A DNA stretch of 64,000 bases from positions 744,001-808,000 of the forward strand of contig JAADJZ010000001.1 in assembly GCA_011032825.1 (NCBI GenBank), given 5' to 3'. Made by a program: the position numbers and the translations under genes. Source of the DNA: Massariosphaeria phaeospora. Taxonomy: Eukaryota > Ascomycota > Dothideomycetes > Pleosporales. The notes beneath the pieces are model-generated. The model was given only the letters and a program-made list of their open reading frames with translations, was not told where the DNA came from and did no database searches. Below are positions 1 to 64,000 of the stretch, piece after piece (the stretch's first letter is position 1; the number at the start of each line of letters is the position of its first letter).

Positions 1-131
1 TTCATCGATATGAGCACCGAGACACGCTTAGGTGGTGTTCTCTCCACCTAAGCTCCAGAAAAACACTAATCTACTTGTGGTACATTATTCAGGTCCTTGA
101 ATCGGCACTTCTGTAGAACTCATTCTCTGCC
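1..131. other. Left-edge intergenic sequence
   Basis: Short AT-balanced sequence downstream of the minus-strand membrane protein gene. I see no open frame, RNA gene or repeat here; it is probably the 3' flank of that gene. Confidence 0.5.
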
Positions 132-1438
132 TCAAAATCCCGTCGTGTTTGAACCCGATTTCGAGAAATTGTCCATCTCTATCTCAACACTCGCACCAGG
201 CTCTGTATGACGCTGGGATGACTCCGCTAGATACTCCTGGCTTTCCCCTACCGTCCCGTGTGGTGTAACTCCGAACGTGCTCTCCTTTTTGATATGATTG
301 ATCTTCCAGCTACCAATCGTCGGGTTGTGCACCTTGGTCGAACTATGAGCCGACCTTGCCGACCGTCGCGAATTCCCTGACGCTCCTGAGCCTTGTGAAA
401 TACGCGATAGATTCGTTGTGATAAATCGCCGGACGCTAGTCGCAAATGTCGTGTTTGCGGCTTTGCCTACATATGTGGAGAGCATGGGTGCGCATGAGCA
501 GATAACGCCACAGGTATTTTCGAGGATTTGGAAGAGAACACCTATCCATGCAGTCTCAGTGAAATCAGCTTCGTCGTAATCGAGGATGGGGATTAGGCAG
601 TCCAGGCGTAGAAGACCGCCGATTGTGGCACTGGTGACATTAGCTCCAATATTCGCGTCAAGGACTTTGAGTGTGCTCACAAGACACCCAGTAAGCAGAT
701 AAGTGAAACCGTGAGTTTAGTACTCGTTGTTGTTTTCAGGCGCCAGATAATGGGAAGTGGGAATGCAAGAATGAAAACGTCAAGAAAGACGTGAAGGAGC
801 CCGGAGGCGATACAAAATTCTCTGAGCTTGATGCATTTGCCCGGAGCCATCGGGTTCCAGAAGCGCTCAAGCGGTATGCAGGTAGTCAACATGCTAAGAA
901 GCGTAAGCGGTGTATTCATTATAGATGAAGAGGCTTCACGAACGTGACAAATGTGCTTGCCCACCAACAAATCACGGTGACCATCGCCGCATAACAAGTG
1001 TATCGATGCCATGCTATGACTTTGAAAATTCGCGTGTAGAGGCACAGGATTGCCAGCTGAATAATGGTAACAGTGGTTGCCCACAACACACTGACGCTTG
1101 TGAGAGCCTACATAGACCCGTAAGCTACCATGTTGCGGTTGACGTATGGAACGAAGCGTGCTTACTTTGAAGACGGTTGGAATATTTTCAGGATGAAGCA
1201 AGGATATGGTCCTGCCGAGTCCACCATAGATAACGCAGATCAAGATACTGCTATAGCATCCATAAGAGAGTACCAAACCCAAGGCACATAGCCAGTCGTC
1301 CCAGAGCAACGGCTGCTTCCTTTCCGAGCGATGCCAAAAGCGGAGAACGACGGACAGGGTTGCGAAGGCTAAGAAAATCGCGGGGACTATCACCAGCGTC
1401 TTGGACGGCGACGTGTCAATCTCAAATTTATGAAACAT
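132..1438 (-). CDS. Fungal rhodopsin-like (PTH11-related) integral membrane protein
   Basis: Four-exon gene of about 382 aa. I place introns at 1165-1108 (58 bp), 943-894 (50 bp) and 680-631 (50 bp, GTGAGC donor, GCTAAT branch, CAG acceptor); the splices restore one frame across what otherwise look like two separate frames. Hydrophobic segments are spread over the first 270 residues. The family signature segment 'ERFWNPMAPGKCI', followed by two further helices, matches the fungal rhodopsin-like domain that occurs alone or in PTH11-type receptors. The C-terminal tail is polar and Ser-rich. No CFEM domain is present at the N-terminus. Such genes often sit in or beside metabolite clusters, but ligand and function are unknown. 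The start is the only ATG directly before the first membrane segment. Confidence 0.8.
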
Positions 1439-1940
1439 CGTTTGTACACGAGCTAGAACCCGGGAGGGGGAAAATTGTGAAGATTGGGGTTATGCGGATG
1501 GCTCATGGGCAGAGAGGCCGCAAAGCATCTGTTTTATTTGTGTTGTGTGCCATGAATCCTTTTTGTACATCCAACTAAGTGCGTCGAATCTTTACTACAT
1601 AACTAGATGTCTTCGGACTCCGACACATACAACAACATGGTGCATTGAATCAAAGCGTCTTATTTTGTCAGTGCAACTGTATCCGCCTGCTCATCCAGAG
1701 GCGGGCATGGCGAGGTAAACGCATAATCAAGGCAAAGTCGTGCTACATCGGACGGTAACTGTAGGCGCCGATACTACACTACGGCATATATACACAGGTT
1801 GCTGCGCCTCCGCCACAATGCTATTGATCATCAGTTAATGCACATTGAACAGTGCGCCTACGCCAAGATCGGATCAAACACTGACCAATACGAGTCAGCT
1901 AGGATCTTCCCAGTCACCATCGCCGTCCTTCATTTTTGCA
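1439..1940. promoter_or_regulatory. Intergenic region, divergent promoters of the membrane protein and methyltransferase genes
   Basis: About 500 bp between two divergent genes, so it must hold both promoters. A TATA-like 'catatatacac' lies near 1785-1796, about 150 bp upstream of the methyltransferase ATG. The frame of the methyltransferase is open back to about 1845 but contains no ATG before 1941. No other feature seen. Confidence 0.4.
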
Positions 1941-2844
1941 ATGGACAAGTTTCAGGAAGTCTACCTGGAATCCAAAAAGAAACGACAAGCGGCGGAATTC
2001 CATCGCTATCGGGTGCAGCATGAATTGCACAAGTCCGAGTTTGATGGTTCCATGATTGCAGTTCCGCTTCCCAGTACGCCTATTCGCATATTGGACTCTG
2101 CAACCGGAGAGGGCACATGGATGATTGAAGAATCTGAGAGATATCCCCATGCCACATTTGTGGGCACGGACATTGAAACTGCGGGCTTCGAAGAGCATTC
2201 CGATCTCCCAGGCTCGATCTCGTTCCGCCAGCAATCGATTCTGGATGCGTGGCCCGAGGCAGATCAAGCATCCTTTGATCTAGTGCATCAGCGGTATGGC
2301 TTCAGTAACATACCTGCTGAGCAATGCCAGAAGGCGGTCAATGGCCTACTGAGTCTTGCAAAACCCAGCGGCTATATTCAGCTCGTTGATACGGACCTAA
2401 TGGCGTTCGAAAGCGGGGAAGGGCACGAGGGGATGTCGGAGATGATGAGCTTCATGGGCAGATTCTTCCAGCAAGGAGGTATGAACCCGTCTTCAGGGCC
2501 GAAGTTGGAGAATTGGCTTAAAGCTGCCGGAGCAGAAGATGTCGAAGTTAGAGCGATGTCTTTCGGAATGGGGGTGCGGGCGAAGACGGCAAAACTTGCG
2601 GAGCTGTCTACATGGAACCAAATCACCTTAGTTGACAACTTTTCATTCGTTTGTAGTCGTAAGTATTTCCCTACCTTGACAGGCATTGTTGTAGCTAACA
2701 TGGTATGTGGTAGAGTTTCCTAATTTCTGGTATAGCCCAGAGCAGTTCGAGACACTTGCGAAAAACGTGGAAAGAGAACTAGGGTCAACGGGAAACAGTT
2801 GGAAATTTTGGGTGGTCACAGGACGACGCCCTTCAAATGAATGA
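1941..2844 (+). CDS. SAM-dependent methyltransferase 1 (GliN/UMTA-like class I)
   Basis: Two exons, 282 aa, with an intron at 2659-2713 (55 bp, GTAAGT donor). After splicing the protein ends 'FWVVTGRRPSNE'. The class I Rossmann motif I reads 'ILDSATGEGTW', followed by an acidic motif II ('GTDIE') and a 'FDLVHQRYG' strand. A second conserved block has 'GEGHEGM' and 'SSGPKLENWL'. This is the fungal UMTA/LaeA-like fold that includes the small N-methyltransferases of ETP clusters (family knowledge; substrate not visible). It ends 60 bp from the convergent P450 gene and is clearly related to the methyltransferase at 4957. I chose the ATG at 1941 because it is the first ATG in frame and leaves a normal N-terminus. 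Confidence 0.82.
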
Positions 2845-2904
2845 CCCGTTCGCCTAGGATGATCGCTTATGAATAGTATCAATCGAGAATCTGAACTTTT
2901 TACT

Positions 2905-4640
2905 TCATTGACTTCGTGTCCTACTCTTGAGATAAACCTCGAGTTTCTTCGTTGGGAGGAAGAACCCTTCCATGCTTCCACTGGTGGGACTGGATGGTAG
3001 ACTACCTGCCGGTTTGATATCGTATTCGTATATCAAACGTCCGAGAATCAACTTCACCACCCTCAAGGCGAAGAACCGGCCCGGGCACGATTGCTTGCCA
3101 TATCCAAAAGGCAGGTACATCTCATCCGGCGCATCTGCCTTCAATCGCCCCACATCTTTAGGCAAACCATCGACCGCGCAGTCACAGGGTCCCGAACCGG
3201 CGAATCGGAAAGGGAGGAACTCGCGCGGCTGATCGTAATTGGTTGGGTCGAAATGGATGGACTGCGCTGGAAAGACGATTTTGGTACCTGGCTTTAGCTG
3301 AAAGCCATCGTGAAGGGTTACGGGCTGCTGGGCGACACGTAGCGATACCACTGATCATTGTGTTAGTACCGCATTGACTGTGAGAACACGCTGGTCACTT
3401 ACAGGCAGAAGGCACGTGGACACGAAGTACTTCTCTAATGAAGCTATCGAGAAGGTGCAGATGATTCAATGTGTGCTTACTATCCCAAGAACCGTACTTG
3501 GCAAGTACATCCTTGATCTCTGCTCTAATGGGCTCAATGCACTCTGGCATGGCTAGCAATTGCCACAGTGAGTTGTGCACCAAGGCGATGGTAGAGCCCG
3601 TGCTGGCGAAGTGCAGATGCAGGACACGAATCGCATGCCGGAACGAGTCAACCTCATTTGGCGTCGCGGGCGGCATATCCACGATTAGCTGGACAGTGTC
3701 GAGACGTTCGTTGGGCTCTGCTCCGTTCTTTTCTGCCATGCGTTCTTCCACGATAGGGACGATGTACTTCTGCATTGCGCGCCGGATCTGCATACGGTAT
3801 GGTATGCTAAAGACCCAGTAGAATGGTTTGCGGAAAGGGCCTAGAGGTATGAAGTTCCACAACGCGCCGAAGATGACATGAGACATGTTGAGAGACTCGG
3901 TTGTAGCGCGATAATCCGCTCGCCGACACAGATCGGGTCCGACTAAAATGCGGTTCGATATGTAGTGTACGAGCTTCGACGATAGGTCCATGGCCTTGAA
4001 GTGCTTCCAGTCTTTGATCTTACCTAATTCCTTTGCGAATACGAAGTTGGCTTCGTCTTGGAGTAAAGGCACCGTATCGTCTAAAAGGTGTGAGTTTCTG
4101 GCCCGCGACGGTTGACACGGGACTACAAACTAATTCGAGAGTTCAAGTGCTTTGACACGACATCGATTTCCATAGTGTTCGCGATAGGCACATCGCCAAC
4201 AGATGCCTCCATATTCAAGGCATCACTGAGGCATTTCGCAAGGTTCAACGCATGTCGATCTTGAGTTCGCAGGTCGCGGAGGTACTTGGGCGGCATGACG
4301 AGGAATCGAAGGCCCCAGAACGTAACGTACCATGGCTGGCCTTTCTTGCTGTACTTTGTAAGGTCAGCTATCTTGAGCCATAGACTAGGTAGCTTTCAAT
4401 GCACACCTTCTTGTACGCCGCAGGCTCAAGTTTGTCCAGCATCCATCGATCCGCCGTTGTCCAGTTTAACCAGGGCTTCAACAGTCCTTGGCCGACGAAG
4501 GGATATTCTCCGTAGATGGGTGTTCCATCCCCGAGTAGAAGACCGACTGCAATTGCAGAGATAATTGTGAGTATAATAGTTGATTGCCAGTGCTCTCGAG
4601 CGGTCTCAAGCAAGGCCGTAAGTCTCTCGCTCAAACTCAT
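2905..4640 (-). CDS. Cytochrome P450 monooxygenase
   Basis: Four exons, about 526 aa, introns at 4406-4354 (53 bp), 4130-4081 (50 bp) and 3402-3351 (52 bp, TACTAAC branch). An N-terminal membrane anchor (residues about 19-40, 'STIILTIISAIAVGLLLG') would place it on the ER. The K-helix ExxR is seen in 'FIREVLRV', and the heme-binding loop is 'FGYGKQSCPGRFFA' with the cysteine ligand. A PERF-like 'FLPFRF' precedes it. It is therefore a complete class II fungal P450. It is flanked by two related methyltransferases and shares a 316-bp promoter with the second; in ETP clusters P450s of this kind oxidise the diketopiperazine, which is only an inference here. A start 26 codons further upstream is possible. 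Confidence 0.9.
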
Positions 4641-4956
4641 GATGATGGTAGTGGGTGGTGGTGGATGCTTCGTGGATAGCAAACACTGAAGGGCTAAAGA
4701 TGGATTGCGGCGTAGCAACCACGCACGCCGCGTAATCTCTTAAACCCCGCCATTGGTGTCCTGTAACAGGAAAACAACGTTACACTGCATGCTCATCGGC
4801 CTGAAATTTCCGACGGAACTAGAGAACATATACCCCGAAAAACTGTTCTGAGACGAAACAAAACGCACAATAGACCGCAAGAAAGCGCGTCGCACACACG
4901 TATTTTAACGTGGTGAAATCGATTGCAAGGCTCGCCATTATCACTCCACTTTCACG
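4641..4956. promoter_or_regulatory. Bidirectional promoter of P450 and methyltransferase 2
   Basis: 316 bp separate the two divergent start codons, so both genes must be controlled from here; co-regulation would be expected. I could not recognise a specific binding motif with confidence. Confidence 0.5.
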
Positions 4957-5866
4957 ATGTCAGCACAGACGAAAATTGAAGAAGACACTTACCAAGGTCC
5001 TCGCCATGACGGAGAATATGAAAGGCTACGAGTGCAACATGAAATGATCAAAACGCTCATGAAGGGAAGGCTGGTGCTTGCACCAGTTGACCTTAGCAAG
5101 CCGGATCTTGCCGTTCTCGATTCAGCAACAGCCGACGGGTACTGGCTTCTTGATCTCGCACAACACGTTGCACCAACGGCAACACTAATGGGAGCGGATA
5201 TTGCACCCCAACGATTCTTGAATCCATCCGAGCTCCCTGCCAACGTCTCTTTGTTCCCGCAAAACATATTCGATCCATGGCCGGACTATGCTCAGAATGC
5301 TTTCGATCTGGTACATCAACGTTTTGTGCTCCCAGTGTGTTCGGACCAGACGAGCATGGATGTCATTCGAAACTTGCTCGTGTGCGTCAAGTCTGGGGGC
5401 TATTTGATGTTGCATGACGCCGATTTCGACAGCATCGAAGAAGGAGAGGGCCACGAAGCCATGGAGAGACTTCGCGATGTTCTCAGGCGATCATGGAGCA
5501 TGATAGGCTACAACCTGTCCCCTGGTCCCAAACTACGCGGGTGGTTCGAACACGCTGGACTGGAAGATGTCCACGAAGAAATTCTGCACATCAAAGTAGG
5601 AGCTTCAGCTGATAATAGAGAGGATGGAGAGAGACCGATTGGAGTGTTACTCGCTGCGCTGGACGGTATTCGGGTTAATATGGGCAGTAAGTATACCGCG
5701 CTTCATGCTCGGTCAAAGTCCACTAACACCAATAGAAATGTCGGGCTTCTTCTTCTCCGATGAGGATTTTGCTAAGCTGAAGATCGACCTAAAGAAAGAA
5801 CTAGAGACGAATGGGAACTGCTATAATACCCATATAGTATGGGCTCGCAAGGCCGCTGAGGTATGA
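4957..5866 (+). CDS. SAM-dependent methyltransferase 2 (GliN/UMTA-like)
   Basis: Two exons, 286 aa, intron 5687-5735 (49 bp, CACTAAC branch). Motif I is 'VLDSATADGYWLLDL', followed by 'GADIAP' and 'FDLVHQRFV'; the later 'GEGHEAM' and 'SPGPKLRGWFEHAG' match the first methyltransferase block for block. It is a diverged paralogue of the gene at 1941, probably from a local duplication. The natural end is 'IVWARKAAEV', just after the last beta strand. The last codons GAG|GTATGA form a credible splice donor, and the dipeptidase coding sequence begins within 130 bp in the same phase; see the findings on a possible fusion. Confidence 0.82.
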
Positions 5867-5873
5867 GGACCGC

Positions 5874-7335
5874 ATGTACTTAGTATGCATACAAGAACGT
5901 GTTACCTAGCTCATTTGAAGAATCGCCGAAAACGATGCTCTCGCAAACTAAGTTCTTCCGAACCCTGCACTAACCGAGGTGATTTAGTCCTTCCTTGAGG
6001 ATGCACATCGTATTTTGGAGCGAGTGCCATTGATAGACGGACATAATGACTGGCCTCACCTCATCCGAGGTTATTATGATAATTTGTCAGTGAACTTATT
6101 CCGTGTGATCTCAAGCTGACGTGAGTTGAAGGTTAGATGCAAGATTTGGTTGCGATCGAGACCTTGCAGGCCATGTAGACATCAAACGCATACGGAGCGG
6201 TAGATGCGGTGGTATCTTTTTGAGTGCTTATGTCGACTGGTAGGTGACCTCTGAGTGAGGCGGAACAACAACTGATCTGAAGCATGCAGTCCTAACATAA
6301 GAAACGACTTCCTAGATGATCACTACCTCGAGCCTCTGAGAGACACTCTCCAGCAGATTGATTTGATACACCGTCTCACAATGCTTTATCCCGATCATCT
6401 CGTCATCGTGGAAAAGGCTGAAGACATCATGAAAGTATTCCATGCCGGCAAAATTCCCACCATAATTTCGATTGAGGGGCTGCATCAAATTGGAAACAGC
6501 AGTAGCGTCTTGAGGACATATTATCGGTTGGGGGTTAGATGTGCAACTCTGGCTCACAACCGAAACAACAAATATGCAGACAGTGAAAGAGAGGAGCCGG
6601 TACATCAGGGACTATCAGCAGCAGGACGAGCGATTGTGAAGGAGATGAACAGGATTGGCATGTAAGGATCCTGAAATTCTGAGAAATTTCCGAACTAAGA
6701 GAAGGCAGGATGATCGATCTCTCTCACACCAGTCATAAAGTCATGCACGAAGTTCTTGACTTATCGGTAGCGCCTGTACTTTATACCCACTCTTCATGGT
6801 AAGCGCAGTCCCAGCAACGTTTTTCGGTTTGCTCACCACGGACAGTTTCGCTCTCGTACCGTCCGCCCGAAACGTACCGGATGAAGTTATCGAGAAAGTG
6901 AAACATAATGGCGGCCTGATCATGATTAGTCTCGTTCCACACTTAACACATACAAATTCGAGTAAAGCAAATGCCCATCACGTTGTCGATCATATGGAGC
7001 ACGTAGCTGATAGAATCGGCTTCAATCATGTTGGTATTGGGTCCGACTATGACGGAATGGAGAACGGCGTCGTTGAAGTTGAAGATGTAAGCAAGCTGCC
7101 AAACCTCGTAGCTTGCATGATCTCGCGTGGCATGTCCGAAGAGAATGTCGGGAAAATCCTAGGGGGGAATTTGATACGCGTGATGGAGGGTGTAGAAGTT
7201 GCTGCGGAGCAACTGCGTGCAGAGTCTGTGCTCGAAGATACGGTGAAGCCGTTATGGGACGAGCAATTCAGAGACTGGGTACGCTCGCTATATCCAAACG
7301 CCGAGAAGGACCGGCGCCAGGGCAAGCGAGAATAG
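5874..7335 (+). CDS. Membrane dipeptidase, peptidase family M19 (GliJ-like)
   Basis: Six exons in my model, 388 aa: introns 5883-5987, 6086-6131, 6240-6289, 6662-6708 and 6799-6845, all GT-AG. Metal ligands of the binuclear zinc site are visible: 'IDGHND' (His and Asp), the bridging Glu in 'IISIEG', His in 'DLSHTS' and His in 'YTHSS'; 'IGSDYDG' follows near the C-terminus. In ETP pathways a dipeptidase of this family trims gamma-glutamyl-processed glutathione adducts (Cys-Gly cleavage). The first exon (9 bases, MYL) is uncertain: the only ATG in a suitable phase lies 7 bases after the upstream stop codon, too close for its own promoter. It ends 16 bp from the convergent cyclotransferase gene. 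No secretion signal is visible. Confidence 0.85.
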
Positions 7336-7351
7336 TTCAAATCTGGACGAG

Positions 7352-8161
7352 CTATAGCTGCTCTGTGCTGGTCCCTCCATCTCCACGTCCAAATACGGGC
7401 GCTTGTATGTAGTCATGATGGAACCACATCAGCCAAAGCAGTATGTCGAATATAGTAAGGAACCATCCCGGGACTTCACCCTGTTCGTTGCTGAAACGTC
7501 TCGTACCATGCTGAACCCACATCGATATCTTATGCCAAACCAGTTGGAAAGTCCACTGACCGACTCTCCAGCGCGTTGAGTTGGAAGGACGAAACGCTGG
7601 AAGTTGAACGAGCGTTTCCTGGTACTCGATTGGGAGTTTGGACTCTATAGCACCCTTCAAGAGGAGGTCCTTTCTCGTTAGCGCAACGAAGACGTCGTGA
7701 ACTTAGGAATATTGTACCAGATACCTCCTTGACGGATATCGACCACCCGCAAAAGGGCTCTCGTGTCTTGCAATCAGGGTGTAAACACGTAGTGTTTTTC
7801 CTGCAACATCCTCAGCCGCGGTCTCGACCATGCGATATGCGACGCCGGCCCCCTCAGTCACCAATACCTTCAAAAAATCCGCCTCACTCAATAGATACGC
7901 CACACCAAACACAGGCTGACACCTATCGTGCTGCACTCTAGCCTGCAAGCCTGCCATCGCAGGCTCCGAGTACGGCAAAAATAGAACGTTGAAGCACAGC
8001 GAATACCCCGGGAGTCGCACCACCCGAGATTGTTGTGGTGCTACGCCACGTTTGCCCGTGAGCACCGAAAGCGAGAGATTGGATCCATAGGCAAAGTACC
8101 AACGCGGCGTAGACGCAGCCTGTTCCGGAATTTCCATAACTGGACGAGGAATAAGTTCCAC
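7352..8161 (-). CDS. Gamma-glutamylcyclotransferase-like protein (GliK-like)
   Basis: Two exons, 253 aa, intron 7717-7670 (48 bp). The family signature 'YFAYGSNLS' starts at about residue 22, and the conserved 'RYPSRRYLDLLLKGA' is rebuilt across the splice junction, which fixes donor and acceptor. A C-terminal hydrophobic segment ('WFLTIFDILLWLMWF') suggests a membrane tail. The enzyme class releases 5-oxoproline from gamma-glutamyl compounds; in the gliotoxin pathway GliK acts on the bis-glutathione intermediate just before the dipeptidase step. Its place between the dipeptidase (convergent, 16 bp) and the MFS transporter (divergent, 232 bp) supports a shared role. Confidence 0.85.
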
Positions 8162-8393
8162 AATTGGGCGAGTAATATGCGAGGGAGCAAGGGGTGGCTT
8201 GAGACCTGTATGCAGATCATCAGTCTAATATGCAGTTCTTTATTCGCCGGCCGTTGGGTGTAACGGTCTATAATGCCCGACGGTGCCGCAGCTCCTCACT
8301 TGAAGATTCAGCCGTACAATACGAATCTCCATAGCGTGCAGTACTGTACCGGCGCCAACCACACTTTTCGAATCAGAGGAACATCCACGCGAT
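8162..8393. promoter_or_regulatory. Bidirectional promoter of the GliK-like gene and MFS transporter
   Basis: 232 bp between two divergent start codons; it must carry both promoters. No motif was assigned. Confidence 0.5.
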
Positions 8394-10093
8394 ATGTCGG
8401 AAACTGTGGAAAAGGGAGATGCGGTCGTGGATGCCACAGTTGTAGTGCGAGAACCGACCGACACCACCACATATGCATCGCCACGCCGCCTGGGCTTTGT
8501 GGTGATGATCATCTGCTGCGCAAGCTTCCTCTGCGGGCTGGTGAGTTCCTCATTCTTCTCATACGATTCAAATGCTAAGAGTAACCCTTCTCGCAGGATC
8601 AGACCATTGTCGCGACTGCCGTTCCTAGAATCACAGATAGCTTCCATGCGCTTGGCGACATCGCGTGGTGGACATCGGCGTATCTGTATGTCAACAACAC
8701 ATTTCCCGCATAGCAAATTTGACAGCCTTTCAGACTTACTTCCGCTTCGCTCCAGCTCAGTTACGGCCGCCTGTACACTCTCTTTTCCATAAAAATCGTC
8801 TACCTTCTCGCCATTACCATTTTCTGCATCGGCTCCCTCATCTGCGCCACCGCACCCACCTCCATTGCCCTCATCATCGGGCGCGCCATCGCAGGATGCG
8901 GTGCTGCCGGCATCATGTCTGGGTCGGTCCTCGTACTCGCGGCTTCGTGTCCGCTTGAGAAGAGAGCCGCTCTTAGTGGTTTGATGTTCATGTCCCTTGG
9001 TATCTCTGCTGTTGCGGGGCCGTTTGTCGGAGGCGCATTGACCGACCAGGCGACATGGAGATGGTGTTTCTGGATCAACCTGCCTATATGCGCCGCTCTT
9101 CTGTTAGGGATTTGCTTCGTGGTCAAAACGCCATACGAGGAAAAGTACAGGCGCATGTCCTGGCAAGAGAAAGTACGAAATTTCGATCTCCCGGGCACAA
9201 TCCTCCTCACCGCAGCACTTGTTTGCATCATCCTCGCCCTGCAACTTGGCGGTTCCGTCTATCCCTGGTCGAATGGTCGTGTTATCGCACTTTTCGTCGT
9301 CTCTTTGGTGCTCTTCCTTTCATTCATAGGCATTCAAAGTGCGTTTCCCTCCCAACGCTCCTTTTCGCCTGCTCTTATCCGCAACCGCAGTGTCTCCTTC
9401 GCAGCTTTGTACTCTGGTTTCATATCGGGCGGGATGTTCGTCGTAATTACCTATCTCCCCCTCTGGTTCCAGGCCATCAAGAATGCATCCGCGCTCCGCT
9501 CTGGCGTTATGATAACCCCACTCATCGCTTCTTTTGTTATTATGTCCGCGCTGTGTGGCGCCGCAACTCAAGTAGTCGGATACTACAACCCCGCCATGTA
9601 TCTCGGCGTCTTACTCACCGCTGTCGGCGCGGGTCTGTTATCGTCGTCAACATTCAACCCTGGGATCAGCAGCTCCGCATGGATTGGCTACCAAGTATTG
9701 TATGGCCTTGGCGCTGGCGCTGGCGTCCCTCCCCCTATGCTCGTTATCCAAACTGTGCTACCTGCATCTGATGTACCTCTCGGTGTCTGCCTCGTCAATC
9801 TCGTCCAAATGCTTTGGTCTTCAGTCGCTGTCGCCATCGCGCAAACTGTCTTCGTCAACGAACTCCAGAAAGGGGTCCGAGACGCGGTCAATATACCAGG
9901 ATTTGATACGTCGGTCCTTGTCAATAGTGGTGCAACAGATCTGAGTAGCATGTACTCGCCGGATCAGTTGGACAAGGTACTTCCGGCGTACAGCGAGGCT
10001 ATTACCAAAACCTTTTATATTGCCCTGGCGTTGAGCTGCGGGGCATGGTTTCTGGCACTACCGGTGCAGTGGAAGTCGATGAAGAAGAAGTGA
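8394..10093 (+). CDS. MFS drug/toxin efflux transporter (DHA14 type, GliA-like)
   Basis: Three exons, 531 aa, introns 8541-8596 and 8686-8733. An acidic N-terminal tail precedes about 14 hydrophobic segments. The first helix leads into '[13 protein letters not shown]', the signature of 14-spanner drug:H+ antiporters, and '[11 protein letters not shown]' is the loop 2-3 motif A. '[15 protein letters not shown]' is the motif C-like helix. Proteins of this subfamily export fungal specialised metabolites and give self-protection; the position at the end of the cluster fits. It is followed after 105 bp by the housekeeping dCMP deaminase, which marks the right border of the cluster. Confidence 0.9.
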
Positions 10094-10198
10094 ACATTTG
10101 TATGTTTGTGGATGGAACACAAGATCGTTGTGTTTGGAATCAAGAGATATAGCATCAAAATCATTGTAGATGCACACTCCACACTCAATCGTAGTTGC

Positions 10199-11463
10199 TT
10201 AGCTTAGTGGCCGAATGAAGTTGCTATTGTCAAAGATCTCGCGAACATCCTCGACCTTGTTCATGTCCTCGCTGTCAGAAATCGGACCAGGTGATGCACC
10301 CAAAGCAAGGTCGATCAAGCCTTCTCCGGGCGGGGAGAACTGGCGCAGGCGCACGCCACTTTCGGCGAAGATGGCGGCCGTTTTCGTATCGACCATGTAG
10401 CTTTGATTATAAACAACCTCGCTGATGCCGACTTGTGTTATTTTGACGCTGCACGTAAGGCACGGACAAGTATTGCAGTACAGGATAGACCTTTCTCCGA
10501 TCCGGTCTCGTCCGGCTTCCAGTAAGGCGTTTTCTTCGGCGTGGAGGCAGAGACAGGTGGAGAGACCCACGCCACCACTTGATAAGTTGTTGCACCGCGG
10601 GCCTATATCGTGAATCAGTTCACTTCTCAGTACACCACACGGCTGTATGCTTACATCCGCCCTCATTGCAGTTGGTCATGCCTCGAGGCGTGCCGTTGTA
10701 TCCGGTGCTTATGACCCTCTTTTCCCGTACGACCACGCATCCCACTCGCCGCTTCATGCAATTACTCCTGTGTGCAGCGAGGTCCGCGAGCCGCATGAAA
10801 TATTGATCCCAAGTTGGACGGAGACGGGCCTCGCTGGCGAGATCGATCGACTTCAAAGCGGCATATAGGGAGTCCAACGAGGTGGTAGAATTTAAGAGTT
10901 TGAGCTGCGCACGTTGGAAAAGAGCGGCGAGCCCAGTGCCAGGAGCAAAGAGGTAAGCGTCGTTGCGGAGGACGAAGTCTTCGAGGGAGGGTGGAGTAAG
11001 TTGGCTGGCAGCGCATCTAGAAGAATCAGCGGTCGATCGCGCAACCTATCTCATTTGTTCAGCATACCGATCACTGAAGCGCCGCCACCGCACGCTCACT
11101 GGTGCATCGACACTCACAAGAAGGAAGAACGGGCGTCGCAGCAGAGCGTCTACGACATGGTCGTCCCAGATATCCGTCGTCACCCAACGCTCGCGCCATC
11201 TTAGGGTGACAAATTCGAGCAAAGCATCAACATCAGCAAAGGTGTGATCTCGACCAGCCGGGGGTTGCTGCGGAAAAGGGACCGAGGCAGACTTCTCAAC
11301 GGCGGGAGTCGCCGAGGTGCGGGCGAGGTGTATCCGTTTGAATTGGTGCTCTTGAGTAAGATATGAAGCTATTGACGACTTGCCAGCGCAGATGCCTAGC
11401 ACAGGTGAGCAGATGAAGGCTGTTGTGGGGGTACGGCTTGCCTCCGCAGAGCCCCATGAGCAT
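10199..11463 (-). CDS. DCD1: Deoxycytidylate (dCMP) deaminase with N-terminal P-loop kinase-like domain
   Basis: Four exons, 371 aa. Introns: 11441-11396 (46 bp, apparent GC-AG with GCAAGC donor), 11067-11017 (51 bp) and 10654-10603 (52 bp). The N-terminus 'GICAGKSSIASYL' is a Walker A loop of a nucleotide-kinase-like domain, as in other fungal Dcd1 proteins. The deaminase domain has the zinc site 'HAEENA' (His and catalytic Glu) and 'PCLTC' (two Cys), with 'STGYNGTPRGM' upstream. It converts dCMP to dUMP for dTTP synthesis. With an ordinary GT donor I could not keep frame into the P-loop exon, which is why the GC donor is preferred. Divergent from ATG7. Confidence 0.9.
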
Positions 11464-12004
11464 GGCTGTGGTCTACAAACAATGACTACAGAGCAGCACA
11501 ATTCAACGATATGGTAGCTAGTTCAGTGTGTCGCGTCATGCCACTCCATATGCAGTGAAGGTTTGATGGCAGTGAAGAGGAACGCGTGCAGAGTGTGGTT
11601 TGTGGTGGTTTGTGGTGGTTTGTGGCTTGGCGCTGGAGCCCCGCCTGCCGCATGTGGTTAGCGCGGCAATCAGCTAGGCGGGGGGCTCGGCGGGGGGCAC
11701 TGGAGGGCGCGTGGGCGCCTGCAGCAGCTGCCTCCAGCTCCCGGGGCCAGGTGTGAGCAGCGCGAAGTCACAGGTCAGACATGCATTCACGGCCACTCCA
11801 GCGCTGATGGCAGAGTGAGCGCCGACACCCGACACGTGCGCCGTCTTCGCAGGTGCTGTCTTATTGCTATGCTTTGAGTGCTCGCTCCGCCGCCTCACCC
11901 TCCCTCCCTCACGCCTCTGCCTCTGCCTCCGCGTCATAAAACGCTCACTACGACCCCGCCCTCCGCCCTCCACCCTCCACCCCACTACGCTACACCACTA
12001 CACC
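11464..12004. promoter_or_regulatory. Divergent promoter region of DCD1 and ATG7
   Basis: 541 bp between two start codons. It holds a short direct repeat at 11594-11625 and, just before the ATG7 start, a pyrimidine-rich CT tract (11885-11995) typical of fungal core promoters or leaders. The ATG7 ATG sits in a strong context (CACCATGG). Confidence 0.55.
11594..11625. repeat. Short tandem repeat, unit TGTGGTGGTT
   Basis: About three copies of the 10-base unit tgtggtggtt in the DCD1/ATG7 intergenic space, the last incomplete. Confidence 0.8.
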
Positions 12005-14323
12005 ATGGCCACGCTCAAGTTCGCCCCCTGGCAGAGCGACGTCGACGTGCAGTTCTATGCGGCGCTCGCCCACATCAAGATCAACCATGACAAGCTCGAC
12101 GACTCGGCGCGCAAGGTCCTCGGCCTGTACGAGGTGCGCCCGGGCGACCACGCGTCGCGGTCGATGCGCCTGCAGATCCACCCCAGCGCCCTGACTTCCG
12201 ACGAGTGAGTGCCGCTGTGAATGCACGTTTGCGCCGTTGGGCTTACACTCCGCCCGCAGCACGCCGCCGAACCACTGCCGCGCCGAAGGCATCATAAAGA
12301 ACTGCAACACCATCGAAGACTACAAGACCCTCGACCGCACCGCTGTCATCGAGAGATGCGCGCAAACGGCAAGCACTGACCTTCCCGCAGTGCATATTGC
12401 CCTTGGAGCTAACGCCTACAGATCTGGGAAGCCATCCACGACGGCTCCATCTACGAATGTCCCTCGCTGCTGTCCTCTTTCACCGCCATCGCATTCGCCA
12501 ACCTGAAGAAGTACAAGTTCACATACCACTTTGGTTTCCCCGCCATCCAGTCAGACCCGCCGTGGAAGCATGTCGGCGAGTTGAGTCGCTTCTCAGCGAG
12601 CGAGACAACACAGCTGGTGGACGCAGTGCAGACATGGCGATACGCCTCGGATGCGCGCCAACGAGGCTTCTTCTTAGCGAAACGATCGTACACAGCCCCA
12701 AACACAAACACAGACGCAGACGCAGACGCAGACGAGCAGCCAGAGCCTCCGGGCACCCCCTTGGACGAGCTTGGATACAAGTGGGTAGTTGCAAGATTGG
12801 AAGCATACGAGCAAGGTTTTTTTGATGGCGTAGACAAAGCCGGCCGGTTTGTGTGCTTCGCAGACCCTTCTACCTACCCGGAGAATCCAGGCTGGATGCT
12901 GCGAAACCTGCTTGTTCTGGTCCGGCATCGATGGCACTTGACTGATGTTCAGATTCTCTGCTACCGCGATACTCATACTCGCCGTGACCAGGCCAACTCC
13001 ATCGTCATGCAGCTCGAATCAGAGGCCCTTGCAGAGAGTCCAACATCGGAGGTTTCGACTGGATCCCAGGCACCCAAGTTACCCAAGGTCACAGGCTGGG
13101 AGCGCAACGAGTCTGGGAAACTGACATCCCGTGTCGTCGATCTTTCCGAGTACATGGACGAACGCAAACTTGCCGACCAAGCCGTAGACCTCAACCTCAA
13201 ACTCATCAAATGGCGGATAGCGCCAAATATTGACCTGGATGTGATCAAAAACTGCAAATGTCTGTTGCTGGGCGCAGGCACACTGGGCTCTTATGTCTCG
13301 CGAACACTGATGGGTTGGGGCGTAAGGAAGATTACCTTCGTCGACAATGCCAACGTTAGCTTCTCAAATCCCGTGCGGCAGCCTCTGTTCAACTTCAAGG
13401 ACTGCCTGCAAGGGGGTGCAAAGAAGGCTGAGCGGGCTGCAGAAGCTTTAGAAGAGATTTACCCGGGCGTTGACGCAGTTGGCCATGTCATGGAGGTTCC
13501 GATGGCCGGCCATCCCATCACTGACAACGAGAAGACAAAAGCCCACTTCGACAAACTGAAGACGCTAATTGATGAGCATGATGCCATATTTCTTCTCATG
13601 GACACTAGAGAGAGCCGATGGTTACCCACTGTCATGGGGAAAGCTGCTGGCAAGATCGTGCTCAATGCTGCGCTTGGATTCGACACGTATGTCGTTATGC
13701 GCCATGGTCTCAAAGCGACTGGCGAAGGTGAAGAGGAGCTAGGTTGCTATTTCTGTAACGACGTGGTCGCACCTGCAGATGTGAGTTCTCCAGACTTTTC
13801 CTGGGAAACGCGAGCTAATATATCTTGGCAGTCCATCAAAGATGCGACTTTAGATCAGCAATGCACCGTCACCCGCCCCGGAGTCGCTCCTCTAGCGTCC
13901 AGCTTACTAGTCGAGCTCCTAGTCAGCGTGCTCCAACACCCTTCCAAAGCACGAGCACCCGTCGACCCTTCGAAGAACCCCAAGGTCTCATCTCCATCGT
14001 CGTCACACGCGTCTCTACCCGCCCCATTCGTGCACCCACTCGGCACCGTTCCGCACACCATCCGCGGCTACCTCGGCACGTTCAGCAACATCCAAGTCCA
14101 AGGCCAACCCTACGACTGCTGTTCAGCCTGCAGCGACACCGTCCTCAGCCACTACCGCGCAAACCCCTGGGAATTCGTCCAGAGGGCTCTCAACGAGCGG
14201 GGCTGGGTCGAAGAGATGTCCGGCTTGTCTGAGGTGCAGAGGAAGGCCGACGCTGCCGCTGGAGAGCTCGACTGGGACTCGGAGGGCGAACTGCAGGAGG
14301 AAGGCGAGGGTGAGCTGTTATAA
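12005..14323 (+). CDS. ATG7: Autophagy E1-like activating enzyme Atg7
   Basis: Four exons, 719 aa. Introns: 12205-12259 (55 bp), 12369-12421 (53 bp, apparent GC-AG, GCAAGC donor) and 13781-13831 (51 bp). The N-terminal Atg7 domain begins '[19 protein letters not shown]'; the adenylation domain has the nucleotide loop '[19 protein letters not shown]', and the active-site cysteine is in '[10 protein letters not shown]'. The C-terminal 'CSACSD' pair and an acidic tail follow. Atg7 activates Atg8 and Atg12 for autophagosome formation in the cytosol. A hexamer repeat (12701-12735) encodes an extra acidic Asp-Ala run. The third intron is a multiple of three without a stop, so retaining it would add 17 residues just before the catalytic cysteine segment. 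Confidence 0.95.
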
Positions 14324-15556
14324 TTGCGAAGCTGCGGCGGCGCTTGGCGAACGTTGGATAGGCGATTCGAGGCACCGCACCGCACCGCGGGGAGTTACAA
14401 TAAGGTGTTTGGGAGTTTCGGTCATACGCAATGGCATTTGCATTCACGGCTGCGGCTGCGGCTTAGGTGATTGTATGATCGTATGATTTTTGGGGGTTTT
14501 CAAGCTAGCACTCAAACGTGAGATCAAAGCCCCTCGTATCTCAGAACACTTAGAGTCCTTGTGTACTAGCTCTCCATTCTACCCATTTACTAGATTCTCT
14601 AGCCCCATTATCTACATACTTCTACCGCACAGTCAGTCGTTCCTCTCGCCATCCCGTCCGGCATGACTGCTTCCTTCGCTTTTTGTACCGAATCCCCAGT
14701 AGCCTGTAAGACTAGCTCTTTCTCCTCCCCCACCGCATATTCCGCTCTCCGCTTCTAAGCTAGCTGGCAATGCTATATCCTTGACCACCGTCTCGCTGTC
14801 CCACAGCGGAGGGCCCCCCCCCCCCCCCCGCCCCCGCGGAAAACTCCACCCTTTGAGCGCGTCCTAGATCGCCCCAGGCCTGTCTGGGTGTTTTAACTCT
14901 TTTGCATTTTATCAGTCTACGTGTTGCTTTGCGATGGAACCCTAATTTGACTTTGACATACCAGGATGAGTCCGACAGCCCTTCAGGGATCTTGATACCT
15001 GCTGGCAGTGACCCTGTGGCGTTGCACTCGACCTCCATCTGATCTGATCTGATCTGAGCTGTGCACAAGAGGGATATAGTTGCGGCATGCTGCCGGACGT
15101 ACGGCCCCGGCTAGATTAGGTCGATGCGGAGCAGGTGTTGGCCTGGCTTGCGGGTGTCTGTTTGCGGCGGGAGGGTGGCGATTAATTAACTGGCAAAACG
15201 GGACGGGACGGGTGAGCGAGATGAGATGGTTTGGGGGGTGGGTATGGAAGAGTTGAGTTGAGCTGCAGCGTACTTACTTACCCGCGTGCCTTGCTTACCT
15301 GAGGTGCCAGTAACCCCATTTCTCAAACTCATCGCTGCGCATCTCAAAGCCAGTCAGTCGTGTGGAACTTAACTTGCCCACTCGCCACTACTGCCGTCGT
15401 AAGCGCGCACGTCTTAGCTGGCGGGTACGGCGTACGCGGGACAGGTGCGTGACTACGGGGCGGTCGTGTGTCTGGCTGATATACTGTGTCGTTTCCTCGT
15501 CAGCTCAGCGCAAAGAACCACAAAGCCGGCTCCGCTCCTCCTTCGAACCCCCAAAC
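14324..15556. other. Intergenic region with a C17 homopolymer
   Basis: No gene recognised. It includes the 3' flank of ATG7, a C-homopolymer at 14814-14830 and a short gatct repeat near 15041-15055. Open frames here are short and show no family signature. Confidence 0.5.
14814..14830. repeat. C17 homopolymer
   Basis: Seventeen consecutive C, then G and C5. The complementary strand is a G17 tract. Length may be variable or uncertain in the assembly. Confidence 0.9.
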
Positions 15557-16144
15557 TCACATCCAGCACCCCCTCAACACAGACGAACGCCCCGCTCCTC
15601 CGCACACCCATCCCTCCCACTGCACCGCACTCGCATCCCGCCAGCGCTGCGGGAACACGTGCGTCGCGACAAACTCGAGCGTATCGCCTGCCTTAACCGT
15701 CAACACCGCCGTAGCGTTCGCATGCGCTAGACTGTCGCGGCCGCAGCGCGGCGTTGGTGGTGTATGTGGAGAACGACCAGTCGCGGAAGCCTGAGTTGTT
15801 GTTGGTGCCGAGCGGCGCTTCCGTCTATGGCGCGGTACGGTTTCTGGAAATTGAGCGTTGGATGGGCTGAACTGAACGGGAGAGCGGAAGAGCAGAGGGG
15901 GGAGTGACTGGACTGGACTGGGTAGGCCTGCGGGCCTACGTACGTACCGGATGAAGTGCTGAGGCGGGTGCCAGACGCCGTTGTGGGCGAGACGCGAGAA
16001 CACAACTTGGGAGCGCGTTAGCTAGCTAGATAAGCTGTGCGAGGTTGCGTTGCAAGCAGGTGATGAGGATGAGCGGTTCGTACAATGAGCAGAGCCGAGA
16101 GAGGAGGAGGTTAGAAGGGCGAGCAGACGGGTAGGAGAAGGCAT
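15557..16144 (-). pseudogene. Broken AA9 (GH61)-like lytic polysaccharide monooxygenase gene
   Basis: Exon 1 (16144-16084) encodes a signal peptide 'MPSPTRLLALLTSSSLGSA' followed directly by His, the mature N-terminal copper ligand of AA9 enzymes. An intron at 16083-16006 leads to 'FVFSRLAHNGVWHPPQHFIR', the usual first strand and loop. A further intron (my best choice 15943-15825) gives 'GTNNNSGFRDWSFSTYTTNA'. The next family block, 'RCGRDSLAHANATAVLTV' then 'KAGDTLEF', is in another frame, with no splice signals to join them, so a 1-base indel lies near 15738-15755. The C-terminal HxGP...Y copper-site region is missing. Read as a decayed and truncated LPMO gene; a sequence error explains the frameshift but not the missing end. 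Confidence 0.55.
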
Positions 16145-18728
16145 GGCGGAACTATGGCTGAACGGCTTAGGTTTGCTATTCCTTCACTGTAATGGCGGAA
16201 GGTTTCTTATACTGCGCTTTAGCAGGATGCCGAACTAGTCGAGTCGATGATGTATTTGGCCATGGAGCGGGCGCGATAGTGGCCGCGTGACTCTTGCAGA
16301 TTGCTGCGCAGCAGAGCTGTATATGTAGCCAATATACATGTATGTCTTGGCGGTTGGCCACCAGGCTCTTTTCTTGTGTTTGTTATCCGACAGACAACAC
16401 ATAGGCTATCGCTGTACTCAGCCGAGAGAGGAACTTGGAGTCGACTCAATGATTGACATATACTGGCTTCCGTTCGTGCATATCTGCTTCTTGCTGTTGT
16501 GAGTAACTCAACCTTCCGCTCACTATACATGGAGTGCTGGCCTGCTCGTCGGCGATAGACAAGTCTACTCTTGCTTTAGGCACGAGCTGTCTGTCCGATG
16601 CATGTATGTATGTATCGAAGTATATGTACTTCTCCGCACCACCGAGCTCCCACCAAGGGTGTCTTGTCTTATCGGTTTCTTCCTGTTCGCGGACTAATAA
16701 GAGCGTCAGCAGAAACGAGGTCGACATATCAGAATTTTTTTGGAAAACACAACAAGACCTACATCGCAGTCGTCGACGTCATCACTTGTCGAAGGTCCTG
16801 GCAATGAAATTACTTACTCTTCGATTCGATCCGCCAAGCTCATGGCCTTGTCAGTTTAAAAGTATACCGTGTTCGAGAACGGGCATCCCGTGCCCCGGCC
16901 CTGAGGAAGGCACCTGCTAAGCGATCGGCATGCCCATCGCCCTGCTTGCACATGGTGCAGAAGACAGCATTCACGCTTTCCAGCGTCGCTCTCGTCACGT
17001 CGGCCTAAAAAGTCAGCGTTGAGATTCTGGGCAGCGGCTCGGCGTAGCTCGCTCCGCCTCCAGGAATTCGCATAGCGGACGCCTTTCTGAGATGGATGCA
17101 GAAGTTGGCGAAGCCCGGAAGCTGCATTGTCTTGTGGGTCTTATCGCGCGAGGCCTCGAACGGTCACCACTTGATGGGACGAATCGGATTCGGAGCAACC
17201 AGAGTGTAGGCGCAGGTGCAAGGGTACCCGAACGGTTGTTCTGAAGGCGAGTCGTGCTTCAGATGTCCATTGTTCTTGGACTGAACTGGTGGTCACGGAT
17301 AGTTTTAGAGATTCACCTCCTCCATATCATCATCGTCATCATCATCCTGGTATGTGACTGATGTATGCGGACCTTTTTTCTCGAGTATCTATTTCGATCT
17401 GCTTGCTAGTTAGCACATGCCGTTTCTAGGAAGTCTCAGATCGAACAAGCCCCCTGTACGCCAAAATCAATCCCGTACTCCGCTCCACGCAAATGAAAAG
17501 GCGTGATTATTTCACATAACCAATACTAGATCACGGCACAGTGGTGGTTACTGGTCGTTGGTGCCCTCAACAGAAGTACTTTGGTTTTGCCAATATTCAG
17601 TAAATCAGCCATCGTCTTACACAGGGCGGCTCGGGTGTTCGTCTTTGTATACAGGTGCTTTTGTCGTAGGTTTGTGGTACTTGGGCGCTTGTGGCCATCT
17701 TTCATTGATGGAATGTGGGATGAAGTGAACTGGATTGGGGGGGTTTTGTGGCTGGACTGGGACTAGGGCGGGAAAGGCTAGGCTGAATGGGGTATAGCGC
17801 GAAGGCTTAACTTCACTGTCTGCCCGATCGGCCAGAACTGCAACCCTTTGCTGTCGCCGCACGGTTTAGACGCAATGGCTTATTGAGCCTGGGTCTTTGG
17901 GGGATGGGACTACTTGCGCGATGGGAGATGATGTTTGTAGATGCCGTGACGGCCAGCGGGAACCGGCCTCGGGAGTCAATTCGAAGAGACTGCGCCATGT
18001 AGAAGAGAGCGGAATCCGTCGGGAAAACGTCTCATGGTGACGCTTTTAACATATCGCTGCTCGGATCTACGCATGATCTCATGGGGGACACGTACATGAG
18101 CACTGGTCGACGGGGCTACATCAGGGACGGAGTACTTGGGCATCTACAGGTGTGGTTGTTGAGGCGGATGAGCGTGCAACGCAAGCAAGCCGCATATCAC
18201 AGATTAATTAGCGGAAGGCAGAAGTAGTGCCTACTAGGTGCGGTTTCTGGTAGGTGCTTTTAGTGGGATTTCCTATATGAGACGCGCGGCGTCTGCTTTT
18301 TGCAATTGTACTTGGTCTTGCTTTTCCGCCGTTTTGACAGATATCACCTCAGTCCTACTGTTCATAGGAAGAGCTAGGAACACGAAATGGACGTGTTGCA
18401 GCACAGCAGCACAAGGCTGACCAGTATGCAGGACCGCTCCTCACGGCCGCGACACAAACTCGCTGGATGCGAGAGCTTGGCGACTCTTCAGGCAGGTATA
18501 CAGATGCTACTCTTTCTGCGTCAAGCCTACGACCGGCACTTGCAGCATCGGTACCCGTTAGACGCCAGATCGAGCGTTGCACAAGCCGGATGTCTCGCCT
18601 CAATCTCGTTTGTGTACCCACCCTACAAGCCTCGTTCAGCTCGGCTCATTCAACCGTCCGCTTGTGCTCTGTTCCGTCTTATACCTACCATGTAGTACCC
18701 CCCTGTCGCAGCCGTGTCTGCCGCTATC
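16145..18728. other. Intergenic region without recognised gene
   Basis: About 2.6 kb. Open frames of 60-128 codons occur but have no family motif, no signal peptide and no convincing splice structure. It contains the promoter of the large secreted PQQ/WSC protein at its right end. Confidence 0.5.
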
Positions 18729-21700
18729 ATGTCGTCCTTCTTTCACTGCGCACTTCCTGTGAAAAGTGTCCTTTTCGCGGTTCTTTTCGCCAGTTTCGCT
18801 GACCGGGTGTTGGCACTGGGTGATACTGATACGATTACTTGGGGGGGAGATACGTCGCGTGCAGGGTATCAGCCGTATGCCATATCGCCTGCTCCAGATA
18901 TCCGGTTCCTGCGCTGACGAGGGATTGCAGAAATCATAACCTCGACCCGGCCGTCGTAGCCGGAGCAGATTTCATCCAAACGTTTAAGACCCTCTTGCCT
19001 GGGAACTTTGGTGGATTGGCAGCGGAGCAGATCTTTGCTTCGCCCCTAGTATATACGGGCAGTGATGGCGTGCAACATGTCTACGTCGCGACGACGCAAA
19101 ACAATGTCTACAAGCTTGATGTGAAGACTGGTGCAATAGTTGGCTCGAGGAATCTGCACGTTCCGTTCCTTACTGCAGATCTAGACGGTAGGTGAATAGC
19201 ACCACGAGTGTTCTGTTGACCTAGTTGATTCTGGTAGCTTGCGTGGACATCAATCCGCTCATTGGCATCACTGCGACGGGCGTGATCGACCCCGACACTG
19301 GCATATGGTACGTAACCGCGAAAACATACGACGAAAAGTTCCAGGATGGCAGATTTAGCCCGCAGAACCCTCCCGGACGACTGAATGCGCGGATGTGGCA
19401 GCATGCCATACATACCGAGGATCTTTCCGAGGCGGAGGGTTGGCCTGTGCTAGTTGACGGGACCATCTTCCGCAATAATCCTAATCGGATGTTCATTGGC
19501 GGCAATCAACACTCCCGGCCTGCAGCGCTCCTAGTTGAAGATTATATCTACACCGGGTATGCTTCTCATTGCGTGCTATACAATGTCACGGGAGCAATCA
19601 TCGGCTTCCACAAGAAGACTGGGAAGATCGTTGAAGCTTTCGCCACGGAAGGAGGTCCGGAACCAAACACGGTAAAGGGAGGTGGAATTTGGATGAGTGG
19701 TGGCGGTATGGCGTATGATGGAAGAGGAAGCATGTTCTTCTCGACCGGGAACGGTTACGCAAGTCAGCTGAAACCAATCGGCAACGCTGTGCCCGGACGA
19801 AGCCCACCCACAGCGTTGGAACAAGCTGCAGTCAACGCGAAAATCAACGACGACGGAACGCTAACTATCATCGACTTCTTCATGCCCTGGGAGAAGAACC
19901 AACTTGACGGCGCCGACAAGGACATCGGCACCACGCCCCTCCAGATCCTCCCCTCCAACGTCTTCTCATGCCCGAACCACCGCCGCATCGGCGTCGTCAC
20001 AGGCAAGTCCGGCAAGACGTACTGGCTCGACCTCGACAACCTCGGCGGCTACCAGATGGGCCCCGACAACCAAGACGCCGTCATCCAGGTCTTCCAGAAC
20101 GAGAACTCGGTCTACGCCGGCGCCGGCGTGCTGCCCCTCGCCGACGGCTACATCTACATCAGCGTCACGCAGTTCCCGACCCATGTGTTTAGATTCTCGT
20201 GCAGCGCTTCGGGAAACGCGCTCTTCACCAAGGTCGCCGACACGCCCGATAAAAACGCGTATACGCTAGGCACGGGCCACGGAACGACAACATCCGTTAA
20301 CGGGAAAGAAGGGTCGGGTTTGCTGTGGACGTCTGATGTTGATGGCCAGGGTCTGCGCATTTACGACCCGATTCCGCCGTCCGGTGGCGGGCCTTTGACG
20401 CTTCTGAAGTCGTTCCGTGTACCGGGAGTCACTAAGTTCTCGCGGCCGGTGTTCGGCGATGGACGGGTTTATCTTGGGACCACGCAGGGCTTCATCTACG
20501 GATTCGGGACTTCTGTTAATGCGCCGTTGAATTGTTCGTCTGGCTACTCGTTCGGCGATGTCGCAATCGGCAGTATCTCGTCTGCGCACTCGATCACTTG
20601 CTCGGCGCTGACGAGCACTACGATCAAGAGTGTTCGGCTCGATGGGAATCCAAACTTCAATGTCTCCAGCGTGGTTGCGCTACCGCTGAAGCTAGAGGTT
20701 GGTCAAGTTGTCAGCTTCAATGTAACGGCTACACCGCAGAGTGTGGGCTCGTTGTCGGGCGAAGTGCTGGTGGCTGTCACAAACGCAAACCCGGGATACT
20801 CGTCGTCGGTATCAGTGATGCTGAACGCTGTGGGCAAGTCTGCTAAGCCACTGCTGAAGCTTGTGCCGAACGCGCTTTCGTTCAACGTTATTGCGAATCA
20901 GTCGAGTCCGACGCAATCGGTTCTTTTCACCAACCAAGGCGACACCGTTCTTACGTTCGAGAATGTCAGTTTCTCACTCGTCTCGGCAAACGGCCCCTGG
21001 ACTGCTCCGACTATCACACCAAACAACACCGAGCAAGTCGGCCCCTTTCTCTTCAGCGCACCACCCACTCAAATCCCACCCGGCACCTCCGTCCCCTTCC
21101 TCGCCGCCTACTCCCCCACCACTCCCGGCAACCACACCCTGCACATCACCGCCTTCTCCAACGGCGGCACCAACACTCTCACCCTCCACGGCACCTCCTC
21201 CACCCCCCCAAAATGCCTCATCGAATTCCAGTCCTTCTCCAACCCCTCTCTCTGGCTCCCCTACTCCCCCTCCACGCCCTTCACCTTCGGCCAGATCCCG
21301 CAATCCTCGACGAAAAACCTACTCCTCCGCATCACCAACGCCGGCGCGCCCTCCACCTCCGCCCTTCTCCCCCTCACCATCTCGAAACCCCCCTACGGCC
21401 TCCCCGGCCTAATCGGCGCCTCCAACGCCCTCGACCTCGCCGAAGGCGTGTCCCTCGCCGCCGGCCAGAGCGCCACGGCGAACCTGTACTGCGCGGTGCC
21501 CAGGGCGCAGGTCAACACGCCGGGCTACAACGGCACGGCGACGTGGGCGCTGAATACTGGCGATGAGGAGCTGGGCAGGGTGGAAGTGAGGTTTTTGTGC
21601 GAGGCGGTGAGCGAGCAGGTGGGGCCGCTGGGGGAGGACGGGACGGCGCGGTATGGCTATGTGGGCTGCTTTAAGGAGAATAATCCTGGCAGGCAGTTGG

Positions 21701-23839
21701 CGGTTAGTGCGTATGCGGATGCGAGGAATAATTCGAATGGGAGGTGTGTGGAGGCGTGTTTTGGGTTGGGGTATCGGTTTGCGGGGACGCAGTAGTAAGT
21801 TGCAGGTGTTTCTTTTTGGCGCAATGTGTCGGTTTTCATGCAGTCTGCGTTTTTCCATGTCACCTTCGCGACGGACTGCCTATCTTCTCTTTGGGTTTGC
21901 ACTGTCCTTTCTTCCTTTCTTCGCCAGTCCGTCTTATCTTGCACCATGGCCTCCCAACCCGCCCAGTTCTTTTATTTTGTACTTTTTCCATTTGGTCCTT
22001 TCCACAGTCTTCACTTCCATGCTTAGTTCCTTCACCGTCCTCTCTGACTCCCCCTCCGAATTCTTATCACCCTTTCTCCGCACTCCCTCCCTAACACAAC
22101 CTACCCCCTTCTATCTCCCCTACTTCTCTTTTCCTATCCCTCCCCTCCCTCCCCCAATTAACTAACCAACCCCCCCACAGCTCCCGCGAATGCTGGTGCG
22201 GCCACGCCCTCCCCCTCCTCCTCACCCCCCCTCAAACTGCAACTTCCCCTGCACCGCCACCCCCTCGCAAACCTGTGGCGGCGACGGCACCCTACACACG
22301 CACCCACACATCTCGCTCTTCGGCGACCGCACGCGCTTCTCCGGCAACACGTCCTCGCCCCCGCTGGCCGTCGTGCCGCGCGTCGCCGCCTACACGCTGC
22401 GCCACTGCTACGAAGACGTCGGCCAGAAAACGCTCAGTGCGAAGATGGTGGCGAGCGACAATATGACGGTGGAGATGTGCGCGGGGTTTTGTGGGGGCTG
22501 GACGTACTTTGGATTGGAGTATGCAAGCGAGTGTTGGTGTGGGGGTGGGGTGAGCGGGGAGGCGAGGGTTAGGGCGGTGGAGGAGTGTGGGATGGTGTGT
22601 AGGGGGAGTAATAGTCAGTATTGTGGGGGGGCTGGGAGGATGTTGGTGTATGGGTTGGAGGGGGCAGCGGGGGAGAGTTCGATGGGCGCGAGTGGGAGCA
22701 AGACGGCGACGGTGGCGCTACCTTCGTCTTCTTCGGCTTTGGGGTCGTCGACGGTTTCGATGTCGGCTGGGTCGACAGGCGTGAAGACGAGCTTTTCTTC
22801 GGTCGCGTCGACGGTATCTTCGGTCGGAACACGGTCATCTTCATCGTCGTTGTCGTTGTCGCCGTCATCTGTATTCTCGCCGTCCGCTTCAACGCCATCA
22901 ACCGCGCCGCCATTACCATCAACATTTTCCTCGACCACTACCACACAGCCAACATCCCCTTCTCTACCCTCGCCATCGACATCTTCCCCAACAACCAAAC
23001 AGCCAACATCTTCCCCACTCTCGTCAACAGCAACTCCGCCAACTCCAACCCCACCATCGCCGTCCTCTCTCCCCCCAACACCAACAACCTCTCCCCTTTC
23101 CCTCTACACCCCTCTCGGCTGCTACCACTCCCCACCCTCACCCCCACCCTCAAACCTCACTCTCGCAACTCTTCCCCCCTCCCTCTGCGCCCTTACCTGC
23201 CACCCCACCCCCTTCTTCGCGCTCTCCACATCCCGCAACACCACCTCTCCCACCAACACAACCACGACCTGCCACTGCACCACCGGCATCCCCCTCACCA
23301 TGCCCAAACTCTCCTCCACGCTCTGCACCACCTCAGACCCTCCTAGCGGCGACGACGCCAGCGCCAGCACCGCATGGAGCATCTACCAACTGCTCTCCAC
23401 CGCGCACGCCAACCCCGCCACAATCCGCGGCTACACCGCGCGCGGGTGCTGGGCGGAAAAACCTGGGGCGCGCGCTCTGCCGTTCGTGGTTGCGCGCGAC
23501 GATATGACGGTTGAGGGCTGCGCGGAGGTTGCGCGGGGGGCGAAGGCGGGGGTTTTTGGGGTGGAGTATGGGCGTACGTATTGTTCCTTTTTCCTCCCCT
23601 CCCTGACTCGCGAGTAAAGTAGAATGCTCCGCTGACGATCTTGGTTTATTATAGGTGAATGCTGGCACGGCCCCGCGCTTGACGGCGCTGTGCGCGCGGC
23701 GTCGGATAAGGAGTGTTTTTTGCCGTGTACGGGGAATGCGTTTGAGAGGTGTGGGGGGTTGAATTTTTTGGGGGTGTATGGGGGGGAGGGGGAGGGGGAC
23801 GGTGAGGGGAAGGGGGGGTTTATGGGCGTGGGGGAGTGA
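18729..23839 (+). CDS. Secreted PQQ-propeller protein with immunoglobulin-like and WSC domains (frame broken at a C7 run)
   Basis: Five exons, about 1510 aa. Introns: 18875-18930, 19188-19237, 21795-22180 (386 bp, unusually long and C/T-rich) and 23574-23654. A signal peptide (residues about 1-30) is followed by a beta-propeller with PQQ-like blades ('VYVATTQNNVYKLDVKTGAIVGS', 'GRVYLGTTQGFIYGFG'). Two ASH/Ig-like repeats follow (about 480-760), then Cys-rich WSC units ('YVGCFKE', 'ECWCGHAL', 'CGGDGTLH'; 'CYEDVGQKTL', 'ECWCGGG', 'QYCGGAGR'), a Ser/Thr/Pro linker and a last WSC ('ECWHGPAL'). Inside the first WSC the frame must shift by one base at the C7 run 22225-22231; one extra C would repair it and make the total length divisible by three. 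Probably cell-wall-bound; the propeller's substrate is unknown. Confidence 0.75.
22225..22231 (+). other. Apparent frameshift at a C7 homopolymer inside the first WSC domain
   Basis: Upstream codons read 'ECWCGHAL' in one frame; downstream codons read 'CNFPCTATPSQTCGGDG' in another. Both are normal halves of one WSC domain and no intron signals lie between them. The C run is the likeliest place for a lost base. Confidence 0.6.
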
Positions 23840-24334
23840 GCGAGTGGGCAAGAGATATGGGAGTAGGGGAGTAACTAGAGGAGACGCCTAACGCAAACGT
23901 ATATATACTGAGGAGACATTACACCGCGACAGGTCCAGCTATGAACAAGAGGGGATGTTTTCCGCGAGGTTGATACAAACATACACGTTCTCTGACTTCC
24001 AGGCACGCAGTACCTAACCATCCTTCCTTCCAAGTCTGCCTGCTCCGCCAGCACACACACACACAGTCGTTCGCCAATTCGAGTTCGAGTCCGACTTCGA
24101 GTCTAAATCCGAATCTCGTACCCACCTTTACCCCAAGACCACAGACCCGTCTCCACCGACGGCGGCGTACATACATACATACCTATATATCTGAATATCT
24201 ATCCAACTCAAACTAAGCTGAGCAAAACGGATACGCATGTAGCCCTATACCATACCAGTTCGTCGCGGTTGTCTATCTTAGCCTCGTCTCGCGAACGCAA
24301 CCGTGGTATCGAGTGACCGAATGAACGAGATAGG

Positions 24335-24436
24335 TAGGTAGGTAGGTATTGTTTCTAGCAGTGTAGCCGTTCGCCTACACCGCTCTGCTTAACTTAAATC
24401 ACCACCACCTTCCATACCACACCACACCACACCACA
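24335..24436. repeat. Microsatellites (TAGG)n and (ACCAC)n
   Basis: A run of gtag/gtaggtagg units at 24335-24351 and about four copies of accac at 24412-24436. Confidence 0.7.
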
Positions 24437-27400
24437 GCATATCCCACTTTCTCCGCAGCGCCAACTTCCCACTTCCCACTCGCACCCACTCGATTGATAA
24501 AAGCCCCACGCCTCCGACAACGCCACGCAGTCAGTTTTCCAAAAGACAAAACACAAAATCAGCAATGCTGTTCGGCGGTTGCAGGCATCGATATCGCATG
24601 GGACCCATCGCCTTGGAAGTCAAACTCAACTCAAACGAGAAAACGGTGCAGAGGAGGAAAGGCAAGCAAAGATAGGGTGAAGATCTGTGGTATGTGGATC
24701 GTTAGGGTATGTTGGGAGCACGCAAGCGGCGGAAGGGTAAACTACATACCTACACATCTACCTAGTGACGGAACGAGGCGTGATAGCTGTTCATTACCTG
24801 CTCCGTATGCACAGTACAGCGCAGCTCATCCTGTTTATGCAATTCAGCGAAAACACCACCAGCAACGTGAACGAGCAGTTCAACAGAACAAAACCCAAAC
24901 CGAACTGAACCGTCGCGCTAGGTGGTCATCGAAATGGGATGCAACGGACCGGAACGAATTGTATTCACCTGCGTGCGTACATTGGCGTGCAGCATGTATG
25001 TACGCTTGACAACCGGAGGTGCAGGTATAGGTAGATATCTAGTGTAGCGAGCGTAACTGCCAATGAAGAAAAAGTACGAGTACATCAGGAACTAACTGCT
25101 CCATGGAGCCTCTAGGACTAGACCGAGACTGTGAACGAAACCAGAAGAGACGAGACGAGACGAGTCTGACCTATTGCTGGTATGATTTGATCGGAGTTAG
25201 GTTGGAGCCAGAGCTTAGTGAGTAAGGTAAGCATTGACATGTATAATGAGTACGGTAAGTGAGCGACTAGGCGAAGGATCTCTTACTGTGTGCACAATCC
25301 AACGTCTACAAGCTAGAATTTGCCATCGTAGTACCTGGAAATGCTAACCTGATGCCAGTTTCCATTTCCAGTCCAGTCCTGTCCAGTCCTGTCAGCGAGA
25401 ATCAGGTACAGGCAGCCAACTACTTAGTGCGCTGCTGTAACTACCTAGGCACTATGCGCCCAGCTACGCTACACCTATTATACCTGCTTGCGTCCTCCTG
25501 TCCTACTCTATATTTCACTAACTGTACCTGGACTATACTCGCGGGAGCGGGAGCACATGCGGTCGATTCGATGCGGAGGACGCGGGTCACTAACGTCCGG
25601 TACATATACCTTCCTACATATGTACATGCATCAGCATCATAGGCAGGTACTTTAGAAGCGAGCTGATACATGACGCATGTACACGCACATGCGCGGCGCT
25701 GCGATGTGTCGAAGCCGCTACCTACAGCCAAGGTGCATGCAGAAGTGCAGTCTGTTGATGGGCTTAACCTGTGGCGTGTGCGAGACAAGTAGACGGGAGA
25801 TGGGTATGTGAGTTGGTATGTATCTCGCATATGTTGCTGTTTGTGTAGGACGGCTTCGTGCTGTTCGACTACGTACGAGTGCAGACGAGATCAAAACTTT
25901 AAACGGTGCTTCTGCTCCGTACATACGAAGGTCCGCGGACAGGTAACAAGCACGTGTGAGCGTGTAGCATACCTAGGTAGCATGCGGAGCAGCCGCAGAG
26001 TTGGTTTACAGCCACAGCGGCGCACCACTGACCGTGTTCGGCGCATAAACGAAGAACGCCTGCAGCCCACAAACACAGATATCCCGTCCCTGGAAGTCTT
26101 TGTTAGTGACATTCGGCTTGTACACTTACCTTGGGTAGGTCCTCGTATTCGCAGAAAAGTTGCCGGCAAGGTGTTGGTGGTGGTGGTTGGAGTGGCTGAG
26201 TCACTGGCGAGGAGGTTGCAAAAACGAAAAAACGAACTAGGTAGGTGGACGGCAGTGTCCGCGATCGATCGTGAAAAGTTTATTAGAGGGAATCCTTCAG
26301 CCAACAACCGCGGCCATGTCCGAACGACTCTAATGAGAGAAAAAAAAGAATTCCCAGAATCGTGGATATGCCGCTTCCGCGCAGTATCGAAAAACGGGCT
26401 GAAAGGAGCTAGGCGCCAGGCCGTTCACTTCATGCGAACGGCTGGCTCGATTGAGAAAGTGGGAGACATTGCAGCTGGGATCTCCGATATTGACGACGGT
26501 AGTTCCTGCCAAAGGCCGAGTTTATCCAGCCGCCCGTTTGGACTGAACTGTGAGCATCGGCCGGAGTTGGGGTCGAGGGCTGACTGATTGATTGACTGTT
26601 GAGGTTTTTATGGCTGGGATAAGCGAGAAAAAGAAGGTAAGACTTTAGATTGGGAAAAGAAGTTGATTAGATGCATAGTGCGATAGCGCTTGGGTGAAGT
26701 AGCGCAGTCAGGTCCATATCCCCGAGTCTCAGGCTGAGTGCACATTCTGTTATTCGGGCTTCATATCTGGTGGTAGGCAATAGCGATATTGATAGTAGAG
26801 GCGGTGGCGCCAACGAGTCTTTTGGTGGCAGACCAAGCACCGCACTGCACTCTGCATGAAAGATACGCCCGCCCGCCTTCCGCAATTGCATACGGGGCGG
26901 CAGCAATGATCCAGCGATCCGGATCTCCAGCTGTTCGCTGCTGATGCTTTCTAGGCAGAATGGGCGACAGGCAGAATGCACGCACTGGCATGGTACATCC
27001 TAACTGGACCGTCTATACTCCGCCGCGCCGCATCTTAGAACGGGTGTTCGAGTTCCTTGCCAGTGACCTGCCTAGAAGGGGTCGCGGTCGACAAGAGGAA
27101 CCTGGAACTGCTTGATACAGTCGCGAGTTGGAGTTTCGAGACATGTCGTTGCAAGGCGGGCGACGCAATTTCGCTTCAGGCCATCTGGCAAACTGCAGTG
27201 TACCCCGAAGGAGTCGGTAGGTACATGCCAACGGCGACAGGCGCATGTGATGCAGGCAGCGATGTCGTGCCTAGCATGCGGGTAGCGGAAGCGATGTGCT
27301 GTGATGAGAAGCGGCTCTGCTGCTGGCTGCGAGATGGCAGGCTGCGCAGCGGCAGCAACGATGCTGCATGGCAGCGGCGGTCGATAAGCGTCGCGCAGGC

Positions 27401-29874
27401 ACTGTATGTGTGTCGCTGCTTCACATGCAAACGCCGTCCCAGAGGGAAAGATGGGCTGCCACTATCTACGGACGGACTCCAGTGAAGCGCGCTCCCACGT
27501 TCATGATGGCCCCCAGCGACGAGCCGGCGACCTGCAAGCCCGCGGCGGGGTAGTGTGCACTGTGGTGTCGCCGTGTATCGCAGCCCGGGCCCGAGCCAAG
27601 CGGAACCACGACGACCAGTATATTGCTTGATCCCAGTCGGTTCAACAGGATGGAGTTTGACAAAGCAGGAATAGAACAGCGGTGAGCGGGCCCCACGAGC
27701 GATTTGCTGGCAGAAACGGAACAAACGTTTTGGGACGCGCCTGGCCAGCGACACTGGGTCTCCCCTCACGTCGGAGTCGTCGTGGATTGCGAAGGGCTGC
27801 CTCAGGATGGGCCAGAGAGCAGATTACTTGTGGAGGCGCTAGAGAACCGACAGCAAGCGGGTGGCAGCACAGGTGAGATGACAAGCGGTGGTGGTGGTGA
27901 GGTCGACGGCTCGCGAGGCCCAGGGCCATCCGGTGAGCCAGCCACGCCCGCGCCAGCGCCAATCGCAGGCCGGCTTGGCGCGACCCGTTTCGGCCTGCAA
28001 GGAGTGGTCCGTGTCGCAAACGCGAGCGCTGGTGATGGCCCCGATAACGGCTCCGCCAGGCTCGAGACGTGGCCGCCGCTGATTGGCCCGCGGTCGGCTA
28101 TCTGGTGATTCTGATCCGTCCGATGTGCCCCCCATTCGGCGCCGTCTGCTGAAAACCCAGCATCGGCCAGCAGTGAGGCGAGGCATAGCAGAGCGTCGAG
28201 CGCTGACACGGTCGCGCAGGAGCAGAGAGTCGCAGAGAGCCGGTGCTTGCTGTGCGACGGCCCGCCAGCTGCTGCTCGTTGCCCAGGCCTTCGCTCGCCG
28301 GCATGCTCGATCCTACTGTGTAGAACGACACCGGGGCGGAGGCAGACGAGCGCGGGGCAGACGACGGCCGGGGCGTTGTGGAGTCGTGGGTGTGGACGCT
28401 GCCGGACAGGGATGCCGCTTCATCACACGCATATGCACCAGCGGGTGGGTGCAGCTGGAACTTGGCCTATCACACGGCGAAGCCCGTCCAAGTCTCGCCG
28501 TGCGGCGGGATGGCCTCACAGCTGCAGGAACACCGCCCGCCAGATTGCAGCTGATCGCGGCTTTCTCACGGCCTGCGCAGCGCCATCTAACGTTGGTGCT
28601 TGCTGGGACCGACATCGTCAACCTTCATCTGCCTGGTCCTGCTGCGGATGGGGGACCGCAAGTGCGAGCTGATGAGCGTGCTGAAGACTCGATGAAACGC
28701 AGAGGCGAGCCGTTCCATCTCGGATATGACGGATATTCCCGCCCTTCTAAGTTACGGATTCCGATTCTAGATTGCCCTCTGGTCGTTCGTTGGACGGGCC
28801 GAAACACAGTCCCCGCACTGTGGCCTCCTTCACGAGAACAACACCTCGAGCAGTTACCAAGTCGAGGTTGCTGATCCACGGCCAACCCCCCCTCCGCCGT
28901 ATCTGAGAATAGACTCCGGTCGCGGGTGGCTTTGTCCGTCACATCTTCTCCTCTTTGCTCGTGTGTTGTCTGCTTTGGACAAGACGCCATGTTGCAACAA
29001 GCCCGCTCTTAATATCGACTTCCCTAATCTCGCCCCCGAGGGTGGTCAGCAAGTTACAGGTAGAGGGTAGAGAGGGGCGCGGGCCTCGCTCCACTCCCGC
29101 TCCGCTGCGCACATCGCGCCGGCTGCACTGCACCTTTATTTCTACCTTTGCATTTTGCATGGCCTCTGCTAGGCACTTTGGGGCCCACGCGGGAATCGTG
29201 CGACTACTGGGCCCTTACAGAAGGGACCGCCGTCCGTTCCCTGCGCAGGAGACCGCACATGGTGCAACTGGTAGATCGGGCGCCACGGTCCTACGAGAGC
29301 ATTACCGTCGGGGCCATCAGGACCCTCTGTGTGACGGCCTTGTGGAAGGGATGCTGGCCTGCGTGGATGTATTATCTCCGCGACGCTCGACATGAAGCGG
29401 ATGACGAGCCAATCCTGGTTCTTGTGATTCCACGCTGCCATCTGACGCCGTAACATGTCGCACAGTGGTACGAATGGGCATCGTCCACGACCTAGATTTC
29501 GTTGCCACGTCTCACTACGCGCCGCCGCCGATAGGATGCTCTCAGCTAGCGAGTCAGTCGTCGGGAGCGAGGAATGCGGATGCACTGCGCGGCTACGGGG
29601 ACCGAATCACGCTCGATGCGAACAGCTCGTTTGGCGCCTGAGGCGACGAGCTGACACAGCCGCAAGTCAGTCCATCAGGTGTGGTTGGCAGGGTGTGGTT
29701 TGTGGTTGAGGCTGTCACAGTTCGCATGGCAGACGCCGAGGGTGCGGGCGTGAGAGCAATCTGTGCTGCGGTCCCGTGACGACCTCCAGCATCGTCGTTC
29801 CAGCCTCGAGGTCGCAGCCGCGAGCACGTCCTCGCTCGCTTCGCAGTCCCGTCTGATCTTTGTTTCTGTTTCCG

Positions 29875-29917
29875 GGGTCTGTTTCTGTTTTTGTCTCTGT
29901 CTCTGTCTCTGTTTCCT
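29875..29917. repeat. Pyrimidine-rich (TCTG)n-type microsatellite
   Basis: Interrupted repeats of ctgtttctgt then three copies of tctctg, in the GC-rich gene-poor stretch. Confidence 0.7.
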
Positions 29918-30747
29918 GGCGACAGCGGCGCCTAGGGCCAGCGCTGTATCGCCGACTTGTTTCAGCGGGGCCAGACGACCGTGCTCTGCGACACGCGCCG
30001 CCCGCCACACTGGGACGTCGGCACCCTCCCCCGTGGCCAGCGCAGTTGTTGCGCTCGTGGAGTCGTGGAGTCGTGCCGTCGTTGAGGGTTGTCGCAGCGG
30101 GCAGCGGGTGGCTGACGACCGGCTGCTGGTGGCCGCAAGCGGCTAGCGTTGCCAGCACATCTGCTCCTCACCGCAACACACGTCGTCCTATCATGCGGCG
30201 CCGCCTCCCACGTCCAACTCCATGCTCGTGGTACAGGCGGCACGTTTGCGAAGGGGACGCTCCATGCATGGCGTCCCAGACTGCTCCAGAGTGGCAGAGT
30301 CCAGCAGCTGCAGCAGGTGGAGACGAGTGGCCGTGGGTCCGTCGAAGGGCTCACCATTTGCGCTCGTGGGCTGACGAGATCGGCGCGCGCTCCCGAGTCT
30401 CCACGTTGCACCAACCTCCCTCGCTGGCCGCGCTGGCCGCTGGCGATTCTGCGCCAGTTGTTGAGCGCTGGGCAATACGCAGGCCTCAGCGGTGGGGGTG
30501 CGGGCTAGAGGCTTGCCCCATCTGTCACCCCGTGGAATTGAAGACGTCGTCCCCAGGTGCTCGGATCGCGAACGACCAATTCAGTGTGCAATGTGCACCC
30601 ACGCATGGCGTCTGAACATTGCCCAGACACGAGGCCCTGCACGGCCTGCCGTCCGTCCATCCCGCTCGCCTTGGGGAGCATCCCTGCCGCGCCGAGGCGT
30701 CGTCGTTGGATGGCGGCGGCGGACATTTAGCCTGATGGAGTCTGCGC

Positions 30748-30778
30748 GCTGTTCGCTGTTCGCTGTTCGCTGTTCGCT
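30748..30778. repeat. Heptamer tandem repeat GCTGTTC, four copies
   Basis: Four near-perfect copies of gctgttc in the gene-poor region upstream of stuA. Confidence 0.85.
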
Positions 30779-33700
30779 TCCCCGGCCACTCTGATTCCTG
30801 AGTCGCAGCATTAGGGTCCCGTTGTGTGTATAAGCGGAAACGAACGCGACCTCAGCAGACGGGTTGGCCGAGTCCAGGACGGCAGTTGACTCGCGCGGGC
30901 CCTGCGCCTACGGTAGAGGTGGCTGGGCTGCTTCGGCGGTTTGGAGACGGTATCTGCCTGTCATGTCTCGAAGTCCCGCCGTGCCCATGGCCACCTGGCT
31001 ATCGATATGTATCCACGGCGCCAGAGAAGCTTTGCCCGCCTTGACTCGCAGCAGCGGCGCACATCGCCGCGGCTGGCGGCCCACTCACGAGCCGGCCGGC
31101 CTCTGCAGCGTCTGGGCCCGCAGCAAAACGTCGTGGGCGGCATGGCATGATGCATCACGGCCGGGGTCTGCGCTGCGATCAGAGGCGGCTGGGGCCAAGG
31201 GTGCCGTCTGCTTGTCGCCGCTGAGTAAGGGCGACGTGCTTCTGGATGCCCTGGCCCGTGAAGCCAGAAACGGCTCTCTATCAGCGGGCGGCGTTAGGGC
31301 TGGCTGCGTGAGGAATATCTCCGCTGGTTGTGAATGGCCGCACGCACTTCAGCCGTCCTTCTCCCTATCGGGACCCCAGCCGGCGCCAGTGTGCTGTTGT
31401 TAGAAAGGCAGAAACTTCAAGAAGGGTAGACGCCCGCTACGCTGGGGGAGGCGCCATCCCTGCCGCCGTGAGCGCTTTTCTGGTAGAGGTGGTGTTGAGC
31501 GACGGCAAAAATAGCCCGCGCGCGCTCTTCCGGCGGCCAGGCCAAGGCTGCGTGAGGGAATGGAATGGGTGGTGGTCCAGCGGACAGGCACAGCGCTGCG
31601 GTGTCTCGGCCGGCCGCTGGTGTCTCCGCTCCGTCGTCGCCATCGCCGTCGTCGTCGTCGCTGTCAGGTGGCTGGTGAGGAGCCGGAGGACGTGCCCGTG
31701 TCGGCGGCCTGTCACCGTGTGTGCGCACGGTGGGGTCGCGGTCGCTGGAGTCGCGGGCTCGCTTGCGTGCATAGCTGTCGCTGTATAGGCCGCACGTCAA
31801 GGTTTGGCCGTCCCAGGCTCTCCACCCACAGCGGCAGGCCGCTCCCTGTCGCCGTCGCCGTCCCCATCGACACGCCCCGGTCGGCCGCACATCGACGGCG
31901 CATCAGCCCAGTCAGCAGAGAGCTTTCGCCGTCCAAGGGTGCCTGTGCGCGCCGCCATGCTTGTCCAGCGCGAAACGGGGCCGCTCTGAGTCTGCAGCGC
32001 TGCCCACCCCCGGTCGGCCTTGGATTCACGGGACTCACTGCTCGGCCCAGGCATGGAGCGCTGGCTGGCCGTCGCGCGCCTTGGTCCCCCCCATGCCAGC
32101 ATCCCCGTCGCTCCATCCCAAGTCCCGCTGCGCACTCTCCCCACCAAGCCCGAAGTGCTTTTAGATTGTGCTGGCTCCGGCCCAGCCTGTCGCGGGCGGC
32201 GTGCGTTGACGCTGCTGCTGAGCGTCCCCCCAGACTCGCTCCAGCGATCGCCACCACCCGTCTTTAGGTACAGCTTGCGTCCGGGCCAGCTCCTGTACTG
32301 TACAGCGCTACAGCTACGTACATACATACATACATGGCAGACTGGAGGCATCGTGCGCTGCAGCGGCGTCGCATCGTGCTGCTGCAAGCTCCGCGTCTGC
32401 AAACCGCGCCGTCCCGCCCACGCAGCAGACGCAGCGCCTGGAGGCAGGGCATAGAATACATACATAGAATAATACGGTGGCCGGCAGCCAGGAGCAGGCA
32501 ATTGCCAGCGCGGCGTTCCGTTCCCACTGCGCACCGGCCGCGTCGACCAGCGCGAGCCCTGAGCCTGAGGAGCACACACCACACACCCTATCCACACCCC
32601 CAAGCCGCCATTCACCACGACCCACCCCCCGGCCGGGCTGCAGTGTGAGCTGTGCGCGCCTCGCCTGTCTCGGCCAGCCCCTCTTAGCCTGGCGGCCGGC
32701 CTGCTTTCGTGAGTTCGAGCCCGCAGTCAAGTCCTGCATCGCAGCCTCTGTCGACGAAGAACGACTCCGGCTTCCTCGCGCTCGACACCTGCCCCGCCGC
32801 CCACGTCGCCCTCACGCCCGCCCACTGCGCGCCCGCTGCGTCCGCTCGTCGAGGCCCTCCGTCCAGCGTCAGTCTCCCCTTTCGTTGCTTTTGCCCCCCG
32901 TCTCGCAGGCCGGCCCACGCAGCGGTTCCCGTGCTCGCCTATCTGTCGCTGGCTGGTTGGCTCGCCGCGCTAGCCCCAAAGTCACATCCCAACCACCTCC
33001 GCCTCTAAACCTCCGCCTCCCCACCGCACCGCAGCCTGCGAACAGCCTCCCCTCTGGCTTGCACTTGCATTGTTCTCTGCATTGTCTTTCTGCCCCCGAC
33101 TCGGCCGCGCTGCTTCCTGGCCCACCTGTCAATGCCATTGTCGCCCGGCTGCCTCCTCCTCCTCGTCTCCTGCTGACGCGCCCCGGCTAGTGTTTCCTTT
33201 CGGCCCTGCAGCACCCAGCATCTCTACTGCCCGGCCCACGACTGACGAGCGCGACAACTGACGACGGCTCCCTGCAACGACGACCACGCTTGCTCTGCTC
33301 CGTCCCGTGTCTGTTCAGCGCATGAGCGACCTTCCTAGCGCCTGTTCGTGCTATTCTTCCCGGCTGGCTGCTGTCGATTTACCGTCTCTTTCCGTGTTTT
33401 GAAACGAGCGCCAAAAGTTTGAATTCCGGCTTCACGACCGCGACGACCTCACGACGTGCTTTTTATCCGTTTAGCATCATTTGCAGCGTTAGAGTTCTGC
33501 GCCGTCGCCCGCGTGCGCTTCCAGCATTCCTCTGCTCCTCCCCGCTCTGGATTCTTCGCCCCGTTGTTGCACCACGCACCGTACTACCTCCGCCTTCGCC
33601 AAGTTGAAACGCGATATCCTCAGTTCGACGTCTGACAGTTTTATTTCTCGTGCCTTCCGCACTGCACCGCCGTTGCGGCTGTTTGCCCGCGTGTTTCGCA

Positions 33701-33910
33701 GCGTTTCGTTGGCTGTGCTGCGGTTGACCGACGACTCCACACCAGAGCAAACAATTGACTTGCGGTGAAGGAGCCCTCGCCACCGACCGGACCACGCCCG
33801 ATTATATCACCGGCCAGCTATCGTCTCTCCGGTTACGTGCGCAGATTCTGCACCCTACTGTTGTAGACCACTGACTGCCCGCATCCGCCCTCAACGCGCT
33901 CGGCAATCTT

Positions 33911-34384
33911 GTGGTGCTTACTCGAGAAATCTCCATTGTGAGTTTCCGATCACCCTCTAGGCACCGCCGCAATCCTCCTCCAGACTGTCCAGTCAACACC
34001 GTAAAGCTGGAGCTGCCGTCGATCTCGTCTGTCCACGCCCGAGGCCCCGTCGACACGTGGTATAATTCGCACTACGCCCCACGACCTGCCGTGTCGAGCG
34101 AGCGTTTGCCTCAGATCCAACCCCAAGCGAACGGGTCGTCGAATTCCTCATCGCCTCGGGGTGGTTCATTCAGCACTGGTTCTGTGGGGAACGGAAGCGC
34201 TAGCTCGCACACTTCCTTCGCAGCCTCGGTTAACGGCCAGACTGCGGGCTTCAAGACGCCGTCTCCGGAGCAGATTCCGCAGTCGCTCGACCGCAACGGC
34301 TCGGCCTTGAATGTGCAGTCGCAGCAGAGCTCTCCGTACGGCACCCAGCAAAGCTACGGCTACTCTCCCGAGAGCTACCACAGC
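33911..34384 (+). other. Open, protein-like leader in frame with stuA
   Basis: The stuA frame stays open for about 470 bases upstream of the conserved ATG at 34385 and its translation is rich in Ser, Gln, Asn, Pro and Tyr ('SPYGTQQSYGYSPESYHS'), like the rest of the protein. There is no ATG in this stretch, so it is either 5' leader or coding sequence reached from an upstream exon (a GTGAGT donor lies at 33939). Confidence 0.5.
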
Positions 34385-36489
34385 ATGAATCAGATGCAAT
34401 CGTACCCCGACGTGCACCCCTCACAAATGTCTGCGGCCGCAGCTCACGCACCAGCTTCGGCCGCTCCATCGAGCCTCTCTCATTATGCATATCCGCCGCA
34501 ACCCTCATCATTCCAGCCTGGTCCGCAGTATGGCTCCGGGCCACCCGGTTATCCGCCGTACGGTTATGCGAATGGGGTCCCGTCGCAATTGCCAGCGTCT
34601 ACGTCTATGAGCAATGCCATGGTCCCCCAACAAGCAATTCAACTCCCGGGTGAGTCAACTGACAGTGTTCTTTATGCCTGTATATTAACCGACTTAGCAA
34701 TGAGCTCTAGCGCACCTTCCGGGGCGTTGCCCGGGTCACAAAGCTACCAACAGCCGCCCCATACGTTTGACCACACAGGACAGATTGCACCTCCAGGCAT
34801 GAAACCCCGCGTAACAGCGACTTTATGGGAGGATGAAGGTAGCCTGTGCTTCCAGGTCGAGGCTAAGAGTGTTTGCGTGGCTCGACGTGAAGGTAAAGAT
34901 GCCCCCAATGCTCATAATCTGCATCGATTGACCACCCCAGATAATCATATGATCAATGGAACCAAACTGTTGAACGTTGCCGGGATGACCCGAGGACGCC
35001 GAGATGGTATTCTCAAGAGCGAAAAGACTCGCCATGTTGTCAAGATCGGGCCAATGCATCTCAAAGGCGTCTGGTGAGTAGCATTCCAATCAGACTTTGC
35101 CGTCCGAATACTAATCTTCGCAACAGGATTCCCTTCGAACGCGCGCTCGAGTTTGCCAACAAAGAAAAAATTACAGAATCGCTGTATCCTCTGTTTGTGC
35201 ATGACATTGGAGCTCTGCTCTACCACCCCTCAAATCAAACGAGGGCAAGTGTAGGAGGCGCCGCCATGGCCGCTGTTGATCGCAATCGAAGACCTGACTC
35301 GATGCAGGCACAGCGCTATATGACCGGAGCGAATTCGTCCCAGGCTCCGTCGCTGCATCATCACCATTCAATGAGCAATCCTGCCGGCCTACCCATGTCT
35401 CAGCCACCGCATGCCATCCAGCCTCATCCTTCGTCAGGCCGACCGAGCATTGATCGTGCTCACACATTCCCAACACCGCCGACCAGCGCATCGAGCATCA
35501 TGGGCATGGCTAACCAAGGTAGTTCGTACGAGTGGAGTGGTCCCAATGTTCAGAACATTCCTGGAAACCAACCGCTTTCTATCGACACCGGCTTAAGCAA
35601 CAGTCGTTCGGTTCCCACCACCCCAGCGAGTACACCCCCAGGCAGTGTCCAGCCAGGAATGGCATACCCGACTGCACAGGGTTATGATGGCCAGAGACCT
35701 ATGTATTCTGGACCCCCATCTCAACCAGCGCAGTACTCGCAATCGCAGCAGATGATGGGCTACCGACCCCCAGTTCAAGACGGGCCTTATCAGAAGACGG
35801 AAATGGCGCCACCCGCACGCGCACCCGACCAGGGAGAGGTTAAACCGGCCGATGGACTGATTTCTCAAAACAATGAGCAAGTCAACCATGCCACCGGTGA
35901 GGATGAAGGCGATCATGAGAACGAGAACGAATACACTCATACAAACGCGCCATACAATGGCAACCGATCTGCATTTGCATATGGTTCCGGTGCCCCTCCC
36001 GGACCAATCCACGGCGATCACGCTCACTTGTCTCCGGAAATGACCGGTTCTCCGCACCAAAATGGCTCTGGACGTGCAACTCCCCGTACGACGACCTCGG
36101 GCCAGACGCAGTGGGGTTCGGGTTATCCGACACCTCAACGCCAGTCTGCCCCATCGAGCAATCTCTACAGTGTAATGAGTGACACTCGTGGTGCGACCAA
36201 CGGGAATGCACCTCCCGAGAGCTACCAGCCCCCCGGCGCTGTGCCGCAATATCCTAGCCAAGCATATGCTGCTAGCAATGGCGTATCTGCGCCTGGAAAG
36301 CGAGGCCGAGACGACGACGAACAAGATCCATACGGTCGTCCCGATAGCGTCCAAGGAGACGACATCGATAGCCTCAAGAGGCGAAAGACTATGGATGGTG
36401 GGGCAGTCGGTGGCGCACCGTACAATCGGAACCCGAATGCGGGACTACAGCGCGCCAACACTATAACCACGCAACGTGCCCGAAGGTAG
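34385..36489 (+). CDS. stuA: APSES transcription factor StuA
   Basis: Four exons, 651 aa from ATG 34385. Introns: 34650-34697, 34893-34940 (48 bp, in frame, no stop) and 35074-35126. The N-terminus 'MNQMQSYPDVHPSQ' matches the usual StuA start. The APSES DNA-binding domain begins 'RVTATLWEDEGSLCFQVEAK' and continues through 'NGTKLLNVAGMTRGRRDGIL' to 'WIPFERALEFANKEKI', broken by two introns. A basic nuclear signal 'KRGRDDDEQDPYGRP' and 'LKRRKT' lies near the C-terminus in a Pro/Gln/Ser-rich tail. StuA controls conidiophore development, and in plant pathogens virulence and secondary metabolism. Its very long upstream region fits complex control. The true N-terminus could be longer. Confidence 0.93.
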
Positions 36490-37899
36490 CCAGACTAATT
36501 TTGCTTATTTGCTTGGGTGGTTTTACGTTTGCCAATTCCACGGTTTGCAATAGACAGCTGGACGGCTGGGTATGCCTCCTGGTCGCAACACTTGCGTGGC
36601 AAGTCTACGGCACATAACACAAACCTCAACTCTCATAACCGCCCGACCACGACACACTCTCTCCAATGCGGATTTTTCCTTGCGTCTACTTCCCTTTCTT
36701 TCCTGTCTTGTCTAAATTTCTTCTCGGGCATTAACGACCTTAACGAGCTTTTTTCTTCGAGGAACTGCCGTGTTCCAGACCGCCATAACCTGGCCTTTTC
36801 TCCTTCTTCACGATATACGACTCCCTGCATGAGGCACAAGCATGTGCACACTTGTTCGAGCGCCATTGCTTCCCCTGCGGGTGATGATTCTGTACTTTCT
36901 ACCAACCGATTTGTTTTATTTATGACGGCCTGGAACGGATACAGGAGGAGGACGATGGACGTTTGCCTGCCACTCTTCTCACTACCGCACGATCACGCAA
37001 TGTGACGACACGACAACACGGTCGACTCTTGACATACTCTACATGCGGGTGGCAGCGCGATCGACGACAAGGATACCAATGAAACATAGTGGGGATTTTG
37101 ACGACATTTGCAAGCAAAGCAGGCGGCCGAAAATCGTGTTCCCTCATTCACTCTTACCATTACCGCTCTGGTGTCTTTGGAAGCGCATGTTTGATGAAAA
37201 AAATGAAGATCAAACGATGTGGAGGACGCCGGCTACGACGACGATGCTTTGCTTAGCGGAAGAGTGTATGCTCGTGGACGACTTAGTAGTAGTTATCTGT
37301 TTGTTTCCATTTGGGATGGCTCGGGCCGGCTGGCTGCTAAAAAAGACATGGCTGGCGGCTGCGAGGTCCCTGCAATATGCTTATGGGGGTGGGGTTTGAG
37401 GCGTGTTTATTGTGTGGACGAGCCAGCGATGGACCTTTATGAATGATAATGAGGAATCAAAAGCTCTTCTTTCTGCCATTGTAAGAGATTGCATGCTCTG
37501 CGTGAAGTGATGTGAAGCGTAATCCAGGCTGCAGGTAAGCGTATGTGGCGAGGATGGAGGTTGAAGGGAGACGCGCAAGCGTTATGGAATAGCTAGAACG
37601 TGAACTGTTGCCTTGACAAGCCAAATGGAAGTGGTGTCCTGTCACAGCCATTGGGATGCCGAGTGTGCTCGTACAGAGTCCATTCAACATTGCGTGCCAG
37701 CCCGAGCGTGACTGCCCCCGAGAGCCGGAAAAGCTTGGCGCCCCCCACCACGTAAGTGCGCTACGACTAAGCACGCAGGCGCGACAGTGAACGCGCAAAC
37801 AGAACGAGGCGGAGCTAGGCAGAGAAGTCCCCGCCGCCGCCCATGACCCTCTCTCGCCTGTGGGTCTCCGCTCTGAACAACTACACCATCTGGCCCGCC
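36490..37899. other. Intergenic region between stuA and fimbrin genes
   Basis: About 1.4 kb holding the 3' end of stuA transcripts and the fimbrin promoter. Nothing else recognised. Confidence 0.5.
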
Positions 37900-40052
37900 A
37901 TGAACATCATCAAGCTGCAGAGGTACGTGGGTGTGGTGCCAGTGGCTCCATGCGTCTCCGCCGCATTCCACGCTGGCTAACACACAATGGCGCACAGGAA
38001 GTACCCTCAGTTCCAGCAGGGCGACATCTTCGGCCTGCAGGATGCCTTCCGCAAACTCGATGTCGACGACAAGGGCTACCTCGACGAGGCCACGGTCATC
38101 AAGGCGACGCAGCAGACGGAGCGCCAGCCGTACGACGTGGTGCGCCAGGCGCTGAAGGAGGTGGAGCTCGACAGCTCACGGCGGGTCGAGCTGGACGACT
38201 TTGTTGACGTGCGTATACCGTGGGCGGCGTGCCTGCTTGGGCGACGTGGACTGACAGCCGGGGCAGCTCATCGCCAAACTACGCAACTCCTCGCCGGCTC
38301 AACAGCGTATGAACACGGGGCCGAGCCGTCCCAGAGCTGGCACAGCCGGCTCGACCGCAAACCTCGGGCTCGGCCACGCCCACAAGTCCAGTGCCGGCGG
38401 CGGTGGCGGCGGCGGCGGCAGGATCCAGGTCCAAGGCTCCTCTGCAAACGTCACGCACACGATCAACGAAGACGAGCGAACCGAGTTCACCCGCCATATC
38501 AATGCCGTCCTGGCGGGCGACCCCGACATTGCCGAGAAGCTGCCCTTCCCCACCGACACCTTCGAGATGTTTGACGAGTGCAAGGACGGCCTGGTGCTTT
38601 CCAAGCTGATCAACGACAGCGTGCCGGATACCATCGACGAGCGTGTCCTGAACCGGCCGGGGCGGCGGATCAAGAAACTGAACGCCTTCCACATGACGGA
38701 GAACAACAACATCGTCATCGAGTCTGCCAAGGGTATTGGCTGCTCGGTGGTCAACATCGGCAGCGGCGACATTATCGAAGTGCGAGAACACCTTATCCTG
38801 GGCCTGATCTGGCAGATCATCCGCCGGGGTCTGCTCGGCAAGATTGACATCAAGCTGCACCCGGAGCTGTATAGGCTTTTGGAGGACGACGAGACGCTGG
38901 AGCAGTTTCTGCGTCTGCCCCCAGAGCAGATTCTGCTGCGGTGGTTCAACTACCATCTGAAGAACGCCAAGTGGAATAGGACGTAAGTGATGTATGATTA
39001 ACTGGGATTGACTTGAGGGGCTAACACTTTTCAGTGTGTCCAATTTCTCTACCGACGTAAAAGACGGCGAGAACTACACGGTCCTCCTCAACCAGCTAGG
39101 CCCTGAAGCCTGCTCTCGTTCGCCGCTCCAGACCCGCGATCTGCACCAGCGCGCCGAGCAGGTCCTCCAAAATGCCGACGTCCTCGACTGCCGCAAGTTC
39201 TTGACCCCGACCGCGCTGGTCGCTGGTAATCCCAAGCTCAACCTTCTGTTTGTTGCTAACCTCTTCAACACCCACCCCGGTCTAGATCCCATCACCGAAG
39301 AAGAGAAGGCCAACATTGACGACTTCGATGCCGAGGGCGAACGCGAAGCCCGAGTATTCACGTTGTGGCTCAACTCTCTGGACGTCCAGCCCGTTGTACA
39401 ATCGTTCTTCGAGGATCTGAAAGACGGAAGTGTCCTCATACAAGCCTACGACAAGGTCATCCCCGGCAGCGTAAACTGGCGCCATGTCAACAAAGCCCCA
39501 GCCAACGGCGGGGAGATAATGCGGTTCAAGGCCCTAGAAAACACCAACTACGCCGTCGAGCTCGGAAAGCAGAACTCGTTCTCACTCCCCGGCATCCAGG
39601 GCGCAGACATCACAGACGGGCAACGCACCCTGACCCTCGGCCTCGTGTGGCAACTAATGCGCAAAGACATCACCCGCACGCTCCAAGGCCTCGCGCAGCG
39701 CCTCGGCAAGCGCGAGATCTCCGACGCCGACATGATCAAATGGGCCAACGACCTCGCGCGCAAGGGCGGCAAGGGCACGCAGATCCGCTCCTTCAAGGAC
39801 TCGTCGCTCTCCAACTCCATCTTCCTGCTCGACGTGCTGGCGGGTATGAAGAGCAGCTACGTCGACTACGACCTCGTGGCGCCCGGCCGCAACGAAGAGG
39901 AGAGCTACCAGAACGCCAAGCTGGCTATTAGCATTGCGCGCAAGATGGGCGCGACGATTTGGCTCGTGCCCGAGGATATCGTCGCGGTGCAGAGTCGCTT
40001 GATTACGACGTTTATTGGGAGTTTGATGGCGACGTTTGAGAGGATGGGGTGA
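37900..40052 (+). CDS. SAC6: Fimbrin, actin-bundling protein
   Basis: Four exons, 655 aa. Introns: 37923-37997 (75 bp), 38209-38266 (58 bp) and 38983-39034 (52 bp). The first exon is 23 bases, 'MNIIKLQ', then 'RKYPQFQQGDIFGLQDAFRK', an EF-hand-like headpiece with 'LDVDDKGYLDEATV'. A linker with Gly9 follows, then four calponin-homology domains in two actin-binding pairs (for example 'DECKDGLVLSKLINDSVPDT', 'DVKDGENYTVLLNQLGPEA', 'FFEDLKDGSVLIQAYDKVIP'). Length and order match yeast Sac6. It bundles actin at endocytic patches and hyphal tips. Complete and apparently intact. Confidence 0.95.
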
Positions 40053-41190
40053 GTGGGTGGGGGGATGGATGAGGGAGGGGGGTGAGATGAAGGGGCTTGG
40101 TTTTGCGAGAGGTGTGAATGTGGTATTTCTACCCTCTTCCTCTCCTGCATGTAGCATCATGCATAAGCATGGATGAGGCAGGAGACGGACTGGAAAAAAA
40201 ATCTTTAGTGGCGGGCGAGTGGGGTTCTTTCATGGTCGAAGTGGTTTTCTTTTCTCACAGTCTTCTCTTCTCTTTACCCAATGGATGAATGAATGATAAA
40301 AAGCGGTTGTAGACATTACTACATTTGATAGAATCTTCTCGGTGTTGCTTACATGTCTCACGTGCACATACTCGCAGGGAGGTATATAAGCCTTCTCGTT
40401 CTCCTTTCTCTCTGCTTTCCTTTTCCTCACAGAAGGGGCTGTACTGTGCTGCGGTGTGCAGTACTAAAATTCTTCATCTTCATGGCGATGTTGGGAGCTC
40501 TGGAAGCTGTGGGAGCGAGAGATGGGCAATGGGGAGGGAAGATGGAAAATTTGGTGTGGCAGTTGTGATGGGTCGGCGCGGGGACTGGTGGGTGTGGGAA
40601 GGAAAAGAAAAGTTACGAAAAACCATTGAATGGGGTGGGTGTTGGAGAGAAAATGAATTGAAAATGGAGTGCGACATAGTTATGGTGCAGCGGATAAAAA
40701 ATGGCAACGAAGAACGAAGAACGTGGTGGTGGTGGTGTTGGGAGGAGAAAAGCCGTGAGACCGAGATACATGGCGATGGCAGGGCAGCGGGAAAAAGAAG
40801 GGGATAAAGGACGTTTATGAGTGAGAGTGGGAGTGTTGTGACAACAAAGCTGAGGAGAAGGTTCTTCATGGGGTGGGAGTGGGAGTGTGCTGAGCTGTGC
40901 TAGGGCCTAAATGGTATGGAAGACAGAGACATGGAGTGAGCGGTGCGTGTTCGAAATCAAAAGAGAAGATGACGACAGGGAATAGAAAAAGACGGTAGCG
41001 AGGAAGAGTATGGCTGCTGTGGGAGAGAGGAAAACTTGCTCTAGCGAAGGCCCATGGGCGGTGCTGAGTGGGTGGTGGGTGGGTGGGTGGAAAAACACCA
41101 TATGTTTCGGTCGATGTGGCTCTGGGATTTGGTTTTTTCGGAAAGATGTAAGGGATTGGACATGACATAAAATTACAAACACACACACGA
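40053..41190. other. Intergenic region leading into the repeat array
   Basis: 3' flank of the fimbrin gene, then purine-rich plus-strand sequence from about 40480 on. Weak copies of the repeat seen further right ('catggcgatgg', then 'ggataaagg') may start here, but I cannot align them securely. Confidence 0.4.
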
Positions 41191-44100
41191 CACACATGGA
41201 GAGTCGGCGGGAGCGGAGGAATAAAGATCGTCCAAATCGAATTTATGAGGCTTTGAGGGGTTGTGTTGGGTATGAAAATACATAGGATACGAGTGGAATG
41301 GGGGAGTGGGTGGGGGCGGGAGAGAATAAAGAGTGAGGCAGCAGCTATCATGTGGTTCGGAGAGAGCGAGTTGAGCTGGATGCTAAACAAGTCGACCGGA
41401 CCTGCCATGGGGATGACCGAAATACCTAGGATTTGGGTTCCATGGGGGATTCGGCGGCCGGGGAGGGAAAAAAAATACAGACAGCTCGCCATCCAAACAA
41501 CGCATTATATGAAATTGAATGTGACAAGATGGTTCGAACAGAATTGCATGGGGGGATTGGGCAGCCGGAGGCAATAAAGATGTACGAGTGTGGTCACATG
41601 GAGGCTTGAGAGGGAAAGTTAGCCAGAGTATGGGAATATCCAGGATGGTGTTGTCATGGGGATTGGAGGATATAAAAATACGAGATATCGGCACCTATGA
41701 GAGTGTGAGGGATGGATTTGGATACTAAAAACGCTGGTCTATCCATGCTATTGTGCATCCGGACAGACGTTCAGCATACTTGTTTGGACGCTAGAAAATT
41801 GGCCGCGAACATTACATGGGGCATCTGGCGGGCGTGCTGGTGCAAAAGAATCAAGATCCGACTTCATGAGACTCTGAGAGACGATGTTGAACACTAGGGA
41901 ACCTAGCGTCCGACATAGCATGGAGGATTTGGCGGGCGGGCTGGTGGAGAAGATCCAAAACCCATTGTCATGAGACTCGGAGAGACTAGGTTGGATACTA
42001 AAAAGTCGGATGGAAGGAGGCATGGGGGATTGGGCCGCCGGAGAGATACAGATTCGAAATCTGGATGATCGTGCGAGCAAGACGAAGTACGCAAATATGT
42101 TCTGTGGAGCTGGCATGGCATTTGGCGGCCAAAGAAAAGAAACGGATATATAGACCTTGGCATGGGGGATTCGGCCAGCTGCGGCGATAAAGACCCGCAC
42201 GACGATTTTATGAAACTCTGAGAGATCAATTCGGGTATAGAAAGTTCTCCGGTCTTATCCAAATGGAGAATTCGGCGGTGGCGAAAAGCAATAAAAAACA
42301 TGACTCGTGCAAGCATGTGGACGTTGAAAAGACCTGGAGCCGTACGTACTATGGGAAGGTCTGGGGACTGCGTATCTCTCCTACTTTTTGTTTACTATGG
42401 TGTGGTATAAAGATACTTTCGCTCCTATACTATTGTAGACATCTATTTCCTTTGGAGAGACAGAGTCGGGTATTAAAAAGGCCGTTGAGTGGTTCACATG
42501 GGGAGCTGGGCGCGTGGTCCTTCGCTGAGGGTCTAGAGACAAGAAACTATGAGACGGGAGGGTTATGTGCGCGTTGGGAAAGCTTGGAACGTGTGAATAA
42601 TAGAATTTGCGGACTGCATTATGTGGTATGGTATAACGATATCTGCCTACCCACGATAGTATCCCAGACTCCAACATCCTTCGACACAAAGTTCGATACT
42701 GAAAAGATATGGGAACAGCTATATAGGGATCTGGGTTCGTGGTCTTTCGCGGAATGTCTTAAAAACATAGTATCGCGACTAGATACATGGTGACGCTGAA
42801 AAGAACTTGAGACGCTTGACCCATGGGGGTTTGGGGACTGGGGCTGTCACTTCCCCTTTATCTGATATGGTGTTAAGATACCTACCGTACTCCGAAACGC
42901 TTCTGAGAGGTCGGTGGAACCAAATAACCGCTGAGTAAGAGCGCATGGGGGTGGTGTGAGAAACCTGAGAAGAAATAAAAATCTAGAGAATACGGAGGCA
43001 TGTTGGACGGCGGGAAAGTTCTGGAAAGCTCCGAGGATGAAGGGTGCGGAATCGCCTCTCGCTCCTGTTTACGATACTCCGACATGCTTCTGAGATATCG
43101 CTGGAACCAAAAAGGCACTGGAGAAAACAACTACATGCGATCTGTGTGAGAAAAGCGGGAAGGAATAAAATTTGGATAGGATGGCAAAATGTGAACTTAG
43201 AGAAAGCCCCAGAAAGCTTTGATGATGAAGGGTTTGGGGACTTCATGTTTTACTGTCTTCCTGGTAGGGTATAAAGATACCCGAACATTCGCTACTCTTT
43301 CAATCTCCGACATCCTCGAAGAGACAAAGTCAGACGCGGGAACCAAAACCTCACCAGAAAAACTTATGTGACCAGCGCGAGAAAAGCTGAGAGAAATAAG
43401 ACCAAGAAGAGAGCTTGGATGTGGGCGTCGAGAAAGTCAACTCTGACGATGAAGGGATTGGGACTGTCTCCATGTCTTCTGTACTTGGTATGGTATAAAC
43501 CTACCTACGCTACTCTGGCATCCTTATAAGAGGTTGCTAGGACTACAAGAACACGGTTATAACTTATATATGACTGCCGCGAGAACAATTTTGAGAGTTC
43601 AAATCCATAAGAGATTGAGACATGTGGACGTTGCGAAAAAGTTACGACCATGGAGCGAGCCATGGAGCGTTTGGGGATCGCCCTTTTCTCCTCGTGTTTA
43701 CCTGATACAGTATAAAGATTCCCGAACCTTCGCTACTACCTTCCACGACTCTAGGATTCTTCAAGAGACGGAGTTGGACACGGGAACTAAGAATGCGTAT
43801 ACAGGAGCTTCATGTAACTGGTGCGAGAAAAGCTGTAGGGAATGAAAACATTGCAGGTATTGAGACATGTGGGCGTCGAGAAAGTTTTGGGACAATCTGA
43901 TCATGAAGCGGTTGGGACCTGCCTACTTCTGCAATTTACTTTCGCTACTTGAAAAGACCCTGACGTCGTTTCAAGAGACAAATTTGGACCTGAGAACTAA
44001 AAATGTAACTTGATGGCAACCTATGCGACCGTGGCGAGAACCGCTGCAAGCTACAAAAATGGCAGGAGATCTCCTATTATGCAGAGGCCGTTGGGAAGAT

Positions 44101-46300
44101 TTTGAGCATTCGGGTCATGGTGGCTCGCGAGTCGCAACTCTACTTCTCTCCTCTCTACCCAATGTCGTATAAAGACACTTCCGCTCCTCTCTGAGTCTCT
44201 GGGACAGAATTGGACGCACGCACTAAAACTTCCATTGCTGAAATTCCGCATGCGACTGGTACGAGGAAGATTAGACGATAGAAAACGAACAGTAGATGAA
44301 CACATGTGGAAGCTGTTGCGGAAGAATTTGTTACACATTGTGAAGATGGGCGGTCCAGGGACTGTCTCGGTGCTCTTCTATCTATCCGAGATTCTATAAA
44401 GCATCTCGACCTAATTATTGATATGGGAAATGTTTGCATAAAGACAAGTACCTTGATGAACTGTATATGGGCGCCTCTAAAATGAGCGAAACTCCAAGTA
44501 GTGGAAGATTGATGAGGACGTCCTGAAGAAACGATTTCCCACAACTCACTCATGGGAGATTTGAAGTCATCCATGACATCCGTGATGGGAACAAAGCGTT
44601 CCCAAAAATGACGCATAGGGAGTGGCCGCGTTGTGAATTATTCGAGAAGAGTGAAAAAGAAAGAGCACTGTTTCATGTGGGAGATCTTCGAAAGGAGAGC
44701 AAAAGCAGAGCTAGGCGTGCCACGATGTGGACATTGTATAAAAGGTTTTCTTTTGTTTTGCATGTCCGGAAAAAGTGGAATGTCGAAGATTGCCTTTAAT
44801 GTCTGCCTGGCTATCTGGATATCGAGGAAGAAAGAACTAAAATCATATTCAATTTGCATTATGGGTTCGGGCCTGGGCGCGGAGAAAAACGTCTGTCAAT
44901 GTTTCTGATGGGAAGAAGTGTGGCGTGAAACGGCTGATAGAAACGAAATCAAAGAAGTGAAGATGTATGAGTGGGAGAAAGACACCCTCCAGTATTAGAC
45001 TATGCAAGGTCCCCTTAAACTCCCTAGCATGTCTATCTGTCTGTGGGCGGCAAGAATGAAAGACCAAAAGGGCTTTCGACTAATACATGGGAGATGACCG
45101 CGGAGAAAAGCCTACAGCACTTCTGGTGATGGAAAACGAGTGAGGCGTTTTCAGAAACAGCGTGGAATTTAAAAAATTGTTCATGTCAGAATGCATGAGC
45201 GGGAGAAGACTAGTGCAAGTTATTCGCATGCGTTGAAAACCCAGCAGGTCGACTCAGTTACAGAACGATGCTGTTGTAACAAAAACAAATCGCAAATCTG
45301 ACAGAACAATGGTGTTCCTAGGTTGTCTAGTTTTGGATATGAAAGGAAACAGTATGCAAATTGCACTATGGGGAAGTGGTGCGGGTCTGACTTCCGCTAA
45401 TTGGAATATAAAACGATCATCGGTTACATGACATGTGAAAGTAGGGGAAAGTAAGGCAGAACCATGTCACCCATGTGAAACACGGAAAGATATCACCCTA
45501 CGCCAAGTTGATCCCCGTCGCGAACGGGATAGAACACGGCATGAGGACCAGTGGTGTTGTTGGCTTCGAGCCTGGATAAAATAGGCATTACGAGGCTAAA
45601 TGAGAAACCGGGTCGGCTGCGACTGCGACCCCTGGAGTAGAAGGAATATACCGACGATAGATGTGTGGGAGTAGGGGGAGGATGCTACACCTGCAAGACT
45701 ACAAGCACGTGACCAAAGTGGCTCGTGTCAAACAATACTTTCCACATGAGGGCAAGAGATAGTCTTAGTACTGATATGATGGATATTAGGAGCGCGGAAA
45801 AACGAATTATGGTCGACTGCATGACAAGAGAAGGTGTTGGCGGTGGTGCTGGTGCACTGGAAAACATTGTCCTGCTTCTCCATGAGCATAGAAGATAATA
45901 TGGAAACCACGGTCATGAAATACCTAGAATACTTTGTAACTCCGCTGTCGAACATGCATGGTGTTGCGCACAAAAACCCGTAGAATGCAAAAACGTTGAA
46001 GCTAAAGATAGAGAAGGACCTGATGATTTCCGAGAATGGAAAGGAGCTGGAGTCGAGACCGTGCACAAGAAATGCTGGTGCTGCCTTTTCATGACAGTAG
46101 TGTTTGGAGTAGGGATTGAGTGCGGAGAGAACATGTTCCCTTCTTTCGCCTAGAATATCAGGATTAGACGAAATGGTGTTTTCTTCGTCCGTGCCTAAGA
46201 AGGACCGAGAACGAGACTCTATTATTTGACCGCGATCCACGTAGAGATAGAGGGGCATATCAAATAATTCGACATTTCGACGTATGCGAGCGAGACGAAC
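41191..46300. repeat. Degenerate tandem repeat array, base unit about 105-112 bp, higher-order unit about 225 bp
   Basis: From 41191 the same blocks recur: 'catgggggatt.ggcggccgg', then 'aataaagat', then 'tgagagaca', then 'gttggatactaaaa'. The CATGGGG block appears near 41298, 41405, 41443, 41549, 41655, 41920, 42021, 42161 and 42262, mostly about 105 bp apart. From 42405 a larger period dominates: 'ggtataaagat'-like blocks at 42405, 42631, 42871, 43269, 43493, 43710, 44167 and 44394, spaced 217-240 bp or twice that. Units carry many substitutions and small indels. Beyond 44600 only the CATGGGAG/GGAGAAAAG blocks remain visible, fading by about 46300. No intact protein gene is visible. Boundaries are approximate. 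Confidence 0.7.
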
Positions 46301-47050
46301 GTCAGAGCAGATATGTGCTTATCTGTATGTTTGGAGTAAAAGAATGGAATATTTCAGTACGATTCAATGCATGGGCGCAGTCTCATGGTCTCTTGAACTT
46401 TAAGGAAAGCGAAACAAAGCGTTCACGACAAAAGAGCAGCTGGCTTGTGACGTGCTTCTGGAAACATTCGAGAAATCAGCCGATATGGTATCTAATGGGG
46501 TGACCTGAACTCTAGCAACAAGAGTTGTATGTTTTTACTTCGGAAAAATTCCGCACAGCCAGTTGCAATGGTTCTGCCTTGTTGTGTTGTTCTAGAAAGA
46601 ATATCAACTGAAACTTGGGATTGCAGACGTTAGGACTAGTTTAGGACCTAGAAAAGTTAACAATTCAATCATGATTGAAAGGTGGACTCGAAACACCGAC
46701 ATCTCGCGTGAGATTCGATACTTGGTTGACGCATGTGTCGAGTGCTATAAAAGTGCAGCACAGAAACGGGATATGTTCTCGTGCGTTGGTACTCGCAAAA
46801 TGAGACTTCGACTAGAAAACCTCAGGAATATGATGAGTATGGTGTAGATTGAGAAGCCAAAGATACCAACTTGGAGAATTATTTCGCCAGCTGTCGTAAA
46901 GCCCACGCGGGTGCTGTCTATGAACCGGAACTCAAAATGCATGATATACTTCATGGATCAATCAGAATGATACATAAGGCGAAATAAGGGGTTTATATAG
47001 CAACACGAGTCTATTCAGGCGATACGCATAGGTCAAAACCATCATGTCTT
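46301..47050. other. Intergenic region, nothing recognised
   Basis: AT-richer sequence between the fading repeat array and the coactosin-like gene. No gene, RNA or clear repeat seen. Confidence 0.45.
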
Positions 47051-47654
47051 TCAGTAAGACGTTCCTTGCCGATCATCTACAATGACCATTAGCTTTTGCG
47101 AACCACCCACAAGTCAACCACTTACAATTCGCCCCCATCGCCTTCCTCAACTTCATCGTCACCGCCTCCGCCTCCAAGTCCTTCTTATCCGACGTCTGCA
47201 CCTCAACCGCATACGTGCGGATAACCTGCTTGACCTGGGCGCTCTGGAAACTCATCTTCGCTTTGCGCATGATCTTCGTGCTTGGACCTGGCATTCACAG
47301 TCACCTATTGTTCACATCCGGCTAAAAGCACTAGACCATTGCACTATATCGAGGCATCGTCGACCTCTTGGGACAATACTCACCCGCCCAAACCACAAAC
47401 ACAAACTTCGTTCGTTCCGAATACTCATCATTCCCAACCTTCATCCGTACATACGCATACGCCGCTTCATCGTCGCCCAGCGTCTCGCTCATCTCGGCGA
47501 TGTCGCCGGTGCCGGTCTTGTCTAGTGCTAGCGAGTCCGAGGTCGCGGTTGCGTATTTGAGGACGAGCCACGTGGTCTCCGATTTGTCGGAGCGTACGTC
47601 TTCGTAGGCTTGGGCTATCTCCGGGTCGTTGAGAATGTCGCTTGGGGGTGGCAT
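47051..47654 (-). CDS. Coactosin-like ADF-homology actin-binding protein
   Basis: Three exons, 152 aa, introns 47383-47288 (96 bp) and 47125-47077 (49 bp). The single ADF-H domain runs through 'DPEIAQAYEDVRSDKSETTW', 'EAAYAYVRMKVGNDEYSERT', 'KFVFVVWAGPSTKIMRKAKM' and 'VKQVIRTYAVEVQ'. The C-terminus after splicing is 'MGANYDRQGTSY', as in other coactosins. Coactosins bind F-actin sides and antagonise capping. The small size and lack of a second ADF-H repeat separate it from twinfilin; the missing N-terminal nuclear signal separates it from cofilin. Intact. Confidence 0.88.
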
Positions 47655-48750
47655 TTTGGCTGCGTCGGGAGTTGTAGGAGCGGTTGGAACGGGATGGGAT
47701 GCGTTGGGGTGTAGGCGTTGGGAGTGTGGATGATGTTGGGATTGCGGGGCGGGGGTTATCTTGGCGCTAGGAGTGGCCCCGCTGGTTCTGGACGAAGACG
47801 TTGTCGTCCGCCAGATCCCAGATCGTAAAAATTTGCATTTTGATGTGCTTTTACATAATGGGATCGTTTGTTATAGGCAGGTAGGTCAATTGATAAATGC
47901 CAAGGTTTACAGAGCACTTTAGTCACGTGTTCTGAACCCAAACTTGGAATCTCGGGAAACTCTCAGAACAGTAGATAGCCTAGGTCGGTCAATGATGATG
48001 TGGGTCACCATCTACGTGAGTAGTCTGACGAATCCGGCTACAGACCCACCGACTCTCATCTCTCCTCCCCATCCATCATCTATAAAATCCCCCCACAATC
48101 ACACGTCTCTCATCCTCCCAACCACGGCATCTTGGAGCATACTAAAAGTGTGCCCTCGACGACCCCATGAGCACAAAAATTCTAAAATTACCATGTCATG
48201 CGTCGGTCTGGGGCTAGAATATTACAAAACTGGACCAGAACGCCAAATGATGGTGTGAATAAAACATTGTAGGGCCGAATTCATGCTGGCTCCTGCTCCT
48301 GCCGTGAAGTACAAGTTCGACTAAGCTTGGGGTAGGCATATGCTCTTTTAGTGGATCCTTGAAGCGCTAATGGATAGATTTCGTGATCGGTATGGTAAGG
48401 AGATGGTTGTGTTGGTGTGTCGTGTATGTAAATTCATGCTTGGGTTGACTGTATGAGTCCCTCGAATGACGTTACGAAGGGGTCGGCAAGCATTCCGAAC
48501 AACAACAGTAAGACTATATGAAGATGGAGGCTGACATTTTCTTTGCTCCTGCCATAAAGGGTGAATTCAGACTTTGCCATAGTCAGTCGTACTATGGATG
48601 ATGAGTACAACTATTTACAAGACGGCTTGGGGTATAGAGCAGAATGTACATGAGAGCATAGCTCGTGGTGTTATGGTTCCCGTTGCGCCACTTCTTTCAG
48701 AAACACCGAAGGTTGCCCACCGAACAAAAGATCGCTCCGATGTGCAGGGC
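47655..48750. other. Intergenic region between coactosin-like and sirtuin genes
   Basis: About 1.1 kb with the coactosin promoter and the 3' end of the sirtuin gene. Open frames are short and without motif. Confidence 0.45.
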
Positions 48751-50046
<1,296 letters not shown>

Positions 50047-50348
50047 CCTGCCGCGTCGTCCTCTGCCTTTGCTGCGGTTCTTCTGCGAGTTGAGCCACGG
50101 CTCGCTCTGCTGGAGCTGCTGGCGGTGTGCTTTGTGCTTTCGCCCTATATTGAAGGCTGGTCGCGTTTGTGCGCGGGTAACGAGAGAGGTGTTTGGGAGG
50201 GTGCGGACTGTGGAATTAGGCAAACATAAAATCTCGAAGACCCGACTGAAGATGCGTCACGCCAAGGCTTACCGTACGTCACGCGACCTTGGTTTATCGA
50301 TAAGGAACCTCTTATTTTAGCTCAGTTTCCAGCCATGCATCCCGTCCA
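50047..50348. promoter_or_regulatory. Sirtuin promoter / 3' flank of the FAD monooxygenase
   Basis: 302 bp between two genes on the same strand, so it must carry the sirtuin promoter. The sirtuin frame is open upstream, but its translation (Arg/Lys-rich) does not look like part of the enzyme. Confidence 0.4.
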
Positions 50349-51714
50349 TCATCGAGCTAATCCTAGTCGCTGGCGGAGCAAGAGCAGCAACCACTTGCAA
50401 ATATTCCACATGACAGATAGCGTGCCCCCCATTCCATAACTACTCATCATCACCGAAAATTGACGCTGCGCATCTCCGTATCGCAACACCGCCTTCTCCC
50501 ACACCTTTGGGGTCATCTTCCCTTCTATCACCTGTTCGAACAAGTTGCAATGATAGGCTACTTGATTCGTCCCCATCCCGCCATTTGGACGTAATGGGCC
50601 CATTGCATCACCCACCAGGAAAAGCTTCTCTCCGAAAAACACGGCTTTTGGCGACACCACGTCATAGATCTTGGTTATGAATGGCCGCTCGCAGTTGCGC
50701 ACGATGGATGCGATCCCCGGCGGCGTCTCAGCGACCGCTCGTGTCTGTTGCTTGTCCCACAGCTTCTGGCGCACGAGTCCGCGTGGCACAGTTCCAGAAT
50801 GCAGTACTCCGTTCTCGTCAGTCATGATATCAGAAAGCTCTTGGGAATCCTCCGGGACGCTGTTGTACCAGACCCAGTTGTGGAGACGTTTTCCTGGCTC
50901 CAGCTCTCCGTCGTCCGTAGGGATTGTATACCTGCAGCGTGTAAGTCGGGCAACCAGAAGCATGAAAGCCAGCTAATGCTTACGAAATAAGATAATGCCG
51001 CTTCATGAATTGAAACGTTATTTTTCCCGAATACTTTTGGTTCCACTCATCGTCAATGAGCTTCTCCTGAGTGACGCCCCGCCAACAAAGGTATCCCGCG
51101 TACTGCCGCTTCACATCTGGCATAAGGACGTTCCGAACGAAGGAATTAGTTCCATCTGCAGCGATGACGAGATCTGCCGAAATGGAATCTGAGGCACCAC
51201 GGATGGTATCTTCATACTGTACTAGGACCTTATTCCCCAGATCCTTGATATCCGTCACGCGTGCTCCGTTCTTGAACTCACCCTTGCCGTCCGTATCAGG
51301 GGCTTCAGACAGCCGTGGAACCGCTTTCGAGACCGTGCCGTCAAAGTTGGCTCTTAGGATATGCAGCAAGTAACCCCAATTTGTTGTTGTAGCCGATTGC
51401 TTGGATTGGAGTTTCGCCTTTCCATCCTGGTCGAACATGCGATAGTTGTGTGTAGTTTCGACGCCGTATGCACTGTTCGTGCGGTCGTGTTTCTTGAGGA
51501 AGTTCGTGATATCCTTGCCAATCTTGATACCTGATTCGAACCCCTCTCGCGAAAGGGAGAGTTCCTTCTCGAGGATGGTCACGTCGTACCCATAACTTTT
51601 TAACATAATGCCGTGCATCAGCCCTCCTATCGACCCGCCAATCTATCACGTCAGCTTTACTATCGGTATTGTCAGGTTTCTTCAGTTACTCACAACTACA
51701 GCAGTCTTTCCCAT
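50349..51714 (-). CDS. FAD-dependent aromatic monooxygenase-like protein
   Basis: Three exons, 420 aa, introns 51693-51643 (51 bp) and 50983-50932 (52 bp). The N-terminus 'MGKTAVVIGGSIGGLMHGIM' is the dinucleotide fold, but its GxGxxG reads GGSIGG. Mid-protein 'LVIAADGTNSFVRN' is the DG motif, and 'LFLVGDAMGPLRPNGGMGTN' is the GD motif that binds the FAD ribityl chain. The order matches group A hydroxylases of the 2,6-dihydroxypyridine or salicylate hydroxylase type. The substrate is unknown. The last residues are hydrophobic ('WLLLLLRQRLGLAR'). Same strand as the sirtuin, divergent from NLR1; no functional link to either is evident. Confidence 0.85.
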
Positions 51715-52587
51715 AGTGTTTATTACTATCGGTAGAAACTTGGGTGTTATAGAGTCGTTCTGGTGCTGGATTTTGGGCGTCTTGCGAGCAAAGACGTGCC
51801 GCACAAATCCGGGAGCTCCGGGCGTGGTTTCGTGTCACTCGGTTAAAGATATTGGACAAGGCTGTTGAACTCAAAATTAACACAAGACTGCTAGCAAGGT
51901 GTTGGGATGGGCTCGTTGCACGAAACATGTCAAGATATATGCAAACAGGGTTACTTCTCGTACGACGGGGCGTACGAGCAGCATCAACAAGTCTTTGTTG
52001 GGGGCTCAAAAACCCAACAGCACCGCCTCGCCGAATTTACATTGCGGAATCCGCCGGCTACTACGTTGTTAGCTAGACGCTAGTTTCAGTCGTCTAGAAT
52101 GCCCAAGTTTGGCCGCTGTTTAGGTCATCATGTCGTGTTGAAGGATGTCGCGCTAACCAACTGTAAGATGAACTGCTAATGTATCTCTCTCTTTTTATCA
52201 TAGCACATGCTAACGTCCAATTACTAGATATCAAATTTGCCGCTTTTTGGCCCGATACAATACGAGGCGCTATCAGCTTTTATCATGGACGCGACGTCTT
52301 CCCGCTTCGACCACATTCGCACGACGTTTCATGTTGCCAATTGTGTAGTAGGTTTATTGTTTACTTGCTTGTGATTGTACTTCTATAGCAAGCACTGAGT
52401 TTTGGGCACAATGTACCACAAACATGATGCTACGATGCTGGTGAGTCAAGTTTGTGACGCACGCTTTCGTTCACATACCGCGTGATTGTTACCCTATCTC
52501 AAACACCTCCAGAAGAACAATCCTAAACACTAGGTATTTTAAAGTCGGTTCACCCCGCGGGTTGAAGGTTTTGCAACAATAGTCGTT
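51715..52587. promoter_or_regulatory. Divergent promoter region of the FAD monooxygenase and NLR1
   Basis: About 870 bp between divergent genes. It is AT-richer than the neighbouring genes. No repeat or RNA gene recognised. Confidence 0.4.
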
Positions 52588-55500
52588 ATGGATCACGCTT
52601 CAGCCTTCAGTCGTGATAATCGAGGGTCACAGGTGGGCTACAATGCAGGAAATATCCACAATCACTATCCCGACCCGGGAAACCCCGGTCAGTATTACGC
52701 TACTCAAGCTGAAACCATCATTGATTTGCGCTCTCAGCTGAGGACACTTGTGCGGAACTTCTCTACCTCACCGACCCGGAGGTCGATCGAGAAGACATCC
52801 GGATTGAGAAAGGAGATCGCACAGCCGGTACATGCGAATGGATCCTAGAAGACTCCGACTACATAGCTTGGCTGGCATCTGATTCAGGCTCCCTGTGGCT
52901 AAGTGGTAGCCCTGGCAAAGGGAAGACGGTCCTTTCCGTGTTTGTAACAGAGAAGCTCGAAGAGACTCACGACCAAAACACTTGTGTTGTACTTTATTTT
53001 TTCTGTCGCTACAACGACGAAAAGCAAAATACCGCGGTAGCTGTGCTGCGAGGTCTGTTATTCCAACTTCTTCGGAAGAGGCCCTTTCTAGGAAAATACG
53101 CGTCCCCTCCATTGAGAAAAAGCCAGGCTCAACATACTCTCTCTTCCTTAGGTATTCTCTGGAAGATCTTCGCAGATATGATCAATGACCCCGGTATCGA
53201 CCATGTCATATGTGTGATCGATGGACTGGATGAATGTGATTTCGATTCACGCAAGCAACTATCGAAACTCTTTTTCTCTGACAAGAAATCCGCTTGGACC
53301 AACAAGTTTAAGTTATTTGGCCTCAGCCGACCTCTCCAGGTGCTGTATTTTGAACCTAAGCGTCACATCCGAATGGATACCGAGAAGATTATGGAATCGC
53401 GGGCGGATGTGAAAAAGTTTATCGAATTCTCTATACAGAACTTGTCACTGATAAGGGATTTTGGCCAGATTGAGACCGAAGTACGAATACAACTCCTTCG
53501 AAAAGCGAAAGAAACATTTCTTTGGGTCGGACTATTGATGCAAGAGCTGGAGAAGAAGAGCACATGTCTGGATATTCTAGATGCCTTGGAAGAGAGCCCC
53601 ACGGGATTAACTGCGTTATATTTTCGCTTTCTGAGTCAAATCGACGGACGTCGTGGTGGAAGTTGCTCCAGGATCCTACGCTGGATTTCCGAAATTCATC
53701 GTCCACTCACACTAGCCGAACTAGCGGATGCTTTAGGATATACATCATCTCGGGGACTAAGCGCCACCGCAATCCTTCATTCTCACTTGGATGCTTGCGG
53801 ATCTCTGATCCAAATCAAGCCAGCGAAAAGGGAGAATATTTTCTTCAGAACACCAATGTGTGGAAATTACTCGCGTGTTTACAGATATTTGCATATTCCA
53901 CTAAAGTAGAACCTCACCGTCATCTACTATGAACGCTTTCGAGAAGAAGAGATAGGGCCTATCCTTTTGAACCACAAGGAAGACAATGTATTCGTTCAGT
54001 ACATTCCAGAACCCAAACAGGAGTTTGTCATAATGTTAGTGCACGTAAGTTTGAAGGACTACTTGCGCAACATCGAGAGCAACAATCCTAGCGTCGACCA
54101 ATTTCGAATTGACGAGAGACCCTCACACCTTGAGATTTCCCAGAGATGTTTGGCATACTTGTCTACGAGCATGCTGAAAACCAACTGGACATGTTTCAAC
54201 CTCGACCACATTAAAAGTCAATCACCGTTCTTGTTCTATGCTGCAATCTTTTGGATCACGCATGCATTGAAAACACCTGGAGCTGGTCTGGAGCTTTACG
54301 ATCCACTTTCGCCTTTCCTATCGGCAGATTCTCCTTTACGCTTGAACTGGTTCTTGTCCTACTTCCTGGAAGTGGACAAAATCGCTTTCATCAGACACTA
54401 TGGTGCGCGACGAACCGAGTTACCCCTTCTCCATATGGCCGCCTTTTTCAACCTGAATACATGGGTTGATGAAATTCTTATCAACACTAGCAACGGAATC
54501 AGGTGTCAAATCCTGAACACACGTGACGAGACTAATCAAACTCCGCTTATGTATGCTATTGACACAAAAGACGAGTCTTTGGTCAAGAAGCTGATTGGGT
54601 ACGGGGCTAAGGCTGATGGGGACACCCTCCGATGGGCTACTCACAGCATCAATATTTTACAATACATTATTGAGCGAGTAGAGGCCAATCTCTTGAGCAC
54701 GATCGGAATATCGGCTTTGTTGGATGCGACGGCTCAGGCAAATCATACAGCAGTGAAGTTGCTCGCAGAGGTAGGCGTTTATCTGAACACACCAACAATG
54801 TACAGTTTACTGCAAGGACGTGTAAAGATCACACCGCTTCAGCTTGCCACTTATGTTGGGGCGGAAAAAGTAGTGCGGAATCTTCTTCAGTTCGGTTGTC
54901 ATCGTGGGGACGTACTCATCGCGCTTAGACTTATCCATTCACGGACTACCGATGCAGTTGTCTTGATGCTACTAGAACAGGTCCCAGACGATCTGCATCG
55001 ATTAAGGGGTCCCATCATCCATAAAGCTATACAGCACGGCTTGAGGGAAACCTTTAATTATCTAACACGGAGCGATGCCGATTTTCAGTACCAAAATGAC
55101 CTCGGCATCACAGCTCTGCACCTCGCTATAGAGTCTGGTGATCAAGCTATCACCGACGTGATCTTGTCCCGTGGTGGGGCCTTCGATCGCAGTGCTGCGA
55201 CTTGGAATTCGACTCTCTGTAACGCTGCATTCGCGGGTCGCATATGGGGGGTCAAGTTTCTCTTTGAAAATGGCATAGATGTCAACAAAATGAGCGTCGA
55301 AGGCTGGTTTCCACTCACTGTAGCAGTAATGGGGAACCATCTCCAGACGATCAGATTCCTGCTCAACAAAACCACAGACATTAGTCAAGCCGACAAATAT
55401 GGTAGAACTGCGCTGATGGCCGCAGCAATCACCGGAAATGAGACAGTTATTAAGATGCTTATACAGCAAGGCTCGCTAATCGATATGGTTGACATATTAA

Positions 55501-56015
55501 AGAACACCGCCCTTCACTATGCTGCGCTTGAGAGGCATGAGAAGGGGATGGAGATCTTACATCGACATCACGCTGACACGTCACTCAAGAATTTATTTAA
55601 AAAGACCGCGACAGATCATCAGAGTACCCTTGATGATGTTGATCACGTTGAAAGTCGTCATCGACACGTACCCAACCGGACCAACACGACAGTTATTTAC
55701 CTTCGCACTGGCATTATGTCGTCGGCAAATTTTGGTCCCGTATACTCGGAAGTCCTTGCATGGGCCAGACTGCAGGCAACGCTTACACAACACAGATTTG
55801 TTGTACTTCACCAGAGCGAAGGTGGTTTACAACACAAAAGAGTAGGGTGTTGCCAGTACTCCTATACCCAACCCCTTCTGCGATTAACCAAAATTGCACA
55901 TGAAACTGAGAGCGCTGAAATAACCTGTATAAAGTTTTCTCCTTCCGAAGATTCTTTGGGCTTTTACATGTACCTTGCCCCATCGGGTATTCGCCGGAAA
56001 ATTGCGGCCCCATAA
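52588..56015 (+). CDS. NLR1: amyloid-motif / NACHT / ankyrin-repeat receptor
   Basis: About 1098 aa in the two-intron model. Intron 1 (52688-52737, 50 bp, GTCAGT donor) joins a short N-terminus to the NACHT linker 'ELLYLTDPEVDREDI'. The N-terminal motif 'NRGSQVGYNAGNIHNHY' fills residues 11-27. The NACHT domain has Walker A 'GSPGKGKT' and Walker B 'VICVIDGLDECD'; a winged-helix region ends near 'HVSLKDYLRN'. About eight ankyrin repeats follow ('QTPLMYAIDTKDE', 'ITALHLAIESGDQ', 'RTALMAAAITGNE', 'NTALHYAALERHE'). An in-frame TAG at 53907 is removed if 53875-53955 (81 bp, GTGTTT donor) is an intron; otherwise the gene is interrupted. Role by analogy: a cytosolic non-self sensor that triggers cell death through the HeLo protein encoded next to it. 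Confidence 0.82.
52618..52668 (+). other. Amyloid-signalling-like motif at the NLR1 N-terminus
   Basis: Encodes 'NRGSQVGYNAGNIHNHY'. It has the spacing NRG-x-Q-[LV]-G-x-N-x-G-N-[MI]-x-N-x-[FY], shared with the C-terminus of the HeLo protein (56921-56971), with 9 of 17 identities. The Gly/Asn/Gln pattern resembles the sigma-type motifs of fungal NLR/HeLo pairs; assignment to that class is my inference. Confidence 0.7.
53875..53955 (+). other. Probable intron of NLR1 covering an in-frame stop codon
   Basis: The NLR1 frame is the same on both sides (ends differ by a multiple of three) but TAG at 53907-53909 interrupts it. GTGTTT at 53875 and GATAG at 53951-53955 define an 81-bp intron that keeps the frame. 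The donor is non-ideal, so a true nonsense mutation remains possible. Confidence 0.5.
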
Positions 56016-56226
56016 GGCCTAACCGCTTACCGCAGTAGTATATCCGCGATATTAGATGACAGAAACGTCCTATCAAAGAGGTTATAAGCCTATAAGTGGC
56101 AGGTGATATCTGAAACACACATGATCCACCATGCGACGTGTCCCGGGTCTAATGGAGGTGCTCGTGATCATCACTAGCTATCTATAATACAGCGAGATTC
56201 TTCCCACAATTCTTTCTCGTCTCATC
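56016..56226. promoter_or_regulatory. Short promoter region of the HeLo gene
   Basis: 211 bp between NLR1 and the HeLo gene in the same orientation. A TATA-like 'ctataata' lies near 56182-56189. The tight spacing favours a common regulatory neighbourhood. Confidence 0.4.
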
Positions 56227-56986
56227 ATGACAGAGGTAGCAGGATTGGTTATTGGATTACCATCTTTATTCAGCAGTGCACTCGAATGCTTCCAGTACGT
56301 TCGTCTGGGACGGGAGTTTGCCGGCGACTTCGAGACCTGTCAGCTAAAGCTCGATCTCGCAGGACTGGGCCTTTCTCGTTGGGGTAAATCCATCGGGCTA
56401 GATAAGGTGGAGCTACTTGAAGAATTGCCGATTCCGAAGTCTGAGGCGGTTACTTCGCGTGACGTCCTCAAGCGCATCTTGAAATTGTTTGGCGATGCAG
56501 AGACAAAGTCAAAGACGTTGAGTGAGCCGATTACAGAACACAAAACTACGTCCCGAGCCACCGAACTACACACAACTACAAAGTCTGACGATTGAAAGAA
56601 CTAATAGAAGATACAAGTCCAAAGAGGGGTTGGGTTCAAAGGTTCAGTGGGCCCTCTACAAACGCGACGAATACGTGAAGATTGTTGATACAATCAACGA
56701 ACTGGTAAACGATCTCGTTGACCTCTTTTCGAGCGAATCCATCACCAAAGAACAACAACGTCTCTGCGACGAGGAAGCTGCCATACTCGCCGAGCAGAAA
56801 GAGTCACTTGACATATTACATAAGGCCCTCGAAGACAAAGACAAACTACTTAAGGATGCTCTATTGAAGACTGCCGCAACTACCCATCAGAACACGGTGA
56901 CTTTTAGTGGAGAAGGAAATCGAGGATTGCAACTGGGACAGAACTATGGGAATATGTCGAATTCATTTGGTGGGTCGGGAGGTTGA
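56227..56986 (+). CDS. HeLo-domain protein with C-terminal amyloid motif, putative cell-death executioner
   Basis: 218 aa if the 103-bp intron 56522-56624 (GTGAGC donor, ACTAAT branch) is used, which restores the frame between two overlapping open stretches. The N-terminus 'MTEVAGLVIGLPSLFSSALE' with the following 'CFQYVRLGREFAGDFETCQL' is the hallmark of the HeLo (HET-S/LOP-B) domain, whose first helix inserts into membranes. The middle is helical: 'VQWALYKRDEYVKIVDTINE'. The C-terminus 'NRGLQLGQNYGNMSNSF' matches the NLR1 N-terminal motif. In known pairs the receptor amyloid templates this tail, and the HeLo domain then permeabilises the plasma membrane. The exact intron borders are not certain; the two ends of the protein are. 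Confidence 0.8.
56921..56971 (+). other. Amyloid-signalling-like motif at the HeLo protein C-terminus
   Basis: Encodes 'NRGLQLGQNYGNMSNSF' just before the Gly/Ser end of the protein. It pairs with the NLR1 motif at 52618-52668, with conservative changes at hydrophobic positions (L/V, M/I, F/Y). Confidence 0.7.
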
Positions 56987-57446
56987 GGGCTAGGCCTTCA
57001 CACCGGATCTTTAGTCTTGTAGTTAATAGTACTACTGTGTATCTTTCCAGATTGTCGAGCATTCTGAGCCTCATTGTACTGACTATACTTAGAGATTTCT
57101 ATGTTTTGATAATACCATAATGGGAATGCCAACATCAAACTTCCAGTTTCCTTCCACCTTAATGTTCTTCAACTCACTATGTGCGCTTAGGGTATAAGCA
57201 ATCAAAATACTCGTAAATGTTACCCAATATCATAAGACCTCCACTTCCTATTTTCAGATGACTGTACAAACCTGAACCGTGATTGTTTGGTTGGTGCTCA
57301 CAAGCATTCATCATGTGTACAACTTCGTCACGCTCCTAAGTTGGCAACCAACGTTATGCAGTATTTAAGCCCAAGGTCCCGGCCACTTGTGGTGTCACCG
57401 CAGCTTACTTGCGTCCCGCTCAGCTTCAGCTTTTAAGATCTTGGCA
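56987..57446. promoter_or_regulatory. Promoter region of NLR2
   Basis: 460 bp of AT-rich sequence. A TATA-like 'gtatttaag' lies at 57360-57368, about 80 bp upstream of the chosen ATG. No coding frame extends the NLR2 N-terminus toward an amyloid motif. Confidence 0.45.
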
Positions 57447-60400
57447 ATGGCGAACCAAGCAGCGCCTTCAACCTCCACTGGTGAGTTCCGGCGGCTCAGG
57501 TATGAAAATTGGGATATCACTAACACATAGCTATCAAGCACAAGAGCCCGACGAGCCGACTCGCGAAGAGTGCCTCACGATACTGCGTGATTTCAACCCT
57601 GACGACGATCGTTCACGGATCCGGGCCGCGATAGGACGAAGAACTAACAAAGCTTGCGAGTGGTTGTTACATGATCAAAAATATCAAGCTTGGGTAAAGA
57701 GAGATACTGATCGCTTGTGGATATCTGGTAGTACGGGGATAGGGAAGACGGCGTTGTCGCTCTTTGTCACAGAAAGACTAGAGAAAAACAAGGATAACTC
57801 AAAAGTTCTCTATTTTTTCTGCAGCGGTCAAGATTCCAACCGCAGTTCTGCCTTCGCAATCATACGAAGCTGGCTGTACCAACTGCTCTATCAGACACCC
57901 GGCCTTCCGAGGAACATTGTAACGATCTTTTCGAAACCTATCCAGCTTCTCGAGGCTTGTAGACAGCCCAGAATACTATGGAATGCCTTTCGGTTCATCT
58001 TACGAGATCATTCTTCTGGCATAACATATTGTGTATTCGATGGACTCCACGAATGCGATATCACCACAAAGGCTACTATGCTAGACTTGATTTCCAGCCA
58101 CTTTCCTCATAGGTGTCCTTCAGGAGAAAGGAACAAGTGCAAGCTTCTGATCACTAGTGAAGACGACAAACCCCCATCAGGGTTCATCTCTATCAATCTA
58201 GAAAAGGAACACAAGAGCGGAATTCAGAAAGACCTTGAAATTTTACTTGAAGATAGACTCACAAAAGAAGTATTACTTCACCACGACACTCACCCAGGCA
58301 TCACGGTTCAGCGATTCAGAGCTTTACTTCTGCGCTATACAAGTGGAGGAACAAACCACCTTCTAGCCACCCTTATGTTAGACTGGCAGAAGGTCGAAGG
58401 AGATGCTGTCTTCTGGTTTATGTTGCATCAAGTCTACGGCTCGGAGCCAGGCATAAAAGAAAAAAGTGAGACAATCGAATCTGTAGTTGAGAAACTTGCA
58501 GAAGGCCAACACATTCTTCAGGACCACCTCACAGAAGGATTTGATAGAGGCAGTTTGAGGAGTCGCGATCCAAATCAAGAACTCGAATTGTTCTACCAAC
58601 ACATCCTAGAGTCCGTACAAGAGGATTTACAAAAGGACTGTTATTTACTACTACGATTGTTGTGTACCGCTGCATCGCCGCTTACGGCGGAAGACTTGGT
58701 CCACATAATGTTGCCTGATATGGATCCAATATCCCTTGCGGTCGAACGAGAGACTGATAATACAGAGTCAAGAGATGAAGAGTCGCACGCCACGAATTTG
58801 AAGCCCACAGATGACGCTGAATATAGGAACCAAAAGGGCAAAAGTGTTGCTAGCGATGACTCAAAAGCTACTCTCGCTATGAAAACTTTTGATAATATCC
58901 TGGAATCCTGTTATCCGCTTATCCGGCGCCAAAAGAGTTCCGAAAGTGATAAAACCGAGCTTGTCTTCGTTCACTACTCAGTAAGGGAATACCTAGTAAG
59001 CAATAACAACGATCGGCTTCCAAGCCAGATTGGTCTGCATCTAGAAAATACCCACGTACTGCTTGCGAAAGCCTGTATCAACGCTATCTGTAACCAGAAT
59101 GCTACCAACCCGTCGGCATACCTGTGGAAGAAGGGTTCCCAGCATGTTCCACCGTTTCTGCAGTACGCTGTGCAGAACTGGTTCAAGCACGTTAAGCTCT
59201 TGGGGTCGTCCTCCGACGGTCTCTACGATCTTGAAAGGTTCCTTTTCAGAGATCAAAACGACTTGCGTAGATGGTGGCGTACCTGGATACGCGACCGATA
59301 CGGACTCTTGCCGAACCAGGTTGAGATGATCCCTGTGACCTCACCAACACACATCTACGCAGGCTTCGGCCTAACACATTGGCTCAAAAGGCATGTCAGA
59401 GAATTACGCGGATCTGATCGACAAATACGGGAAGCACACCTAAAGTGGCCAGATTTACGGTATCATAGCCCCCTTACTTGGGCTTTAAGGGAAGGTCAAC
59501 TCGATACAGTTGAGTGGCTCTGCCAGAATGGCGTGAAATTGAATCAATATGATCTTCCTCATGCAGTTCTGGCTGGTCTAAGCTTTTTCTGTAGCGTTCT
59601 AGACCTTCTTCAACCTATCACCCCGGATATGGACGGCTTCTTGTCCGTTTTTAGAGCGGCGATCAGACTGCGGCGGCCTGAAATCATTCACCATATTCTC
59701 AACTCACACACAATTTTAGGTGAGGATTTGCATACCTTATCGAATGATTCTCTTCAAAAGGCTGTTGAGTACGGACACCGGGACCTATTTCAGACGTTAC
59801 TGAAGCATTCTATACCCGGGGTTGATCTTGAAAGACTTCTGCCACGTGCTGCAAGTATGGTGGAAGAGGGTATTGCGCTCGACATGCTCAGTCAAGAGCC
59901 ATGGAAATCTCTTGCAGATACATCCATGGACATGGCGGACGCACTGAACTCGGCCATATATGCTAGGTGCCCATTACTGGTGGATAGCCTGATGGAAAAG
60001 ACAAACATCATTTGTGAAGATCCACAAGGGTATAGAGCTTTCGAGGCCGCCATATATGCGAAAGATATAACCGTTATGCACCGCCTTATCACAAAGAGAA
60101 ATTACAAACCAAAGCGCATGGATCAGCACGGCGGTAAAGAAGATGACGACGCACTATCTGTTGCAATAGAGTGCGGATCTCTGGAGCTTACAAAAGCTTT
60201 GGTCGGAACTAGTACAAGCATTGGCCAGCTAGGGTGCTATACAGCCTTACATCGGGCAGCTGAGCACGGCCAAACTGATATAGCGAAATACTTGATAGGT
60301 AAGATGACTCAACTGGATTTACCCGTAGCTCCACCAGGACTGCCTGAGTTGATATCGAAAACGCCTCTAATTCTTGCTGCTCAAGGTGGACATGTCGATA

Positions 60401-60558
60401 TTGTTCAAGAACTTCTTGCTCGGGGTGCTGATACAGGGATTGTAGATGGAGAGGGTAGAACAGCGTTAACGTGGGCGAAGAAAAAGAAACGCAAGAGAGT
60501 TGTGGAGATACTAGAGGCACATGAGGTTAAACAGGCTGTTTCTGGAGGAAATAAATAG
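57447..60558 (+). CDS. NLR2: NACHT-ankyrin protein without recognised effector motif
   Basis: Two exons, 1017 aa: exon 1 encodes 'MANQAAPSTST', and an intron at 57481-57538 (58 bp, GTGAGT donor, AAG acceptor) leads into 'EPTREECLTILRDFNPDDDR', the same pre-NACHT linker as in NLR1. Walker A is 'GSTGIGKT'; Walker B reads 'YCVFDGLHECD', with His where NLR1 has Asp. A winged-helix region ends near 'HYSVREYLV'. The C-terminal half is helical, with degenerate ankyrin-like units early and clear ones at the end ('YTALHRAAEHGQTDIAKYL', 'KTPLILAAQGGHVDIVQEL', 'RTALTWAKKK'). No HeLo, lipase, nucleosidase or amyloid segment is visible. It may be a co-receptor or a paralogue that lost its effector tag. 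Open throughout. Confidence 0.85.
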
Positions 60559-60752
60559 GTACAGAGGAAAAAGAAAATTGAAGATGAAGTCTGTTAGGAC
60601 TGGGGAAAAACTCGAGCTTTATGTGCATTTGTATTGAGGACTTACAGACTAGAGCCTACATCGAATTTATGACTACGCTTGAATGCCATATGAAACTACC
60701 TGGATAGTCTTGGTCGACTATGAATAACTGGGCTATTGGAGCAGGAAACTTT

Positions 60753-62447
60753 CTACAGTTTCTTCCGAAGTTTCTGTTGTCCCTCTTTCTCCTTCTGCCT
60801 CGCGCGCATATCCGGTGTAGTCTGGTCACTCGGAATCTGGGACCTCCGCTCTCCATGCCGGCGATTATCTACAGGATCGTCCAGTTCTGGCATCGTGGCG
60901 GGAATGCTACCACGACCCGGCATCCTAGAGAGGCCCCGCATAGTCAAATCACCATGACTGTCAATACCATTTCGGCCAGTCGGAACCCCAGTCGTTGGTA
61001 AGCGAGGTGGGTCGTTCATTGCACGCCCGTATAATTCCCATTCCCGCCGATGGATCGATCGGTCTTCCCTGCCCATAACGGTCGTGGTTGGGGTACCATG
61101 AGCGATCTCGGAAGGGAGAGGGGAGTCTAAGCCGTTGAGCGGTACACCTTCTGATGATAGGTGGTGAAGCATGTCAGGTAGTTCTGAGTCATCTGGAGTC
61201 TCGCTTGTATCTGATTTTGGGCGAAACCCGAAAGAGGCTACGCTGTGAGAGGTAAGCATGTCGTTCACGGTAGGTGATGAACCGGAAAGCTGGCGATCAG
61301 ATGGCGAGTAGGGCGGTGGGTTAGATTCTGCGCCAGAGGTGAGCGGTACAGTGGGAGAAACAAAGTCGCTACTCGCGGGAAACTCGTCCATCATAGACCG
61401 ATTCGACCGGTTGGAGGAAGCAGTAGGGCTAGCCGTCGAATCGTGGATGCGTTGACGAGCCCGAACGTCATGTTGCTGCCTTGAACCTGTCCCAGAACGC
61501 GAATCACGCGATTTCCGCGATTTCCGCGAGTTTCTTGTCGATTTAGATCGGCTTTCATTTGAGTAAAGACCATTCAACGCGGCAGATTTGAAGTGACCAC
61601 TGGTTGCTGACCTTGAAGAAGTACGATGAGATCGGTCTCTGGAGTGTCCCGGTGTGACAGCATGTACGCGGTCCGAATGCAATGAATCTGCTCGCTTCGT
61701 GCGCCCGGATACTAACTCAGACAAGTGTTCGCGGGTCAAGGTACCATCGGCCAGATGATGCGCTACATCTCGAACAGAAGACCGTCCCGATTCAGAGTGC
61801 GCATCCTCACTTCTACCATAGGCTGAGTCAACGTCTGAGATCGGTTCTTTTGTGCTACCCTTCGAAATGCCCAGTATTTGTTTCAGTAAACTAGGCTTAC
61901 TGCTCGACTTCTGCGGTGGCTCTTCAGTGGATGGCAAACGATTGTGGGCTCGCTGAACACGGGAGCTGTGATCGCCACTCTCACCGTTCCTTCCCGATCT
62001 AAGAACAGTGGTGTTGAAGGTAGGATTTATATTTACGGTACCGTAGTTGTGGATGGTATAGGGCGGTGGTGGACTCGAAGGCGGATTCGGGACTTCCATG
62101 CCTCTATTGGGGGCCGAAGACGGCGTTGACCCTACTGGAAGGGGGGGACTTCTGAGATTTCGATTTCGATTTGTCTCCCGTTCGAGAGCCTGATGGTCTG
62201 CAGTTATACCAATTTGAACCATTGCCCTGCGATGAGCAGCATCAGCGTCTTCTTTGAACGTCTTGAGGCTGATCTGCTGCGCCATCTTCACTGCGCCATC
62301 CTCAGCGAGGTCTTTTCTCTCCTCTTGCGCCAAAGTGCGTAGACTGTCAGCCATAGCCTTATCCATGTCTGCATTTTCGTTTCTGTCATCCTTTCCACGA
62401 TCGTTGTTATGTGATCCTCCATTAGGAGAGTACTCCGCGTGTCCCAT
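60753..62447 (-). CDS. Disordered Ser/Arg-rich protein with an 'NYGTVNIN' segment, unknown function
   Basis: Single coding exon, 564 aa from ATG 62447 ('MGHAEYSPNGGSHNND'). A 53-bp intron with GTAAGT donor and CCAG acceptor ends one base upstream of the ATG, so a spliced 5' leader is likely. The protein begins with a charged helical stretch ('MADSLRTLAQEERKDLAEDG', then a Lys/Glu-rich helix). Around residues 128-145 it has the uncharged stretch 'YTIHNYGTVNINPTFN', and the rest is low-complexity, rich in Ser, Arg, Pro and Asp, with an Arg/Ser/Lys tract ('STRNSRKSRKSRDSR'). I recognise no enzyme or binding domain. It is convergent with NLR2 (about 195 bp apart). Confidence 0.65.
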   Translation of the reverse strand: MGHAEYSPNGGSHNNDRGKDDRNENADMDKAMADSLRTLAQEERKDLAEDGAVKMAQQISLKTFKEDADAAHRRAMVQIGITADHQALERETNRNRNLRSPPLPVGSTPSSAPNRGMEVPNPPSSPPPPYTIHNYGTVNINPTFNTTVLRSGRNGESGDHSSRVQRAHNRLPSTEEPPQKSSSKPSLLKQILGISKGSTKEPISDVDSAYGRSEDAHSESGRSSVRDVAHHLADGTLTREHLSELVSGRTKRADSLHSDRVHAVTPGHSRDRSHRTSSRSATSGHFKSAALNGLYSNESRSKSTRNSRKSRKSRDSRSGTGSRQQHDVRARQRIHDSTASPTASSNRSNRSMMDEFPASSDFVSPTVPLTSGAESNPPPYSPSDRQLSGSSPTVNDMLTSHSVASFGFRPKSDTSETPDDSELPDMLHHLSSEGVPLNGLDSPLPSEIAHGTPTTTVMGREDRSIHRREWELYGRAMNDPPRLPTTGVPTGRNGIDSHGDLTMRGLSRMPGRGSIPATMPELDDPVDNRRHGERRSQIPSDQTTPDMRARQKEKEGQQKLRKKL

Positions 62448-63483
62448 GCTGGATTGCAAAAGAGTATCCGGTATGGGGACTCTTGGCCAGTACAGACTTA
62501 CTAATCGCAGCCGAAGATACAACCGGAATGCTTGTGGGGCGGGTGGATGTTGGGAAGCTTGTGTAGGAGTTGTCGTGTATGCACAACACTGGAATATTAT
62601 AATGAGGAGAACTTAAAAGCGACCATGGAAATTATGAAGAACCATACTTGGTGACTCTGCTATCGAATCGAGCCCCAAGTGAATGGGTTTGACTCTAGCC
62701 TGGTCCTCAAAGCCAGCTCTTCCTGAGAGTGAAACGCAGGTACTGAAGTCACGGGGCTACCTGCGAGTTTCTAAGTATCTTGTGACTATTCTGTGTCAAC
62801 TTAAAGAGTTACAACATATTTCTTATTGACCTATAGTCTAGACAGGAGGGTTAGTGTCTCTCTTGCCTCCTCGTGCACTAAGGGAATCTTCGTGCGATAG
62901 ATTTCGTTCAAAATGAACTCTTATTACAGCTTGTGTCACCCCTAGGACGTTGCCATGTACCCACAGCACAATGTCTTGAAGGAAGGGTAGAATGAAGACT
63001 AGTTAGTCGTTAGACAGTACATGTTCATTGGCTCTATGATCTACAATGCGAGATGGCAGAATGTTTACTGACGAGTTAAACCTTTGATAAACCTTTCCAA
63101 GGTGTTGGTCTAATGCTCTAAAATTGGACTAGCTTCGTATGCTATCTCACTTTGAATCGGTTCACCCAGTCACTTATAGAATTGAACTTCAACAACGTTG
63201 TGTATATTACCCATTCTACATTCGTCTTGTAGCTACTAGTATGCTACGACCTGAATAAAATCGCTATATCAGCTTCTAGAACCCGGCTCGCTTACCCTAG
63301 ACAGTGGCACTTGAACTTATGCCAGTTCTTCCACTTTGGGTCGTGCAGATACGAACGCCTGATGCACTCCTTAAATGATGCAGCCCCGGGAACAAGACTC
63401 GTTCAAAACGCGATTTTTCACAGTCTCATCGCTTCAAAATCCACGCTCCAAGTTTTGCCAAGTTTGAGACTCAGCTTGTCAGT
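62448..63483. promoter_or_regulatory. Divergent promoter region between the disordered-protein and CFEM-like genes
   Basis: About 1 kb, AT-richer. It contains the spliced 5' leader of the minus-strand gene near 62447-62530. No other gene seen. Confidence 0.4.
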
Positions 63484-64000
63484 ATGCGACACCACACAAT
63501 AAATTCCTCCCTTATTCTTTTCACTATTTTTTATTTCCACTTCCCAATGATACTCGCTCAAGTTGGCACAGTAGTCCAAGATATCACCAGAATCGCCGCT
63601 TTTCCACCCCAAAGGAGCTGCGCGCAAAGTTGCTTCGTCCAAACCGGATCCTGTTTGATCGATGTGCTTGGAAATGCGATTGGCTGCGCCCCACGGGGTT
63701 GCAATAGCAGGTCCTGGCTAGCTACCAACGACTGCTATTGCCGACCAGATCTACAACAACCAGCGCAAGAGCACCTATCGTCTTGCGTCCGGGAAGCGTG
63801 TACGGGTGGCGATGCTGGAATGAATGCGTCTACTGCGGGAGGACTTTATTCGCAGTATTGCATCGAAAAAGGATACACTGCTTCTGCGGCACCGCCAGCC
63901 ACAGTAACTGGGACTGCGGGACGTGTCACTACGACAACGGGTGCGGGCGCTACAAGTAGCACTGGCGAACCGACGGCTTCCTCGACATCTGGAAATCAGC
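63484..64000 (+). CDS. Secreted Cys-rich CFEM-like protein with Ser/Thr-rich tail (partial, runs off the right edge)
   Basis: Open from ATG 63484 to the window end, 172 codons without a stop. The N-terminus 'MRHHTINSSLILFTIFYF' starts a signal peptide that ends near 'MILAQ'. The mature part has ordered cysteines: 'SCAQSCFVQTGSC', 'GCAPRGC', 'WLATNDCYCRPDLQQPAQEH', 'SSCVREAC' and 'LYSQYC', the spacing of CFEM and related extracellular domains. The visible end is a Thr/Ser/Gly/Ala-rich tail ('TTTTGAGATSSTGEPTASST'), as in GPI-anchored or wall-linked proteins; the true C-terminus is outside. A second ATG at 63547 would remove most of the signal peptide, so the first is preferred. Confidence 0.75.
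   Translation, partial: MRHHTINSSLILFTIFYFHFPMILAQVGTVVQDITRIAAFPPQRSCAQSCFVQTGSCLIDVLGNAIGCAPRGCNSRSWLATNDCYCRPDLQQPAQEHLSSCVREACTGGDAGMNASTAGGLYSQYCIEKGYTASAAPPATVTGTAGRVTTTTGAGATSSTGEPTASSTSGNQ

Follow-up and report, generated by a model that had tools for sequence, protein, structure and literature searches.

Introduction

One known type of fungal immune circuit consists of a receptor gene of the NLR type next to the gene of an executioner, the two proteins having a short amyloid motif in common. In PNT1/HELLP, described in Podospora anserina and Chaetomium globosum, the NLR adjoins a membrane-targeting executioner, and the pseudo-palindromic (PP), RHIM-related motif is found at the N-terminus of the former and at the C-terminus of the latter. 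The PP consensus, printed as FxGx(x)NxGLQLxGxNxGxL, and the mechanism attached to it are treated in sections of four papers (PMC3321046, PMC9815663, PMC7889193, PMC7885112). Other circuits use other motifs, such as HRAM in NWD2/HET-S or sigma in the het-eN/sesA/sesB locus of Nectria haematococca; the published sigma motif is a threefold repeat with two submotifs, GxGxQFN (A) and GGTQN (B).

Here we describe an adjacent NLR/HeLo pair of Massariosphaeria phaeospora (Pleosporales) that is quite likely a PP-type amyloid signalosome, similar to PNT1/HELLP, in which the executioner has a classical HeLo domain and the receptor is of the NACHT-ankyrin type. The pair adds one more case to an immune circuit already known from fungi: NACHT-ankyrin receptors with such motifs are already in print, and the novelty that a first-pass annotation of this DNA had seen in the receptor architecture falls away.

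The Gene Pair and Its Two Motifs

The pair lies in a 64-kb stretch of genomic DNA (the window), on the forward strand, as do the parts of both genes located below. The receptor gene, NLR1, extends from 52588 to 56015 and codes for a PP-core motif, a NACHT domain and ankyrin repeats (NPHP3_N 136.2 bits, NACHT 28.4 bits, Ank_2 157 bits; deposited as P0003). The effector gene, from 56227 to 56986 (deposited as P0001), codes for a HeLo domain and a C-terminal PP motif, and its ATG follows the NLR1 stop after about 210 bases. The window gave no tRNA, no Rfam match and no plasmid match. The next NLR gene, NLR2 (57472–60555), was considered as partner of the HeLo protein and rejected: no motif was found in the 670 bases before its NACHT (56991–57660), where the best score was 24.

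The amyloid-type motif of NLR1, FSRDNRGSQVGYNAGNIHNHY, is coded at 52606–52668; the 17-mer within it, NRGSQVGYNAGNIHNHY, starts at 52618, as residue 11 of the open reading frame with its ATG at 52588, and the N-terminus of P0003 is exactly this one, motif included. The PP motif of the HeLo protein is coded at 56891–56959; its 17-mer, NRGLQLGQNYGNMSNSF, starts at 56918, and the residues after it, GGSGG, lead to a stop that ends at 56986. Both 17-mers thus lie where the first-pass annotation had placed them, its HeLo, NACHT and ankyrin domains are confirmed, and its count of 9 identities in 17 positions is right. Its description of the remaining positions as mostly conservative is overstated, since 3 of the 8 score above 0 in BLOSUM62.

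Across all six frames of the 64 kb, the core N.G.Q.G.N has two occurrences, at the NLR1 N-terminus and in the HeLo tail, and it is present in all seven motif copies examined. The full PP pattern, tested as F.G then N.G[LM]Q[LV]G.N.G.[LIVM] (with M, V and I allowed), was found in six of the seven, among them the HeLo tail, which also exceeds the Pfam Ses_B cut-off of 23.2 (29.1 bits). The exception is NLR1, which has no G two places after the F and has S instead of L before the Q. Because the full pattern fails here and the Ses_B score (17.1 bits) stays below the cut-off, the NLR1 motif is named, as a reading of its sequence, a divergent PP-core motif with a divergent flank, and it is the core, the position and the neighbour that carry the assignment of the receptor. 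The motif family is PP, as in PNT1/HELLP and the HeLo/STAND pairs of Arthroderma.

The first-pass annotation had instead called the motifs sigma-like and possibly a distinct family. Such an assignment, to sigma or to a new amyloid family, can draw on the general richness in Gly, Gln and Asn and on the NACHT-ankyrin receptor, as in het-eN, but the sigma submotifs are absent from all seven copies, even in the looser form GxGxQF and GGxQN, and the PP core is present in every one, so that we consider it barely credible. A genome search with PF11558, the HET-s prion-forming domain of two 21-residue repeats, was silent at E up to 1, as were its controls.

The Motif Match and the Relatives of the Receptor

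The Smith–Waterman score of the NLR1 motif against the HeLo tail is 52, a value that 20,000 shuffles of one sequence and 20,000 of the other never attained, the highest scores being 50 and 48. A profile built solely from the four motifs of the two other pairs of the genome, C25 and C31, recovered the HeLo tail with E 7e-8 and the NLR1 N-terminus with E 0.006 (13.3 bits); the latter score was reached by 0 of 2,000 shuffles and by 0 of 119 related NLR N-termini. When the upstream regions of other NLRs of the same genome were compared with the HeLo tail (20 regions out of the 57 other NPHP3_N stretches listed), none scored above 35; the row of NLR2 was left out because its upstream stretch includes the HeLo gene itself. 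One unrelated upstream region scores 44 against the C25 tail, more than the 41 of NLR1. The match between the two motifs goes beyond chance, and the adjacent pair with its common amyloid-type motif is best read as a putative signalosome of a receptor and its executioner.

The NACHT relatives of NLR1 allow a different reading, in which its N-terminus belongs to an unclassified short Gly/Gln/Asn-rich family of its NACHT-ankyrin clade and its likeness to the HeLo tail is compositional only. Several of these homologues carry other short Gly/Gln motifs at the N-terminus, for example QGSQAYVGSFSNCAFG and NHGKLHQGDHYGDVHNHYG, with GSQ or HNHY in common with NLR1, and P0123, the top homologue by E-value, reaches 41 both with NLR1 and with the HeLo tail. 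Against this, the 52 of NLR1 versus its neighbour lies above the scores of all the 119 best-listed homologues, the order-sensitive core is missing from every one of them, and shuffles that keep composition never attain the score, which makes this reading improbable. It is important to note that none of the 119 is a clear orthologue. The conservation of the paired motif in orthologous loci, named as a criterion by the first-pass annotation, was seen on one side: a HeLo protein of Alternaria ethzedia (P0002) is identical to the HeLo tail at 14 of 17 motif positions; on the NLR side the core is found in 0 of these 119 homologues.

Structure of the Receptor Gene

An inferred 50-base intron (GTCAGT...CTCAG; 52688–52737), whose resulting junction is seen in P0003, parts the motif from the NACHT portion and puts it on its own first exon. 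The nucleotide-binding domain (NACHT/NPHP3_N) follows at 52827–53330 (E 1.5e-39), and the ankyrin repeats span approximately 54430–55600 (Ank_2 in five stretches, 1.8e-46 for the open reading frame 53910–56012). Between the two domains lies an extra segment of approximate limits (53830–54020) which contains an in-frame TAG (53907–53909), is largely missing from all six aligned homologues and is mostly omitted by P0003; it is probably an intron or an insertion. The frame after the TAG is open for 701 codons. This intron, the TAG and the frame change of the HeLo gene described below go beyond what the first-pass annotation had reported. When the C-terminal half of NLR1 was used as query, the entries listed below the deposited record were mostly ankyrin proteins from animals and metagenomes.

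The HeLo Gene and Its Frame Change

The HeLo domain (PF14479) is matched across two frames. Model positions 1–105 fall at 56242–56544 in the first frame (64.7 bits) and positions 122–203 at 56558–56812 in the second (33.5 bits), both above the cut-off of 23.2; frame-wise domain matches and the alignment place the switch at 56540–56560. The N-terminal part also matches the PDB entries 2wvo (E 5.8e-17), 2wvn and 2wvq, labelled "small s protein"; we take the three structures to be those of the HET-s/HET-S HeLo domain. AlphaFold2 models of the deposited P0001 and P0002, with a four-row alignment each, had a mean pLDDT of 38.9 in both cases and were set aside.

An intron could account for the change of frame, and candidates from 30 to 130 bases were enumerated. 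Every GT-AG intron of at least 40 bases that rejoins the frames removes some HeLo sequence conserved in relatives. The deposited P0001, a 218-residue model that keeps the motif, fits a splice at 56522–56624 (GTGAGC, with CTAAT, on visual inspection, as a branch-like stretch); this splice deletes a helix present in all three relatives (C25, C31 and Alternaria). A 67-base candidate (56517–56583) loses a loop and just the start of this helix, and one of 34 bases loses even less; the 5′ ends of such lower-cost candidates look weak.

These observations bear on the idea of a former signalosome pair now in decay, with the HeLo gene a pseudogene and the receptor motif drifting. It would fit the frame change inside the gene, the cost of every rejoining intron of at least 40 bases, the uninterrupted open reading frames of the other two genes for HeLo/PP proteins (C25 and C31), the single failure of the full PP pattern among seven copies, which falls on NLR1, and the TAG in the receptor. 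However, both HeLo halves and the PP tail are open and conserved, and therefore any break would be recent or an assembly error; the segment around the TAG resembles an intron, with a long open frame behind it. Given also that some intron candidates cost less HeLo sequence, decay is considered possible but rather unlikely.

An interrupted HeLo domain with an intact PP tail might also represent a PP-family counterpart of HET-s, in other words a motif-bearing protein with its killing domain disabled. We regard this as very unlikely. If true, the HeLo protein could spread as a prion or could help to tell self from non-self when the strain meets others whose allele is active. According to a passage of PMC7889193, none of such systems apart from [Het-s] and sigma is known as a natural prion, and the existence of such variants of HELLP and HELLF is posed as a question in a part of PMC7885112.

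Other PP Pairs in the Genome

A search of the genome gave six Ses_B stretches, all within three HeLo/NLR pairs, namely the present one (C1), C31 and C25; the last two carry PP motifs and TPR receptors. One genome thus holds three HeLo/NLR PP pairs with two receptor architectures, and the NACHT-ankyrin/HeLo pair extends the PP family. The two architectures would fit a scenario in which a motif with an exon to itself is kept and the receptor body behind it is exchanged.

In receptor-to-executioner comparisons, each motif of the NLR1/HeLo pair is closest to its own neighbour (9 of 17 identities versus 6 or 7). Other comparisons give a less exclusive picture: the HeLo tail shares 10 of 17 positions with the HeLo tail of C31 and 9 with that of C25, the NLR1 17-mer is tied between its HeLo neighbour and the NLR of C25 (9/17), and the C31 HeLo is nearer to the NLR of C25 (9/17) than to its own neighbour (8/17). 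A branched circuit, in which the C1 HeLo protein is switched on also, or instead, by the PP receptors of C25 or C31, can be built on the core common to all, on the 7 of 17 identities of its tail with each of these receptors and on the likeness of the three HeLo tails, and branching is discussed in a part of PMC7889193. The higher cognate match (9/17) and the fact that each other HeLo protein has its own receptor alongside speak against it, and we judge it unlikely. The three pairs form a compact natural set for testing the insulation of parallel PP channels.

Proposed Mechanism and Comparison with Known Systems

Returning to the signalosome, the NLR1 motif probably lets the receptor switch on the HeLo killer protein. 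By analogy with the family, ligand binding by the ankyrin repeats would make the NACHT domain oligomerise, and the clustered N-terminal motifs would fold into a short cross-beta stack able to template the tail of the HeLo protein. The HeLo domain would then expose its N-terminal hydrophobic helix, insert into the membrane and cause cell death.

The locus shares with PNT1/HELLP the adjacency of NLR and membrane-targeting executioner and the location of the PP motif in each. They differ in that the receptor of P. anserina is of the NB-ARC-TPR type and its executioner domain is HeLo-like, whereas NLR1 is of the NACHT-ankyrin type and its neighbour has a classical HeLo domain. In the HeLo/STAND pairs that PMC3321046 describes in Arthroderma otae and A. 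gypseum, the HeLo protein likewise ends in a short PP motif, which the adjoining STAND receptor also carries; these receptors are NB-ARC-TPR proteins, like the TPR receptors of C25 and C31 and unlike NLR1. With NWD2/HET-S the pair has in common the HeLo executioner, the NACHT receptor, the sharing of a motif and the proposed mode of action, but the HET-s motif consists of two 21-residue repeats and its receptor bears WD repeats, in contrast to one short PP motif and ankyrin repeats here. The sigma locus differs in its effectors, sesA and a predicted lipase instead of a HeLo protein, as well as in its submotifs, which the NLR1 and HeLo motifs lack.

Motif Shared by the NLR1/HeLo Pair

The window (C1:744001-808000) lies in the 42.08 Mb, 51-contig genome of Massariosphaeria phaeospora, a pleosporalean ascomycete, and its NLR1/HeLo locus is represented by two deposited proteins, P0003 (NLR1) and P0001 (HeLo). 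NLR1, on the plus strand, has its start codon (ATG) at 52588. Its first exon encodes MDHASAFSRDNRGSQVGYNAGNIHNHYPDPGNP and is separated by an inferred 50-base intron (52688-52737), whose exon junction matches that of P0003, from a Pfam NPHP3_N/NACHT domain followed by ankyrin repeats. The HeLo gene (56227-56986, plus strand) begins about 210 bases past the NLR1 stop. As claimed in the first-pass annotation, the N-terminal end of NLR1 and the C-terminal end of HeLo are alike: 9/17 core positions are identical, and shuffling either end 20,000 times never attained their alignment score of 52.

The same annotation considered the motif sigma-like but possibly a distinct family. The consensus of the pseudo-palindromic (PP) motif is printed as FxGx(x)NxGLQLxGxNxGxL (PMC3321046) and its core is given as NxGxQxGxN (PMC9815663), while sigma is described as GxGxQFNxx and GGTQNINT (PMC3321046). 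The PP core occurs in every one of the seven motif copies examined and a sigma submotif in none, so the first label is wrong and a separate family superfluous; the full PP pattern is found in six copies, the exception being NLR1.

Against Ses_B, the Pfam family matching PP, the HeLo C-terminus reaches 29.1 bits (cut-off 23.2) and the NLR1 motif 17.1 bits, under the cut-off. The genome-wide E-value of the latter is only 0.23; what makes the NLR1 motif convincing is where it lies, opening an NLR that adjoins a PP-tailed HeLo.

A second NACHT-ankyrin gene, NLR2 (57472-60558), follows directly downstream on the same strand, so that the HeLo gene is flanked by an NLR on both sides; no PP motif was found upstream of NLR2. 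Further on, a 619-codon minus-strand ORF (60753-62612) containing the Asn/Gly-rich stretch TIHNYGTVNINPTFNTTV matched no Pfam family at E values up to 0.01.

Other PP Pairs in the Genome

A whole-genome Ses_B search at E up to 10 returned six stretches, the same six that its initial pass had picked as candidates, all within three HeLo/NLR pairs; only one of 14 control genomes gave a match, under the cut-off. The two additional pairs, on contigs C31 (105275-106429) and C25 (282437-283586), are divergent genes with full PP motifs, uninterrupted HeLo ORFs and TPR receptors. Their motifs are likely on a separate first exon, with inferred intron ends. In the scanned receptor exons, NACHT scored just 21.1 bits in C31, under the cut-off, and had no match in C25.

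A profile made solely from the four C31 and C25 motifs recognizes the tail of the window's HeLo (29.1 bits, E 7e-8), that of the Alternaria ethzedia HeLo protein P0002 (23.9 bits) and NLR1 (13.3 bits, E 0.006); the NLR1 score was attained by 0/2,000 shuffles and by none of the N-termini of the 119 best listed NLR relatives. As a further control, 20 upstream regions (900 bases, three frames each) were taken from the 57 other NPHP3_N stretches listed in the genome. Their maximum score against this HeLo tail was 35, and one of them scored 44 against the C25 tail, exceeding the 41 of NLR1.

Core identity between neighbors is 8/17 in C31 and 10/17 in C25. Across pairs, the window's HeLo shares 7/17 positions with each of the C31 and C25 receptors, and 10/17 and 9/17 with their HeLo tails; NLR1 shares 6/17 and 7/17 with the other two HeLo tails and 9/17 with the C25 receptor. 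The C31 HeLo matches the C25 receptor (9/17) better than its own neighbor. By BLOSUM62 sum, NLR1 and its HeLo are reciprocal best within the genome (50). With three pairs, a pattern of neighbor-best motifs is suggestive only.

Nine HeLo stretches occur in the genome at seven places, three of which have a Ses_B tail. Another HeLo match is split into two stretches (C34:770221-770929; L007, L019), and SSKLDIGSVSGTQGAHNLVGNFGNVS, upstream of another NACHT gene (C45:38800-47800; L027), resembles one more short N-terminus of amyloid type.

Integrity of the Two Genes

HeLo (PF14479) is matched in two frames of 56227-56986, one up to about 56544 and the other from about 56558, whereas the frame is unbroken in the C25, C31 and P0002 relatives. 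The P0001 model is consistent with a splice at 56522-56624, which deletes a helix found in all three. Every frame-rejoining GT-AG intron of at least 40 bases removes conserved sequence, some (e.g., 67 bases at 56517-56583) much less than the P0001 splice; hence the locus may be misassembled, may hold a broken gene or a true intron, or may yield a helix-less product.

In NLR1, the TAG at 53907 falls inside an extra segment that is likely an intron, since it is largely missing from all six aligned homologues. P0003 omits about 190 codons of open, ankyrin-like sequence (about 54430-55010), where its gene model is probably wrong; its structure is therefore not leaned on.

Conservation in Other Fungi

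Of 36 candidates in a protein search with the second-frame HeLo ORF, two matched: the gene's own deposited record and P0002. The receptor search (NLR1 residues 1-420) matched 268 of 7,991 candidates scored, of which the best 120, including NLR1 itself, were listed. Of the shared motif from which the first-pass annotation proposed a signalosome, the HeLo tail keeps 14/17 core positions in P0002, and the PP core is absent from the 119 best listed NACHT relatives, none of which is a clear orthologue because their identities to NLR1 are at most 41%. PF17046 is listed for none of the 119, nor for NLR1's own record. Some relatives carry in cis PF17107 (sesA) or PF01048 (nucleoside phosphorylase); others have short Gly/Gln N-terminal motifs, some with GSQ or HNHY as in NLR1. 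Judging from these N-termini, the receptor motif is not fixed in this NACHT family.

At least three short Gly/Gln N-termini recur among the NACHT-ankyrin relatives, of the GSQAF.G, EGHATQIVGNVGTVY and NIGDLTTLGPSNTVNAGVFFNG types (carriers: P0124, P0127, P0130, P0133 and P0136, and also P0131, P0135, P0142, P0180, P0134, P0203 and P0222). No Pfam family is listed for them, and they could be undescribed signaling motifs.

Proposed Mechanism and Known Systems

By analogy with the family (PMC7885112, PMC7889193), a ligand would be taken by the NLR1 ankyrin repeats and NACHT would then oligomerize; the clustered N-terminal motifs would adopt a cross-beta fold and template the HeLo tail, and the templated HeLo would attack the membrane. 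As read from sequence, the locus shows the anatomy that this mechanism would need, with the executioner frame in doubt. No paper on Massariosphaeria phaeospora and NLRs was found in a search of an open-access library. NACHT-ANK receptors are already reported with these motifs (PMC4986451), the main PP motif is counted on 296 NLRs (PMC9815663 Table 1), and PP accompanies pore-forming as well as enzymatic effectors (PMC9815663). The kind of system is thus already known, and the NLR1/HeLo pair is a further example of it.
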